From assembly GCA_001630475.1 (NCBI GenBank), contig KV419429.1, positions 205,679-269,678 on the forward strand: a stretch of DNA of 64,000 bases, read 5' to 3'. The notes under the pieces are model-generated. The model searched no databases, was not told the origin of the DNA, and worked only from the letters and a program-made list of their open reading frames with translations. Shown here piece after piece: positions 1 to 64,000 of the stretch. A program made the position numbers and the translations under genes. The DNA comes from Sistotremastrum niveocremeum HHB9708. Taxonomy: Eukaryota > Basidiomycota > Agaricomycetes > Sistotremastrales > Sistotremastraceae. Position 1 is the first letter of the stretch. The number at the start of each line of letters is the position of its first letter.

Positions 1-1995
1 AAGCATGCCGGTGCTGGGATATTGGCGAGCGTCGCGTATTTTGATCCTGGCAACTGGTCAGTCGATTTGCAAGCCGGCTCATTATTTGGGTATAAGCTTT
101 TGTTCGTGGTTCTGATGGCAGGTTTGGGCGCCGTCGTGCTTCAGGTGTGTCGGGAGTCATTCTGCATATTGTAAGAGCTCAACCGAATTAACAGATCATG
201 GCCGCTAAACTTGGTTGTGTCACGGGACGAGGTGCGCTGGTTCTTCATTTTGAGCTATTCATTCTGACAAAATTCGCTTTTAGATTTAGCTGTACATTGT
301 CGGCAGCGCCTATCAAATCATCCTCGTCATCCCCACCTGGTCCGCTATCTGGTGCTGTATCCTCTGTACGCTGCATCAGAGATTGCAATCATTTCCACCG
401 ACTTGGCCGAACTTCTTGTCAGAAATTCTTAATTCATACCCTCTTTCTTGCTATCTAAAGATGGTTCTCCAGGGATCCGCTATCGCATTAAACTTACTCA
501 TTCCGAGACTGCCTTTATTCGCCGCCGTGCTTTTGACCTCCTTCGATGTCTTTGTTGTCCTATTATTAGGTGATCCCTCTGATCGTTCGCGGCCCATACG
601 CGTTTTTGAATTGGGCATTGCGATGCTGGTGAGCGAATCGGCTGTTGCAGCTCTCAAACATTTTCTGACTCGCTGATAGGTCTTTGTTGTGTTTATCTGC
701 TTCATCATCCTCATCGTCGAAGTAAGCCCACAGTGGGGCCACGTATTCCAGGGGTTCCTTCCTTCGAAAGCAGTGTTCAAATCCGAAGCGCTGTATACAT
801 GTGCGTCTCCACGAATTTCATAAATCAGTCCTGCAGCTCACACTCTGTTGACAGCTATCGGAATCATCGGTGCTACAGTGATGCCACATGCGCTGTTCCT
901 AGGTTCTTCTCTAGCTACTCAAGATCGAGAGGCATCCTCGATCCAACTCGGCGATGAAGAACACGCTTGTCGCGCAACGGAAGACCCATCGGAAGATGTC
1001 TCTGAGGCGCCGAATCCTCGGATGTCGAACGGCAGTCAAGCTTATATTCTGAAGTCTCTGTGGCTCAAGATCTCCTCGGATGAAGTTCGTTCTGAACGGA
1101 AACAGAACAACAAACTTGCTTTCATTAGAGCTCATCTCATGCACAGCATCATTGATATATGTTGGTTACTTCGATCTCGTGTCAACTCAGCCTCTAATTT
1201 GCATTTCCAGCCATGAGCTTAATGGGCTTTGCAGTTGTGATAAACTCAGCGTAAGTTAGTCCTCCGGGATTAACGAACGTATTCTCACAATGAACTCGTG
1301 ATTGCGTAGCATTCTCATACTCGCTGGTGCAGTATTCTTTTATGATTCCACAACGACTCCAGGCGTAGACTCCCCAGCAAGTCTCTTCGACGCTTACGCA
1401 CTTATCCATCAAAGAATGGGAAAAGGTCTGAGCTTATGGTCCGCACCTTCCACGACCTTGTCATGTTAATTCGATGTTCAGCTGCCGCCATAACGTTCGC
1501 TCTTGCGCTCTTAGCGTCCGGTCAAAGCGCTTCGATCACGGCCACATTAGCAGGACAGATAGTATCAAATGGTTTTATAAACTGGAATATATCAGTCCGT
1601 GTCATTCACTCAAAGCGAAGATACGCTTCCTAACTCTTTTTCCTCCTTATCAGCCCTTCAAGAGACGACTGATAACTCGATCCTTTTCCCTCCTTCCCTC
1701 GACAATAATCGCAGCAGCGCTCGGAAAGTCCGGTATCGATTCCTTACTTGTCGCTTCACAAGTTGTCCTCAGTTTCGTGCTGCCATTCGTCATATTTCCA
1801 CTAGTATGGTTGACTTCGAAGGAGGACGTCATGTGGGCTACTGTTGACCGAGGGACTGGAGAAGGTTCTTCTGAACTTCGCGTCAATTATAAGAACGGGA
1901 AGGCTATGATGACTCTTGGATATTTGATATGGATTGTCGTCGTACTGGCCAACGCGTATGCCATCGTCGCGTTGTGCATGGGACAAGGGGGATAA
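1..1995 (+). CDS. NRAMP-family divalent metal transporter (5' end outside window)
   Basis: Proton-coupled importer of Mn2+, Fe2+ and similar ions (fungal Smf type), an integral membrane protein. Frame 1 from base 1 reads into YFDPGNWSVDLQAGS, the DPGNW metal-binding motif of the first membrane helix. The MPH motif of the sixth helix appears in GATVMPHALFLGSS near 870-910. Exons join through short introns: 145-194 is clear, and another ends at the CAG before 'GSAIALNLLIPRLP' near 473. After the first intron the frame continues AELLGSAIALNLL, as expected for the family. The region after the MPH helix (about 920-1090) is a hydrophilic loop rich in Ser, Glu and Arg. The last exon ends VALCMGQGG and stop. 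The family is certain; the yeast paralogue it matches and its cell compartment cannot be told. The start codon and N-terminal tail lie upstream of base 1. Confidence 0.93.
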
Positions 1996-2732
1996 TAATA
2001 TCGATTTTTTGGTTATTCTCTGGTCATTGTAGATTTTTGGGATTTTGGTAGACGGAATAATGTCATCGACTGTAAACGTCGAATACAGTACTCGCAAATG
2101 ATGAAATGGCAGTGATGACGGTCAAAATAGGCGCCCGTGACCAGAGGCTTCCGTGAATCCGTGGCCTTGCAGTTGCTTTGAATGAAGGGTGAAAGGTGTG
2201 TCGAAGGTCCACTTAATCGGTATAGAGTTAGACCCAAAGGCCATCTATAACGCGAAGATCCAATCCTTGATCAGTCACGGTTATGAACTATTTTGCCTTT
2301 TACTGTTGTAAACCACACCCAAAAGCTACTCCGGGAGTCTCGATTACAGTAGGCTGATTAGGCGTAGCCGGAATCAAAATTTTCAAACTCAGCGTTCTCT
2401 CCTTCCGTCACCCGCGACAGCTCCTACAACTCAGACTGGGAAGCTAGGCTGTCGACCTGGACCTGGCTCTCAATATACGGCTCAACGTCGACAGTTACAG
2501 TCTGAACTCTCCGTCGGCTTCATTCTTCCCCTCACGTCGATCCCTATGTTAGAGATGGCGCCAATCAATGCAACCTTACCCAATCTCGTATAAAATCTCA
2601 TATACTGCAGGCCTAAAAATCATACTAGTATCGCGCAAAATCGGCGGTGAAATAAGAGTTCAAAAATCAAGCCATCGCTACATAGGCGGCCCATGCGAGC
2701 TCACAATTAAGAATAATTGCGAAAGATCAACC
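1996..2732. other. intergenic, convergent 3' ends
   Basis: This gap lies between the stop of the NRAMP gene and the stop of the first P450 on the opposite strand. It holds only short open frames without recognisable motifs. It presumably carries the two 3' untranslated regions. Confidence 0.6.
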
Positions 2733-5020
2733 TCAGGTGTACTGATCTCGTAAGTGCTTCAACAATTCGAGTGCCTCTGGCGAACGTGGCGTTATCTTAA
2801 ACTCGAACTCTTTCAGGATACTAAGCAATCAGATTAGGCTAACAGGCGACTTGAGTATTCTGTTCACTTACGCAACCAATCCGAAAGTGAATTTTGCAAC
2901 GGGCTCAATTTCCTCTCCGTTAGCGTTGACAGCCTTCTTGATGCTGCACGTTGCTAAAGTGAGCACGATGGTCAAGAAAATAATGTCTTCTGCGATCTCT
3001 TTCCCGGGACAAAACTGGATATTAGTTTATAGGTATTGAAGTGGGTTCTGTCACTGGATATTACTGAGCGAACTGAAGCTTACCCTAGATATCGCAATAC
3101 CAGTATGAGCCGAGGCCGCTGTAGGATCGATGAACAAACCCACCTTCTGCCATATCCAAACTGAGTAAGACGAGGATCGAGCTCCTTTTCTTGTTGAAGA
3201 TATCGATCAGGATTGAACTCTTGAGGTGATTTATATCTGCGCGCGTCTTGTGACATACCCCTATGTGAACGGTCAGCGCGAATACATATACATGACTGAT
3301 ATAATTGCCATAGATGAGCCCAAACGACCGTGTTAGCAGGGATTCTGTACCCTTTGTAAGTGTCTTCCACTTCAAGTCGATGCGGTATACCTGGGATTGC
3401 GTTTTGCGACCATCTGTGAGAGAAGGAGAGGCACTTACCCGTGGGAACTGGACGACGGAATCAGAATTTCTCCGTTTATAATCTTTTGCACGACTTCACT
3501 CACCGATAGGTGCCCATCGGAACACTTCCATGATCAGCGCGTCGACGAAGGGGAGGTTAACTCGATCGTCAAATGACGGCAACCGCTTTTGTTCGGTGAG
3601 TCGATCGATCTCCTCTTGAGCTCTTCTCTGATATTCGGGATACTTAGTCATTGCAAAATAAAAATGGTATAAGGTGGCGGTAGTCTGGTGAAAGAAGCGG
3701 CCGTGGTATTGATAGTGTGCACCTAACTTTGATCCAGCTATGACTTACTGTGTCAATGCCAGCTGTAGAACGAGAAATGAGAATAGTAGGCGTCTTCATC
3801 CTGCAGAAAACGTGCCTGTATACATGTTATATGAAGTATACTTGAGCAAGTCTTCGGTTTCCGCATCAAGTGGCCCTTCGGAAAGATGTTGCGCGACATA
3901 GGAAACACGCGCTGTGCCATTGCGCTAGGGGCCAAGAGTAAGTTGCATGAAGTGGATATGACCTCTATCATACGAGTTGCTCCTTTACAGCGACATATGG
4001 TCTCTCAACGGTTTCGAGCAAATTAGCTCGCCAGATCGCAGCCTTTCGCTTGAACCCTGCGAATGGGAACCAAGCAGGGACGTATTTCACTGATTGAAAA
4101 TGTAGATCGGTAGTATTCCTTTGACGGAAAGTCAATAAGCTCACAGATCGGTATCGTATCGACGAGAAAATCGCCGACCGAGATTGCTTCTCCAAATTCG
4201 CGTACATTCTTATCTGACATAATAACCAGTTCGTCCCGCTCGCCTTTGACTTGATATCCATAGGTGATATCCAATATTATTGTTCCTGTTAACCTTTGCA
4301 AATCAATCCAGTACTGAATAAAAACTTCGTGGTGACATAGAATGACAAACCTGGCGAGACGCACTTCCAAATGCGACTGGTCATTGAACACCCCTAGGAT
4401 GAAACTCGAGATCGCGTGGCCCATACGAGGATGATACTGCTGAGCGTGTCTTCCTCCGACGCCCCTCGCCAGCATGCGGCGCATGTTACGGATCCGATTT
4501 CCGGATGGTGCAAAGACGACAGACTTGTCCCAACCAACCCTGAAACGTGAACACAGTTTCGTTGGACGTAGGGGATCAACACTCATATCCAGTAACGACT
4601 CACAGTCCACCGGCCATCTCGAGGCGAGGACGGTCTGAATATATTGAGCTTCGCGTGTCTAACAGTTCCTTTGCATCTTCGTGCGAGTTGATGATTAAAG
4701 CAGGTGCCCCCATGAGATCCACATAGACCAAATCCCCTATAACAGACGTATATGTCGAATTAATCCCCGGAAGTTGGACAAGGGCATTACTCACCGAATT
4801 CTGCATTCCATTCCATGAACTTCACAGACTGGTTCTTTACCGGCATCTGATGAAGATTCCCGATAATAGGGAGAGGTCGAGGGCCCGGAGGGAGCGGAAG
4901 AAAGTGCCTTCGACGGTAGACTATATCCCAAATTTTCCATGCAAGCAGTATTGTCAGAGCGATGGATAATCCATTGAGAATCATCTCCCAGTCCATTGCG
5001 GAAAAGTTTTGGAGGCTCAT
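2733..5020 (-). CDS. cytochrome P450 monooxygenase (copy A of a tandem pair)
   Basis: Microsomal heme-thiolate monooxygenase that inserts one oxygen atom into a lipophilic substrate, using a P450 reductase. In order: an N-terminal membrane anchor (MSLQNFSAM then a hydrophobic stretch to WKIW), the proline hinge LPLPPGPRPLPIIGN, the I-helix oxygen-binding AGIDT (near 3745), the K-helix ExxR in ALIMEVFRWAP (near 3520), and the heme loop FGYGRR-x-CPGK (3160 to 3000). The last residues are FKITPRSPEALELLKHLRDQYT. The start was set at the ATG at 5020 because copy B begins with the same MSLQ; in-frame ATGs at 5032 and further upstream are possible. The heme loop needs two introns around a single base at 3084 (see findings). 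It shares gene length and promoter similarity with copy B. It resembles fungal 'O-methylsterigmatocystin oxidoreductase-like' P450s; the substrate is unknown. Confidence 0.92.
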
Positions 5021-6612
5021 TCGCAGGCTCATGGAGCTTGAGATAGAGCGAGTCGATGACCGTACGTATATGCTGATCACAGAGATGGTTTGCTATGACC
5101 GGCACATTGCTGAGGAATACGGGGCGTTTTGACCGTTCATGGAGTCGTGACTGTCGTGCCATCAAGGATCGAGGCCGATGGCCGAGCTTCTTAATTCATC
5201 GAAGACAACGAAATGTCATCTGACTATAAGAACTCGTGGGACCAATAGTATAGAATAGGTTGAAATTGCCGCCATACGCAAGCATACACAGCGTTTCAAT
5301 GATCCTAAAATGTCAGGGGCCAACAAGACGAATGCCACTTGGTGGGAGACACTACGTAGACCTACACAATGTGAGTAGATTTACATCCTATGTTTAGATG
5401 GCTGAACAACCGGGGAGTAACGCCTGTTTCTCTTAGGGGTCATGTAGGTTTGCGGCCCGGATATCAAGCTACGGTCTCAGGAAGAGGGTTGTCGGGATTT
5501 GCCGACTTCCCGAACTTCAACAGAGTTACTGAGAGTAGCCGGAACGTACCTTACATTTACAAAGATGGCTACATAATATTCGCCTTTTCAGCGCCTCTGC
5601 TACACCTCGGGTGACGGTTATATGAGTTTATTCAGTAAACCAGCCAGTAGTTGGGGGCCGAGAGGGCTCGGGCAAAAAGCAAAAAGAAGCCCGAGACTCC
5701 TCGGGTGCGAGGCTTGGACGGGCATTCGGCTCACTGGCACCGGGCGGGCTGGCCCTCTGATCTCCAAACCTTGTCTTAATGGTGTAGTAAGCAGGGTGGG
5801 TGGGATCGATGTCGAACAAAAAGCAGAATCAATGAATTAGCAAGGGAACGTGAACTGATCACAGCACAGGAAGACGGATAGCACGTATCCGAACAGAACC
5901 TGACACTACTAGCAACAACTACATAGCTACGCTACTTTGCTTAGAGACCATGGAATTGCTCCGCAAGTCGCAGCGAGTACATATACAGGATGCACGCAAC
6001 TTCACGACTGCTTGCACGCACAAGTTGGCACAACTCCTTACAAAAGTCCCCACGAGGCAGTCGAGTGATTAGATCAACACCATTCTGTGGAAATTGCGCT
6101 TGAATCAGTCGAATTTTTCATTCAGTCAGGCCATCACGACATTGTTATTTTCTGTCATGATTAGTGTTGCTGTTGTGCTTGGTGCTTTTTACCAGGTATG
6201 AGTGAGAGCCGAAAGCCGATTCGGAAGGCTTCTCTAGCTTGTCTAGGCGAATTTGAGTCATTCGGTATCAGTTTTTCCAACTCAGCTTTGGTGGTGCTGT
6301 GTACGCTTGGCTGTCGACATTTCTCCTCGGTCCACCCAGCTTCGGATGTACGCCTCTCATCCAAAGGGTCCAGATTTCGGGCTGCTCTACCTTACTTACC
6401 CGAGCACTGGCAAATACAAAGAATTTATAAACCAAAATCTGGTGTCGCCATCGTCTACTTCGTCAGTTCGCCGACGACTCTACGTGCTGAGGGAGCTGAA
6501 TATCACTAGTACTGGCACATTCGAAGGCGAAACATATGTATCGGAGTTGAGTTTTTGTCATCATGGAAATCAACGAGATCAGCGGGATGCACTATCTTGA
6601 AGGCAATCAACA
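5021..6612. other. intergenic between P450 copies A and B
   Basis: About 1.6 kb. The part at 5430-5540 resembles the region upstream of copy B (about 10930-11060), so it is likely the duplicated promoter. A GC-rich stretch lies at 5650-5800. Open frames at 6160-6600 on the plus strand show fragments such as HPKGPDFGLLYLTYPSTG in one frame, but none gives a convincing gene. Confidence 0.5.
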
Positions 6613-8380
6613 CTAGGTATACTGATCTCGCAACTGCTTCAATAAATCGAGTGCCTCCGAGGAACGTGGTTCTATTTCGAACTCAAATTCCTTCAGGATG
6701 CTGGAGATTCGATCAGAAAATAATACAGCTTGCTCATACAAGTCACTCACGCAATCAATCCCATAGTAAATTCTGCAACGGGTTCGATTTCCTTGCCTTC
6801 TGCATTGACTGCCTTCCTTATATTACATGTCGCTAGAGTGAGCACAACCGTGAGGAAAATAACGTCTTCTGCAACATCTTTCCCAGGACAAAGCTGAAAA
6901 TCGGGGGATATCAAAATAAAATCGGCCCCGTTGCTTTATAGCAAACGGACTAAAGCTTACCCTGGACAGCACGATATGAGCCCCAGCGCAGGTTGAATCA
7001 AATGCTGGTAAAAAGCTCACCTTCTTCCAAATCCGAACTGAGAGAGACGGGGATCTGGCTCTTTCTCTTTTTGCAGATACCGATTGGGGTTGAAATCCTC
7101 GGGTGACTTATACCTTCGTGCGTCTTGTGACATGGCCCTGTAAGAACAGTGAGTGCAAATGCATCTGCATAATGATATCATTACCATAGGTGGGCCCAAA
7201 CGACCGTGTTAGCAGGGATTCTGTATCCTTTGTATGTGTCTTCCACTTCAAGTCGATGCGGGATACCTGGAATCCCGTCGGTGACCGTGTGGGATAAAAG
7301 AAGAGAGACTGACCTGTAGGGACTAGGTAACATAAGCATGACCCTGAGTTTAGTATACGTGCTTCCGCACACTTCACTCACCAATAGGACCACATCGGAA
7401 TACTTCCATGATCAGTGCATCAATGAAGGGGAGATTAGCCCAATCACTAATTGATGGCAGACGTTTTTGTTCGGTGAGTCGATCAATCTCTTCCTGCGCT
7501 CTTCTCTGATACTCCGGATATTTAGTCATTGCCAAATAGAAGAGGTGCAAGGTGACAGTAGTCTGGTCAAATATTCAGCACACCATAACGTCACATTTGT
7601 TCGTCTAGCCGTTAATCATTTATTACTCACGGTGTCGATACCAGCTGAACAGTCACTCATGAGATTGGCAGGAGCGCTCATTTACCAGAAAGACATACCT
7701 GCATACATGTTGTAAGAAGTATACTTGACTAAATCTTCGGTTTCCGCATCAAGTGGCCCTTCGGAAAGATGTTGCGCAACATAAGAAACACGCGCTACCC
7801 CATTGCGCTTGCGTAAAAAATGAGTTGAATCCATTGTTAAACGATTTCCCTCATACCAACTGCTCCTTCACATCAATGTATGGTCTCTCAACGGTTTCAA
7901 GCAAATTAGCTCGCCATATAGCAGCCTGGCGCTTGAAACCTGCCAATGGAAACCAATCAGGGAGATATTTCACTGACGGAACGTTAATTCCACTCCATCT
8001 TTAGTGATTCAATAATACACTCACATATTGGTATTGTATCGACCAGAAAATCTCCGACCGCAATCGCTTCTCCGAATTCGCGTACATTTTTATCCGCCAT
8101 AACAACCAGCTCATCACGATCACCTTTGACTTGATATCCATATGTGATGTCCAAGATAACTGTCCCTACCAATCTTTTGAAATTGAATGAGTATCTCGTG
8201 GAACTTCCAATCATAACAAATGATAACTTGCCGTGGAAGAAGCACTTCTAGAGGTGTATGGTTGTCCAGCAATCCTATTATAAAACTTGAGATCGCGTGG
8301 CCCATATGAGGATGAAATTGCTGAGCATGGCTCCCCCCAATCCCCCTTGCTAACAGCCGGCGCATATTACGCATGCGAGT

Positions 8381-8393
8381 TCCATCAGGAAAC
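8381..8393. repeat. left end: TC target copy plus terminal inverted repeat
   Basis: TC at 8381-8382, then CATCAGGAAAC. Identity with the right end stops after 11 bp, where this side runs into a C tract. Confidence 0.85.
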
Positions 8394-10022
8394 ACCCCCC
8401 CTCGGTGCGTAGCGCTACCATAGGAACTACACATCGCTATGTAGCGACCTGTAGATCCATAGCGCCCATAGACAAGTCGCGTTTATATAGCCGTCGCGTA
8501 GCTTCCCCATAGCTTCCCCATAGCACATCCATAGAAACGCGCAAATCTCATTAGTTATATAGCATGCCGATAGCAGGACAGGTGACCGTGGTTGCTTCGA
8601 GCTTTGATAACATTGACAAGGAACGCACAGAATGATTTTTTGAAGGAAAATGTATATTCAAACTACAAGGAGATAATCTACATTTGATGAAATATTGCTC
8701 TCAAAAGCGCACTCTGAAGACTAGGTTGAAGGCTTGAGGTCTACTGGCTGGGATTTCTCAAAGCTGTTTTCAGAACCTGGCGCTGGGACATCAATATCGC
8801 GTTGAATATTAGAAAAGCCGGTAGACGAACCTTTACTGCGTGAATCTAAGCATCTCTAGAACGAATGACACCTTCAGATAGGTCACGACGAGCTAGGAAC
8901 ACGTGAACTTATGACCCACGATCAGAAGCGATGGACGACACTTACACTTAGGCGATAGACTGGGCACAGCGAGTGAAAGAGATTGGGGCGAGTAGTTGGG
9001 CGACAAGAGGATATTCTCAGTGAATGAAAATAGAGAAGATGCGAGAAAACATACCGATCGATGAGTACAACACGATTGGGCTCTGGCACAAATTGAACGA
9101 TATTCAGCGACACAGGCGGCGACTTCTTGAGTTCAGGTGGGCTGCGGGTGTGAGCGAGGTATGCGAGACAGCGAATGGATGGTAGACTTCGAATATGATC
9201 TCGATATAGATGGAATGCGAGAAGGGGAAGGTAAGTGCAGCTAGAGCGTTGGCTTGGATGAAAGACGAGAGCAAGGATGTCGTCGGAGTTTGAAGGCGTA
9301 GTCGCGCCATTTTGACTTGTCAAAAATTTCAGCCTCAAGCGCTCACGCCTCACAGTGAACCAGTGCGCCGACCTCAGTGGATAGCAATCGACAACACATC
9401 GTCCCCAAAGACTGTCGAAATCTTTTGTTGACATCAAACATCTAGCCAACTTGCTGCAGGATAACGCCCTCACCGTTTGAATAAACTCCTTTTCTTCAAG
9501 TTCACTGGCAGCCGTTAATACAAGTCTCGCTATCCATCACGCCTGGCATCCGCATAAAATTTGAGTTCGTCTTGCATCCCAGGCTCATAGTACCCTAGAT
9601 TCTAGTGTCGACGTGCTGATCTGAGTGCATGGAGACCCTTACAATCGTCGTAATCTCGTTGTAGAAATGTAGTAATAATGTACGGTGTCCACATGTAACA
9701 TGACGGTCTAGTAAATGTTATGCCTTTCTCCGGATGCATTCTCTATTGACAACCGAACACCTCCAAGAGCCTCGAAACCTTCAAGTTGTTTAATATCACA
9801 TTTCCTATGCGTCGCTACCCGGAAGCTATGCGGATCTATCAGCGGTTTCCGGGCTGGTGCTGCTATGGACCTGCTATGGGTCGGCTATGGGAATGCTATG
9901 GGACTGTGTGGGCTCAAACAATTTTTCATAGCGCTACAAGAAGCTACAACTGAACTATCAAATCTCTCTCGACCCTTCGCATCTACATAGCGACTTCCAC
10001 TTCCAAGGGCCGTTTCCTGATG
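8383..10022. mobile_element. 1640-bp DNA element with 11-bp terminal inverted repeats, inside P450 copy B
   Basis: The ends are CATCAGGAAAC (8383-8393) and GTTTCCTGATG (10012-10022), perfect inverted repeats. Both outer sides carry TC (8381-8382 and 10023-10024), consistent with a 2-bp target duplication; removing the element plus one TC restores the P450 frame. Just inside each end lie arrays of one hexamer in opposite orientation: six CCATAG on the left (about 8418-8535) and four CTATGG on the right (about 9864-9920). Such subterminal repeats are typical transposase-binding sites. No transposase motif was recognised, so it is probably non-autonomous. A 2-bp duplication with subterminal arrays would fit CACTA/EnSpm-like families, but the family is not established. 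Confidence 0.88.
8922..9473 (-). CDS. open frame inside the DNA element, unknown
   Basis: A 183-codon open frame, mostly Leu, Ser and Arg rich, with no motif I recognise. A shorter overlapping frame at 9104-9310 starts MARLRLQTPTTSLL. Both share the stretch around 9100-9300, which could be a captured host exon, because the protein-like stretch SPPVSLNIVQFVPEPNRV sits next to a possible splice site. It does not resemble a transposase. It may equally be non-coding. Confidence 0.25.
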   Translation of the reverse strand: MRALSCSKLARCLMSTKDFDSLWGRCVVDCYPLRSAHWFTVRRERLRLKFLTSQNGATTPSNSDDILALVFHPSQRSSCTYLPLLAFHLYRDHIRSLPSIRCLAYLAHTRSPPELKKSPPVSLNIVQFVPEPNRVVLIDRYVFSHLLYFHSLRISSCRPTTRPNLFHSLCPVYRLSVSVVHRF

Positions 10023-10024
10023 TC
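10012..10024. repeat. right end: terminal inverted repeat plus TC target copy
   Basis: GTTTCCTGATG followed by TC at 10023-10024; the reverse complement of the left end. Confidence 0.85.
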
Positions 10025-10537
10025 CAGATGGTCCAAAGACGACGGACTTATCCCAACCAACACTGAGATTCAAAGACAGAGTTGTAAGGCATGATAATAA
10101 ACATCGATCTATTAAGGAACGACTCACAGTCCGCTTGCCATCTCAAGGCGGGGTCGGTCTGAATATATCGAGCTTCGTGAGTCTAATAGCTCCTTCGCAT
10201 CGTCGTGCGAGTTGATGATCAAAGCAGGAGATCCCAGGAGGCTAACATAGACTAAGTCCCCTACAAGACGTCCACGTTAATCCTAAAAATCTAGGATAAT
10301 GCATTACATACCAAACTCCGCACTCCATTCCATGAATTTGACGGACTGGTTCTTTATGGGCATCTGATGCAAATTTCCGATGATGGGAAGAGGTCGGGGT
10401 CCCGGAGGGAGTGGAAGAACGCTTTTTCTCGAGGCAAGTGTTCTCCAAATTTTCCACAGAAGTAGCAACGCGACAGCAAAAGATAATCCATTAAGGATTG
10501 TGATTCTGTTCGTGAGAGAGAATTGTTGGAGACTCAT

Positions 10538-11169
10538 TAGGAGGTTATTGAAATGCAGGGCAGGAGAGTGAGAGTCGATGTTTTTAAGTCCATACCACAG
10601 ATGCTCTCATAAGACAGAGACATCTTCTACCCGGCCCCACGTTCCCAGGCCCATCGCTGAGAGATATGAGGCGGTTTGCATTAGCTCCATCAAGATGGGA
10701 ATCCGACAGTCCGAGCTTCTGAGCTTTAGAAGACTGCCAGTTGTCATCTGAGAAGGGTCGCGGGTCGTGATTGGTTGAAGGTTATTAAAGCGGGGGTTGA
10801 CATCGGAGCGAGACGAATTAAAGGACTTCCTTGATCGCACGAGACTCTCGATTTCCTTAGCCTCACAATATCACAGTATAAGACCATGCAGTCTTGAAAT
10901 TATTAGCTCGTTATAGAAGTCGCTGCTCGCAGAGGAGGATATGTAAGTTCGCGGGGCCGAGCAACGGGCAGCTGGTCTCAGGATGAGAGCTTCGGTGTTT
11001 GCCGACTCCCTGAAAAGATTTCACTGAAATATACAAACTTGACAGAACGTCCGGCACTACACTACTCCTGGAACACACGAGGGCATTAACGAGGTGAGGC
11101 ACTTACTAACCCATATACAACGTGCTTGAAAGGCTAACGAACTCATCGCTGTATCTCCACACGCAGTTG
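10538..11169. other. intergenic: promoter side of P450 B, 3' side of P450 C
   Basis: No gene seen. The segment near 10930-11060 matches in pieces the region upstream of copy A (shared words such as GGTCTCAGGA and TTTGCCGACT), so the tandem duplication included upstream sequence. Confidence 0.5.
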
Positions 11170-13485
11170 CTACTCTCCCAATTGAGTGTGCGCCGCCGTT
11201 AACATCTGAATTGCATCGTCCGATCGCGAGGTTATTTCAAAGTCGAATTCGGCCATGTGACTGATTCAGAAAAGTTAGTGGTCAGTCACCTCCTTATGAT
11301 GACTATGCAGAACACACGCTACGACGCCCATCGTGTACTGAGGGATGGGTTCAATCAGATCGCCTGCTTCGTTGACCCTCTTTGTGACATTACATGTAGC
11401 CAATGTGAGAGCGATTGCTAGGAATAAAGTGTCGTCTGCGATGTGCTTTCCTGGACATATCTTTGATGCTGTGAAGTCAGCCACCAATTCTTACACAGGA
11501 CCAAGCTGCCTTACCCTATGCGAATATGAAATTTAGGAATAAAGTGATGATATAATTAGACGTACCTTCTACCGAAACCAAACGCAAACAGCCTAGGATC
11601 AGGCTCCTTTGGGGTCTCAAGGAATCGATCGGGTCGGAATTCGTGCGGCGAAGTATAGCTTCGTTTATCTCGACTCATAGCCCTGTAGCCGAATTTAATT
11701 CTCAAAAATAGCAGTTGTGAAAGCCGAGTTGTTACCATGGATGTGAGTAGACCACCGCTCCTTGCGGAATTCGATAGCCTTTGTAGATGTCTTCTACCTC
11801 GAGCCGGTGCGGAAGGCCTGTAACGGTGCTATAGGTACGGCTATGTCACCTTGGAATGATCGGACGCACTTGTCGGGGCTGCTCGTCATATTAAAAATAT
11901 CGAAGAAATCAGTGCTCGTAGCTTGAATCTGGATCAAAAATTCTGTACTCACTTATCGGACTCCATCGCAAAACTTCGAGCATAACAGCTTCCACAAAAG
12001 GAAGCCTCTCACGATCATTGGACGTCGGCAAACGCTTTCCTTCCGTGACATTGTCGATTTCCTGCTGGGCTCTTTGTTGAATTGCCGGATATTTCGTCAC
12101 GACGAAGAAGAACGTGGACAACGCGACAGCAAGCTATCCAAACGGCGCGTGAGCCACGAGGGTATAGAACGTAGTGGCGTAAATAATCAGAGCGATGCTC
12201 ACCGTCTCCATTCCGCCTATTGATAGAGAACATACTCATCTCATAGCACAATAGTATCACAACACTGCTCTTACCTGCGTAGAGATTGAAAGAGCTGTAC
12301 TTCAGAGCGTCTTCCGTTTCAAAATCCAGAGGTCCTTCGGACAGGTGCTGGGCCACGTAAGAAGTCCTGGCGATACCGTTGCGCTGAGAACATTAATAAT
12401 TACTCTAATGGAAGGTGTTTATACTGACCAACTGCTCTTTGACCCGCGAGAAAGGATGCTCGATGGTTTCCGTCAGGTGCGCTCGCCACGTGGCGACGGT
12501 CTTCTTGAAGCTTGTGAAGGGTATATACGAGTGCAGATATGTCACTGGGGGATGTATGAGCATGAAAGCATTTGTCGATAACACCCAGCTCACTTACAAG
12601 CAGGGATCATATCGACTATGATGGAACCGACCGCAGTTGCATCATAAAAATCTTGGACGATGCGCCGGAACCAAAATATAAGCTGATCATGACCACTTTT
12701 GACTTGGTGCCCGTAGGCGACGTCCAATACCACGGACCCCGTTAATCTAAAAGAAAAATACATGAACTTCGCGTGACTTTCCCTAAGAATTTTCCTGGCA
12801 CCTACTGTGAAAGAAGAAGTTTTAAATCCCGCGGCTTCTCGAGTAGGTTTAGTAAGAAGGTACATATAGCAAATTCTTCGTGTAGTCGAAAGCTTTGGGC
12901 ATGTTTTCCGCCGATACTCCTGGCCAGAAGTCGACGCATAGTGCGATGCCGTTCTCCAAATTTTCCCAGTACAAGCGATCGATTCCATCCAACGCTGGTC
13001 ATGGTCAGTTCGTTCAGACCGTGGGAAACATTCCTGGTACTCACAGTTCGCCAGCAACGGACAGGCGAGGCCTGTCTGAATAAATTTGACTTCTTACTCC
13101 AAGCAATTCTTTTGCGTCTTCGTATGAGTTCAATATAAGGGTCGGAGTGCCGAAGATATTGACGTAGACCAGATCCCCTGTCATTATTGGACCGTATGAG
13201 TAAACGGAAATTCAATGAGCATCATGAAGTTGACGGACCAAATATTTCCTGCCACTGTAAGAATGTTGACGATTGATCAGTGACGGACATTTGGTGAAGA
13301 TTCCCGATAATGGGCAGCGGCACAGGTCCCGGGGGTAGTGGAAGCGATGCCCTCGAGATCGTGATCAATTTCCAGGTCTTCCATACCAGCCATACACCGA
13401 AGGCAATGGACAACGATACCAGAGGAAAGGAAGTATAGGAAAAATCGAATTCAAGGTGCAGATTATGCGCGAGGATAGAAGACAT
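11170..13485 (-). CDS. cytochrome P450 monooxygenase (copy C, diverged paralogue)
   Basis: Membrane-anchored P450 with the start at MSSILAHNLHLEFDFSY and the hinge LPLPPGPVPLPIIGNLHQM. The I-helix motif is GGMET near 12210, where copies A and B have AGIDT. The K-helix shows EVLRWSP (near 11965), the PERF region reads FRPDRFLETPKEPDPRL, and the heme loop FGFGRR-x-CPGK is followed by HIADDTLFLAIALTLATC. The C-terminus is FDFEITSRSDDAIQMLTAAHTQLGE. Gene order and direction match copies A and B, suggesting an older duplication of the same array. The Arg codon of the heme loop is completed by a single base at 11515 between introns of 50 and 54 nt. The substrate is unknown. Confidence 0.9.
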
Positions 13486-14749
13486 TGTGGAGGGGGCTGG
13501 CGACAGACAGAGAAGCAGATCCTTGAGTATGGGATTTTCTGAAAAGCTTCGTCTTCATATAATGTTGATGATGCTTGCGTGGGAGCGCGATAGGCTGATC
13601 GAGGGATAGATAAGTATCGGGGTCATCACTGGGATATCGATGATAGGTTAACATGAGTAACAGAACTCAATCTGAAGTCCATTGTCACGCTAAACTGAAT
13701 TGAATCAGCGCTTAAAGCGTAGAATGACTGATAAGAAAGCGTGTACCTGCGGGTCGGACAGCTTCGGAAGACCGAGGGCGAGGGCCCCAGTGAGGTGACT
13801 CGGCGGGGAGCCTCACCATGGAGCATGAGGGCCTACGGCGCAGCGTATACTATCTGTATTGGAGAGGTAAACATGAAGATACTGACAAGCTTCAACTCAA
13901 CTCGAGACTCAGATCATCATCCGGTGATTGTCGTCGATTTGAGTGGTAACACTCATAAGGTGAACAACCAGACAAAGCATGCCAACCAGTGGCAACCACG
14001 ATTCCTGAGCGTCAAGTGGTGGATGATACTTGATAGGCCAGCGAATACAGCACCTGATAACCAAGGCTCTCCGTTGCATCCGCAATTGCACCATGAGATC
14101 CGTGCCTGATTATCTGCCCGGCGCGTAAAGGAAGAGTGAATACGAAATTCGGAGTTCGGAAACAAACAGAGTTTTGAGCTGAATGCACGAAGATCATTCC
14201 CACATTCGAACTTGGGTGATATTACCCCATACCTTCGAGCTGCCTTCGGCTGAACCCTGAGGCCTGAGGCCTCGAGTCGGTACTGAAACTGTGTGAAAGA
14301 CATCTTGAATCGAAATTATGATTGCGCTCACACGGAGGGAAAAAACGCGGAAATCGGGAGTATAAATCGATCTTTTTCGATGAATCTCCTTGAATGAACA
14401 GACTGGGTCGCACTCCAGATTGAATGTCGCCAGAATCCGTTGGGAAACGATCACAGACTGAAACGTAAACTCGCGGGAGCGCCGAATTGCGATCTTCGGA
14501 GTCATTTGTCAGCAGCGGCACTTTCTGGCCGAAGCGTGGAGGCGGCGGTGCCATTCCGCCCACTGTGTGCAGGCTGCTCGATGTCGTCCGCGTCGTTGGA
14601 CCGAACTGATTCTTAGCTTGCTGCATTCTGATACTTTCTTTCTCAGCTTACCTCAATCTGATGTCCTATTGCTTTCGTTCTGTTCTCAACACTTACTTTT
14701 CTCTCCGTACAAAAATTTCTCATAGGCACAAATAGGCTTGAATCATACT
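13486..14749. other. divergent intergenic region (P450 C and STAND gene)
   Basis: About 1.26 kb between two divergent start codons, so it should hold both promoters. Only short overlapping open frames are present, without motifs. No repeat recognised. Confidence 0.55.
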
Positions 14750-17700
14750 ATGAGTTCCCTGACAGTTCACGGTGTGTAATAGATTCACTATGTCTGTGAG
14801 ACTCGAACTGATCCATCGCAGTTATCCGCGGCTCTGGCATGCCCATCAAGATAGGTAGGAGGACCGTCGACATATACATCCTTGTTACTTCTGGAGACCA
14901 GAAGCAGAACACTCGAACAATTAGCGGAAAGGCGGCACCTGAATGGAATGCGCAGCTTGGATTTACAAAGATCGAACATAGTCACCTCGTCGTCATCAAG
15001 ATCATGAATAGGAGGACCGTCATTCTTGGAGGGGATGAAGTCTTGGGTCAGACCAGCAAAACGGTCGAGAAATTGGTGGCTCAGCAGGGCAAGGAGAAAG
15101 GTGAGTCTCTTGTGTGACTCTCGAGATAGACTGTGCTCGAACCATCTTGGATAGACTTGACCGTCGATTTTGGAGCTCCTTCGCCTGATCGAAAGGCTCG
15201 TATGCGCTTAATTATCGCTCTCAAAGCGCAATCCCTCCCTGTCCGCCAGAACTCCTATCACGAATCGTTAGCTCTAGCGCCATCTGTCAGCTTGCCTAGC
15301 TACAGTGGATCGACCTGGTCCTCATTGGTTGCGATAGTCGAGAAATTGAACGGATTAGTAAGGGTAATAGACGAGATGGCTAGGGTATGCCCATTCGATC
15401 GCGTACTACTCCGCTCCTCACATCCACTCAGATTCACCCCTACGTCAACGTTGCCTGGCTTTTCTTGTCTCTGGCATACCATGTCCGTTCTTCGTTCCTT
15501 TCCGCCTACCATATCCGTTGACATTCCTGCATACAGTCCGTCGAGAATCAAAAGACTCGCGATCACAATGTCCAAAGACTCGGCGAATCCATGTATCGCA
15601 TGTATTCTTTTGTGGAGCACAGCAACGTCGAAACGAAAATCCCTCCGATGGGAGATGTCGTGCAATTAATGGCGCAGGAGACGGTCGAATGCCTCAAATT
15701 CATTCAGCAATATAATCATCAGAGCATCGCACGTATGTCACCAATCTTCAGTTTTGTCCTTCTGCTAACAACCTCGACTGTGCAGGACGGATCGCCACGT
15801 CGGCGGTTATGAACGTTGATCAACGGATACGAGAGTTTGATGAACACTTTCAACAATTACGCAGGGATTTTGACACTGGGCTGACAGTGCAATCTTACCT
15901 GCTCATCCAACGGACTGCCGATGATAGCAGTGCGTCAAAATGATGACGTCAGCTACACCCTCTGACACCGATTCATTCGTATTAACAGAACGCACCTTCA
16001 TTCGAAGCCACTTGAAGCACGTTCTTGCCAGTTGGGACCCGGATCGTGGTTGTCTTCCTGGAACGAGAAAGTCAGCCATCGAGGAAATCATGAAGTGGGT
16101 GATCAACCACGAAGACAAATATCCTGAGAACGTCTTCTGGCTATCAGGGGTAGCTGGTAGCGGAAAGACCTCCATTGCTCACACTGTTGCGGAACTCAGT
16201 GCAAAGATGGGACTCTTGGGGTCCAGTTTCTTCTTTAAGCACGACGAAGCCGGTCGGAACGAATCCACGTCCGTGTTCTCGACAATGGCCATTGATCTTG
16301 CCGCCTTCGACTCTCGACTCGCGGATCAGATAGCCAACATTCTCCAAACCACACCTTCTCTGACTGGTCCCAGAAGACAATTCCAGAGTCTCATCCTGGG
16401 TCCAATACAAGCATGCGGCTATTCCAGCCCTGTTCTTCTATTATTCGACGCTCTTGATGACTGTGGAACTCCTCGCGATCATCAAGAGTTCTTGCAGATG
16501 CTGGCCCAGGAGAGCAAACGGCTACCTAAAAATGTCAAAATTCTGATCACTAGCCGACGTGATGAGGATATCGTGGACGCGTTCCGCAACTTTCCCATTC
16601 ACCATTCCGATTTGGACCTTCATTCGGTCGAAAACCGTAGCGACCTCATCAATTACGCCGAAACTAAATTCGCCGACATCGCGCGGTCGAAGTCTGGCAA
16701 ACCGAATATCACTTCGCAATGGCCTGGAGCACAGGCTAGAGCCGAGTTTGTCGAACGTACGGCGGGGCTGTTTATATGGGCTTCTACTGCCCTTGAGACC
16801 CTCCGTGAATCTTGGAATCCTGACAAGGACCTCCAGGATCTCCTGTCAGAATCTTCTGCCGGTAAAGGTGCTCAAGAAACGCTCGATGCGCTTTATCTCC
16901 GAACGTTGGAGAAGAACGGATTGTGGGACGACGATGGATTCGTAAAAGCGTTCCGAGTCTCTGTTGGCGTCGTCATCGTATCCCGAGAAACTCTTCTCAT
17001 GGATTCCATCGACCGACTCATCGGTGAAGATCTTGGAGATCATCGGGTCGAACACGTGTTTTCTCGACTCGGAAGCGTTGTTCGGACTTCGGATGGACCC
17101 GTTCGATTTTTGCATCCTTCATTCTCAGATTTCCTCATCGATCCATCGCGATGTCAAAATCCGAACATGGTGGTAGTTGCGCGCGAACATCATTATGCCA
17201 TGGTCTCCCGATGTATCAAACTGATGCAATCCTCGCTCAAGCGAAATATCATTGAATGTCCCGACCCATCTCTTCTGAACGCCGAGATAGCCGAACTCCC
17301 GCGCTTGATCAAGCAGAGCATGAGCGAAGAGCTGCAGTACGCGTGTCGGCATTGGATATACCATTTGGTGAAAGGCGAAGGCGATCAGCAAGCGCAAATT
17401 CGCCTAGTCTATGACTTCCTCTCGAGCCAGGCGATTGAATGGATCGAGGCACTCAGCTTTCTGAAGAGCATGAGTGTTCTGATGTCAGGCTTAGGAGAAG
17501 TTGGCGAGTGGGCCAAAGTACGTATCTTAAAACTTTTCAACCTCAGTGTCATGACAATTCGCATCTAGAATCATACACATGGCAAGGGCAAACTACCGAA
17601 TCTCATAGTGCAACTGAGACACTTTTGCCATGCATTCGCATCGATTCTGTCCGGCGCTGCCAATCACATTTACACCTCAGCCTTACCATTCGTCCCCGCC

Positions 17701-19548
17701 GGATCCTCTCTCGATCCTCTTCTATCGAAATGGACAAACCTTCCAAAGATGAAAGTGGGAAGAGAACCGTTGTGGCCTTCTTTCGCCGTCCTGCGACGCG
17801 ACACAGGTCGCGTACACTCAATCGCCTATTCTCCAAACCGGCCTCAACTTGCTTCTGCTTCGGACAAAACCATTTGGATATTGAATACTCATACCCAGCT
17901 ACCACTCAATCCTGCATTAGGCGGCCATACCGACCAATGCTCGTGTCTTGCGTACTCCTTCGATGGCAAATTCATTATCTCAGGCTCATGGGATAGATCG
18001 ATCCGGATTTGGTCGTCTCAAACCGGCGAGCAGAAGGCTGTATTCGCAGACGCTCACCGAGCACCCATCTGCGCAATAGCCTGCGACCCTCATGGACAAT
18101 TCTTCGTGTCTGCCGCACAAGATGGTTCCGTGTACAGTTGGACTCTCAAAGGCCGCTGGCGCCAATACGTCAGCTCGATGACACATACAATCACGTGCCT
18201 TAACATTTCACGTGATGGGCAAAACATATTTTGTGGCACGCGTGGCGGCCAGGTTATCTGTTGGGACGTCAGCCATGATTCTTCACCAAGATATGTCAGC
18301 CTCGTATCTCAGCTCCCCGTCCGATCCCTTGTATCTTGTCCGAACGGCAAATCAATCGGAATTACGACAGGAGATGAGAGAAACGCTAGCCGTGGCACTT
18401 TGGAATTCCTTGATCCAAAGAACGGCGTGAGAATTGGCCCTCCTCTGATATCAGGTCTTTCAATGTATGACCTTGATTTCTCTCCGGATGGCAGCAAGGT
18501 CGTTGCATCCTGTCAATCGACTGTCCGCATTTGGGACATCAAAACGGGCAAGCTGCTGAGCTGCTTGCTGTCTCCTTGTGTCTTTGTAAAGTGGTCATCC
18601 GACAATCAGTTTATTGCATCAGCAACTTCCACGGGACAAACCCTCCTGTGGAATTTATCTACCATCATGGGCCAAGTCTTCGACCCCAACGCGGAGCGAC
18701 CTGCTCGTGCCGAACAGCTAGCATTTTCTTACGATGAGCTCGCGATCGCAGGTGGCACAAGACGAGGCACCGTTCGTCTTTGGGATCTGTCTACATCCTC
18801 AGAGCGACCTCCGATTCGCCCATCGACAAGTCAGCAGCCCGTCACTTGCGTTGCTTTTGAACCCGACGGAACCATTTTGAGCTGTGGTTTCAAGGACGGC
18901 ATCGTACAAGTTGTCATTATCAAAACGAGTCGATCGATCTTCACTCAGAAGGTCCATCAAACTCGAATCAACGCTCTTTGCTTCTCTTCCGCTGGTCCGT
19001 TCTTAGCTTCCAGTGCCATGGATGGCAACATTCAAATCTGGAATTATCGCACGCGAGAGACAATTCATTTAGTGGACTATTCGTCTGCATTTGAACCAGC
19101 CCGATCTCAAGCATCACATCCAAATACGATATCATTTTCGAACCAGGGAGACTCATTGGCTGCCGCTTTTGATGATCGAGTCATCATATGGAGTCTTTCG
19201 CCTACCTTATTCAAGTGCTTCGAGTTCAAGCTTCCTGAACCCAACATTCATATGTCGTTCAGTACCGGCGACAAGGGCATATGGAGCTCATCATTCCGTG
19301 CGGCGTCAGCTTACCATTCGATCTCTCCACCAACGACGATAACGACGAAAGATTCTGCCAGTGAATCACGACCAATATTATATCACATCGACAAAACAGG
19401 CTGGGTCTGGCAACACCCTGGGAAACGCCTCTTTCAAGTTCCGCACGAAAGTGCCGATTTTTTCATCTTCTCAATAAGTGGGAAGCTCGCATATCAAGCG
19501 AACAATCTTCTTCGTGTCATTGATTTCTCCAGCGCTCTCGTCGCTTAG
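14750..19548 (+). CDS. C2-NACHT-WD40 STAND protein (fungal NLR-like receptor)
   Basis: A predicted signal-transducing NTPase with an NLR-like plan. In fungi such proteins are linked to non-self recognition and regulated cell death; the role here is inferred. Exon 1 starts MSSLTVH at 14750 and splices to a C2-like domain (IRGSGMPIKIGRRTVDIYI, to about 15200). Then comes the helical region of this family (ARIHPYVNVAWLFLSLAYH, then YSFVEHSNVETKIPP). The NACHT core has Walker A WLSGVAGSGKTSIAHT (near 16140), Walker B VLLLFDALDDC (near 16435) and ILITSR (near 16540). After an intron at about 17520-17569 the C-terminal half holds degenerate WD40 repeats, for example GHTDQCSCLAYSFDGKFI and SGSWDRSIRIWS. 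The spliced product is about 1,480 residues. An ATG at 15940 lies inside an intron and is not the start. The propeller repeats are divergent rather than near-identical. Confidence 0.88.
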
Positions 19549-20118
19549 CTATCAGGTTTTTTCTGTTGGATATTTATAATTTATGTAGCTTTGTTCTGGA
19601 TCATGTATGTGCGCTCTGTATTTTAATAGTTGTCATAGATGTTCATGTGCACACGTTCTCTCCCGTATCAAATTATCAATCGACTCAGCATTCAGACTCA
19701 ATCCTATCAAGAAATGTCCAGAGCCATAGAAGGCCCCTAATCAGTGCGTCTTTCATATCAGTTTGGTCGTTTGCTGACAGTTCAATGAGCGCGTCCCTTG
19801 ATCGAGAATGCACTACCTCGTTGTAGATGGCTTCTGTTGTCGTACTGACTAACCTGAGGCAATATTGCTCCTCAAAACGGTAGAAGAAAACGGGAGCGCG
19901 CGACCGGGCCGGTGATCCGCCACGAGCCGACTCGGCATCAGAAGCTTCGAATTCTTCAACTGCTCAACTCACTGGCTTGCTCAGCCCAACGACTCAGCGA
20001 GTCGCACTAGCTGAGCTATCAGCTTCATATCGATGGCTCATCAACTCTGCCTTATAGGCACTCTGGGGACTATAAAACCCAAGGCATCGAGCAACTGACA
20101 CAATATACTCCCATCATC
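19549..20118. other. 3' region of STAND gene and promoter of reductase
   Basis: No gene. AT-rich at first (3' untranslated region), then promoter sequence of the aldo-keto reductase. Confidence 0.5.
20071..20077 (+). promoter_or_regulatory. TATA box of the aldo-keto reductase
   Basis: TATAAAA at 20071-20077, about 42 bp before the ATG at 20119; position and sequence fit a TATA element. Confidence 0.55.
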
Positions 20119-21349
20119 ATGTCGACACCCCTTACCTTGCAAAGCACTGTCCGTTTAAACTCTGGTCTGAGTCGCTTTCAATTATATAGTCTGTCATGAA
20201 TTCAACTAGCCTCTTTCAGGTTATGAGCTGCCTCTCCTTGGATTTGGCGTGTTCCAAAATGTCGAAGCGTGCACGCCGGCCACCTTGGCGGCGCTCGCAG
20301 CAGGATACCGGTGCGTACTGAAATCCCGTTCAGAACGACGAGCTCACGATTTTGTACCTTCGCAGCCATATTGATTCAGCCGTTGTCTATCGTAACGAAG
20401 CTCAGGTCGGCAGAGCATTAAAGCAAAGCAGGCTGAAACGTGGTGACGTGTTCGTCAGTAAGTCGTTCGGTTCTGCGTTATTCATGATAAACACTCTGAC
20501 ACATGATTTTTCTACCGATAGCCAGCAAAATCATGAGCAGAGATCATGGTTATGAAAGCACTTTGCGAACGGTCGATGAATCGCTGGCACGATTGGGTAC
20601 CGGTTACATCGATCTATACTTGATCCATGATCCCCTCTCGGGTCCCAAAAAGCGCTTAGAAACCTGGCGCGCTCTGATCGCCGCTAAGAAGGAAGGCAAA
20701 ATTAGGTCGATCGGTGTCTCGAACTTGTATGATTCTTTCTCTGTCAGATCAACCTTGATGCTGATACCTTCTGTTCGACAGCGGCGTCAAGCACCTCGAA
20801 GAGTTCAAGAAACACGGCCTGGAAACTCCATCGGTGAATCAGATCCAGGTGAGCATAGCTGAGATACTGTCATTCCTCCGAGTTCACCCACACCGTAACG
20901 CAGCTCCATCCCCTTCTCCAACAGAAGGAAATTGTCAAATATTGCAAGCAAAACGGCATTGTTGTCGAAGCTTATTGCCCCATAGTGAGGGGCCAGTTCA
21001 CGGAGCCCTTGTTCCACGAACTTGCAAAGAAGGTAAATCTAGCCCATCTATTGAAGTCAGAGCCTCGCCTTAATGATGTCTCCAGTATAACAAGAACCCA
21101 GCGCAAGTCTTGATTCGATGGTCACTACAGAAGGGGTGAGTGAAAGCAACCTATCGAACTCCTCAAACAGTATGTACTGACTTGACATCGAGATATGTTC
21201 CCCTGCCGAAATCCGAACGGAGCGATCGTATTCAAGCCAACGCCGAGGTATACGACTTCGAGCTCTCTCCCGAAGACATGAATAAGCTTGATGGCCTCGA
21301 CAAAGGACCTGCAGGATCCGTCAGCTGGAATCCTGTTGATGCTCCCTAG
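20119..21349 (+). CDS. aldo-keto reductase
   Basis: NAD(P)H-dependent reductase of aldehydes and ketones, cytosolic (no signal peptide). The spliced start is MSTPLTLQSTVRLNSG then YELPLLGFGVFQN. The catalytic tetrad is visible: Asp and Tyr in HIDSAVVYRNE, Lys in VTSKIMS (rebuilt across the intron ending near 20521), and His in DLYLIHDP. Later motifs include KIRSIGVSN, VNQIQLHPLLQ, GIVVEAYCPI and the cofactor-binding VPLPKSERSDRI, ending GSVSWNPVDAP. About seven exons with short introns; every junction used keeps frame. It lies between the STAND gene and P450 D, tail to tail with the latter. It could act with the P450s, but no substrate can be named. Confidence 0.93.
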
Positions 21350-21567
21350 ACGATCGAACGGAATCGAGCCTATGCATGGAAGTCCGACTCAATAAACTTC
21401 GACGATGGTACTGTACTGTCTTCGTCAATTTCAAGAGAAATGTGAAAGAAGGCCGAGAATCATATAAGCATCATATGGCACTATGTACACTAATTTAGAC
21501 TGAAACGAGTCTTACAACACGAGAGATCGACAATTGCTTGAGCAACGTGTCCCCTTGACGTGTCCCG

Positions 21568-23882
21568 TTACGTAAACAGAAAACTTGTCCGAAACCCCCA
21601 ACGCATTTGAAACCTCCCAGGTCCATAAGTGAATGATGGACTAAGCGTAGGATTGTATAAGTGCCAAATGCTTCTCCGATCTCGGTGATACTGTATATTC
21701 CCATTGTCGTAGCTGACTGAATTCCCAGACCGGTCAGGACACGGCTTGGTGCTGAAGATATTGCGAACGCGCACCAAATCAGTCCTGGAGCGAAGTCTGG
21801 AGTCGGCATGATATATCGACCTTCACCATCAACCTTGGCTCTGATGTCGCAAGTAGCCAATGTCATGGCTATGGTCAAGAGCGATATTTCATCGGCTAGA
21901 TCTTTTCCTGGGCATATCTATTGTAACAGAGTCGAGTAAGGCGTCTTGTCAGACTATGGATACTCTGTTGACTCACTCTGAAAGAGGAAAAGAGTATGAA
22001 TCAACCAGTAAAACTGCCGCGCACGGGTAGACTAAAGCTGAACTAACCTTCTGCCAAATCCGAATATCATCGACCTCGGATCTGTTTGTGGGTTCTGCGG
22101 ATCCAGATAGCGATCGGGTAGGAAAACATCAGGATTCGGATATTCAGCATCGTTGTGTGTCATGTCCCTGAGTGCGGTCAGCCTTCATTAACAATGGATA
22201 AGCACGTTTACCATATATTTGCGTATACGACGGTGTTGGCGGGAATCCGATAACCCTTATATTCATCGTCTTCTACTAGTCGATGCGGAAGCCCTGGTAT
22301 CATGCCAAAGTTAGCCTGAGTTTGCCTTTGCTTCATCTCAATATTGGACTATACCGGTAGGAACTATGAAATCGAGGTATCAGACGCCATCGAGGACATC
22401 GGAAATGTAAACGCACCAGAAGGCCCCAGCCGCAACGTCTCGAGAAATATAGCATTCACATACGGTAGCTTATCCCGGTCTCTGATATCTGGAAGCCTCT
22501 CCCCGGAAGTCACTTGATCGATTTCTTCTTGAGCTCGAAGCTGGATTTCGGGATGTAGCGTCATGTAGAAGAAGAAGTTAGTTAAAACACTTGTTGTCTA
22601 TTTTTCAGTATTTTAGTGAGTGCGTTTGAAGAGTAGAGACTCTTCAGACCGTGTCAACACCGCCTGGCGGTCTGAAATGAGCGGGGATACACTCTCAGAA
22701 TATGATACTTTACCTCCGTACATATTCTGAGCTGCTCGTTTCAACATCTCCATCTCCCAATCGTCTAATTCGGTCTCCTGCAAATGTTTCGCCACAAAAC
22801 TGTCCCTAGCTGTCCCTTCCGCCTAGAAAAGTTTGAGTGTTCGTACAAATATAACAACATCGCTTGGGCGTGATTTACAATCTGGCGTTTGACAATCTCT
22901 ACAGGCTTGTTGGTTGCATTATAGAGGTTGCTTCGCTGTCTTTGGGCTATTGAATGGAATTTGAAGAAGGGAAACCACGTCGGTAGGGATTTCACTATCT
23001 CAAGTCTGTTCAGATGTTGAAGAGGGAGAAATTAAATGCGGCAGACAAGCAGGAATAAAGTCGACGGCGTGGACACCCATCGTTATTGCGGCCCCAAAAT
23101 CTTCAACAGATTTCTCGGATGCAGCAACCAAGGCATCGTCGTTCGATGTTACTTCATGACCATACACTACATCAAGGACAACGGTTCCGTTCAATCTGTT
23201 ATCATGATGAGAATGTGTGATATTACACGCTTTGGACTGAGCTACCGTTTCAGTTGCTTGATTAAATTTTCGGGCTCGTCCAAAAATTGGATCACAAAGG
23301 ACCGGCATGCATTCTCGATTTTAGGACGGAAAGCCTCGAGATATTTCCCTTGAATCGTCAGAGCCATTAAGCGACGCATATACCTGAGATTCTTGTTGAA
23401 GGGGCTCAAAACAGGTGTCTTATCCCATCCGATGCTTTCGCGATCTATTAGCAAATGGCGCGTCACGGGAATTATGATAAAGATTGACTCACAGATCGCC
23501 GGCCATCACAAAGCGCGGCCTGTCTGAATACATTGCGCCACGATTATCCAACAGTTCTTTAGCTTCCTTGAGGTCGTTCAACACCAAGACGGGTGAACCG
23601 AACACCTCCAGATAGACAAGAGCACCTGTATTGAATATGATATGAAAGACTGCAGCATGATCGAAGCTGGGTCTTGGAATTACCGTATATTTTTCTCCAT
23701 TCTGTGAATTTAAGATAGTGGTTTACGGAGGGCATCTGGAAGAGATTGCCTACTATCGGCAAGCGACGAGGCCCGGGAGGAAGCGAGAGACGACTCGATT
23801 TTCGGATGGCAGATAGAATCCATAGTCCGATTAGAATGGAGCCGATGGAAGAGAACGCTGGATACAGTGTAATGGACTCCAT
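21568..23882 (-). CDS. cytochrome P450 monooxygenase (copy D)
   Basis: Membrane-anchored P450: MESITLYPAFSSIGSILIG anchor, hinge LSLPPGPRRLPIVGNLFQM, I-helix GGVDT near 22665, K-helix AIFLETLRLGPSG (near 22430), FLPDRYLDPQNPQTDPRS, heme loop FGFGRR-x-CPGKDLADE. I place the C-terminal exon after an intron of about 138 nt ending near 21640, giving PSFTYGPGRFQMRWGFRTS and a stop at 21568. This aligns with the FEFEIEPRSS ends of copies A and B, but the last exon is the weakest part of the model. It is more diverged than copies A-C yet keeps the one-base heme-loop exon (A at 21977). Convergent with the aldo-keto reductase. Confidence 0.87.
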
Positions 23883-24799
23883 GGATGGATATTTGCTTGA
23901 ACCTGAGGCTCCGAAGCTGGGGGGCGTGTGGTGGAAGGAGAGAAGGTGTGGTCTGGGCGTACTTTATATCGTCAGGGGGGCCAAATCCGAGGAATCGAGA
24001 GCGTCCGAAGCAGATGATATCATCTTCTCTCAAAATACCAGCGTCTTCTCTATGCCCGCCACAATAGTACCACAGCCTCGTTGAGCCGTAAATAGGCTCA
24101 ATAGCTATAGGGAAGTAACTGTGATTGACACCGATCATGGTCGCCGAGCATCTCTCACGAGTCGAACATGAGGCAACGTTGGATCCAGTAAGATTGGTCA
24201 CTGTTCACACCGATGAGACGTGGAATGTACACCTAGAATCAAAAACGCATTCGGGACGAGAGATTCTTGCAGCAGTCCCTTGGAAAACATTACTAACGTC
24301 AAAGGTCAACTTCGCCGGGATGACCGAATGGCAAGGGAAACACATTGAGAATATGAAGAGCTTTGGTCCCAGCCATCTCAGTAATTTGAATACCCCTGTC
24401 CGAGAATCTACCTCTGGGAAATAGACGGGGTTCAACGGGCATTCCGAGGTCACATCGCTGAGAAGTTGTGAAAGGGTCGGAAACTCGGCTGCAGTTACGC
24501 AACGACCCTGGACAACAAATGTAGTCTAGGCAGCACAACGCGCATCCATCGACTTCGTCAAAAGTTTTCCGATTTTACTCTCTGCTATATTTATTTATGC
24601 CCGGTTCTGGACCTTCAACAGCTTCACTCAGGGGTGTAGGCTCAAATATGGAATCAAATATGTGTCGGGCTTATGTCCGATAGGCCGATGCCAACTCTCC
24701 AGCACCCGTATTTCAGCACATCAGTATTTATCGGAGTCTGCCAGGACTGTACAGCACTATATGGGAAGGAAGGTCCGCGATAAAGGTCGAGATTTATTT
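23883..24799. other. intergenic: promoter of P450 D, 3' end of LtrA gene
   Basis: No gene supported. A plus-strand frame at 24125-24424 (starting MTPIMVAEHLSRVEHEATL) is open for 99 codons but has no motif. Confidence 0.45.
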
Positions 24800-27510
24800 T
24801 TAACGAGAGGAATTGAGGCGATCAGAGGCTCGATAGGACCGACGAGCGAAAAACCGCAACGACTGGAAGATAGGTATGTCATCAAACATGGGCAGACAGC
24901 AGGCAAAGACACGGCTCACCATCTCAATCAAGTTCTGCACGATAAGTAATAGAGCGAAGGACGGCAGACTGCCTCGCAAATCAATAAATTGAACGCGATC
25001 CGCGCAATAGGTCGACTCACATCCACGGCGTCAGAGCAAATCTCCACATCGCAGCTATAGGTTGATCATCGGTTTCTAAAAGGGATCTTCCACTCCCAGC
25101 GTCCATGATGGTTAAGAAGGAGAACCCCAACCCTCCTAGCATCCGCGAAAGAATGATGCCCCATTCGTAACGATCTGTAGACGTTTGAGATACTGAAACA
25201 CGATAGGGTTGGACGCAGAACGTACCCCGGGGCCACTGCTTTGAAACGTTCAGAATAGACAGAGTAATCAGAGTGCCGCCCTGTAGACGAATCAGTCTTG
25301 ATTGGCCAGATTGCGGGAGACTTCATACCGCAACGCCGGGGAACCAAAGAGCAGAATCGAGGCGAGATTTCATTAGGTCATTCATGAGATTCACAAAGCT
25401 GTCTTGCGTTGCGAGGGTACCTTCGCCGAATCCCTGCAGTTGAGCAGCGAGCAGAGAATCGGGGTCGGGTAAGGCATTGGATTGCTATACGTATGACGTC
25501 ATCATCTGTGCGTTAAAGAAGCGTTGTAGTACCAACCTCAAAAACAGTCTTCACGATATTCACAACCTGCTTCAACTTCGACATTGTCTCGGCATCTGGA
25601 TCGCTCGGCGAGCTCGCATTGTTCATCTGCTTGACGAATTCGGCCAGAGACATGCCCAATGTGGCAAACGTGGCGTTAGCTTGGGGGAATTGATCAACTG
25701 ATAAGCTCCCCGTTGCGTTCAAGATATCCTGAGTAAAGTCGAGGACGACCGTGATCGCTTGTTGGAGATTCTAGTAGAAATGAGTCACTACAAGGCGAGA
25801 AAGCCGGAGGAGCGAGTACATACCACCCAAGCGACCAGGAGTGCTGAAGCTGATTTTGTTGTATTCATATAATGATTGAATACGACATTGGAGATACTCA
25901 CCTTGCAGCATCAAAATTAATGTAGCCATGAAAGGAAAGTGCATGAAGAACCAGAACAGAACGCCATGATCACCTCGGTCGCCACGAAATGTGTTTGATT
26001 CGCTTCCGAAATAAAGAGAGAATATGCCGACGATGATTACGCCTGCGCTAATGATGACGCCGACGCTCTGGGGTCCAAATCCGACGTATCCAACTATATA
26101 TTGAAATTTATTCGTGATCCGATCGAGGCCTGGGAAGAAATAAGCGAGCGCATAGCAGTATATGAAGGTACGCACCAGCGCCAAGGATGATGATGAACAA
26201 GACTGAACTTCGATTGTACATCGCTTCGGCCGAATACCGGACTCGGCCAATTTTATTGTTGGCTTTGAAGTGTAGGATGCATTCGAGGAGCAGAGGAAGG
26301 AACCATAAGACCAGCTTGGCGATGTTTCGTGGCCGGGTGGAACTGGTGGACTCTTCAAGTAGAAGTAGGAACGCGGTTGTGTAACAGAGGATGGACGCGA
26401 TGAGGGACGAAAGATGAACCATGATGCCAGGGCGATGAGCGGGACGCGAATACAGCAATACTGAGCAAGAAGATAAGTAGCGCTCAAAATCGAGGAACGA
26501 GGGGAAGAGACTCACCAAGTAGATATTGCAAAAGCAGAACAACTCGGCTGAGCGCCATACAGACCGAGATACCTTTTGCGTTAAGGATCGGTATCAGCGC
26601 GTCCCGATACATTTGAGCCTGAATGGTCGCGCCGTCCGTGGTACCCAATGCTGCCACAGAGTCAAAGAGTTCGGGATTAAAAGCGGGTGTCAGTCCCGTT
26701 GTTATATCGAAATTGTTCGTGAAAGCTGCCAACGCGCCGAAGAGGGCGAGGTTGAGGAAAGCGAAGCCGCGATGTAGCCAATCAGACTGTCGAAAACGGA
26801 TATTGTATGCGACTTGGCTGGCCCAGATCCACCAGACGAGAGCGAAGAAGCATAGGTACGATGTCGCGTTCTGGGTCGTATGAGATGGACTCTCGATGGG
26901 CTGGAGTGTAGGAACTGACCTGTGCTGTGACTATAGGTGTATTGTCCCTGCACAGATGATGTCTGATGAGTTTCCAATCGAATTACAGATCGGAGATACT
27001 CACGTGAGGTTGGTGAAGGCCGTCGTCATTGCAATCTCTAACACCTGTAATCATACCAAGCATCTTAGTCGGTTGCACACATACGGTAGGCATAGGATGT
27101 ACCAAATCGATCCATGGAACCTCTTCTGCCACAGTAAGCTCGCCCTCCTCTTCTTGATCCTCAAGCTCAGCCTTTTTCTCCTCATCCAAAGGTCCGAGTA
27201 GATGTACCCCTCTACCATGTTGAAATGGCGACTTCGTGAACGGAATGGATCCTGATTCCCGTTCTCGCCTTAGGGCCAGACTATCATACAGTGTATTGTG
27301 AGCAAATAACGCGTCATCAAACAATATAGTGATATGCTCACTCCTTTGGATCGGCGGATTTGATGAAAGTACCAAGGACACGCCTGCGTATCTCCCGTAC
27401 CATTTAATCCCCAGAAAAATAGAGAGAGCGACCGAAACCGTTGCCAGTGAACCAGAGGTCAACGCGGAGAAGAGAAGAGAGAGTCGAGACCAAGAGTTGA
27501 GTGTTCCCAT
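24800..27510 (-). CDS. LtrA-family multi-pass membrane protein
   Basis: Fungal member of the 'low temperature requirement A' (LtrA) membrane family; molecular function unknown. The start is MGTLNSWSRLSLLFSAL at 27510. After a hydrophilic acidic stretch (EEKKAELEDQEEEGEL) come LEIAMTTAFTNLT, WWIWASQVAYNIRFRQSD, WLHRGFAFLNLALFGALAA and MYRDALIPILNAKGIS, followed by several hydrophobic helices (SLIASILCYTTAFLLLLEE, VGYVGFGPQSVGVIISAGV, WFFMHFPFMATLILM). The last exons read MLGGLGFSFLTIMDAGSG, LPSFALLLIVQNLIEM and SLRFFARRSYRASDRLNSSR with a stop at 24800. The assignment rests on the WxxQxxYxxRFxxxDWxHR-type block and the topology. All splice joins used are GT-AG and in frame. No functional link to the neighbouring P450 can be seen. 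Confidence 0.8.
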
Positions 27511-27727
27511 GTTGCTGAACTGAGCAGCAACGGTCTCCTCCTCTGGCCATCATACATCAGCTCTATTCTGATCGCCTGCTTGGATGGTCGCGACCAGAAA
27601 GGGCGATCATGCTTATGTAAGCCACTTCAACTCAGGCGCACGTCGCATCCTCTGCCAAATTCTGGGACAATCTCCATGGTCAAAGTCGCATCTCAGCTCT
27701 CATCATTTACATTATGGGCCTGATAGG

Positions 27728-28213
27728 TCACTGTCCCCACAAGTTGGGATTATTTTCGACGCAGAGGACTGGCCGAACTGACCGATATTCCGGAGGTGTA
27801 ACTCGACCGACTGCGACGATAGTGCAAGCACCCGGGATCTTCTCTGAATCATGAACTGGGATGACCTTTGCATGGTGTAGAAGCTCGTAAAATTTCTCGG
27901 CCACATAGATGTCTACCGCCAACGCAGCAGGGCACACCGCATGCCACAGAAAACCCGTCACGGCTTTCTTTGCTTCCGCTCGAGCGTCCCCAAATGGACG
28001 CACTACCACTGGTCGAACGACAGGAACGACCTGGAGCTGGCTTGTCGGCATCAGTATCTTTGCTGTACCAGTGGTTCTCTTCGGCGTGATCGGCCCACAC
28101 CATGTTACCTGCGGGCGCTTCATGGCGATGTCTACTCTCCAAATGCTACAAATGCTACTAAAAGCCCCCGACACACACGTACTGGTGTCCGTTGTCTCCT
28201 GAAAATCTCTCAT
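27728..28213 (-). CDS. hypothetical protein, uncertain
   Basis: A 161-codon open frame ending PVLCVENNPNLWGQ. The middle (AKKAVTGFLWHAVCPAALA, then EKFYELLHHAKVIPVHDSE) looks protein-like, but an overlapping plus-strand frame (27909-28202) is also open and has a hydrophobic segment. No family recognised; either or neither may be real. Confidence 0.25.
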   Translation of the reverse strand: MRDFQETTDTSTCVSGAFSSICSIWRVDIAMKRPQVTWCGPITPKRTTGTAKILMPTSQLQVVPVVRPVVVRPFGDARAEAKKAVTGFLWHAVCPAALAVDIYVAEKFYELLHHAKVIPVHDSEKIPGACTIVAVGRVTPPEYRSVRPVLCVENNPNLWGQ

Positions 28214-31200
28214 CCTCTCGTGGGACTTCTGGACTATAATCCAAGGCGACTTTCATATGCATCCGATACACATCGTTTTATCCCTTGTCTTACTGGGCTT
28301 GGGTGCTCAATCGGCTCCCGTGCCACTTTCGCAGATCAGTAAGTCTCATTGCACTCCAATTTGAATTTGACCAAGCATGCGCAGCACTCCTTTCTAATGA
28401 CCTGACCTTATTAAGCATCAATAATCTTGAGTGTATGTCATTCAATCTGATCATCCTTCAAGGGACATTCTAATCGAGGGATCACATCTAGCCTATCTAG
28501 AGATCATGAGTATTCGATCCTCCAAGTCGGAGCTATCATCTAAGGCTTTGATACCAAGAGACCCACCTGCGGTGGAGCAGGAGAGAAATCATGTGACGTA
28601 CAGGTGTCTCGTAGGTCATAATTGCACACATGATTGCGACCTTCTAATCTTTGACATAGTTGAATTTACCATTGTGCGTTGTTTCTGGTTTACTTCGCAG
28701 TCGTGAACGATTTGACGCCCAAACAGATCAGACCTGAAGGCTGTGGAGGACTTGGGCAGCCTTCCTGCGACTTGAATTAACGCGTGAGGTTAATTTACCC
28801 ATCTTCATAAACTATTCAGTGGCATAATTCATTCTTTCTACAGTCTCGCGATCCTCCGACATCAATACAAAGCGCGTCACCTGTCGTATTGAGCTCTCGG
28901 AGATCACTCGGGACTGAAACGTCTCTGGGGAAGAGACTTTCTTGAAAACCGGTATCAACACTATTCTTGCTGATCAGGATCGTGTTCGAGAGACAGATTC
29001 AGTCGCAGGACTAATACTCAGCGACACAAAATTCACGCCTAGATATAATCTACTCTATGGACTGTTTATTAGCTATAGTATAGAGAGCCTTCATTCAGCT
29101 TGATACGAGATGTGCTGTCAAAAGTACTCCAACTGATGCTCAGACACGGTTGATCGTTCGAAATCTGATGGATGACATTTGGGAACAGACAACCGTTGCA
29201 CGATGTCGCAAAAATGAGAAAATCCTGATCAGGCTCTGACGGACCTTACGGTGATATCAGGCGAGATCAAGAGAGTCGTACCGGATGATCGAGCCCTCAT
29301 CAGACAATATCAGGTCCATCGGATCGGGCGCAGTCTTATGCATGGCCATCGCTTGGATTGAAGCAGCTGGCCCCGGCTGCTAGAGCTTGGTCAGACTGTC
29401 AAAGTTGTCTGTTCACGAACATCAGGAGGGTCGAGTGAGCTTGTCAGGGTGGATTGCAACATATCAGTGCTGCCGAGGAACATGATCTTTGTGTTATATG
29501 TTAAATAGTCTCTCCATTCTAGCCAACTCCAATAGACTCAATAGGTTGGGGGTTTCAGGCGAGATACAGAGTAAGAGTTTGAAGCAAGAGTCCTATGAAC
29601 ATGTGTATAAACCTATTGCCGGCTGTACTGCCCTTTCATTCTCTCCTTTGTAGGCGTGACATTCGAGCCGAATTCCTGCTCAGCGGGTTGCACGCAAAGA
29701 AATTACGGAATGTAATATCTGGAAATTCAATTCACCAATGTGTCTTGGCGAATATATGGTCCAGCTGCTCCAGCATACCCGGATACTGACTGGGCTCAGA
29801 ACGCTGAGACCCCGTCTCCAAATTGCTTGTATCCGTTAGAGCGGACCTTGATGATGGACTTGGCTGCAAACCAGTAGCTCAAGAAGACAGAGCCTAAGAA
29901 AGTCAATGAGAAGTGCTGAGGGATTGTGTGAATAGAGAGACCAAAGATATTATGCGGCTCGGCGAGTGAATGTGGCTCGGACGAGAAGAGAGCCGTCTGA
30001 AGTGCACACGATTGATATCAGCGGGATGAAGACTGACGAACAACGATGATCGTACATACGTGGGAATTGCCCCTCCAATGCCTCCATCTTCTGAATCCAA
30101 GAATGAAAGGCACTTTGAGAGTTGACAGTTGTCAATGGATAGCCAGCGAGACAAGACTTTACTGAGAGTGATATGAACCCGATACTACTCAACTTCTAAT
30201 AGGGAGGCCCAAATACCTACGTGTGAGATTTCGAGGTATCAGAAGATGTCGACAGTGTACAGGCTGTTGCCTACGAACGCGTTGCGGCCTTTCAAGTTAA
30301 ACAAGTTTGCTGCAGCACTAGTTAGGTACCAGACCATGAACGCTCTTGCTGACATAGAGGAAAACCAAAGAAGGTTGCGGATGCATGCCTAACGAAGGCA
30401 GGTCGTTGACATTGGTGATACTGATGGCGTCGACGCCGACGGTGAACGCTGAACCCCTTGAAGTTGAGCGCTGAGCAGCTGCGGCGGCGTCAGAAACTCG
30501 GAAGCGCAAGCCGAAAATTTCCAAGTCAAGCTCCAAGTGAGAAAGCTAGCCTCAACGTTCCCGACTAACCAAGTCTATTCTTTTCGTTGATCTATGCGGC
30601 ACTGATGCGCCACCGTCTGGAGAATCGTGATATGACCAATCGCGTAGCCATTGACTCGCTACCGGTCAAAAAAATGACCGGTCGGAGATTTTGTCTGCGG
30701 AAACTTTGATGAGGGCAGTGTATAATCCTACCCTGCCTGTGCTACGCTAAAGTCTAGATAGTATAGTGGTTCTGCACCGGTACTCGCGCGATCTGGTCCG
30801 CCGATCGAATCTTAGAATAGCTTAAATATATCGGTAGCGTTGAATTTAATAAATCGGTTTCTCTGGTCCACTGTGAATGTAGTCACTCCTAACGGATATC
30901 GCTAATGTGTGGCTGTAAAGCCATTGCTCTTAGTAAAATCGAAACATGTAACATAGTTCAATTACTCCTCGCTCGATACAAAGATCAGGTAACAAAGGCG
31001 AAACGCGTAGTCGTAAAGCAGGGTACACATGAAGCTACATCAAGTATCAAGTAAGGCGACGGAATAAAGTCAGAGTTACACTTTTGGCTCTTTTCTCATA
31101 TTCGAGCGTAAAATCCGATCAATAGAATAAGACTCACCGAGCAATCATATCGGCCTGCTCAGTGCTCTCGCTTCGTCTGATCAGAGGATTGATCGAACTT

Positions 31201-31811
31201 GATCAACCCGATCTTCTTACTCGGCTAATCTGATCGCGGCTCATCGAGCGTGCCGAAGGCTCCGATAGACCCGTTCAACCGGTTCAGTTGAGTTGACGTG
31301 GCCTGGTCAGGCAATATCAGATCACTCGGGAGGTATTATACATCTCATAAGATTTAGTGTCATTCCTATTTACTTCATCAGGCGCCGAAAATCTTATTGC
31401 CTTATATGACAGGATAAGGCAAAATCCGACGAAAACCATTTTTGCGACAGAATGAAAATATAATGTAGTCATTACGCAATCAACGTTAATCAACTTAACC
31501 TCAAACCTCAACCAGCAACCTCGGAAGTTGACCCAGCCATGATGCATGATTAGGGAGCCCTGGTCTGAAACGATCTCGGAGCCTTTGACCTTTGACTAAC
31601 GGGGATAAAAGTCATGAGCCATCACTGCAAAAGATGGTACCTCAACTTGTGTCCAGATCTTGAGGGCGCCTCTACCAAATTCGGAAGAACCGCTCAATCA
31701 CTCGACATACACGAGTTATACTTGAACCATCACTCAAGCACATCATGAATCGTCCCATCGTCGACTCTCCGCTCATCATCCCTTTCACGGTCGTACGCAG
31801 TCGCGGAAAAC
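28214..31811. other. gene-poor region
   Basis: About 3.6 kb with only short, motif-free open frames. CpG is present, so it is not part of the depleted block described at 53.7 kb. No terminal repeats recognised. It may hold decayed repeat sequence. Confidence 0.4.
30757..30822 (+). other. tRNA-like promoter motifs (possible SINE or tRNA relic)
   Basis: TAGTATAGTGG matches a pol III A box, and about 40 bp later GATCGAATC is close to a B box (GTTCGAATC). The acceptor and T stems do not pair, so it is not a working tRNA gene. Confidence 0.25.
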
Positions 31812-33868
31812 ATGGCAGATATTCCTCCAGCTTTCCAGGCAGAATGGGAATTGCTGCTGTCGACGATGGAGCAACTTCGGGTGGATAATTATAATTGTGG
31901 TATGTACCAGAGCGTAAGATATACTGCACTCTAATATGATGGATCATTTAGCTGCTGCGGTGACTTGGTTGGCGTATGACGTCCTCTTGACTTTCTCAGA
32001 AGAAGTGCGTTGAGCATAATATCTCATGGAAACCAGACCGATTAATTGGTTTATAGTACAAGTATATTTGGAGGTAAGAAGATGATACCCCGCCCTCATG
32101 TATATAAATTCGAAATCCGTTGTCCAGAAGATCGTGGTCGTTTTTACCCAAAGCCCTGTACATTTTCGCTCGATACTATGGAATATTTCAACTCAGGTGC
32201 GTTCAGCCTTTCATGCTTGGAGTGTATTTAACTCAGATGAAAATGTAGCTTCCTATTACAAGGTATCCCTGCGCTGATCCGTCCTCCATCTTTATCTCTG
32301 AACGAAACCTAGTCAGCACGAGCACGACCACAACACCAAAAGTAAACTTCTCAATCCTTGATTTAACGAGAATACTAATTGTAGTTACTCGATGTGAAAC
32401 AGTTGTCAGTCCTTCGTCCACCATCTCGTAGACCTTGAATAAGTGATCCGTTCAGTTGTCATTTTTGGTTCTGGTTCTATGATATGTAAGTTAACCTTCG
32501 ATATCAGGGACTCGGAGTCCTGGATTTCACCATTTTTATAGAAGCGGCTTCAGTGTCTTCTCATTGATAGTGAACATCATATTCGTTATGAGGTTGCATG
32601 CCCTATTTAATCGCAATAGTAAACGTGAGAATATTCTTCCCATAACCACAATCAAGTTCATTGTTCTGAATATCGACCTGTAGTTCTGATCGCACTTGTC
32701 GGGCTGGTACTCCGTGCGCCAATCTTCTCATCCAACCTCCCTATGACTAACTCAATCACAATTTCCTCAAACATATAGTGCCGCTCGCCGTAAGCTCTTC
32801 ATTGGCAGCCGAAACGATTTATACCCTGACACACGACCCGATAATAGGGAGAACTCTATAGCATAACAAACAATACGATTGGCGATCAAGTAATCCCGCG
32901 ACCAATACCGAATTTCCCAGGTTGCATCCCAACAAACAGGGCAACAAAACGCACTCTTATAGCGTGGATTCCAAATATGTTGATAGGATGTAAGTGATTT
33001 TCCATCCGCGCCAACCATTTTTAACTGCGTCTGCAGTGACTTTTTTTCTACTGACTTCGTACAGAATATTCCTGATGTTGCAAGAACAATTACCTCAAGG
33101 GAACTTGAGATCGTGGAATAAACGTCAAATGAGGCCGTTACTCGGTCCGATGTTGACGCAGTTTATGCAAGACGGCGCTTTGTACTTTGCAATGTTTGTT
33201 TCCTTCTCCGTCCCTAGTGTAAAATCTGACGCTTTGGCTCGCAGAATATTCCGTACGTCACCACTGGCAATTTCAGGCTACGGATGTCCGTTCTCATTCG
33301 CGGTTTAAAGTTACAACTTTGACCTGCACCATAATGACGATGATCCAAAAGTCCGAGGCATTCACGACAGTTGCATATCCGTAATTCACTTTCTATCCCT
33401 TGCGAACCATACACTCACAATAATACCAGGTGGCTTGCAGCAGTCTACTCGTTCGCTGTAAGTCCTCATTTCATTCTTCCTCATCAACCCAATATTAATT
33501 TCATCAAGGGATCTCGTCTGATCATTAACCTTCGTCGAGTCTCGATCACCGCCTCGACGAGCCGCAACGTCCTGGTATCGACCCAAAAGCCAGAGACACT
33601 CGAACTCCATTTCCGCCCCGGTGTGAATCCTTTGCATGCGCATCCGAATTTGGGAGTTCAAGATCGGGATGTAATATCCACTCAGAGCAGTCGTCCGTCA
33701 TATATCTTCCATTTTCAGGAAGGTTTGCTGAAGGATCGTACAGAGACATTCGTTGACGAATCAGCATCAGCGGACGATGGTCATGATGGACCGGCAGATG
33801 TGGACAGTGATTTCGATCCTTCACTAGGCTCATTCATCGTCGCCGAGGACGTCACAGACGAATCATAA
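31812..33868 (+). CDS. DUF6533-type seven-helix membrane protein
   Basis: Member of a large basidiomycete family of predicted multi-pass membrane proteins with an N-terminal DUF6533 domain; function unknown. The start is MADIPPAFQAEWELLLSTM at 31812. The hallmark follows across introns: VTWLAYDVLLTFSEE, YKYIWRRSWSFLPKALY and IFARYYGIFQL. Later helices include VNIIFVMRLHALFNRNSKR (near 32570-32630) and LTQFMQDGALYFAM (near 33150-33190). The end is hydrophilic: GSRLIINLR, then an acidic tail ending GSFIVAEDVTDES. The exons between 32250 and 33000 are short and least certain. The start was chosen because it is the first ATG in frame with the DUF6533 exon. Confidence 0.8.
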
Positions 33869-34415
33869 GTCAAACTTCTTTCCATTTGACCAAGACGAAT
33901 AAATCGATTCATTAATAGATGAAGTACAAAGACAGAATTGTATTTATTTCCTAATTTTACTACTTTAGTCAAGTGTTGAACAGACACACGATACAAGACA
34001 CTCAGACAGAAAGACCGGAATATAATAGTACGTTAGACAAACAAGAAGAAATTTGGTAAGGTAAGAGTTAGGAAAGGGTTACGACGCGGAAAGGTGCTAG
34101 AGTAGTAAACAAGGAATGTGGGATGATATCTGAGAGGATGGACATCTGAGAAACACAAGGAAGCGATAAGCTTAGGGTACAATAAGGAAAGTGAGAAGCC
34201 CGAGGCTGATATCAGGGCGATGAGATGGAGAGAGAAATGGGATATCTAAAGTCGATAAGAAAGAAGATCAAATCAGGTCAGATAAAGATGATGACAATCT
34301 TGTCGCAGTCGAATCCAAAATGCCGAATGACGAATGACAAACGCGAGCCCAAGGATGGAAAAAGGCCAGAACCAAGAAAAGTGGAAGGGAAAGAAGGACA
34401 ATCGACGCGATACGA
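33869..34415. other. intergenic, convergent 3' ends
   Basis: Purine-rich on the plus strand; no gene. It probably holds the 3' untranslated regions of the flanking genes. Confidence 0.45.
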
Positions 34416-35351
34416 TCACCCTTCCTCATCACTACTCCACTCACTCTTTCTCTTCCCTTTCCACCCCGATCCAGGTCTTCCGATGCCGAGTCCCTTCTGC
34501 GCCAGTTGCTGTTGCTGCTTTTGCGAAGCCATCGTCTGCATATCAAAGTACTCCGCAGACGTCGACACGCTATTCCCAAACAACGCAGCCGGCTTCCCCT
34601 TCTTCATCTTACTCCCCACGATCTTAATCCCTCTATTCCCCGCACCGCCAATAGCCCGCATCTCGATCACTTCGATCACTTCGACTTGATCCTCGGATGC
34701 GGAGCCGTAGGCTGATGTTGTTGTGGAGTGCGAGGAGAATTTGGAGGAATGGGGAGAGGGAGGAAGGGAGTTGGCGGGTGTGTAGGGATATGAGGGATCG
34801 AAATCGACGGCTTTTCCTTTCCCTTTATCGGTGGTGGGGATTGGAATGGACGTCGTAGGTGAAGGTGGGACATAGGTGATATTGGTATTGACAACGTTAG
34901 TACCATCGGTCATGTCGCTGTCGGTGGTAGTGGTCGTCGTCGTCGTGGTAGTAGCAGAAGTCGATGCTTCCGAGACGGAAGACATCGTCGACATCGTCGG
35001 TGAAGTCGGTGAAGGAAGCGATGGCAATGGAGGAAGAGGCGGAACCGGCGGAATAGCACCATTCAACGAACTCCTCACTTTACTTCTCGTCCGACTAACA
35101 CTCCTCGCTCTCCCCCCTCCATTCGAACTCGAACTTGAACTCGGCGAATTCGAATAACTCGGCACAGCAAGTCTAGCCAACCCCGTCGGCCGACTCTTCT
35201 TCTTCTCCCTCTCCCTCATCTCTTTCTCATATTGTTGCGTTCTACGATTTTCTTTCTCTTCTTCGTCTTCCTCCCACAACTCCCAAGCCTGCTCTTCAAC
35301 AAGCACCTCAAGGCGTCCCCTTCTCTCCACCCGGGAACGCTTAACTAACCG
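34416..35351 (-). CDS. in-frame extension downstream of the DUF3602 gene, or separate Ser/Thr-rich protein
   Basis: About 311 sense codons run without interruption from the base after the DUF3602 stop codon to a stop at 34416, in the same frame. The first ATG comes about 45 codons in (MREREKKKSRPTG), yet the codons before it look coding: charged and coiled-coil-like (EEQAWELWEEDEEEK). Then follow a basic Ser/Arg segment, proline runs (GAIPPVPPLPPLPSLP), a Thr run, and a C-terminal part with MRAIGGAGNRGIKIVGSKM and a basic end (GKRKSEWSSDEEG). No known domain. It is either the tail of a stop-readthrough form of the DUF3602 protein, part of the same gene by an unrecognised splice, or a separate gene with a hidden upstream exon. 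Confidence 0.5.
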   Translation of the reverse strand, partial: RLVKRSRVERRGRLEVLVEEQAWELWEEDEEEKENRRTQQYEKEMREREKKKSRPTGLARLAVPSYSNSPSSSSSSNGGGRARSVSRTRSKVRSSLNGAIPPVPPLPPLPSLPSPTSPTMSTMSSVSEASTSATTTTTTTTTTDSDMTDGTNVVNTNITYVPPSPTTSIPIPTTDKGKGKAVDFDPSYPYTPANSLPPSPHSSKFSSHSTTTSAYGSASEDQVEVIEVIEMRAIGGAGNRGIKIVGSKMKKGKPAALFGNSVSTSAEYFDMQTMASQKQQQQLAQKGLGIGRPGSGWKGKRKSEWSSDEEG

Positions 35352-36871
35352 TCACTCGGCCCCACCCAATCCGTCTCCTTCTCCGCCACCGTTGACAGCT
35401 CCTGAAGCAGCGTTGGAAGCAGAGGATGAGTTGAGATGAGAGTGTCCGTGAGGATGGCCGACGGATGCGACGGATCGGGTAGCTGATTGAGATGCCGCGC
35501 GTATCTTTTCGAAGAGACCGTGAACGCCGGAATGGGCGTGACGGCCACGATTATCTTCATCATCGTGTCCGTGAACGTTGGGAGTATGAGCGTAGATATT
35601 TCCTGCACCTCCGCGGCCGGAAGAATGGACTTCGTCGGGACGATGAGGATGGACGGGGTGCTCGGGAGCAGCAGATGGGAGGGAAGTCATATTCGCTGCA
35701 CCTCCGCGGCCAGTGGAATGTCTGTGTAGAAATGAGAAGAATATTCCATCAGAACAATCGCGCGAAGATAAAGATAAGGGACGGGAAAAACGTACACTCC
35801 TTCGGGATGATGGTGAGCAGACCTTTCGCGTTCCTCTGCGATTTCCAAAGAGGCGATATCAGGAGCGTCGAGGCTCATGTTACCAGCGCCGCCACGTCCA
35901 GTCGAACGAAGCTCAGCAGCTCGAGATCGAGAGCGAGACTTGGGACCCTGAGAAGCCGATCGGATGTTACCGAGACCGCCTCGACCGGATACCTAAAATA
36001 GAAATCTCGGTTAGCATCGGATTTCTTCGGCTACGGAGAAACGAGATAAGGAAAAATTTGAAACGAGACGGGATGACAGAAAGGAGAAAGGAAGGTGTTG
36101 GATAGGTGCTGTGTGCGCTGGTGGGGACTGATGGGAGAGTAGAGCGTTTAGGGTGGGATGGCTTAATGATCCGTGGGCTGTGTCCACGTGTTGATTAGGT
36201 GCTGAGCTGATAGGCGTGGGCGAGAATCCCGCTGATCCTCGTGCGTAGGAACTATTTGAGTAACCGGTGTCGGAGGCGGGGTAGTAGGGTCGACGAAGGG
36301 AGTCGGTAGGGTCGAGAAATGAAGAAGCGAAGGACATGGATAGGGGGTAGCAAAGTGAAACGTAGTGGAGCAACTTACAAGGACACCGGCTTGTTCTTGT
36401 TTCTTGAGGCGATGCTCTTCGAGGACTTGACGTTCGCGCTCATCGAGGGCGCTTTGCTCAGCAATGGAAGGGGGTTTGGAGAGAGAGCGACCGTTGCGGG
36501 ATTTGGAACGGATGTTTCCTGCACCGCCGCGACCAGAAGAGAGAACCTGATGGTCGGGCAGGAGAATCAGCAATGCATAGATGACAGTGAGCGGGTAGAC
36601 AGACCTTGGGAGAGACTTCGATTTCGCGACCGCGGGGAGACGAGACTTCGTCTGCGGCGTCTTCCTTGGGGTTGGAGATGATGGAGTCGGATGCGTCTGC
36701 AGAAGCGGAGGTACGTCTAATGTTTCCTGCGCCACCACGTCCGCTTGAGGTCTGTGATGAACGACGTCAGCGAGTCTTTGAGAGCTTAGCGTGAGCTGGA
36801 CGTACGAAACCAGCGTCGCGACCGCGGGAGACGGAGCGATCTGAGATGGAGGCGGTCGAGATAGAAGACAT
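35352..36871 (-). CDS. DUF3602 / Par32-like 'GRGGAGN' repeat protein
   Basis: Disordered, Ser/Arg-rich cytosolic protein of the fungal DUF3602 family, to which yeast Par32, a TORC1- and nitrogen-linked phosphoprotein, belongs. The start is MSSISTASISDRSVSRGR at 36871. Six copies of the signature are seen in order: SGRGGAGNIRR, SGRGGAGNIRS, SGRGGLGNIRS, TGRGGAGNMS, TGRGGAANMT and SGRGGAGNIY. Four of these begin two to four residues after a 3' splice site, so the repeats coincide with exon starts. Between repeats lie RERQVLEEHRLKKQEQ and His-rich segments. The first stop is TGA at 35352-35354, followed by C and an open frame. The biological role is inferred only from the family. Confidence 0.85.
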
Positions 36872-37010
36872 GGTCAGTACGTGTTGGCAAAGACGGGGAG
36901 GAGGAGATGAGAGTCAAGAGCAAGGTGATAGCGTGGTAAAGGTAGTACAAGTAGGAGTGTGGCGAGGCACCGGCAGCAGATAAGAAGTCGCCGATAACAG
37001 AACGAAAAAA

Positions 37011-37223
37011 TTAAGGATCAAGTGAGATCTTATCTCGCTCACCTGTGATTGGCACAGCGACGTAGAACTCTTCGCCCTCGGTTACGGTCGAGATATTCGA
37101 TGAGTTTGGATCATCTTTAGATAAGAAACGATTAAGGCCAGACGAGATTGAGTCAGAGATCGACGTCCGCCCACGACGGGTCGGACTCTGCGACGGCGCC
37201 CTTTCCGTCTCTGCCTTTTCCAT
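37011..37223 (-). CDS. small basic/acidic ORF upstream of the DUF3602 gene
   Basis: Seventy codons, MEKAETERAPSQSPTRRGR to GERDKISLDP. The composition (RRGRTSISDSISSGLNRFL) looks protein-like. A GTGAGC donor lies within it near PITGERD, so it may instead be a 5' exon of the DUF3602 gene. No family recognised. Confidence 0.35.
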   Translation of the reverse strand: MEKAETERAPSQSPTRRGRTSISDSISSGLNRFLSKDDPNSSNISTVTEGEEFYVAVPITGERDKISLDP

Positions 37224-40099
37224 GCGACGGTCTTCGCTCGTGCTCGTCGTGTGTTGTGTGCTGCTCGTCGTTGTCGTGTCGGTGGGTGTCGTGGAGAGAG
37301 CTGATGGTGGGGAGTCGGAACTGGCCTCCTCTCTTGCAATTTATTGATTCCCCGCTCACGCCATTTCTCGTCACTTGTTACTTGGTCCGAGTCCGGTGAC
37401 TGAACCGCTCTATGATCCTTCCCAGCTACGTCTGCATCTGCATCCATGGCTCCGGCCGTCCATTGCCAAGGTCCTCCATTCGGCAGCCTTGACTCAACCG
37501 CTCTTGTCCTCATCAATATCGATATCCTGCGCCAACCGGGTCCATCCATTGTGCAGCCACAGCAGCCTTATTCTCTCGTCTCAGTCCTGCATTCCAATCC
37601 CGAACGGACAACGGACCAACTTGACTTTTTGAATTTTTCTGTGTCTTCACAGCCGCACGTGCAAACAGGGCACCAACAGAAAATTCTGCATCCTGTCGTC
37701 TTTGCTACCCTTGAACGTGCAAGCACCCAGGCTACGACTGGCTACACCCGTCCATTCACACGAACACATCATCTTATGACCTCTCTCACCTCAGTACCAA
37801 TACAATCCTATTACACTCCTATGCCCAAGCGCTCGTTCGACATTTCAATGCTTCATGATCCAATACACTAGTCAATCCGAATAACCAAACTACTCGGACG
37901 GGAACACCTTCTCAAGTCTGTAACTTGAAGGGGATACCGAACTCCCTTTTCGTCACAAGAAAATTTTACTAGTGTGACATGTATCCCGTCCCGTCCAAAT
38001 GGATCATAATTCTCATTCCATGATCCACCGGCTTCATTCCAATCCCGACTCCATCCACGTCAGCGCTAGCCCATTGACAAGTCAGCCGTTCCAAAGCTCA
38101 TCCGGTCTGTCCCATCGACATGTCACCGTCATCAGACGTCAAGATTTTCAAACATCATCCGTCCGTCGTCGCTCGTCGTTCCACCGTTAAGATGGAACAC
38201 TCAGGAACCATCTTCCCAGATCTCGATGATTTTACTCGATACCTGCTATAGGGATCTGACAGCTCGAGCTCTCGACATCCTCAACAGAGTCTAGTCTGTC
38301 CAGTCCGTAGAAATCTCGAAAAGATTTTTCTTCCGATAAGCACGATGCCACGCGACCTACACACCAAGTTCGGCGATTCGTACCTGACCTTACGGCACTC
38401 GCTGGATGAAAAATTTTCAGGGGACGAGTGGGGCAAGGCCCAGTTACCAGTTACTGACGGTGTACCTGTCCGGCATCCTTCCAATTGTCATGTGAATATC
38501 GCTTCAACATTCAACGTTCGTCCATTCGAGTGAATGAGTAAACACCGGGCAGTTTATTAGCACTCGAAGTGACAGAGCGCTTCACCGCCTACCGTGTGAA
38601 TTCGGTTATTGCTTCAGCTTCCCGACTTTCGGCGTTCAAGTCGGCATAACTTTTCCAGCAGGTCCAAACCGAAGTAAAGAAGTGTAAAGTGTTATAAATT
38701 ATAAATTACCAGGTGCTTGCACTGGTCTTTGGCGTCCGGGATGCCACGTGACAAGAATTAAGTTGTATACTTTTCCCTTTGTACACTTTTGTTGACTCGA
38801 CCCAAAAAAAGTAATCTACTTGTAGTTACTGTAGTAATACTGTACACTACAATTTATCAATTACGTTCCATTTCGACATCTGGGTCTCCTCCCAAATGTT
38901 TCTCAATTATACTGGGCTCAACCTTCTCCACCCCTCCGCCCGAGTCCCCACCCGGGCCCGCCCTCCGAGTGTCGCCCATCCACGAAGGCATGTCTCACTC
39001 GTACTACAAGGCTGATACCATGGATTCTTGATCGAGTTGCGGCTTTGATTCCGTTTGAAACTGATTTTCGAGTCCCCTTCCCAAATCGAAACTACTAGTG
39101 CTGCTCAATTCTAGTTCGACAAGTTCAGTTCGTCTTTTTTTATTTTCCCGTCGGCAGGGAGAAAATCTTGAAATCTGCGAACGAACTGTCTAAGAAATGA
39201 GCGCGTTCAGATCGGGCAGTTCAATTCGGATGTCGCGTGATGAAATTGAATCTCCGCCGAAGGCGTCAGTAGCCTGGAATTCCGAAGCGCGCCGGCGGAG
39301 TTCAAAAAAAAAGAAAAAAGCGACGCGCGAACGAGGCGAGCACCGATTTTGGTCGTTCACATAGTTCGCTCTGAGATTTTTGTTTTTCCACTTTTCTTGG
39401 GGGTCCATCCGAAAAAAACCAAAGAAAACCACGACCGGCACGATCGAACTCGCGAAGTGAACTAGAATTGAGCAGCACTACTGCCGATATCGATACTGAA
39501 CTGTCGTTCCGAGGGATTTTGAGTCTTCGTCTGAGACGTGCGATGGCCTCTGAGAGTCGATGAGGATGATCTCACCAAATCCCCGAATCGATCTCCGACT
39601 GAAACAACTGCCAGGCTTGCACCGCACCTGGTCCCACCCGGACCCACCGCGGCTCCGCGGCCCTACTGGTAGTATATTATGCCGGCCGGCATCCAATTAC
39701 CGCACTCCGAATCACTGGGTTGGGGAATCCCGTCCTCATGGCGTTTGTTGATTCAGTTCTCGTGGGATCGTCAGTCTTTGGTTGACTACGTTTTCCTCAG
39801 ATAGGAAGCCTTAAGATTAGTCAAAAGCATGATGGGCAGGGTGATTCATACCGATGCCTTCTACATAAAGGTCTATCTTCGAACCCGACAAACTGGCAGC
39901 TCAATGCAACAGCTACCAATGCACTCTGAATCATCGCGCTGCTTCGCAGTTGTGCTTCGGCTGTGTACTCATGTTTTTGTGTACCTCGAAGTTCTTCAAC
40001 AACGAGGCAGCAACGCACGTGCCCCAGAAGAGGTGGCTGAAGCTCTTATCTCTCGACCATCTCTTCGTTCTCTCCGTCTCCTCTCCCTCAAGAACAGCG
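37224..40099. other. long intergenic region containing a MITE
   Basis: About 2.9 kb. A plus-strand frame at 37446-37871 (141 codons, starting MAPAVHCQGPPFG) is open but shows no motif and is not supported. The only clear feature is the inverted-repeat element at 39096-39480. Confidence 0.45.
39096..39480. mobile_element. 385-bp MITE-like element with 22-bp terminal inverted repeats
   Basis: The left end starts TAGTGCTGCTCAATTCTAG and is matched for 22 bp by the reverse complement of 39459-39480. The interior holds A- and T-runs and no coding frame. The target duplication is ambiguous: TA if the repeat is read from GTGCTGCTC (Tc1/mariner-like), or ACT if read from AGTGCTGCTC, because ACT stands on both sides. 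The perfect ends suggest recent activity. No transposase, so it is non-autonomous. Confidence 0.8.
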
Positions 40100-41433
40100 A
40101 TGACCGGACGCTCTTCAAGAGCCCGGGCGGCTAGGACAGGACTTAGCAGCAGAGTTTCCAATCACCGTCTCATATCGAGATTCGACCTGTTGCTTGGGAT
40201 GATCGAGAATCAGAATTCTTTGATCCATGAACAGAAAGAGCGCCAGACGGATCAGCTCGAAACTTTGATGAAGCATACTGTTCTGCTCGAGGCACTTGAG
40301 AAAAACCTCGGAAAAGGTAAGCAGTGGCTGATCAATTAGTCGACAAGCTAACTAACTATAGAGTTCAGAAGATGGACCACGTGGTAGCGGCAAAGTGGTC
40401 AATGAAATGGTGGTTGATGAAGCAGTTGGGGTGATCGATGAAAAAGAAGCCGAAGAAGATAGGGCGAATGAAACCCTTGATGACGAAGAAAGGAATCACG
40501 ATGAAGGCGATAATTCACAAGTGAATAATCAAGAGGCAGATGACGAAGAATCCAGAGAAAGGACGCGCCTGGCGAAGTTGAAGGAACTGAAGTTCAGAAT
40601 TCAGCAATTGAGGGATCAGATACAGGCGATCTTTATCTTTGTAAGTGAATAAGAAGGTGATATAGACCACAAAATCACCTAACAAATCTGGTCTCAATAA
40701 GAATGGGCTCTTCCTTGCTACCGTCACAGGCCTCCTGGCGCCTATCATACAGAACTTGACCAGTCCTCCAGACAATGACAATCCTTCCGCGCAGCCGAAG
40801 AATCAACCTCCTTCAGTTTCAACACAGCTGGTGATTTTTTGTTACTCTACCGCCCTCGTTACCGGAGTGAGTAATCTTCAACTGTTGCCTTTAGGAGTTA
40901 TCCATGCTTGACATGCTTGACAGATTGGGGCTTCAACGTTATGTGTTCTGGGCACGAATTTTGCCAACCAGCGCCTTATAACGAAATTACGAGATGAGGC
41001 ACTTCATAACATAACCTCAGACAAGCTATTACATAGGGAGCAGGTATTTGCTCTATTTCTTCTCCTACACTCATTTGCGGTATACACATACACCCTAATT
41101 GGCCTCGTAACCTTCACTTCGGGGTTTATGCTGGAGATGTGGTCGCTTATGTTCTCTTTCAGTGGGAAGCCCTGGGCTCTCATTTTCACCTCCTGCGTCA
41201 CCGTTTTCATACTGTTCCACCTTATCGCAACGGGGGTGGTGGAACAGATCACAATCTCTGAAGACACCGCCGATGATGTTTATGAAGTCATCGAGACCCT
41301 GAAAGCTAAGCAAAGAGAGCGGGGAGGTACGCGAGGGCAGTTCTTGATTTGGATCTCCGAGAGATGGCATTTGAGACTGCTCGCCAGGGCTATTATCGGG
41401 AGAGCATCTGGTGACAGGACAGCGGTTGCCTAA
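40100..41433 (+). CDS. hypothetical multi-pass membrane protein with acidic/coiled N-terminal part
   Basis: The start MTGRSSRARAARTGL is followed by a helical segment (EQKERQTDQLETLMKHTVL). After an intron ending in AGTTCAG comes an acidic stretch (VIDEKEAEEDRANETLDDEE) and RERTRLAKLKELKFRIQQL. The second half has four or so hydrophobic segments: NGLFLATVTGLLAPIIQNL, VIFCYSTALVTG, FALFLLLHSFAVYTYTLIGL and PWALIFTSCVTVFILFHLI. The layout (short soluble part, an xGLFxATVTxxL helix, a Pro/Asn loop, more helices) recalls basidiomycete DUF6535-like membrane proteins, but I am not sure of the family. Function unknown. Confidence 0.65.
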
Positions 41434-43408
41434 CCCTAATGAAATCGCGGCTTTCGCCCATGGCAAACGAGGCCTAGTCCTGTCGCATTAAAGGTATCAT
41501 TTTCTCTGTTGTTGGTCTGTATTACTCTGTAAGGCTCTCGAATCCGCCCGGCATGCCGTCCTGTATATATGAATACTACGAATCGAGATTCAGTATTATA
41601 ATGATTGACTTGAGTATAACCTAATAGCGTCCACAGGCATGCCTCTCACCGATGGTGAGTTGAAGGATCTACGTTCTCGTAATCAATCCTTTACAGCACA
41701 AGTGAACCCTCGCTTGTTGTGTGGAGTTGTACTACCAATAGTTGTTTTTGATGTCTGTTAAAGGAACAAGCTGCGTCCTTCCAAGTTCCCACTCATTTCG
41801 GAAGGTCCGGAAACCCGTCTGAAGTCTAATCCTTGGATGTAATTGAGATCTTAACCATGGACCCACCAATTGGATCCACGATCTACCTCACCAAGTAGTT
41901 CTGGAAGTGACAAAGAATTCCTCCGCCTCCAAGGCGCCGGCGGAGCCACTCATTTGATCGCACCCTTCCCGCTCACTCATGACACAAACACTTCTGATAG
42001 ACTTTACCATCAGAATTTATATTTCTCAGCCCAGCTCTGGGACGCATCCCTTATCTCGGAGCTGCTGATCATTGGCAGACTACCCTTACTAGTAAGTCTC
42101 GAGCCGCTCCTCCTTCGGTCATCCGGGTCTGTCGCGCGTCACCAAAAACAAACAAACATTGAACATCAAATCTAAAGCTTCCAACACACCGTCTCTTCTC
42201 TTGTTCCCCAGTACTGTACCGTCGCCGAAGGCGACTAAGACTAAGAGTTACAGAACCTCAATGATAAACGGGACGAAGATTACATTGTCGTCAAACTTTG
42301 CGTCAATCTACTATCTCTCCCAAATAAACATCTTGACTAGAATACCCCAAACAAAGTCAAGCTATTCGAGAATTCTTAGAGAATTCGATCCGTCGACGTG
42401 AACTGACCCCCAACACTTCCCGTACCTGATCTTCTTGATTCTGCTTTATGGCACCCCACCCCCAGCCCGGGTCTCGAATCCCAAGTCAAGTCGCGGGAGA
42501 AAGAAAAGAGATCGAGGGACCTTTGGTTTTTCTACCTAACCATTGTGGGATGGATTGACCCCGGTACTCGTCCAGTTGGTAGTCCTCCGGTATCCTTCTA
42601 TCAAGACTGATAACATACGCGCGTGTAAATTCGACTCGATGACTGGCTGCGTAAATTATGCCGCTGTCGTCACTCGACAATAACGCCTCTTCTACATCAT
42701 CATTCTTCACGAGCCGCAACAACAAGGAGATAAACGACATAATCAGTGTAAAGACTTCTCGTAACCCACAGGTACCCTCATCCAACTCCACCGCCGAGCG
42801 TGCGAAACCAAATCCCGCCCTGGCCACTCCATTTATCGCACAAACAAAACGGTCTGTGTGCCTGGTACCTGACCTCATAGCCGAGCCGAACCATCGGTCT
42901 CGGTCTCCCCCTTTTTCCCCCGAATTTCAATTTCAAATCTCCTGCCGATCCTCCTGCCGACGAAGATTCTGGATAATCGATAACCGGTTGCCGAGAGATC
43001 TGAGCATTATTATCTGAAAACCCGACGCCGAACGTGGTTGAGAAAAAACCCGACGCCGATCGGGCGGGGTCGTGGTAGTCGAAAATTCTCAAAATTGTGC
43101 CTGCGACGTCATACATGTACGTGCTTCACTGTCAAATTACTTTGTGACGTTGGTGCCGATGTCGATGTCGATGTCGATGATTTATGGCGGGATCTGATCA
43201 CTGCGAGAGTCGATCTTGGATTTGACATGAACGTTTGTCAAAGGCACGGTCGTAGAATTTCTTATCGAGGTCACGGGCAATTTGAAATATTGTTCCTTTC
43301 AACGATGCGATCGGTCGGATGTTGTTCTTATCGACTCGACATATCGTTCATATTTACACCAATATCCAAGTCCGAGAAATTGTCCTAATTTACTGAACAC
43401 TTCCGAAC
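41434..43408. other. intergenic region, no supported gene
   Basis: About 2 kb. A plus-strand frame at 41870-42175 (MDPRSTSPSSSGSDKEFLR) and a minus frame at 42486-42878 are open but motif-free. A 14-bp word AAACCCGACGCCGA occurs twice, about 34 bp apart, near 43018 and 43052. Confidence 0.4.
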
Positions 43409-46400
43409 CTAATCTAGAATCAGCCCTGAATAGCTGCACGGAGAAGGATCAAATACGTACTCAGATCCGAAAGGACAAAGCGCAGAAATCGGCTGACTCC
43501 CAGAACGCGCATAACAAATCTTCGACGTCGTACAAGCAGCTACATCACCAACACCCATCAGCCGCAATAAAACAGAGAAGAAGAGAGAGTGACTGACAAG
43601 AAGTACAATTCCTCGTCTGAGTCGACAACTTGCCCTGGAACGCCGTAAAAGTCTCCACAAGCGCCGGATTAGCCTCCCACTGCTCCGTAACATGATGCCA
43701 AAACGTAGCATTCAACGGCGCCCCCGTCGGCCAATTAATACCCCCTCCATAAGCCTCTCTAGCACTATACTCAAATTCAAAGGGCGCTCCTCCTTTGGTT
43801 TGATTGTTGATCGCTTCGAAGGCTGTTACGTTGGAAAACCAGGTGTATGCGTCTATTATGTTGAATGTGACGGGGTCGACGTCGTATGCGCGGAATCCGG
43901 AGTTGAGGTTTGAGAGAGGGGTGATGGAGGGTGAGATCCATTGGGTCATTAGGGCGTTTTCGACGGTTATGTTTGTTGCGTTGTTGGCGTAGAAGATCTG
44001 TGAGACGTGAGGTGTGAGTCGTTAGACGAACGGAAGGGAACGATTGACATGGAATGGAATGGTGGAAAGAGAGGAGATTGACGTACGGCGAATTCATCTT
44101 CGTGATTATGTCCGAAGAAGATCTCTACAATCCTCTCAGCATCCCATCTTCCATCATCAAACGAAGAAACATACCAGCAATAACATGCGGCGAATACCTC
44201 GTAACAATCTGGAAGACTATCATCCAATCAACATCAGTCCGAAGCGAAGCGCAGGATGATGGCGGGAGAAAAGACAAGGAAAGGAAGAAGACGTACAAAG
44301 ATTCGAAGGATTCGGCAAAGCACTAAATCCATCCCACCCAGGCGGAACATGTCCAATGATCCACACCCTCTGATGATTATCCTCCGCATCTTGCAATTCA
44401 TCAGCTATGAATCGGAATTGACCTGATATATCTGGGTTTTCGGTATCGACGAAGTTGAACCAGCTACGTTACGCATCAGTATCATTTCGATTTCGATTTC
44501 GGAAGGAGACGGTGGAGGAGGGGGTGGGAGGGGGTGGAGGAGAGTGAGGAGAGGAGAGGAAGAGGGGGAGGAGAGGGGGACGTACTTGTCATTATACCAG
44601 AAATCCGTATTGAACGATATAACCTTCAGTCCGAATTTAGTAACCATCGAATAAGCTCCATAATGGACTTTCGCAAAGTTCTGCGATGCGCTATCGATCC
44701 AGTCGAATTTCTCCCATAAACTCGAGACATGTCTATCCCACCATTCGAATCAATATATATCGCCAGGGCGAGGCGAGAGGAGAGGAGAGGAGGGGAGGGG
44801 AGGGGAGGGAGAAGGGAAAGAAAGGACGGGAAGGGAGGAGAAAGGGACGCACTCATAATTCCAACTAAACTGACCCCCAACGAACGAAGGCCCCAGATTA
44901 ATAGGCGTATTAAAAGCCTGAGGCCAGCCGTCGTGGTTGCCTAGCGTTGCGTATACTGGGACGGAGCCGACTATTTGTTTGATCATTGAGAAGCTGCATG
45001 CAGGACGTTAGTACTGCGCTCGGCGGAGACGAGCCGTTTGGGGTGATGGGAGGAGACGGGAAGTGAGGAGGGGTGATGGGAAGTGATGGAGGGGAGGAGG
45101 GGAGGGGGAGGGGGACGTACACTGCTACTTCTTCGTATTCGGTGTATGCGCGTCCGAGTGCGTTATCGTTGTCATGTGAGATCCTAAGATAACACATCCA
45201 TCGTTAGCGTCTGTCATACTCCAGCACGAAGGCAAGCCACGAATCCGAATTCGAAAGGGACGCGATCGGAATCACAAGTAGGGAGATGAAGAAGGGGAGA
45301 AAGAGACTCACAAATCCCCCGTAAATATCCCCCACTCAAAACTCCCATCGACCCCCGCAAGCTCCGGAACAGCCTGCATAACGCTCCCTGCGAGGTCATA
45401 GGGTGTATCGCAGAAGAATGCGCCCCATCTTGGAGCTGGGATGACGGTTTTGTTGGGGGAGGAAGTTTTGACTGATCCATCTCGACAACCTATATTCACG
45501 TTAGATTACATCTCTGGTGATTCGGAGGAGAAGGAGGGACGAAAGGCGAAAGACGAAAGACGAAAGACGAGAGACGAAAGAGTGACGATGATGGAGCGAA
45601 GGAAAGGGGAAGGAGCGAGGAGCGAGCAGTGGAGAGAAGGAGAAGGGAGGAGGAAGGAAGGAAGTGAGAAAGAAGGAAGGGAGGGACTTACAAAGAAATT
45701 GCGAACAATCAGCCTCAGCCCCATTATCATACCTCGGATCCAAATGAAAATCACTCAAATGAAGCACTCTTACACTTTTCCGGCCTGAAGGTGGGGGAGC
45801 GCGTGCGTTTGGCGGTTTTGGTTTGGAGAAGTAGTGCGTTAGGTCGAGTTTTATGGCTGTGGGTTGGGGACAGGATTTCTATATTCTTATCAGCTGGGTC
45901 TGGGGTGCGGGAGAGATGAAGATTGAGAGGAGAGGAAGGAGCGGAGAAGGAGAGGAAGAAGGAGAGGAGGAGGAGGAAAGGAGGGGAGGGGAGGGGACGT
46001 ACGTTGATCACTTTTGCACAGATGTATTGTCCGTCGGAGCCGGATACGTTGGCGAATTGGAGGACTTGGGTAGCGACGTCTCCATCGCTACTCTGGAAGA
46101 ACTCGTCCATACAACTTCCAAAGCTCTACACCCCAATCAGCTCTCGTCATCAACCAAATAACCAAAAAGATAATATAAATATTATCTGAGATGAAGGAGA
46201 CGCACGTCAAAGTTGAACTGATTACACAAAGCAATCATCACAGTCGGAGCCTCCCAAGGCGCCTTGAGCGCAAGCTCCTTCCCCACGCCCAACCCCGCAA
46301 TACATTTATCGCAAGTCGATCCTGTACCGTTCAATATTATAGCTTGGATCTGAGCGAGAGCTTGGGCTGCAAGGATGCGTGAGGCGGGAGTGGAGAGGTT

Positions 46401-46832
46401 CGTGAGTGCTCCGATGGGGCCGGTGGGAGTGTGTGTGAGGATGGAGGGTGCGAATACGACTGGGTCTACTTTATTTTCCTACATCCCAATATCATCAGCA
46501 TTTGAATTTATTTGGGAGGTGAAAGGGAGACGAACCGTAGGCACAGTATCAGGATCCGTCAAGCTCAAAGGAAACACTTGTCCATTCACAGGATCCGTAA
46601 CGACAGGTTGAGGTTGTACGACTGTTTGACTTGGACCGAACCCTGCGAAGAATTTGGAGAATGGTTTGGAGGGGAAGAAAGGGGCGGGGGTGAATGTTGC
46701 TGGGGAGCCTCGGAGGCCTGGCGGGAGAGTTTCGGCGGGTGCTGTAGCTGTTATCTCTGCTGCTCCAAGTACGAAGGAGGGCAAGGACGATGCGAGAGCC
46801 GCACAGATGCATGCGACGCGTACGAACGACAT
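43409..46832 (-). CDS. acid sphingomyelinase-like phosphodiesterase
   Basis: Secreted or vacuolar metallophosphoesterase that should cleave sphingomyelin-type lipids to ceramide. It starts with a signal peptide (MSFVRVACICAALASSLPSF). A saposin-B-like region follows (TCDKCIAGLGVGKELAL, later IALCNQFNFD). The metal-binding motifs of the phosphoesterase domain are all present in order: HLSDFHLDPRYD (near 45755), GIFTGDL with ISHD (near 45310 and 45180), TLGNHDGW (near 44930), WIIGHVPPGWDG (near 44360) and FFGHNHEDEF (near 44120). The C-terminal exon reads SKICYARSGSQPISALCPF and ends YSGLILD. It has at least nine introns, many about 90-190 nt long and almost pure pyrimidine on the coding strand, starting GTACGTCCC or close to it. 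Length and motif order fit fungal ASM homologues. Confidence 0.93.
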
Positions 46833-47234
46833 CTCGTCTGGCTAGCGAGAACGAGTCGTTCGAAGGCCTAGGGGTCATGACATGCTGGCACCAGTCGATA
46901 TATGAAGGGATCCCTGTAGAGCACCAGCCATGTGCACATGATGCACGTCTGCACGTCCAGCAAGCGAGTTCGAAGGAGAGCCACCATGGCCACCGGCAGA
47001 GACGACGGAGCGCAGTAGATCATGCAGGGCAAGCACGTTTCCCGACCGCGTCCTCGAATTGGTTAGTCGAGTGTGGGTACGAACTCAAATATCCTGTTCA
47101 ACAATCACCCTTCACACACTCCTATAGCACACTAACCTACACGCAGCATTCTCAAGACTATTCTACCAGAACAACGACATGCTACCTGAAGCTATACATA
47201 GATCAACCACACATGACCCTTTCCCTATCCTTCG
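46833..47234. other. intergenic: ASM promoter and Ies2 3' end
   Basis: About 400 bp between two minus-strand genes. No gene or repeat seen. Confidence 0.5.
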
Positions 47235-50200
47235 TCAGACAACGGTGATGGATCGCTCGAGCTCTTTCAGATGAACGATCCCACACGCTCCCTTTCCGAA
47301 ATCACGTACCACCCTGTACTTGCGCTTCTCATGACATCCAGCGACGTCACAGATTGCAGGCGGTCGAGGCATCCCGACGGTGACCGACAGAGAGCCAGCG
47401 ACCGATAGTGAGCCGTTAGAGCCATTTGACGAGCTACTTGTGCCTTGAGCAGTCATGGAGGACGAAGTAACGGTGCCTGAAACGACGGTGGACGAAGCGA
47501 CTGGCACAGCTGAGAAAAAGTTAACACTATAGTCCCAGAAGCAGAAGCAGTATCGAAGAACGTACCAGACGCCTGTGCCGAACCAGAACCACCAGCGGCA
47601 CTCACAGAAGTCGAAGTCCCGACCTCCGTGTCCTTCACGACCGATCCCGATGATCCCGATCCTTTCCCTTCTCCTTCCCCGTCCACAAGCATCTGATCTC
47701 CTTCTCCCGCGCCTCCCGCACCTGCATCGTCGACAGCGCCGTTCTGACTGCCAGTACTACCAGCAGTATCCGGCAAGAAAGCCCAAGGAACTCCAAAGAC
47801 AATCCCCCCTCCCCGACTAACCCATCTATACATCTCCCTCCCCCCATCCCCATCTCTACTCCCCGCTTTCTCCTCTCCACCTCCACTAAGACCATTGCCG
47901 CTTCCGTTACCGTCAACGGCGCCTTCTTCCGCATCCGAGTCTTCAGGATCGGCAGGTGTATTTGGTTGTGTTACTTTTTTACGACGGGATTGTTTCTTGA
48001 GTAGTCGATTGATGGTCTCGGCCTAAACACTAATCAGCCTCTCGTGCGACGCCACAGGTGAAGAAAAGAAAAGAGAAGAGAAGATAAAGAGATAAAATCA
48101 CATAGAATGGAAAGGCGAATGAAGAAAAGAGGGGCGCAGAAGGAGAACAATAAAAGAACAAAATTGCGTAGAAAGATGATGGATGATGGATGATGAAAGA
48201 CACGAAGCGAGCAAAACACACCTTCTCATCCTCCAACTTCTTCTCCGTCAAATTCTTCCTCTTCCTCGCCGTCTCCTCCCTCCTCAACGCCAACTCAGTC
48301 TCATTCAACATCTTCTTCTTCCTCCCCGAATTATCATCTACCCCCTTCATCAACCTCTTTGGGATAAAAATAATGGAGGAGGGGACTAACCGAGTTGCAT
48401 ATGCGAAATCTCAACCCCCCCAGCAAGCGCAGCCTGCCTCTGCGTCATCCGCCCACTAGCATTATACATCTCCTTATCATCATCATCGCCCTCCCCCTCC
48501 CCGTCATCTCCTTCTGCTTCGGCATCTTCATCAATCTCCATATCATCTTGGGCTGCCACAGAGGGTTTCGCAGATGCGCCTTTTTTGTGCGATTTTTGGG
48601 GTTTACGTGGAGAGGGGAGGGAGGGTACTACGGATGGTGTTGCATCTTCCGATTCGAGCATGTCCATTTCTTCATTTTCGTTCTCGCCTTCAGGATCCGC
48701 GTCGGCATCGGCATCGATGTCGATATCATCGTTTTCGGCTTCAGCGTCAATGTCTGCATCGGCGTCCGCGTCTGCGTCGAGGTCTTCATGTTCTTCGGAT
48801 TCGACATCTGTGATCATAGATTAGTTTGAGCACTTTCCGAATAAACGCGAGAAAAACAGAGAAGACGCGATAAAAAAAAATAAAACCCGAAACGAAACGA
48901 AGAAACAGAAAGGCCTAGCTATAGGCGAACAAAAGGCCCGAATGATCGAGGAAAGAAGAAATCGAGAGCAAAGGAAAAGCCAGATACGACGAAGATAAGG
49001 GAGTAAAAGGAGAGTGGATGATAAAAAGCGGAAAGGAGGAAGGGAACGATAGGGATAAGAACGAAAGTAAAAGCGGATGTGGATCCGAGTAAAAGCGACA
49101 GCGGAGGAGAAAGCGAAAGGAACGAAAGAAAGAGAATCGAAGTGAAAATCGCGATATTAGTTGACCGGACCATGGACACGATCACGAAAAAGCAGGAACG
49201 GGAGGATTAGCGCTTCCTGGATAGACACGAGACACAGAGAGGAAGAGATAAAAATGAAAATAAGGAAGGGATGAACGCATGGACGGCAAAATCGAAAGGT
49301 CCAAATGACCGAATGGGGGGAACGAGAAGAGACCGAGAGTAAAGGAAGGACAGGATACTGTGAAGATAAGGGTGTAAAAGGAGAGTGGAGGATAGAAAGC
49401 AGAACGGAGGCCGGAAAAGATATGGATCAGAACGAAATTGGAAGCGAAAGTGAAAGTGAGAAGAAAGAAAGAGGACCGAAGTCAAACTCGCGATCTCAGG
49501 TGACGGGAGCAGAGACACGCGCCACAGGGCAGGAGCTCGGACGAATCTCAAAACGAAAAGAAGAGAAAAGACCGAAACAAAGTTCAAAAGAATAGACAAA
49601 ACACCTACCCCGACTCGACACCCTCCTCTTACTCAACCCAGGCCTCTTACCAGGCCCAGGCCCCTTAACTCCCTTAACAGGAGCCTTGCCTTTCCCCTTC
49701 CCACTACCACCACCAGCGGTGGCGGGAGCTTTCTTCTTCTTCGAACTCGACGCTTTCGCGGTCGTTGAGGATTTTCCGGCTTTCAGATTGGATGTCGATG
49801 TGGAAGCTAGACGGGAGGGTGCTCGTGAAGAGGTGTTATCTTCTTCTTCATCCTGATCTTCATCTTCGTCGTCGTCTTCATCGTCCTCTTGGTCTTGGTC
49901 TTCCCCATCATCATCTTCTCCATTTTCGTCGTCATCTTCAGCTTCCCCATCCTCGTCGTCCCCTCCCTCTCCTCCATCAGCACTAACGCTCCTCGACAAA
50001 CTAACACTCCCAGATCCGCTCCTCGAAACAGAATTCGACACACTAGCACTCGACCCGCTCGCTCCCATTTTCTGAGCAGGCAATTTAAGTCGTATCTTGA
50101 GTCCTGTACCTGTGCTTGGTGTGGGAGTGGGAGTGGTGGTCGTTGTTGTCGTAGTCGTGGTTGTAGCAGTGGTGGAGGAAGCGGTGGGTTTTTTGGATCG

Positions 50201-51210
50201 TTTAGAGGTGGATGTGGATTTGGGTGTTGGAGCGGCTGTAGGGGTAGGGGTAGGTGTTGCGCTCGCACTGGCTGCAAGTGACGCTGAAGGCGCCGAGTCT
50301 TTTCGTTTCTTCGTCTTCTTGTTCGATGTCGATGCCGACGCTGAAAGGTTAACATCGTCCTTCCCTTCCCTTGTATCCTTGGCGTCCTTCGCCACGCCTT
50401 TCCCTTTATCCCCTCCTCCACCGAGCCCCGGATTGTCAACACCCACCGACGCCTGTGCATGTCCCAAAGCCGCCGCCTGAGCTTGTGCTTGAGCCTGAGC
50501 AGCAGCAGCAGCCCGACTCGCAAGCCTCGGACTCCTCGGGCTAATAGGAAGACTAGCATGCGCTAAGACGGGTGTAGTTTGCGTTTTGGATTTTATAGTT
50601 GCTGCTGCTGCTGCGGCGCGGGAGGATGGTTTTCGGGTAAGCGTAGGAGCAGGTGGGGGAGGGGGTTTGGATGTTGATGTTGACGTTGATGATGGGGGAG
50701 GGGGTCTGGCAGTGGAGGAAGATGAGGTGGGGTTGGTGGAGGCTATAGGTACGTCTTCGTTATCTTTCTTCTTCTTCTTCGGTGCTTTGAACAACATCAG
50801 CGTCAACGACTGGGAACCAGATATGAGAAGAGATATATACCTTCATCTTCACTCTCCACCTCCATATCGACATCCTCGTCGTCATCATTGCCCAAAACGC
50901 CCTCAATATCCTCTTCACTCTTCCCCCCTCCCCCTCCCCTCTGTCTTTGTTTCGGTCTCGGTCTCTCAGATATCTCCCCCTCCTCACTATCAGAATCACG
51001 CATAAACGAAATAACACTCGACTCGTAGCCTTCTCCTCCATCTCCATCTCCCTCTCCTTCGTCGTTATCGTCGTCGTCATCATCTTCGGGTGAAATAATC
51101 CGCCCTCGGATGGATTTACTTTCTTTCCCTCCTTTTTGGGGAGAGGTGATGGATGCGGATACGGATGTGGATTTGACTGTAACGGTAGGTAATGAGGCGA
51201 GGTGAGCCAT
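47235..51210 (-). CDS. IES2: INO80 chromatin-remodelling complex subunit Ies2 (INO80B-like)
   Basis: Nuclear subunit of the INO80 ATP-dependent chromatin remodeller. The start is MAHLASLPTVTVKSTSV at 51210. A long disordered part follows with Asp/Glu runs, Ala/Gln, Ser and Thr runs and basic patches. The conserved PAPA-1 region reads LNETELALRREETARKRKNL then AETINRLLKKQSRRKK. The C-terminus has WVSRGGGIVFGVPWAF, then the HIT-type zinc-finger-like end CDVAGCHEKRKYRV and GKGACGIVHLKELERS. The conserved parts leave little doubt, although the N-terminal half is unusually long and repetitive. One intron, about 48813-49605, is very long for this genome and contains a duplicated purine-rich unit. 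The gene is divergent from the small gene and RecQ gene to its right. Confidence 0.88.
48900..49560. repeat. two imperfect direct repeats inside an Ies2 intron
   Basis: Two copies of a purine-rich unit of about 300 bp. Shared words include GAAGATAAGG (48991 and 49362) then GTAAAAGGAGAGTGG, and the copy ends carry CGCGAT followed by TTGACCGG or GTGACGGG. The offset drifts from about 371 to about 339 bp, so indels have built up. Confidence 0.7.
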
Positions 51211-51547
51211 GTCGATGACTTAGGTCTTCTCGAGTTGAGTTGGTATAACAGCAAGAATGAGAAGTCAAGAAATGATGCCTGCGGACGAGTAAGATGCCAT
51301 AGGTAGATAGAAGTACAGAGATGACTTGCCAGTATCCGTTTGTCACTGTCAACGCGGGTGGAATACACAGATGGGATGCCAGAAATTTAGATAAATTCTG
51401 TGTGGGTACGGTCAGCGGAGAAGAACCAATTCCCCTGATGGCACTCACGAATCTCAATACTCAAACTCCTGATCGCTCGTTTCGCGATAGAGTTCACTCC
51501 TCGAGTCGATTTCGATTGTAAGTTTGCTCCCGATATCCTGGAAGTAG
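51211..51547. other. upstream region of the Ies2 gene
   Basis: Short frames only; part may be the 3' region of the uncertain gene at 51548-51900. No repeat seen. Confidence 0.35.
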
Positions 51548-51900
51548 TTAGTACGCTCCCCAGTCCACGCCATAGGGTGCAAGGATGGGAGTGTACCTTT
51601 CGAAAATATAGGATCTAAGACAGCCGGTAAGATAGATAGCAACGAGTATTGATGCTCTAGACTCGAAGATTTCAAGTTGAGCGCCGTCGTTGCTCGAATT
51701 CAAACTACCGTCCAGTCCACCGTCAGCTATTATGGTCGAATTCCAGCAGAAGGTGCCATATTCTGACCTCAATCGACGCAATGTGCAGGACGGTCTCTGC
51801 TTCAAAAAGACGAAGTATTAGAATGATGAGAGAGGACGTGCGAGTCGTCGGCTGCAACAAGCTGATTGAAGGTACCGGACTTACCGGCATTTCCTCCCAT
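51548..51900 (-). CDS. small hypothetical gene, boundaries uncertain
   Basis: ATG at 51900 gives MGGNA, then a good GTAAGT donor and a join to ETVLHIASIE. After that the model is ambiguous: reading on gives VRIWHLLLEFDHNS and a stop, while another frame stays open through ADGGLDGSLNSSNDGAQ. Both lie in the short space between Ies2 and RecQ. Not recognised. Confidence 0.35.
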
Positions 51901-52276
51901 CTCTTCCAAAAACGGAGCGCGCCTCGGCGCCTAACGTGTTAAACCACTAACTTGTACTCACCTCACGCGTTTACGATCTCTAAACCTGCTCATACACCTC
52001 TTCTCACCACCAAAACTCTTTATTTCGTTCTTAATGGAGATTCTAGACGAAGATGATGCAGCGGGAGATGGAAGGCTATTATATAGGGTAATATCTCACG
52101 AAAAGGCGTTTTCTACTAAACATGGTTAGGTGACGAATGCTTATTTCGAGTCATGCGCCAAATGATGGGGATGAAAAATTTAGGTGATCCGTTCCATCAT
52201 ATACGCCCTCTATCACTGCGCCGTGCGCCCCAACATCAAAAACTCAAGTAGTCGCTTTTCTCATTATTAAATTGCA
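51901..52276. other. promoter region of the RecQ gene
   Basis: About 375 bp of non-coding sequence between divergent starts; rich in AT near 52180-52270. No specific element claimed. Confidence 0.45.
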
Positions 52277-55200
52277 ATGCCACCCGATCGATCTACGACC
52301 CCGCGTCCGCGACGGCAGCTTCTTCTTCAAAGACCTAGGGGATTCGATGCAACGGTACAATTTTTCCTCCTCCATCCGACCCAAGTTACTAACGCCTCGA
52401 ACAGACTCAACCTATTCGCATCTCCTCGTCTCCCGAGCCCGAGCTCATATCCCGCAATAGAGGAAGAGCAGGCTCTGTGATATCAGTCGCATCAGACTCA
52501 TCGTCCGATTCATCTGTAATGGAGATCGACAACCCCGAACCGGCTCCCATCAGAGCGCGGAACCTCGATTCCCTCCTCATTTCTCGCTCTCAGCCTCGCA
52601 TAGAGGTACCTCCGGCTTCTCAGTCCTCTACCCTTGTTCCATCTTCTCAGGAAACGAGTAATACTGTAACGGCAGAAGAAGAGATCCGAGTCGATGTTCC
52701 GAGGCCCAGCGTGCAATTGCATCCTTTCCCGTCGGACACACACCCTACATCTTCCCAACAAACCACCACAATAACAATACCATGCATAAGCATCACTCCC
52801 TCAACCTCTGTATTAAATTTAACGTCATCCACACGAGCTCACGCTACCCCTCCCGAGTCAAGTGATTCTATACGTTCAAGGGTCCAGGACAAAATCAATG
52901 AAATCTACATCCTACGCCGTCGTTGCGACAACCTGACTGCTCATATAGAGCGTCTCGAAGAAGAATCGAGAGTTCTACTCCTCAAGTTAAATGAAGCTGA
53001 AAATATTCCACTCGTTCATGCCACCGAGGATGTTGCGCAAGTGAGGCCCGCTTCCGAAAACGATGCTGTGGTGAAGAACTACGAAGATACGAATGTATGG
53101 CCTTGGAAAGACGCGCTCAAGAAAACTCTCAAAGCAGCATTCAATCTCAACGAATTCCGAACGTGTCAAGAAGCGTAAGCTGCTCTCCGCGCCATATACC
53201 TCAGCATTGACATTATTAATAGCGTCTGCAACGCGAATCTCGACGGACGAGATATCATCTGTGTCATGCCGACCGGCGGTGAGTCCCAAGTCCCATTCCA
53301 AAAATCAACACGCGAACAACTGACTCGATGGATTGCTTGCAGGCGGAAAGTCCTTGACGTATCAATTACCGGCGCTTCTCGGCAACGGATGTACGATCGT
53401 TATATCTCCTCTCGTTGCGTTGATGCTGGATCAAGTCGCCGCACTTCGGGAACTTAACAGTACGTTCAATATCCGTTCGCTCGACGTTGTCAGCTCGCTC
53501 ACGATTTCACGGTGTTAGTCAATGCGGTCATGCTTTGGCGGGACGCTCCTGCTGCGACGAGAGAAGCTATCTTTGAGGGACTGAATGCCCTCGGAGATCA
53601 AGGAAACGATGATAAGATCAAATTATGTTATGTCACAGTATGTGTCTCCCAAACAACAATGGAAAGATCACTCAATGGAAGACAGCCTGAACGGATTGCC
53701 CAGAATGATAGGTTCAAAAGGATAATGCAAGAAATGGTTGAAGCTGGGACCTTAGGTAAACATCCATCTGTCTAAAATATGAAACTGCTCCACTCATCTT
53801 TCACCAATCTAGACAGAGTAGTCATTGATGAAGCACATTGTATCTCTCACCATCTGGATGACTATGAGCCATTCAGAGAAGATTACACCAGATTAGGCAT
53901 CATCAGAGAACAATTTCCAACTATTCCAATCATGGCTCTTTCTGCTACATGTTCTCCAAAAGTCTGTGATGACATCCTGCAAAGTTTGCACCTTGCAAGT
54001 CTCACACAAGCCAAAGGTCAGATCATTTATTCATCCAACTACAAAGGCTGACATTGGACATAGCTGCAAAATCAGGCCTCACTGTTTATTTCACAGCTCC
54101 ATTGTACAGTAAGTCTATGCTGGCATTTTCTTGAATTAGAAATCAAGATGGTTTCAGGGCCAAATCTTCACTATAAAGTCATCCCCAAACCTCGAGGGAC
54201 AAAGACAGTATTGCAAAGCATTAGTAAATATATATGCACAGAACATCTAGGTCAGAGTGGCATCATATATTGCTTCACAAGAGATGTGAGCTTGTTAACT
54301 CATAGATTAAGGTGCAATATTGATTTTCCTTCTTTTCAGGATGCTACAAAAACTGCAATTGCCTTGAGTGAGCTCTCTGGAGGCCAGATCATGACTGCTG
54401 CATTTCATAGCACATTGTGCACTGTGGAGAAAGTAAGACACATGCAGATCAAATATTATGTTTACTAAAAGCTGTCCAGGAAGATATTCATGCTAAATGG
54501 AAGAATAATGAAATACATGTGGTCTGTGCTACAAATGGTCAGTTGATTTCAGCAGATGAGAATGCACTGCATTGAACTTGAGAAACAGCATTTGGACTTG
54601 GAGTCAACAAGGCAGATGTCAGATTTGTGATTCATCTCACTGTAGGTTTATTGGGAGTCACATGTCCAGACTAATCACCATGCTTATTATGCAGATACCC
54701 AAGAGGCTGGATAGCCTCTTTCAGGAAAGTGGAAGAGCAGGCAGGGATGGAAAGCCTGCAGATTGCCTAATTTACTATAGACCACATGATTCACTGAAGG
54801 TCTTTGGTCTAATCACAACTGGAGGGGATAATTTGAGTTCACCCCAACAAAGGGAGAAATTGGAAGGCTGTAAGCTCCTCATCATTCTCTTGTTCTGATG
54901 AGCTCATAACAAGTCACAGTCAACAATATGGTCAAATTTGTCCACAATACTACTGATTGCAGAAAAGATATTTTTGGAAAGTGAGTTAGGACTGTGCTGC
55001 ACCAGTATTCCATCCAACACCTGCCACTCTTTCAGGTATCTTCAGCAAGAGAGTGTCACTGGTACTGGGCCTGACTCTGTTCCTCTCTGGGCCAATCATA
55101 AAGCTGCTTGTGGGCACTGTGATAATTGTCAGATGTGGGGACTTTCAGAGGCTCTTAGAGATTGTACCCTGGAAGCCTGGATCATTGTCAAGATTGTGGC

Positions 55201-55890
55201 TAGGGCTTCCAAATCTGGTCACCTGGCAGGTATCCGTGCTCTCATGTCCCAACTCAGAGGAAAAGAAGCTGTCAGAAATTTTGACCATCAGATAACTTGG
55301 TCAGAAGAGGTTTGACAAACATGCTTTGTGTGTGATTTTGTTTTGATTTCAGACTCTGCAGGAAATTATGTTCCTTGTTGTGCATCTTGTTCTAGAAGGT
55401 TATCTGACACTGAAGTCTGTAAAAGTTGGAATATGTAAGAGCTCCTGCATTTTTTTGTGTTAGATTTGACAAGCTTACCCATCTTCTAGTTGCACCCATG
55501 GTCTACCTCCTGCCAGATTTCAAAGCCACAAGCCTGCTCAGATTCTCAAAGGAAGACATATGCTGTGGTCTTGGTCCTCAGATATCCTGCTCTTTCCTTT
55601 CAATGCCTCAAATGAAGCCTTCTCTCAATATGTGGGATGCCAGCAAGATCCAGACCATCATTTCTACCAAAAAGGAGGCTCCTTTGCATGTCAGAGCTGA
55701 AAAAGAGATTGTTGATGATGTTGAGTCTCATTACAGTTGGCCTGCTTCTCCTTCTGGAGACACAGATGGAGAAAGTGAGTGCTTAGATGTTGCATACAGT
55801 GATTTTGAAGAGGACTGGGAGAATAGAGATTATGAAGAGAATTCTGAAGAAGAATTGGGAGAGGACACATTCATTGATATTGAGAATTGA
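52277..55890 (+). CDS. RecQ-family DNA helicase
   Basis: ATP-dependent 3'-5' DNA helicase. The start [21 protein letters not shown] is followed, after an intron, by a disordered Ser-rich N-terminal part and a coiled segment ([20 protein letters not shown]). Helicase motifs in order: motif 0 [13 protein letters not shown], motif [17 protein letters not shown] (near 53265-53375), Ia [29 protein letters not shown], motif [11 protein letters not shown] (near 53820), motif [38 protein letters not shown] and motif [18 protein letters not shown] (near 54720). The zinc-binding Cys residues are in the region [11 protein letters not shown] and AACGHCDNC. The C-terminus is acidic ([18 protein letters not shown]). 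At least ten short introns join in frame. Odd points: after DEAHCIS it reads [13 protein letters not shown] where RecQ enzymes usually have QWGHDFRPDY; and CpG vanishes from 53694 onward although the frame is intact. Confidence 0.88.
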
Positions 55891-56216
55891 ATGCTTTGGC
55901 TGGAATGATGTAGTAGTGATTAGGTATCTACAAATGTCATGTTTAATTCTAAAGTCCATGAGTCAAGCAAGGGTTGAAATGGCAAGAAAATGACAGGAGA
56001 GTGCTAGTAATACAGATAATGTAAGTGTGAGCTGAAGTGTCCAGGAAATTGATGAGGATGAATGAAGATGCACAGTATTGAGAAGATCAAAGCCATTAGA
56101 TTAGGTTGGATGTAGACCATGATTACTGGATAATCTTCAGCATGTTGTAGTGGTATTGCAGAGTAATGAACATACTAGGAAGATATGCATTATAATATCT
56201 TGACTTCAGGATGGTT
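53694..56216. other. CpG-depleted block covering the 3' two thirds of the RecQ gene
   Basis: Counting by eye, only two CpG occur in 2,523 bp (near 54193 and 55235). CpG is common immediately to the left (for example at 53521-53580) and again from 56217. TG and CA are frequent throughout, introns and 3' flank included. Arg codons are nearly all AGA or AGG here but often CGN upstream. Confidence 0.9.
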
Positions 56217-57829
56217 CGTAAGATTTAATCACAGGATGGTTCGCCGGGTCCACCACATCCAACAGTCTACATTCAAACATGAGGGACGCAGTCAAATCTG
56301 TGAATTATTTTGCTTACCCGAGGCCGTGGGAAATACGTGGCTCGCGGATATACGGAACGATAAGGTGTTTGAGGAATATAAAGAGTTGGCTCGATAGATG
56401 TTTTCGTTATTGAGTACACGAAAGCGTATGATCAATGAAAGGGGGACAAACAGTTCATGGGGTCGTCGAACAATGGCGAAATTGAGGATGAAAATGATGC
56501 TATCAAAATAATCAGCACACAAAATTCGAGAAGATCGATACCACTCACTGTTTACGGTGACTGCAGACGGGTCCGAGTTTCTCAAGTAGTATGCGAAGGC
56601 AAACAAAGAAATGAAAGTGGCGGATTTGAATGCGACCATGCGACGACGGGCCGAGAACAGAAAGCGGACGAAAAGAAAAAGAAAGGAAAAAGAAAGAGAG
56701 GCGGAAAGAGAACTAGTGTGGGAAAACGGAATTGCCGATTGATGATCGAACAGTATGGTAGCCCTTAGGCTCTTATACGAGTGAAGGTGAATCCAGTGCA
56801 TCATCTGCAGGGTGTGGCCTATACAGAGTTTCAGAAATCGCTTCGTCAAGCGGATCAGCTGTGCACTGAAGATCAACGCACGCTATATACACAGCACCTA
56901 CTGAGTCGTTCGTGGCATCAAATTCTCCTACATCGAAAGCTTTCGGTACCTTGTTTGATGATCCATCATGAGCGCGTATCAGCGGAGATAACGGACACGA
57001 GGCGTTTTCGATGACTTCGAGACCTCGGTTGAATTCGGAGACATAGCTGGGCTGTGTGATGGTGGGTTCGATCCAGGAGTAGCCATAGGATAGGGTGAAT
57101 ACGGAGTGCAGGAAGGGAAGTTTAGCCGAGTTTGGGGAATTCCGGGATCAGAGTACGCTGCACTATTATTAGGCGCATAACTATGACGGAGTCGTATGAG
57201 CCTCGTCGCACTGCCACTGGAAGAGCGAGTCAAAGAGCCTTAGGATTTTGCGTTGTGTATGTGTCGCCTGACACCGGTCTTGAGTCCAGCTTCGAAAGTC
57301 GGGGTCGAGCGTCTAGTTTAGAATACGTGCAGGATCCACTTTGGTCTCAGGCAAAGGAAGCTCAAGAAGAAGCGTCACTTTTTGGTCGCTACTGTGGTCG
57401 TCGTGGGAGTAGTGCAGGGGTCAAGACCGAAGAAATTCGGCTGTTGACGGGATGACACAGTACGTTTTCTCGACATTGGGAGGGAACACTTTTTGGGATA
57501 GGTTGTTCAGTTTCTGATCATTCCATGTAAAGAAGTAACGCACCCGAGTAATACAGTAGGCAAAATCGAACTGCATCATGAAACTCCTGTCCAAATGACC
57601 GTACCGAGGGCTGCTTGTGAGCATATGGAAATTCATGTTTGGCTATAGTGAACCTAGTGTCTTCTGCAATCATGTAACAGAACCAGCCAGAGCGCCAGAA
57701 ACCCATTAACTTGTTAGGCTCGCGTTCTTTTGGCATCCGTTTGAACCCGCGTTGCAGCGTTTGATGGATTAGACTTAGACCAGTGATATAACTCAGTGAC
57801 TCAGATTCACGTGTGGTTTTCTGATACAA
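56217..57829 (-). CDS. possible hypothetical gene or gene remnants, unresolved
   Basis: Several protein-like pieces lie on the minus strand: RFTIAKHEFPYAHKQPSVR (near 57620), RSFMMQFDFAYCITRVRYF (near 57570), LELPLPETKVDPARI (near 57350) and WIEPTITQPSYVSEFNRG followed by LEVIENASCPLSPLI (near 57040). They might be exons of one gene divergent from the amidase, but I could not join them confidently and recognise no family. On the plus strand a short frame at 56185-56397 ends LFCLPEAVGNTWLADIR and may be a remnant of another gene. Confidence 0.25.
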
Positions 57830-58008
57830 CGTTCAGCTCATAGCCTCTGAACGTCGCATGCAAAGACAATCCGCGTTCCGCGTCTCTCAAATTGTGGGCG
57901 ACGACTTGGCAGCATCCAGGATGATGTTGATGCTTGTTTACGCGCTCTCAAGGACGCCCGTCGCGGCAGAAGAAGGTTTGATGGAGGACGCCGTTCCGAA
58001 CGTCCACC

Positions 58009-60026
58009 ATGTTCTCCTACTTTGCTCATCGGAAGGCATGGTAAACTTAACTTTCATACATCCTATGGCGCCCAAGTAACACGAGTGTAGCCTTCAGAAG
58101 CAGGAAGAAAGGCGGAACCGCATTCAATCTCTTCCAGAACGTTATCGTGAACTACCGACTTCTCACGACGCTCTTATCCTATCGACTTCAATCTCTGAAC
58201 TCGTGACTAAAGTGAAGACAAAGGAATGGAGTCCATCCGAAATCATTCTAGCCTATGGACGCAAAGCTCTGAAAGCTCACGAAGTTACGAATTGCCTCAC
58301 GGAAGTCATGATAACCTCGGCTGAGGACCAGGCAACGAAGTCTGAGGGAAAGGGGCCGTTAGCTGGTGTGCCTGTTAGTTTGAAGGATAGTTGTGCCGTT
58401 GCGGGATATGATTCGTCTATCGGGTATTCCGCATTCGTGGGGTCTCCTGCCGAACGGGACTCACCGCTCGTCAAGTTGCTAAAGGACGCCGGTGCCATAC
58501 CTTTCGTCAAAACTGCCGTTCCAATCACTCTCATGTGTGAGCATTCTATTCAAACATGTATTCCTCTGCTCAATAATCTCGTAGCGTTTGAATCTACCAA
58601 TGACGTCTTTGGTATCTGCAAGAACCCACATAAGTTGACGCATTCTCCCGGGGGATCCACCGGTGGAGAATCAGCATTGTTAGCATTCGGTGGCTCAAGA
58701 ATTGGCATCGGCACGGATGTCGCGGGATCAGTGCGACTTCCTGCTCACTACGCTGGCGTCTATGCAATCCGGTCATCCGTTGGTCGATTCCCAAAACCTG
58801 GTCCTAGAACCAGTATGCCAGGACAAGAAGGCGTGCCGTCAATCTGCGCTCCAATGGCAAGGACTTTGGATGATCTGGAGACATTTTGGAAAGCGGTGGT
58901 TAGCATGAAGCCGTGGGAATACGATCATAGTGTGCGTTCAATATCGAGCATATTTCGTGTTGCAACAATTGTTCGATTTGATAGTGCCATCCGATCCCAT
59001 GGCGCGATGTTCCCAAGCCCAAAGCTGGTAAGACGAAATGGGGCGTCATGTGGGATGACGGTGAGGGTTTCTTCAATCCTATTTTTCAATATTCTGATTA
59101 TGTCAGGGATGGTTACCCCGTCTCCTCCATGTACCAGAGCTCTCATGACCGTTGTCCAGACTCTGATGAAAGAGGGTCATGAAGTCGTCTCATTGTGCGT
59201 TATTGTTCGTACCGCCCGACAACAACCTAACGAATTCTCCAGCGAACCGCCAAGCCCTGCCGAAGGTTTCGAGATAGGCTCACAGCTGATCTTCGCCGAT
59301 GGAGGTGCGTTACTCCAGCACTTACCTTTCGAGGATTGCCTTGTTAATCTACGTTTTGTATAGGGAAGACGATGATGAAGCCTTTCAGGTGGTTTGAACG
59401 AAACGATCTCGGTGCCCAAAACGCGTATTCATGGTTGAAGACTCCTCGTTTCATCAAGAAGATCTACGCCTTCATATTCCGCTACCTCTTCCGGGATCCT
59501 CTTACAGCAACTATAGTTGGCAACCTCGGCGAGAAGACAGTTGAAGAACAATACGCTCTGAACGCTCGAAGAGAAGCGTATAAAGCCAAATGGTTCGAAG
59601 CGTGGAAAGCCCAAGGCATCGATTATCTGTTGACGGTTCCCAACGCTCTCCCTGCGGTCCCACATGGCGGGATGAAGACCAGTGTAGCTAGCGTTGGATA
59701 TTCTTTCCTCTTTAACATTGTGCGTCACGCTCGTATTTCTGAGAGGTTCAGCTGACATGTGTGGTCAGATCGATTATACGGCTGGAGTTCTCCCCGTTAC
59801 ACACGTGGATGCTAAACTCGATAGCCTCCCGGCCGACTTCAACCCGAAGAACGCGATCGAAAGGGGACATTACAAGCTCTACGATGTTAATGCGATGAAC
59901 GGACTTCCGATAGGAGTGCAAGTTGTCGGCCGAAGGCTTGAGGAAGAGAAAGTTTTGGAGGGCATGAAGGCGATCAGTGCTGCTATGACAAAGAATGGGA
60001 TCGCGTACAGTCTTTTGGAAGCGTGA
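58009..60026 (+). CDS. amidase (amidase-signature family)
   Basis: Hydrolyses a carboxamide to acid and ammonia or amine through a Ser-Ser-Lys triad; fungal acetamidase/fatty-acid-amide type. Exon 1 is MFSYFAHRKA (ATG at 58009), joined across a short intron to LQKQEERRNRIQSLPERYR. The catalytic Lys is in GVPVSLKDS (near 58365-58390). The Gly/Ser signature reads SPGGSTGGESALLAFGGS then GIGTDVAGSVRLPAHYAG (58645-58760), giving the cis-Ser and the nucleophile. Later parts are PRTSMPGQEGVPSICAPMA, KAQGIDYLLTVPNALPAVP and, in the last exon, DYTAGVLPVTHVD and GLPIGVQVVGRRLEEEKV, ending YSLLEA. No signal peptide, so probably cytosolic or membrane-associated. The substrate cannot be told. Convergent with P450 E. 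Confidence 0.93.
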
Positions 60027-60525
60027 AATCAATCCTCGATTCGCATCTGTATCAGCTTATCTCGACGACTCCGTACCACTTGTGAGTCATGACAGATTGT
60101 ACAATCTCTACGTGTACAGTATCTTTATGTGTGTAGATGTATGAGGCCGGAGAAGAAACGCGAAAATGGCGCAAGAAATTCTGAATATGCCTCGCTGGTT
60201 AGACCTAAGCGTTCTAATTATCTAGCGATTGGATCAATGTTGAGCCTGCTTTACAGAAGACTCGTACTATGAGTCAAATCGCATGAGTCATCATCACTGC
60301 GCACAGCAAGCCACGTGGCACCGACACAGGCTCCTCTTGCAGCTTAAGCTTAAAAATCCGCTTTCACGACACACCCGAGGCCGTATGGACGATATTTTAT
60401 ATTTTCGCGTTAAGGGATCACGAGACGTATAGGTATTCGAGCATAAAAGACGCGAACACAACCAGCAAGCTTTCTCGTATGATATCCAGAGTCCAGACTC
60501 ATGCTTTGTTATGCATCGACAAGCC
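60027..60525. other. intergenic, convergent 3' ends
   Basis: About 500 bp between the amidase stop and the P450 E stop; no gene or repeat seen. Confidence 0.5.
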
Positions 60526-62962
60526 TCACTCTTTGGCAAGACTGACCTTCAGAGGGAGTTGAACGCCTCGAGATTCTTGTCCCAACACCAACGGAACCGT
60601 GACGGCAGCACGTTCGCGACTGTCAAAATAATTATCAATGATTCCGAAAACGAAAACGGAAACGTGGAACCCACCGAATATGCTTGGCGTCTTCTGTGAG
60701 TTGGAATTCAAATGCATCCATGAGCTCAATAAGGAAAGTTTGCATTTCTACGACGCTGTTTTGTGTGAAGCGTCAGAGTTCATCGACTGAGGATGCAAGT
60801 AGCCGGGCTTACGCAAAGCGCCAACTGTCATAATCTATGAGAGACCGCGCACTCAAACATAATCATAGAAAAACTTACCCAATACAGGCATGGATTCCCG
60901 CCCCAAATGAAGCCCTGTCCCGATATTATCAGTCCAGGACGCCAATTTAGCGAACTCGGCTTACAAATTTGCATAGGCGCCGACTCGCAACTCCGGGTTG
61001 GTGGGTGTTAACCACCGCTCCGGCCAGAAACTATCTGCGTTTTCGCCCCAGATCTCCGTCAAGCTTGAACGCAATCTTCAGTACGTGATATCCCCGTCGC
61101 TACCGTGCCTACCGATTGTACTGCGAGATGGAGGGGAACACCTTTATCCCCTTTTTAACCGGAATTTGAGTCAAAACTTCTCCGGTCGTAGCCGTGATAG
61201 GTTTGGATAGGGGAATGACGCAGTCTTTTGCAGCCTCTCTCGATACCATTGGCACAACGTTATGATACCTGAGAGTTTCCTGGAACAGAATCTAAGTTCT
61301 GGAGGATTTCTTTCAATTATAACGACTTTCGACCAACCTTGAGAACCGCCGTAGTGTAAGTCATCTTCTCGTAATCTTCTGGAGGGATTTGGTCCAGACC
61401 TCTGCTGCTGGCTTCATTGACGAAGTACCGAATTTCGTCTCGAAGCTTGCTTTGGATCTTTGGGGCTTTCGATAACTCCCAGAGCGTCCAGGTAATGGTA
61501 TTGCTCGTAGTTTCTAGGAGGGCATCGATACGAATTTGAAGGAACTTTTTGGATTAAAAGCAGAGTTTACGTACCATGACCAGCAATCATCAAAGCGCTA
61601 GTGCCGAATCTATTCAGTATGTAGCTGTGATTACGTCATCACACGCACCTCATTTGGGCTAGCATTTCTTCTGCGGATAGTTTGGTTTTGTCCATCTCAC
61701 TGTTGTTAGATTTCACTGGCGAAAGGGTTAGTCTATGTCGTGATATTAGACGGACGGCGGGACGAACCCAGTAAAGTCATGACGTCTTTTCCCGACTTGT
61801 CTTTTTCTATATCATTCTCTTTCTGGTATACGAGCTCGGATGCAACGGAGTTTGACAGCTCGAGGCTTCGATTGGCATATCTTATCCCTGACGTCGGGAT
61901 ATATTTGACGAGTTTGAGGACTTGGAGAGGAACAATTGCGCTGGCAAGGTTTTCAAACAAGACTTTCTTGAATTTAGGCTGCGAACGCGTCTTTAAACTA
62001 TACCCAAGATGTCAATGGTAATATAAGGCTATCGTTGATAGATGCTTACAAGAGGTTCTGATAGTGGTTGGCCAATTCGTTCTCCTTGTTTTCAACAGAG
62101 CCAAAGTCATACTCAAACGCAGCTAAGTAACGTCGTCGGAATGATGTATGTGCGTCCTTTGGCCTATCGCCCACCTTCTCCAAGAGCATCCAAGGTAGCT
62201 CGGGCCAGACTAGCAGGTATGTTCACGACCGTTGCATCCTTGGAGATATCGATAGCCTGTTTCCAGACTTTGGCCATCTGTCATTTGTCAGATAGTGACG
62301 GCAAGCTTGGGCGTGAGATTGTACCTTCAAAACAGCGTGTCGGAAGACTGGAGACAGAACGCGCGCTTCGGGCATACCGAAGGCTGGGAGCATCACCTTG
62401 CGGTGTCGTTTATGGGTATCCTCTATCGTTCAAGATGAGCATATCTAGGTCTAGATAGAATGACATTCAACATACGCTCCGCCCATAGTATGCTAGGTCC
62501 GGTTATCAACCCCACCATGGTTCGCGAGAGAGCAGGTCTTTGGAAGGAATAGCCCGAAGTCTGAAGAATGAATTGAATTGCCTTCGGATCTGCAGTCATG
62601 AGTACGTCGCTCTATTGATACCGGTGCTCAATATAGAGTTTGCCAAGGCAAGGGGAATCGCATACCCCTAATGTTCCTTTCAGTCTCCAAGTATGTCCCA
62701 ATTCGTTGAACCATTCCCGCTCAGGCACCCCAGGTTCAGACCTCAGTAGTACGCCGAGATGACCTGGGTCAGATGAGCGACTGCCTCTTGGGCTAGTGGG
62801 GGCCTCCATACCTATAAACCAGGAGGGCGATTTCGGAGCTGGTACATTACGAATGCTACTGATCTGGCTCTTGGCGACGGCAATCAGAAAGATAACCAGT
62901 ATAACAGTACACGATGCCACTGAAACGAGCAAGAACGGGCTGTTCTCAAGCCAGGAAGACAT
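60526..62962 (-). CDS. cytochrome P450 monooxygenase (copy E, different family)
   Basis: Membrane-anchored P450: MSSWLENSPFLLVSVASC and a long hydrophobic helix, then VPAPKSPSWFIGMEAP and FNELGHTWRLKGTLG. The I-helix AGHETTSNTITWTLWEL is rebuilt across an intron near 61560, the K-helix reads KETLRYHNVVPMVSREA (near 61260), and FWPERW follows near 61020. The heme loop FGAGIHACIGWRFAVVEM is rebuilt across introns near 60950, 60860 and 60790. The C-terminus is LVLGQESRGVQLPLKVSLAKE. The residue two before the heme Cys is His rather than the usual Arg; CYP51 enzymes also have His there, so it can be functional. Read without introns this region looks broken, but 50-nt GT-AG introns restore it. The GWRFA..E block sets it apart from copies A-D, and it lacks their one-base exon. 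Confidence 0.88.
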
Positions 62963-63013
62963 AGTGCGAGATCGTGTGGAGGGAACTCAAGACTCGAAGT
63001 TTACGAGAGGTCT

Positions 63014-63021
63014 ATATAAAC
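63014..63021 (-). promoter_or_regulatory. TATA-like element of P450 E
   Basis: TTTATATA on the minus strand, about 52 bp upstream of the ATG at 62962. Confidence 0.4.
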
Positions 63022-64000
63022 GGGATAAGTGCGAATTAGCTACAGCAATTCACGTCACCTCCTACCTGACCATATTCTCCTGGTGTAATGTTGTGGTGCG
63101 AAGGCTTCCATTCCCACCGGAAAGTGAAAATCTCTCCTAATCCAGAGAACGCGTATATTTCGGGATGTTGACCAGTCGATTTCAGGAGAGCCACGTGATA
63201 CCAGTATAGCATTAGAATTAGGAGGTTCCGAGGGTCCTGCCCTCGTATGAGAATGAAATTTCATAAGTCACGGGCCGTCCAGGTTCTCACGTACCTGACG
63301 TTGGACGACCAGTGATCCCCGGTGCTGGCTCATTTATGAGTTTTCCTCTTCGTAAAGAGATGAGAGACTTACTTATAATGATAGGAAGCCTCTTATTATT
63401 ATTTGGATATTTTATACGTTGTGAGTCGTGTCCAACAATATTTTTGCACCAATGACGATGACACGACTTCTCGTGGTCAGCCAGATTGACGGAAGCCGAT
63501 CGCGCAAAACGTTCATGTCAAACGATGTTCCAATGCCTTTATCGCTCTAGGGCCGCAATAGCATTCATAAGATGATAATTGAATTCGCGTCCTCGAGGAC
63601 GTTGCAAGATAGGAGCTTCCCACGTAGGGAGATGTTGGCCCATGATCGACAAGTGATCTGGTGCCTTGTGTTATCGCTACGGCTCCCTCTCTGTCATAGC
63701 AATCAAAAACTTACCAGGAGCGTTGGTCGCAATGTTCTCCTGCGCCCAAACATTGACGGGATGGTGTTGGACGGAAGCAAATGCTTCAACTCGTCGATTC
63801 ACGGCCAGGGGTAGCGGATTTAACGGGTAATTTTCCCGCCCCACCCGTTCCCGAAACCCGATGTCAGAAAAAATGCAGCTATTCGCTTTGACGTTGAAAC
63901 CCACTTTTCGATAACTTGACTCGCGATTAAGTGTATGAAGCTTACATGCGATCCAGTCAGAGGCCGCAGTGAACCGTTACTGCTTTTGCTGCTGGACTCT
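63022..64000. other. upstream region of P450 E to window end
   Basis: No gene supported. A minus-strand frame at 63677-63904 contains FASVQHHPVNVWAQENIAT followed by a GTAAG donor, and might be an exon of a gene whose 5' part is beyond the window; this is weak. Confidence 0.35.

Follow-up and report, generated by a model that had tools for sequence, protein, structure and literature searches.

Near-complete, sharply bounded loss of CpG in the body of a RecQ-type helicase gene of Sistotremastrum niveocremeum

In Sistotremastrum niveocremeum HHB9708, a RecQ-type DNA helicase gene has lost almost all CpG dinucleotides from its body and 3' end, whereas the upstream DNA and the first ~1.3 kb of the gene have not. 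This CpG-stripped island is probably the footprint of a long-term, in-place, CpG-specific cytosine-to-thymine process that acted on a functional gene, with 5-methylcytosine as the most likely cause. A second gene of the same genome, encoding a DNMT1-type methyltransferase, carries the same body-only footprint.

Extent and borders of the CpG loss

The window analysed here is a 64-kb stretch of contig KV419429.1, numbered from its first letter, with an overall CpG observed/expected ratio of 1.01. Segment 53694-56216 contains exactly two CpG, at 54193 and 55235, in 2523 bp, whereas the base composition predicts ~105 (Poisson log10 P about -42); the observed/expected ratio is 0.019 and the TpG/CpA ratio is 1.48. 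Across the whole window, all 1-kb bins except the two that lie in the island have a ratio of at least 0.79, and these bins revealed no further CpG-stripped island in the 64 kb. CpG-free gaps of 1042, 982, and 501 bp, longer than any others in the window, all lie inside the island; the fourth longest is 113 bp. Segmentation gave maximum-likelihood borders at 53608 and 56216, enclosing 3 CpG in 2609 bp. A left border at 53693 is just 0.97 log units poorer, and the nearest alternative to the right border is 2.33 log units poorer; both borders are sharp. The left one falls inside coding exon 5 or 6 of the RecQ gene, where the GC content drops abruptly from 0.51 to 0.41. CpG content is normal in the 1 kb upstream of the start codon (51277-52276, forward strand; 62 CpG, observed/expected 1.14) and in the 5' part of the gene (52277-53607, forward strand; 105 CpG, 1.26), and is normal again immediately past the island (56217-57216; 66 CpG in 1 kb, 1.23). 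Thus, the two CpG in ~2.5 kb, the ordinary CpG-containing DNA on both sides, and the left border within the RecQ coding sequence, all noted in a preliminary description of this DNA, are confirmed.

The dinucleotides expected from cytosine-to-thymine change at CpG are in excess: TpG and CpA reach 92.0 and 87.4 per kb in the island against 51-70 in the flanks, and out of 66 CpG lost per kb this gain accounts for ~55. Such matching of CpG loss by TpG/CpA gain is expected of long-term 5-methylcytosine decay and agrees with the CpG-specific decay of methylation- or RIP-like type suspected at the outset. Within the island, 12 GT-AG introns (53638-55463, forward strand) add up to 636 bp without a single CpG, and the 3' flank within the island (55891-56216) contains none in 326 bp. 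Introns and flank are stripped as fully as the exons; hence the process acted on DNA, and selection on codons or mRNA against CpG is rejected. A tRNA scan of the 64-kb window detected no tRNA.

The RecQ protein and a second, DNMT1-type gene

The RecQ-type gene (52277-55890, forward strand) was modelled with 17 exons and 16 GT-AG introns, 919 codons including the stop, yielding a predicted protein of 918 residues that is stop-free across the island, although the splice sites were picked by eye, without RNA evidence, a choice that favours an open frame. Usable introns had been noted previously in the CpG-poor part, and they are indeed present, but their number, put at "at least seven", comes to 12. 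Pfam domains DEAD, Helicase_C, and RecQ_Zn_bind (the latter, the zinc-binding region, with E 9e-8) were identified, the two-lobed helicase core contains a DEAH box and a further core motif, and the best solved relatives are 'ATP-dependent DNA helicase' (E about 3e-86) and 'ATP-dependent DNA helicase Q1' (about 7e-86). The protein lacks a sequence like SQWGHDFR after the DEAH box, which we take, in name and role, to be the aromatic-rich loop of RecQ; a paralogue on contig 4, which is its nearest RecQ relative in this genome, reads SQLGHDYR at this position. By domains and overall match, the predicted protein is a member of the RecQ family; unwinding activity is not assured by this assignment.

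The arginine codons are informative with regard to selection. All three CpG left in 53608-56216 belong to such codons, namely, CGG at the left edge (53692-53693, in YVTPERIAQ), CGA (54193-54194), and CGT (55235-55236), all on the forward strand. Among the leftover coding CpG of the RecQ and DNMT1 islands pooled, 14 of 18 are in CGN arginine codons and none of the 18 straddles two codons. In exons of these genes with ordinary CpG content, the corresponding numbers are 28 and 53 of 119 CpG; the arginine enrichment has a Fisher P of 1.3e-5. At the 20 aligned sites within residues 371-800 where the contig-4 paralogue has a CGN arginine, the RecQ protein has 8 arginines, all encoded by AGA or AGG, 5 lysines, and 7 other residues; the deamination products (Cys, Trp, His, Gln, or stop) occur at none of the 20. 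The decay was thus filtered by selection on the RecQ protein, in accord with the earlier view that its reading frame was preserved by selection. Histidine, a possible decay product of arginine codons, is commoner in the island part of the RecQ protein than in the paralogue (18 vs 10), although it is absent from all 20 informative sites. One position immediately to the left of the border has a CGC codon in the paralogue and glutamine in RecQ.

The second case, on contig 15, is a DNMT1-RFD methyltransferase gene, and no other of this type was detected in the genome. Its island has 21 CpG in 4360 bp where 192 are expected, a less complete loss than in the RecQ body; CpG content is normal upstream and in exon 1, and normal again past the island. 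RFD, BAH, and C5-methylase domains were found (the last over profile positions 1-322 of 324), along with a PDB match to DNMT1 (E 3e-39), by separate searches with the N-terminal and C-terminal parts of the reading, which are separated by a frame break (L066, about 3332) that we could not explain by an intron. No second place for this island was found in the assembly by DNA search, which a lost or strongly diverged copy could escape. Judged by CpG content only, the body was hit and the promoter and 5' end were spared in both genes. The methylation machinery encoded in the genome comprises, besides the DNMT1-RFD gene, a further gene that we take to be DNMT5-like from a motif. Part of the retroelement DNA of this genome is likewise poor in CpG or free of it, which also speaks for the methylation reading.

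None of the 10 other sampled gene loci shows the island pattern, including the contig-4 paralogue, where CpG content is normal over the helicase part and a small local dip is present at the 3' end (300-bp bins from 720270 and 720570 with 9 and 4 CpG, observed/expected 0.62 and 0.23). Two more flagged CpG-poor segments were dropped because their loci contain 1032 and 569 N (L048 and L057). Meiosis genes as a class are not supported as the target: CpG is ordinary at the MutS loci (four places, two further ones being left out), at the RAD51-family locus sampled out of three contig places (C7:669k, observed/expected 0.87), and at a weak SPO11-like match (14 CpG in 301 bp). For a random sample, 34 contigs were probed at 42 positions within their known sequence; 2 in the window were skipped, and 3 of the remaining 40 segments of 320 bp, mostly or wholly N, were dropped. 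All 37 segments left have at least 11 CpG; CpG-stripped islands are therefore uncommon, our own 95% upper bound being about 8% of the genome.

Alternative explanations

The strongest competitor is a silent gene, that is, a locus kept in methylated heterochromatin in the majority of nuclei or at most stages of the life cycle, for example through spreading from former repeats or small RNAs, and decaying under weakened selection between brief periods of use. We regard this as unlikely. In its favour, the CpG-poor DNA of this genome includes CpG-poor or CpG-free retroelements and a repeat dispersed over 34 places, and, according to the available text of the respective reports, methylation of gene bodies and flanks in Pleurotus correlates negatively with expression (PMC5974365) and the more methylated allele in a rust fungus is the lower-expressed one (PMC12129025). 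However, selection on the protein is strong, and the ordinary CpG of the SPO11-like, MutS, and RAD51-family loci sampled suggests that genes of the meiosis type are not stripped as a class. Silencing, moreover, normally covers promoters, whereas here the upstream region and the first exons retain full CpG.

A RIP-like burst, in which a segment of the gene was once duplicated and, over one sexual cycle or a few, mutated at CpG before its copy was lost, is rather improbable. Extreme depletion with sharp borders would suit a targeted segment, CpG-biased mutation of repeats has been reported in basidiomycetes (PMC4352252, PMC4014442), and CpG-to-TpG hypermutation is reported to reach genes in Rhizoctonia solani AG8 (PMC4014442). 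Such a burst, however, would turn CGN arginines into precisely the residues that are missing from all 20 informative sites, and where RecQ and the paralogue both have arginine, the RecQ codon is AGA or AGG, a difference that needs other changes. The damage to coding sequence expected of it is not seen in RecQ, either at the 20 arginine sites or as stops in the model; DNMT1 has the one frame break noted above. No repeated target is apparent either: a DNA search of the 34.7 Mb assembly found no second copy of the RecQ island, although a lost or strongly diverged one could escape it, and none was found for DNMT1, in which the same accident would have to have happened again.

A chimera, as suggested in the preliminary description, or horizontal acquisition, with the 3' part derived from a CpG-poor donor genome or a repeated RecQ family, is highly improbable, although the location of the left border inside the coding sequence, with its abrupt GC change, speaks for it. 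Of the 16 RecQ introns, 13 are shared with the contig-4 paralogue, 3 to the left of the border and 10 to the right, the latter being 10 of the 12 island introns and speaking against a foreign donor. Identity to the paralogue is 60 of 115 residues left of the border and, right of it, 124 of 261 in the helicase part and 174 of 397 over the whole aligned part, with no clear step at the border in this alignment. A repeat search of 53000-57000 detected no repeat pair marking the two borders, the DNMT1 gene has the same layout, and a repeated family is supported neither by the DNA search, which found no second copy, nor by the paralogue, whose helicase part has normal CpG. On the same grounds (copy number, paralogue introns and identity, and border repeats), all taken from the assembly sequence, an assembly join at the border is not supported. 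Equally improbable is selected avoidance of CpG, whereby a CpG-free body would keep the gene from methylation and silencing: one of the two affected genes encodes DNMT1 and has to avoid silencing itself, but CpG is plentiful upstream, at the very place where silencing would count most, introns and 3' flank have lost CpG as fully as exons, the TpG/CpA compensation is the expected trace of passive decay, and the leftover coding CpG are mostly where their loss would alter the protein.

Proposed mechanism and relation to known systems

We infer that 5-methylcytosine was the agent, located in the body of an active gene. Under this scenario, CpG in the body, as opposed to the promoter and the initial ~1.3 kb, would have carried 5-methylcytosine in the germline, the 5' end being protected by promoter chromatin, and would have decayed to TpG and CpA. 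Decays that break the protein would have been purged by purifying selection, whereas synonymous CpG would have been lost, with arginine codons shifting from CGN to AGA or AGG and only a few CGN arginines staying; the DNMT1-RFD gene body would have undergone a similar, less complete decay. A simple equilibrium (our own formula) implies CpG hypermutability of ~110-fold for the RecQ island, >156-fold for one CpG-free retroelement, and 18-fold for the DNMT1 island. Mammalian CpG hypermutability is roughly ten-fold; two of these values are above it to the extent that plain deamination may not suffice. Tentatively, and with considerable doubt, we suggest that the fungus directs CpG methylation that is stable and confined to gene bodies, or else a CpG mutator, at a few active single-copy genes, including that of its own maintenance methyltransferase, with decay far above plain deamination. 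If so, a self-marking loop would exist in a kingdom whose gene-body methylation is described in a review as largely lost, with some exceptions (PMC13297926). Germline methylation leaves a fossil record in the form of CpG decay, and two fungal genes with the body erased and the start intact would imply that methylation of gene bodies, or a CpG mutator directed at them, has been maintained in this lineage at a real mutational cost. The presence of a DNMT1-type enzyme gene among the two cases makes the feedback directly testable, and CpG steps inside genes could serve as a sequence-only screen for methylated gene bodies in fungi that lack methylation data.

In animals, gene-body CpG methylation is associated with a class of low-CpG genes. 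The islands described here resemble that pattern in the loss of body CpG, the spared 5' end, and the continued function of the genes; the RecQ island differs in that it occurs in a fungus, that CpG is nearly erased (0.02) rather than just reduced, and that methylation is putative. The RIP-like mutation of basidiomycete transposable elements, as far as described in the text available (PMC4352252, PMC4014442), similarly converts CpG to TpG and CpA, and CpG-poor retroelements are found here too; unlike it, the present cases are genes for which no second copy was found, with sharp, body-only borders and an intact RecQ protein. The CpG-biased C-to-T change in R. solani AG8 also lies within protein-coding genes, where it is reported as heterozygous variants across genes and repeats alike (PMC4014442), whereas the loss in the RecQ island is nearly complete, local, and sharply bounded. 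In Pleurotus (PMC5974365) and the rust fungus (PMC12129025), measured CpG methylation reaches basidiomycete genes, as is proposed here; the available text of these reports ties it to lower expression and does not describe CpG erasure of intact genes. Finally, subtelomeric RecQ helicases are known in fungi and are described as multi-copy and consisting of the helicase core only (PMC7473861); the RecQ gene analysed here, in contrast, has no second copy found, lies ~100 kb from the contig end, and encodes a zinc-binding region.

CpG loss within a RecQ-type helicase gene

Only two CpG dinucleotides (positions 54193 and 55235) are present at 53694-56216 of the window, where about 105 are expected from base composition and about 154 from the window's own CpG rate. 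The observed/expected ratio is 0.019, compared with 1.01 for the window, and this stretch contains the three longest CpG gaps of the window, at 1042, 982, and 501 bp; the fourth longest measures 113 bp. Likelihood segmentation places the borders of the CpG-stripped island at 53608 and 56216, with 3 CpG in the 2609 bp between them; CpG drops at the left border and recovers at the right border within less than about 100 bp in each case. The feature is real and unusual, in agreement with the preliminary description of about 2.5 kb with two CpG and ordinary DNA on both sides. A scan of the whole window detected no further CpG-stripped island. At the right border, the 12-mer CAGGATGGTTCG occurs twice (56207 and 56232, 25 bp apart; span 56207-56243) and has no third occurrence on the same strand of the window; the pair is possibly due to chance.

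CpG frequency falls from 64-71 per kb in the flanks to 1.1 per kb in the island, whereas TpG and CpA reach 92.0 and 87.4 per kb, respectively, compared with 51-70 in the flanks; the TpG/CpA gain (about 55 per kb) nearly equals the CpG loss (about 66 per kb). The GC content is 0.51 in the left flank, 0.41 in the island, and 0.47 in the right flank. Exons (3 CpG in 1647 bp), introns (0 in 636 bp), and the 3' flank (0 in 326 bp) have lost CpG alike. The process thus operates at the DNA level and is CpG-specific, with GpC staying at 1.05.

The affected gene (52277-55890) was modelled by hand, with splice sites picked by eye from DNA alone, as 17 exons and 16 GT-AG introns encoding 918 residues with no stop; within the limits of such a model, the earlier claim that the reading frame stays intact across the island holds. 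For intron 10, the shorter version breaks the frame, and the next acceptor, beyond a plausible branch site, keeps it open with the bases unaltered. The protein contains the Pfam domains DEAD, Helicase_C, and RecQ_Zn_bind, and solved RecQ helicases match its residues 258-794 (E about 3e-86); judged from sequence, it is a predicted RecQ-type helicase. The loop after the DEAH box (window 53813-54016) differs from that of the closest RecQ paralogue, on contig 4, which reads SQLGHDYR and has an intron there that the RecQ gene lacks. Given this odd loop, the helicase activity may be different.

Probable decay in place and the proposed chimeric origin

There is good support for decay of CpG in place, under selection, and we consider this reading highly probable. 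At aligned sites in residues 371-800, the contig-4 paralogue has 20 arginines encoded by CGN; the RecQ protein has arginine at 8 of these (always AGA or AGG), lysine at 5, and other residues at 7, but never Cys, Trp, His, Gln, or a stop (0/20), the products of CpG decay. All three CpG remaining in the island lie in arginine codons. Such an arginine pattern is expected from slow decay under purifying selection and differs from the outcome of a mutation burst, which we consider unlikely. Over the same part, histidine is more frequent in RecQ than in the paralogue (18 vs 10), with Cys at 14 and 14, Trp at 5 and 6, and Gln at 17 and 16; the histidine excess may mean that a few arginines disappeared from positions where the alignment is uninformative.

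The gene had also been proposed to be a chimera, its 3' part coming from a repeated, methylated RecQ family or a CpG-poor donor. The repeated family is not supported: a DNA search of the 34.7 Mb assembly with 53694-56216, which could miss a strongly diverged copy, found one place, itself. A protein search yielded weaker matches on contigs 4, 1, and 77, and most of the DNA fetched for them has ordinary CpG. The contig-4 gene departs from this at its 3' end (locus L009; contig 4, 720270-720869), with 13 CpG in 600 bp (9 and 4 in two 300-bp bins, observed/expected 0.62 and 0.23), compared with 0.85-1.25 in the helicase part; this dip may represent the same footprint in a weak or young state, or may be due to chance. 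In a splice-aware alignment, for which the contig-4 model was guided by the RecQ protein and so is not fully independent, identity is 60/115 residues directly left of the border, 124/261 in the helicase part to its right, and 174/397 when the right part is taken in full, up to residue 790. Of the 16 introns, 13 agree in codon and phase (3 on the left side of the border and 10 on its right side), including 10 of the 12 in the island. No repeat pair marking both island borders was found. The single DNA place, the common introns, the lack of a clear identity step at the border, and the lack of such a pair argue against the chimera; on this evidence, the feature is not one. The histidine excess and the contig-4 dip leave the odds of the explanations unchanged.

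A second stripped gene and CpG-poor repeats

In a search for methyltransferases, contigs 10 and 15 gave PF00145 matches. The contig-10 gene, which from a motif we take to be DNMT5-like, has normal CpG. The contig-15 gene harbors a second CpG-stripped island (L066:2617-6976; contig 15, 398617-402976), with 21 CpG vs 192 expected and observed/expected values of 1.03 and 1.07 beside it. This gene starts at L066:1966 with a CpG-normal exon 1, and the island extends from exon 2 past the gene's 3' boundary, reaching the 3'-terminal part of a convergent gene that encodes a Crb2-type Tudor domain. The protein has DNMT1-RFD, BAH, and methylase (322/324 profile positions) domains and matches DNMT1 in PDB (E 3e-39); its reading contains one frame break near L066:3332, which may reflect either an error in the sequence or a genuine defect. 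The island DNA occupies one place in the assembly, and the RFD domain was found only on contig 15 by an exon-by-exon search that a split domain could escape.

Among the 15 CpG remaining in the coding sequence of the DNMT1 island, 11 are in arginine CGN codons and 4 in NCG codons; six more fall in parts of the island that the coding model does not include, and one of these six spans a splice donor. Pooled over the RecQ and DNMT1 islands, 14/18 coding CpG are in arginine CGN codons and none of the 18 straddles two codons, compared with 28/119 and 53/119 in the CpG-normal exons of these genes (Fisher P 1.3e-5 for the arginine enrichment); in the contig-4 paralogue, arginine CpG account for 36/123.

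In the DNA fetched for ten other gene loci (three RecQ-like, four MutS, one RAD51-family, one weak SPO11-like, and the DNMT5-like gene), CpG is ordinary overall, the contig-4 dip excepted, and none of the 37 readable random genome samples (of 40) is CpG-stripped. CpG is likewise ordinary at window 15928-19545, where NACHT and WD40 reading frames follow one another, resembling NLR-type genes of fungi. Nine of 52 reverse-transcriptase loci were flagged as partly CpG-poor; two represent N runs, leaving seven (L015, L017, L030, L037, L038, L040, and L051), and in three of these (L037, L038, and L040) the reverse-transcriptase region itself is stripped. A Ty3-type element at one end of contig 1 (L067:1-5800), with a chromodomain and open reading frames, has no CpG in its first 5467 bp vs about 286 expected. 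A dispersed repeat, searched with a query of about 541 bp, occurs at 34 genomic places; the two copies read, which adjoin copia-type elements of normal CpG, contain 0 CpG in 514 bp (L017:2962-3475) and 3 in 604 bp (L030:867-1470). In L015, a copia-type element of normal CpG is flanked by CpG-poor DNA (36-996 and 3289-3701). The arrangement resembles a young insertion into DNA stripped long before; therefore, a fast and regional process seems unlikely.

Possible mechanism and known fungal methylation

If CpG creation and loss are taken to be in simple balance (our own formula, with equilibrium assumed), the implied CpG decay rate relative to an ordinary transition is about 110x for the RecQ island, >156x for the CpG-free element, and 18x for the DNMT1 island. 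Decay of methylcytosine would be the natural agent of the loss, and poor repair or an added mutator may account for the high values. With its 5' end spared and its body and 3' end stripped, the gene has the layout of body methylation and not of promoter silencing. Methylation of the body of an active gene would be the likeliest cause of decay.

Among the open-access literature matches listed, no single-copy fungal gene was described as having its CpG erased from the body only. In published work, transposons hold nearly all methylation in Agaricus bisporus (PMC7473861); lower expression accompanies methylation in genes of Pleurotus and a rust fungus (PMC5974365, PMC12129025); Rhizoctonia solani AG8 shows CpG hypermutation in genes (PMC4014442); CpG signatures in basidiomycete elements are tied to Masc2-type DNMT1 (PMC4352252); and body methylation in fungi has been largely lost, with exceptions (2026 review, PMC13297926).
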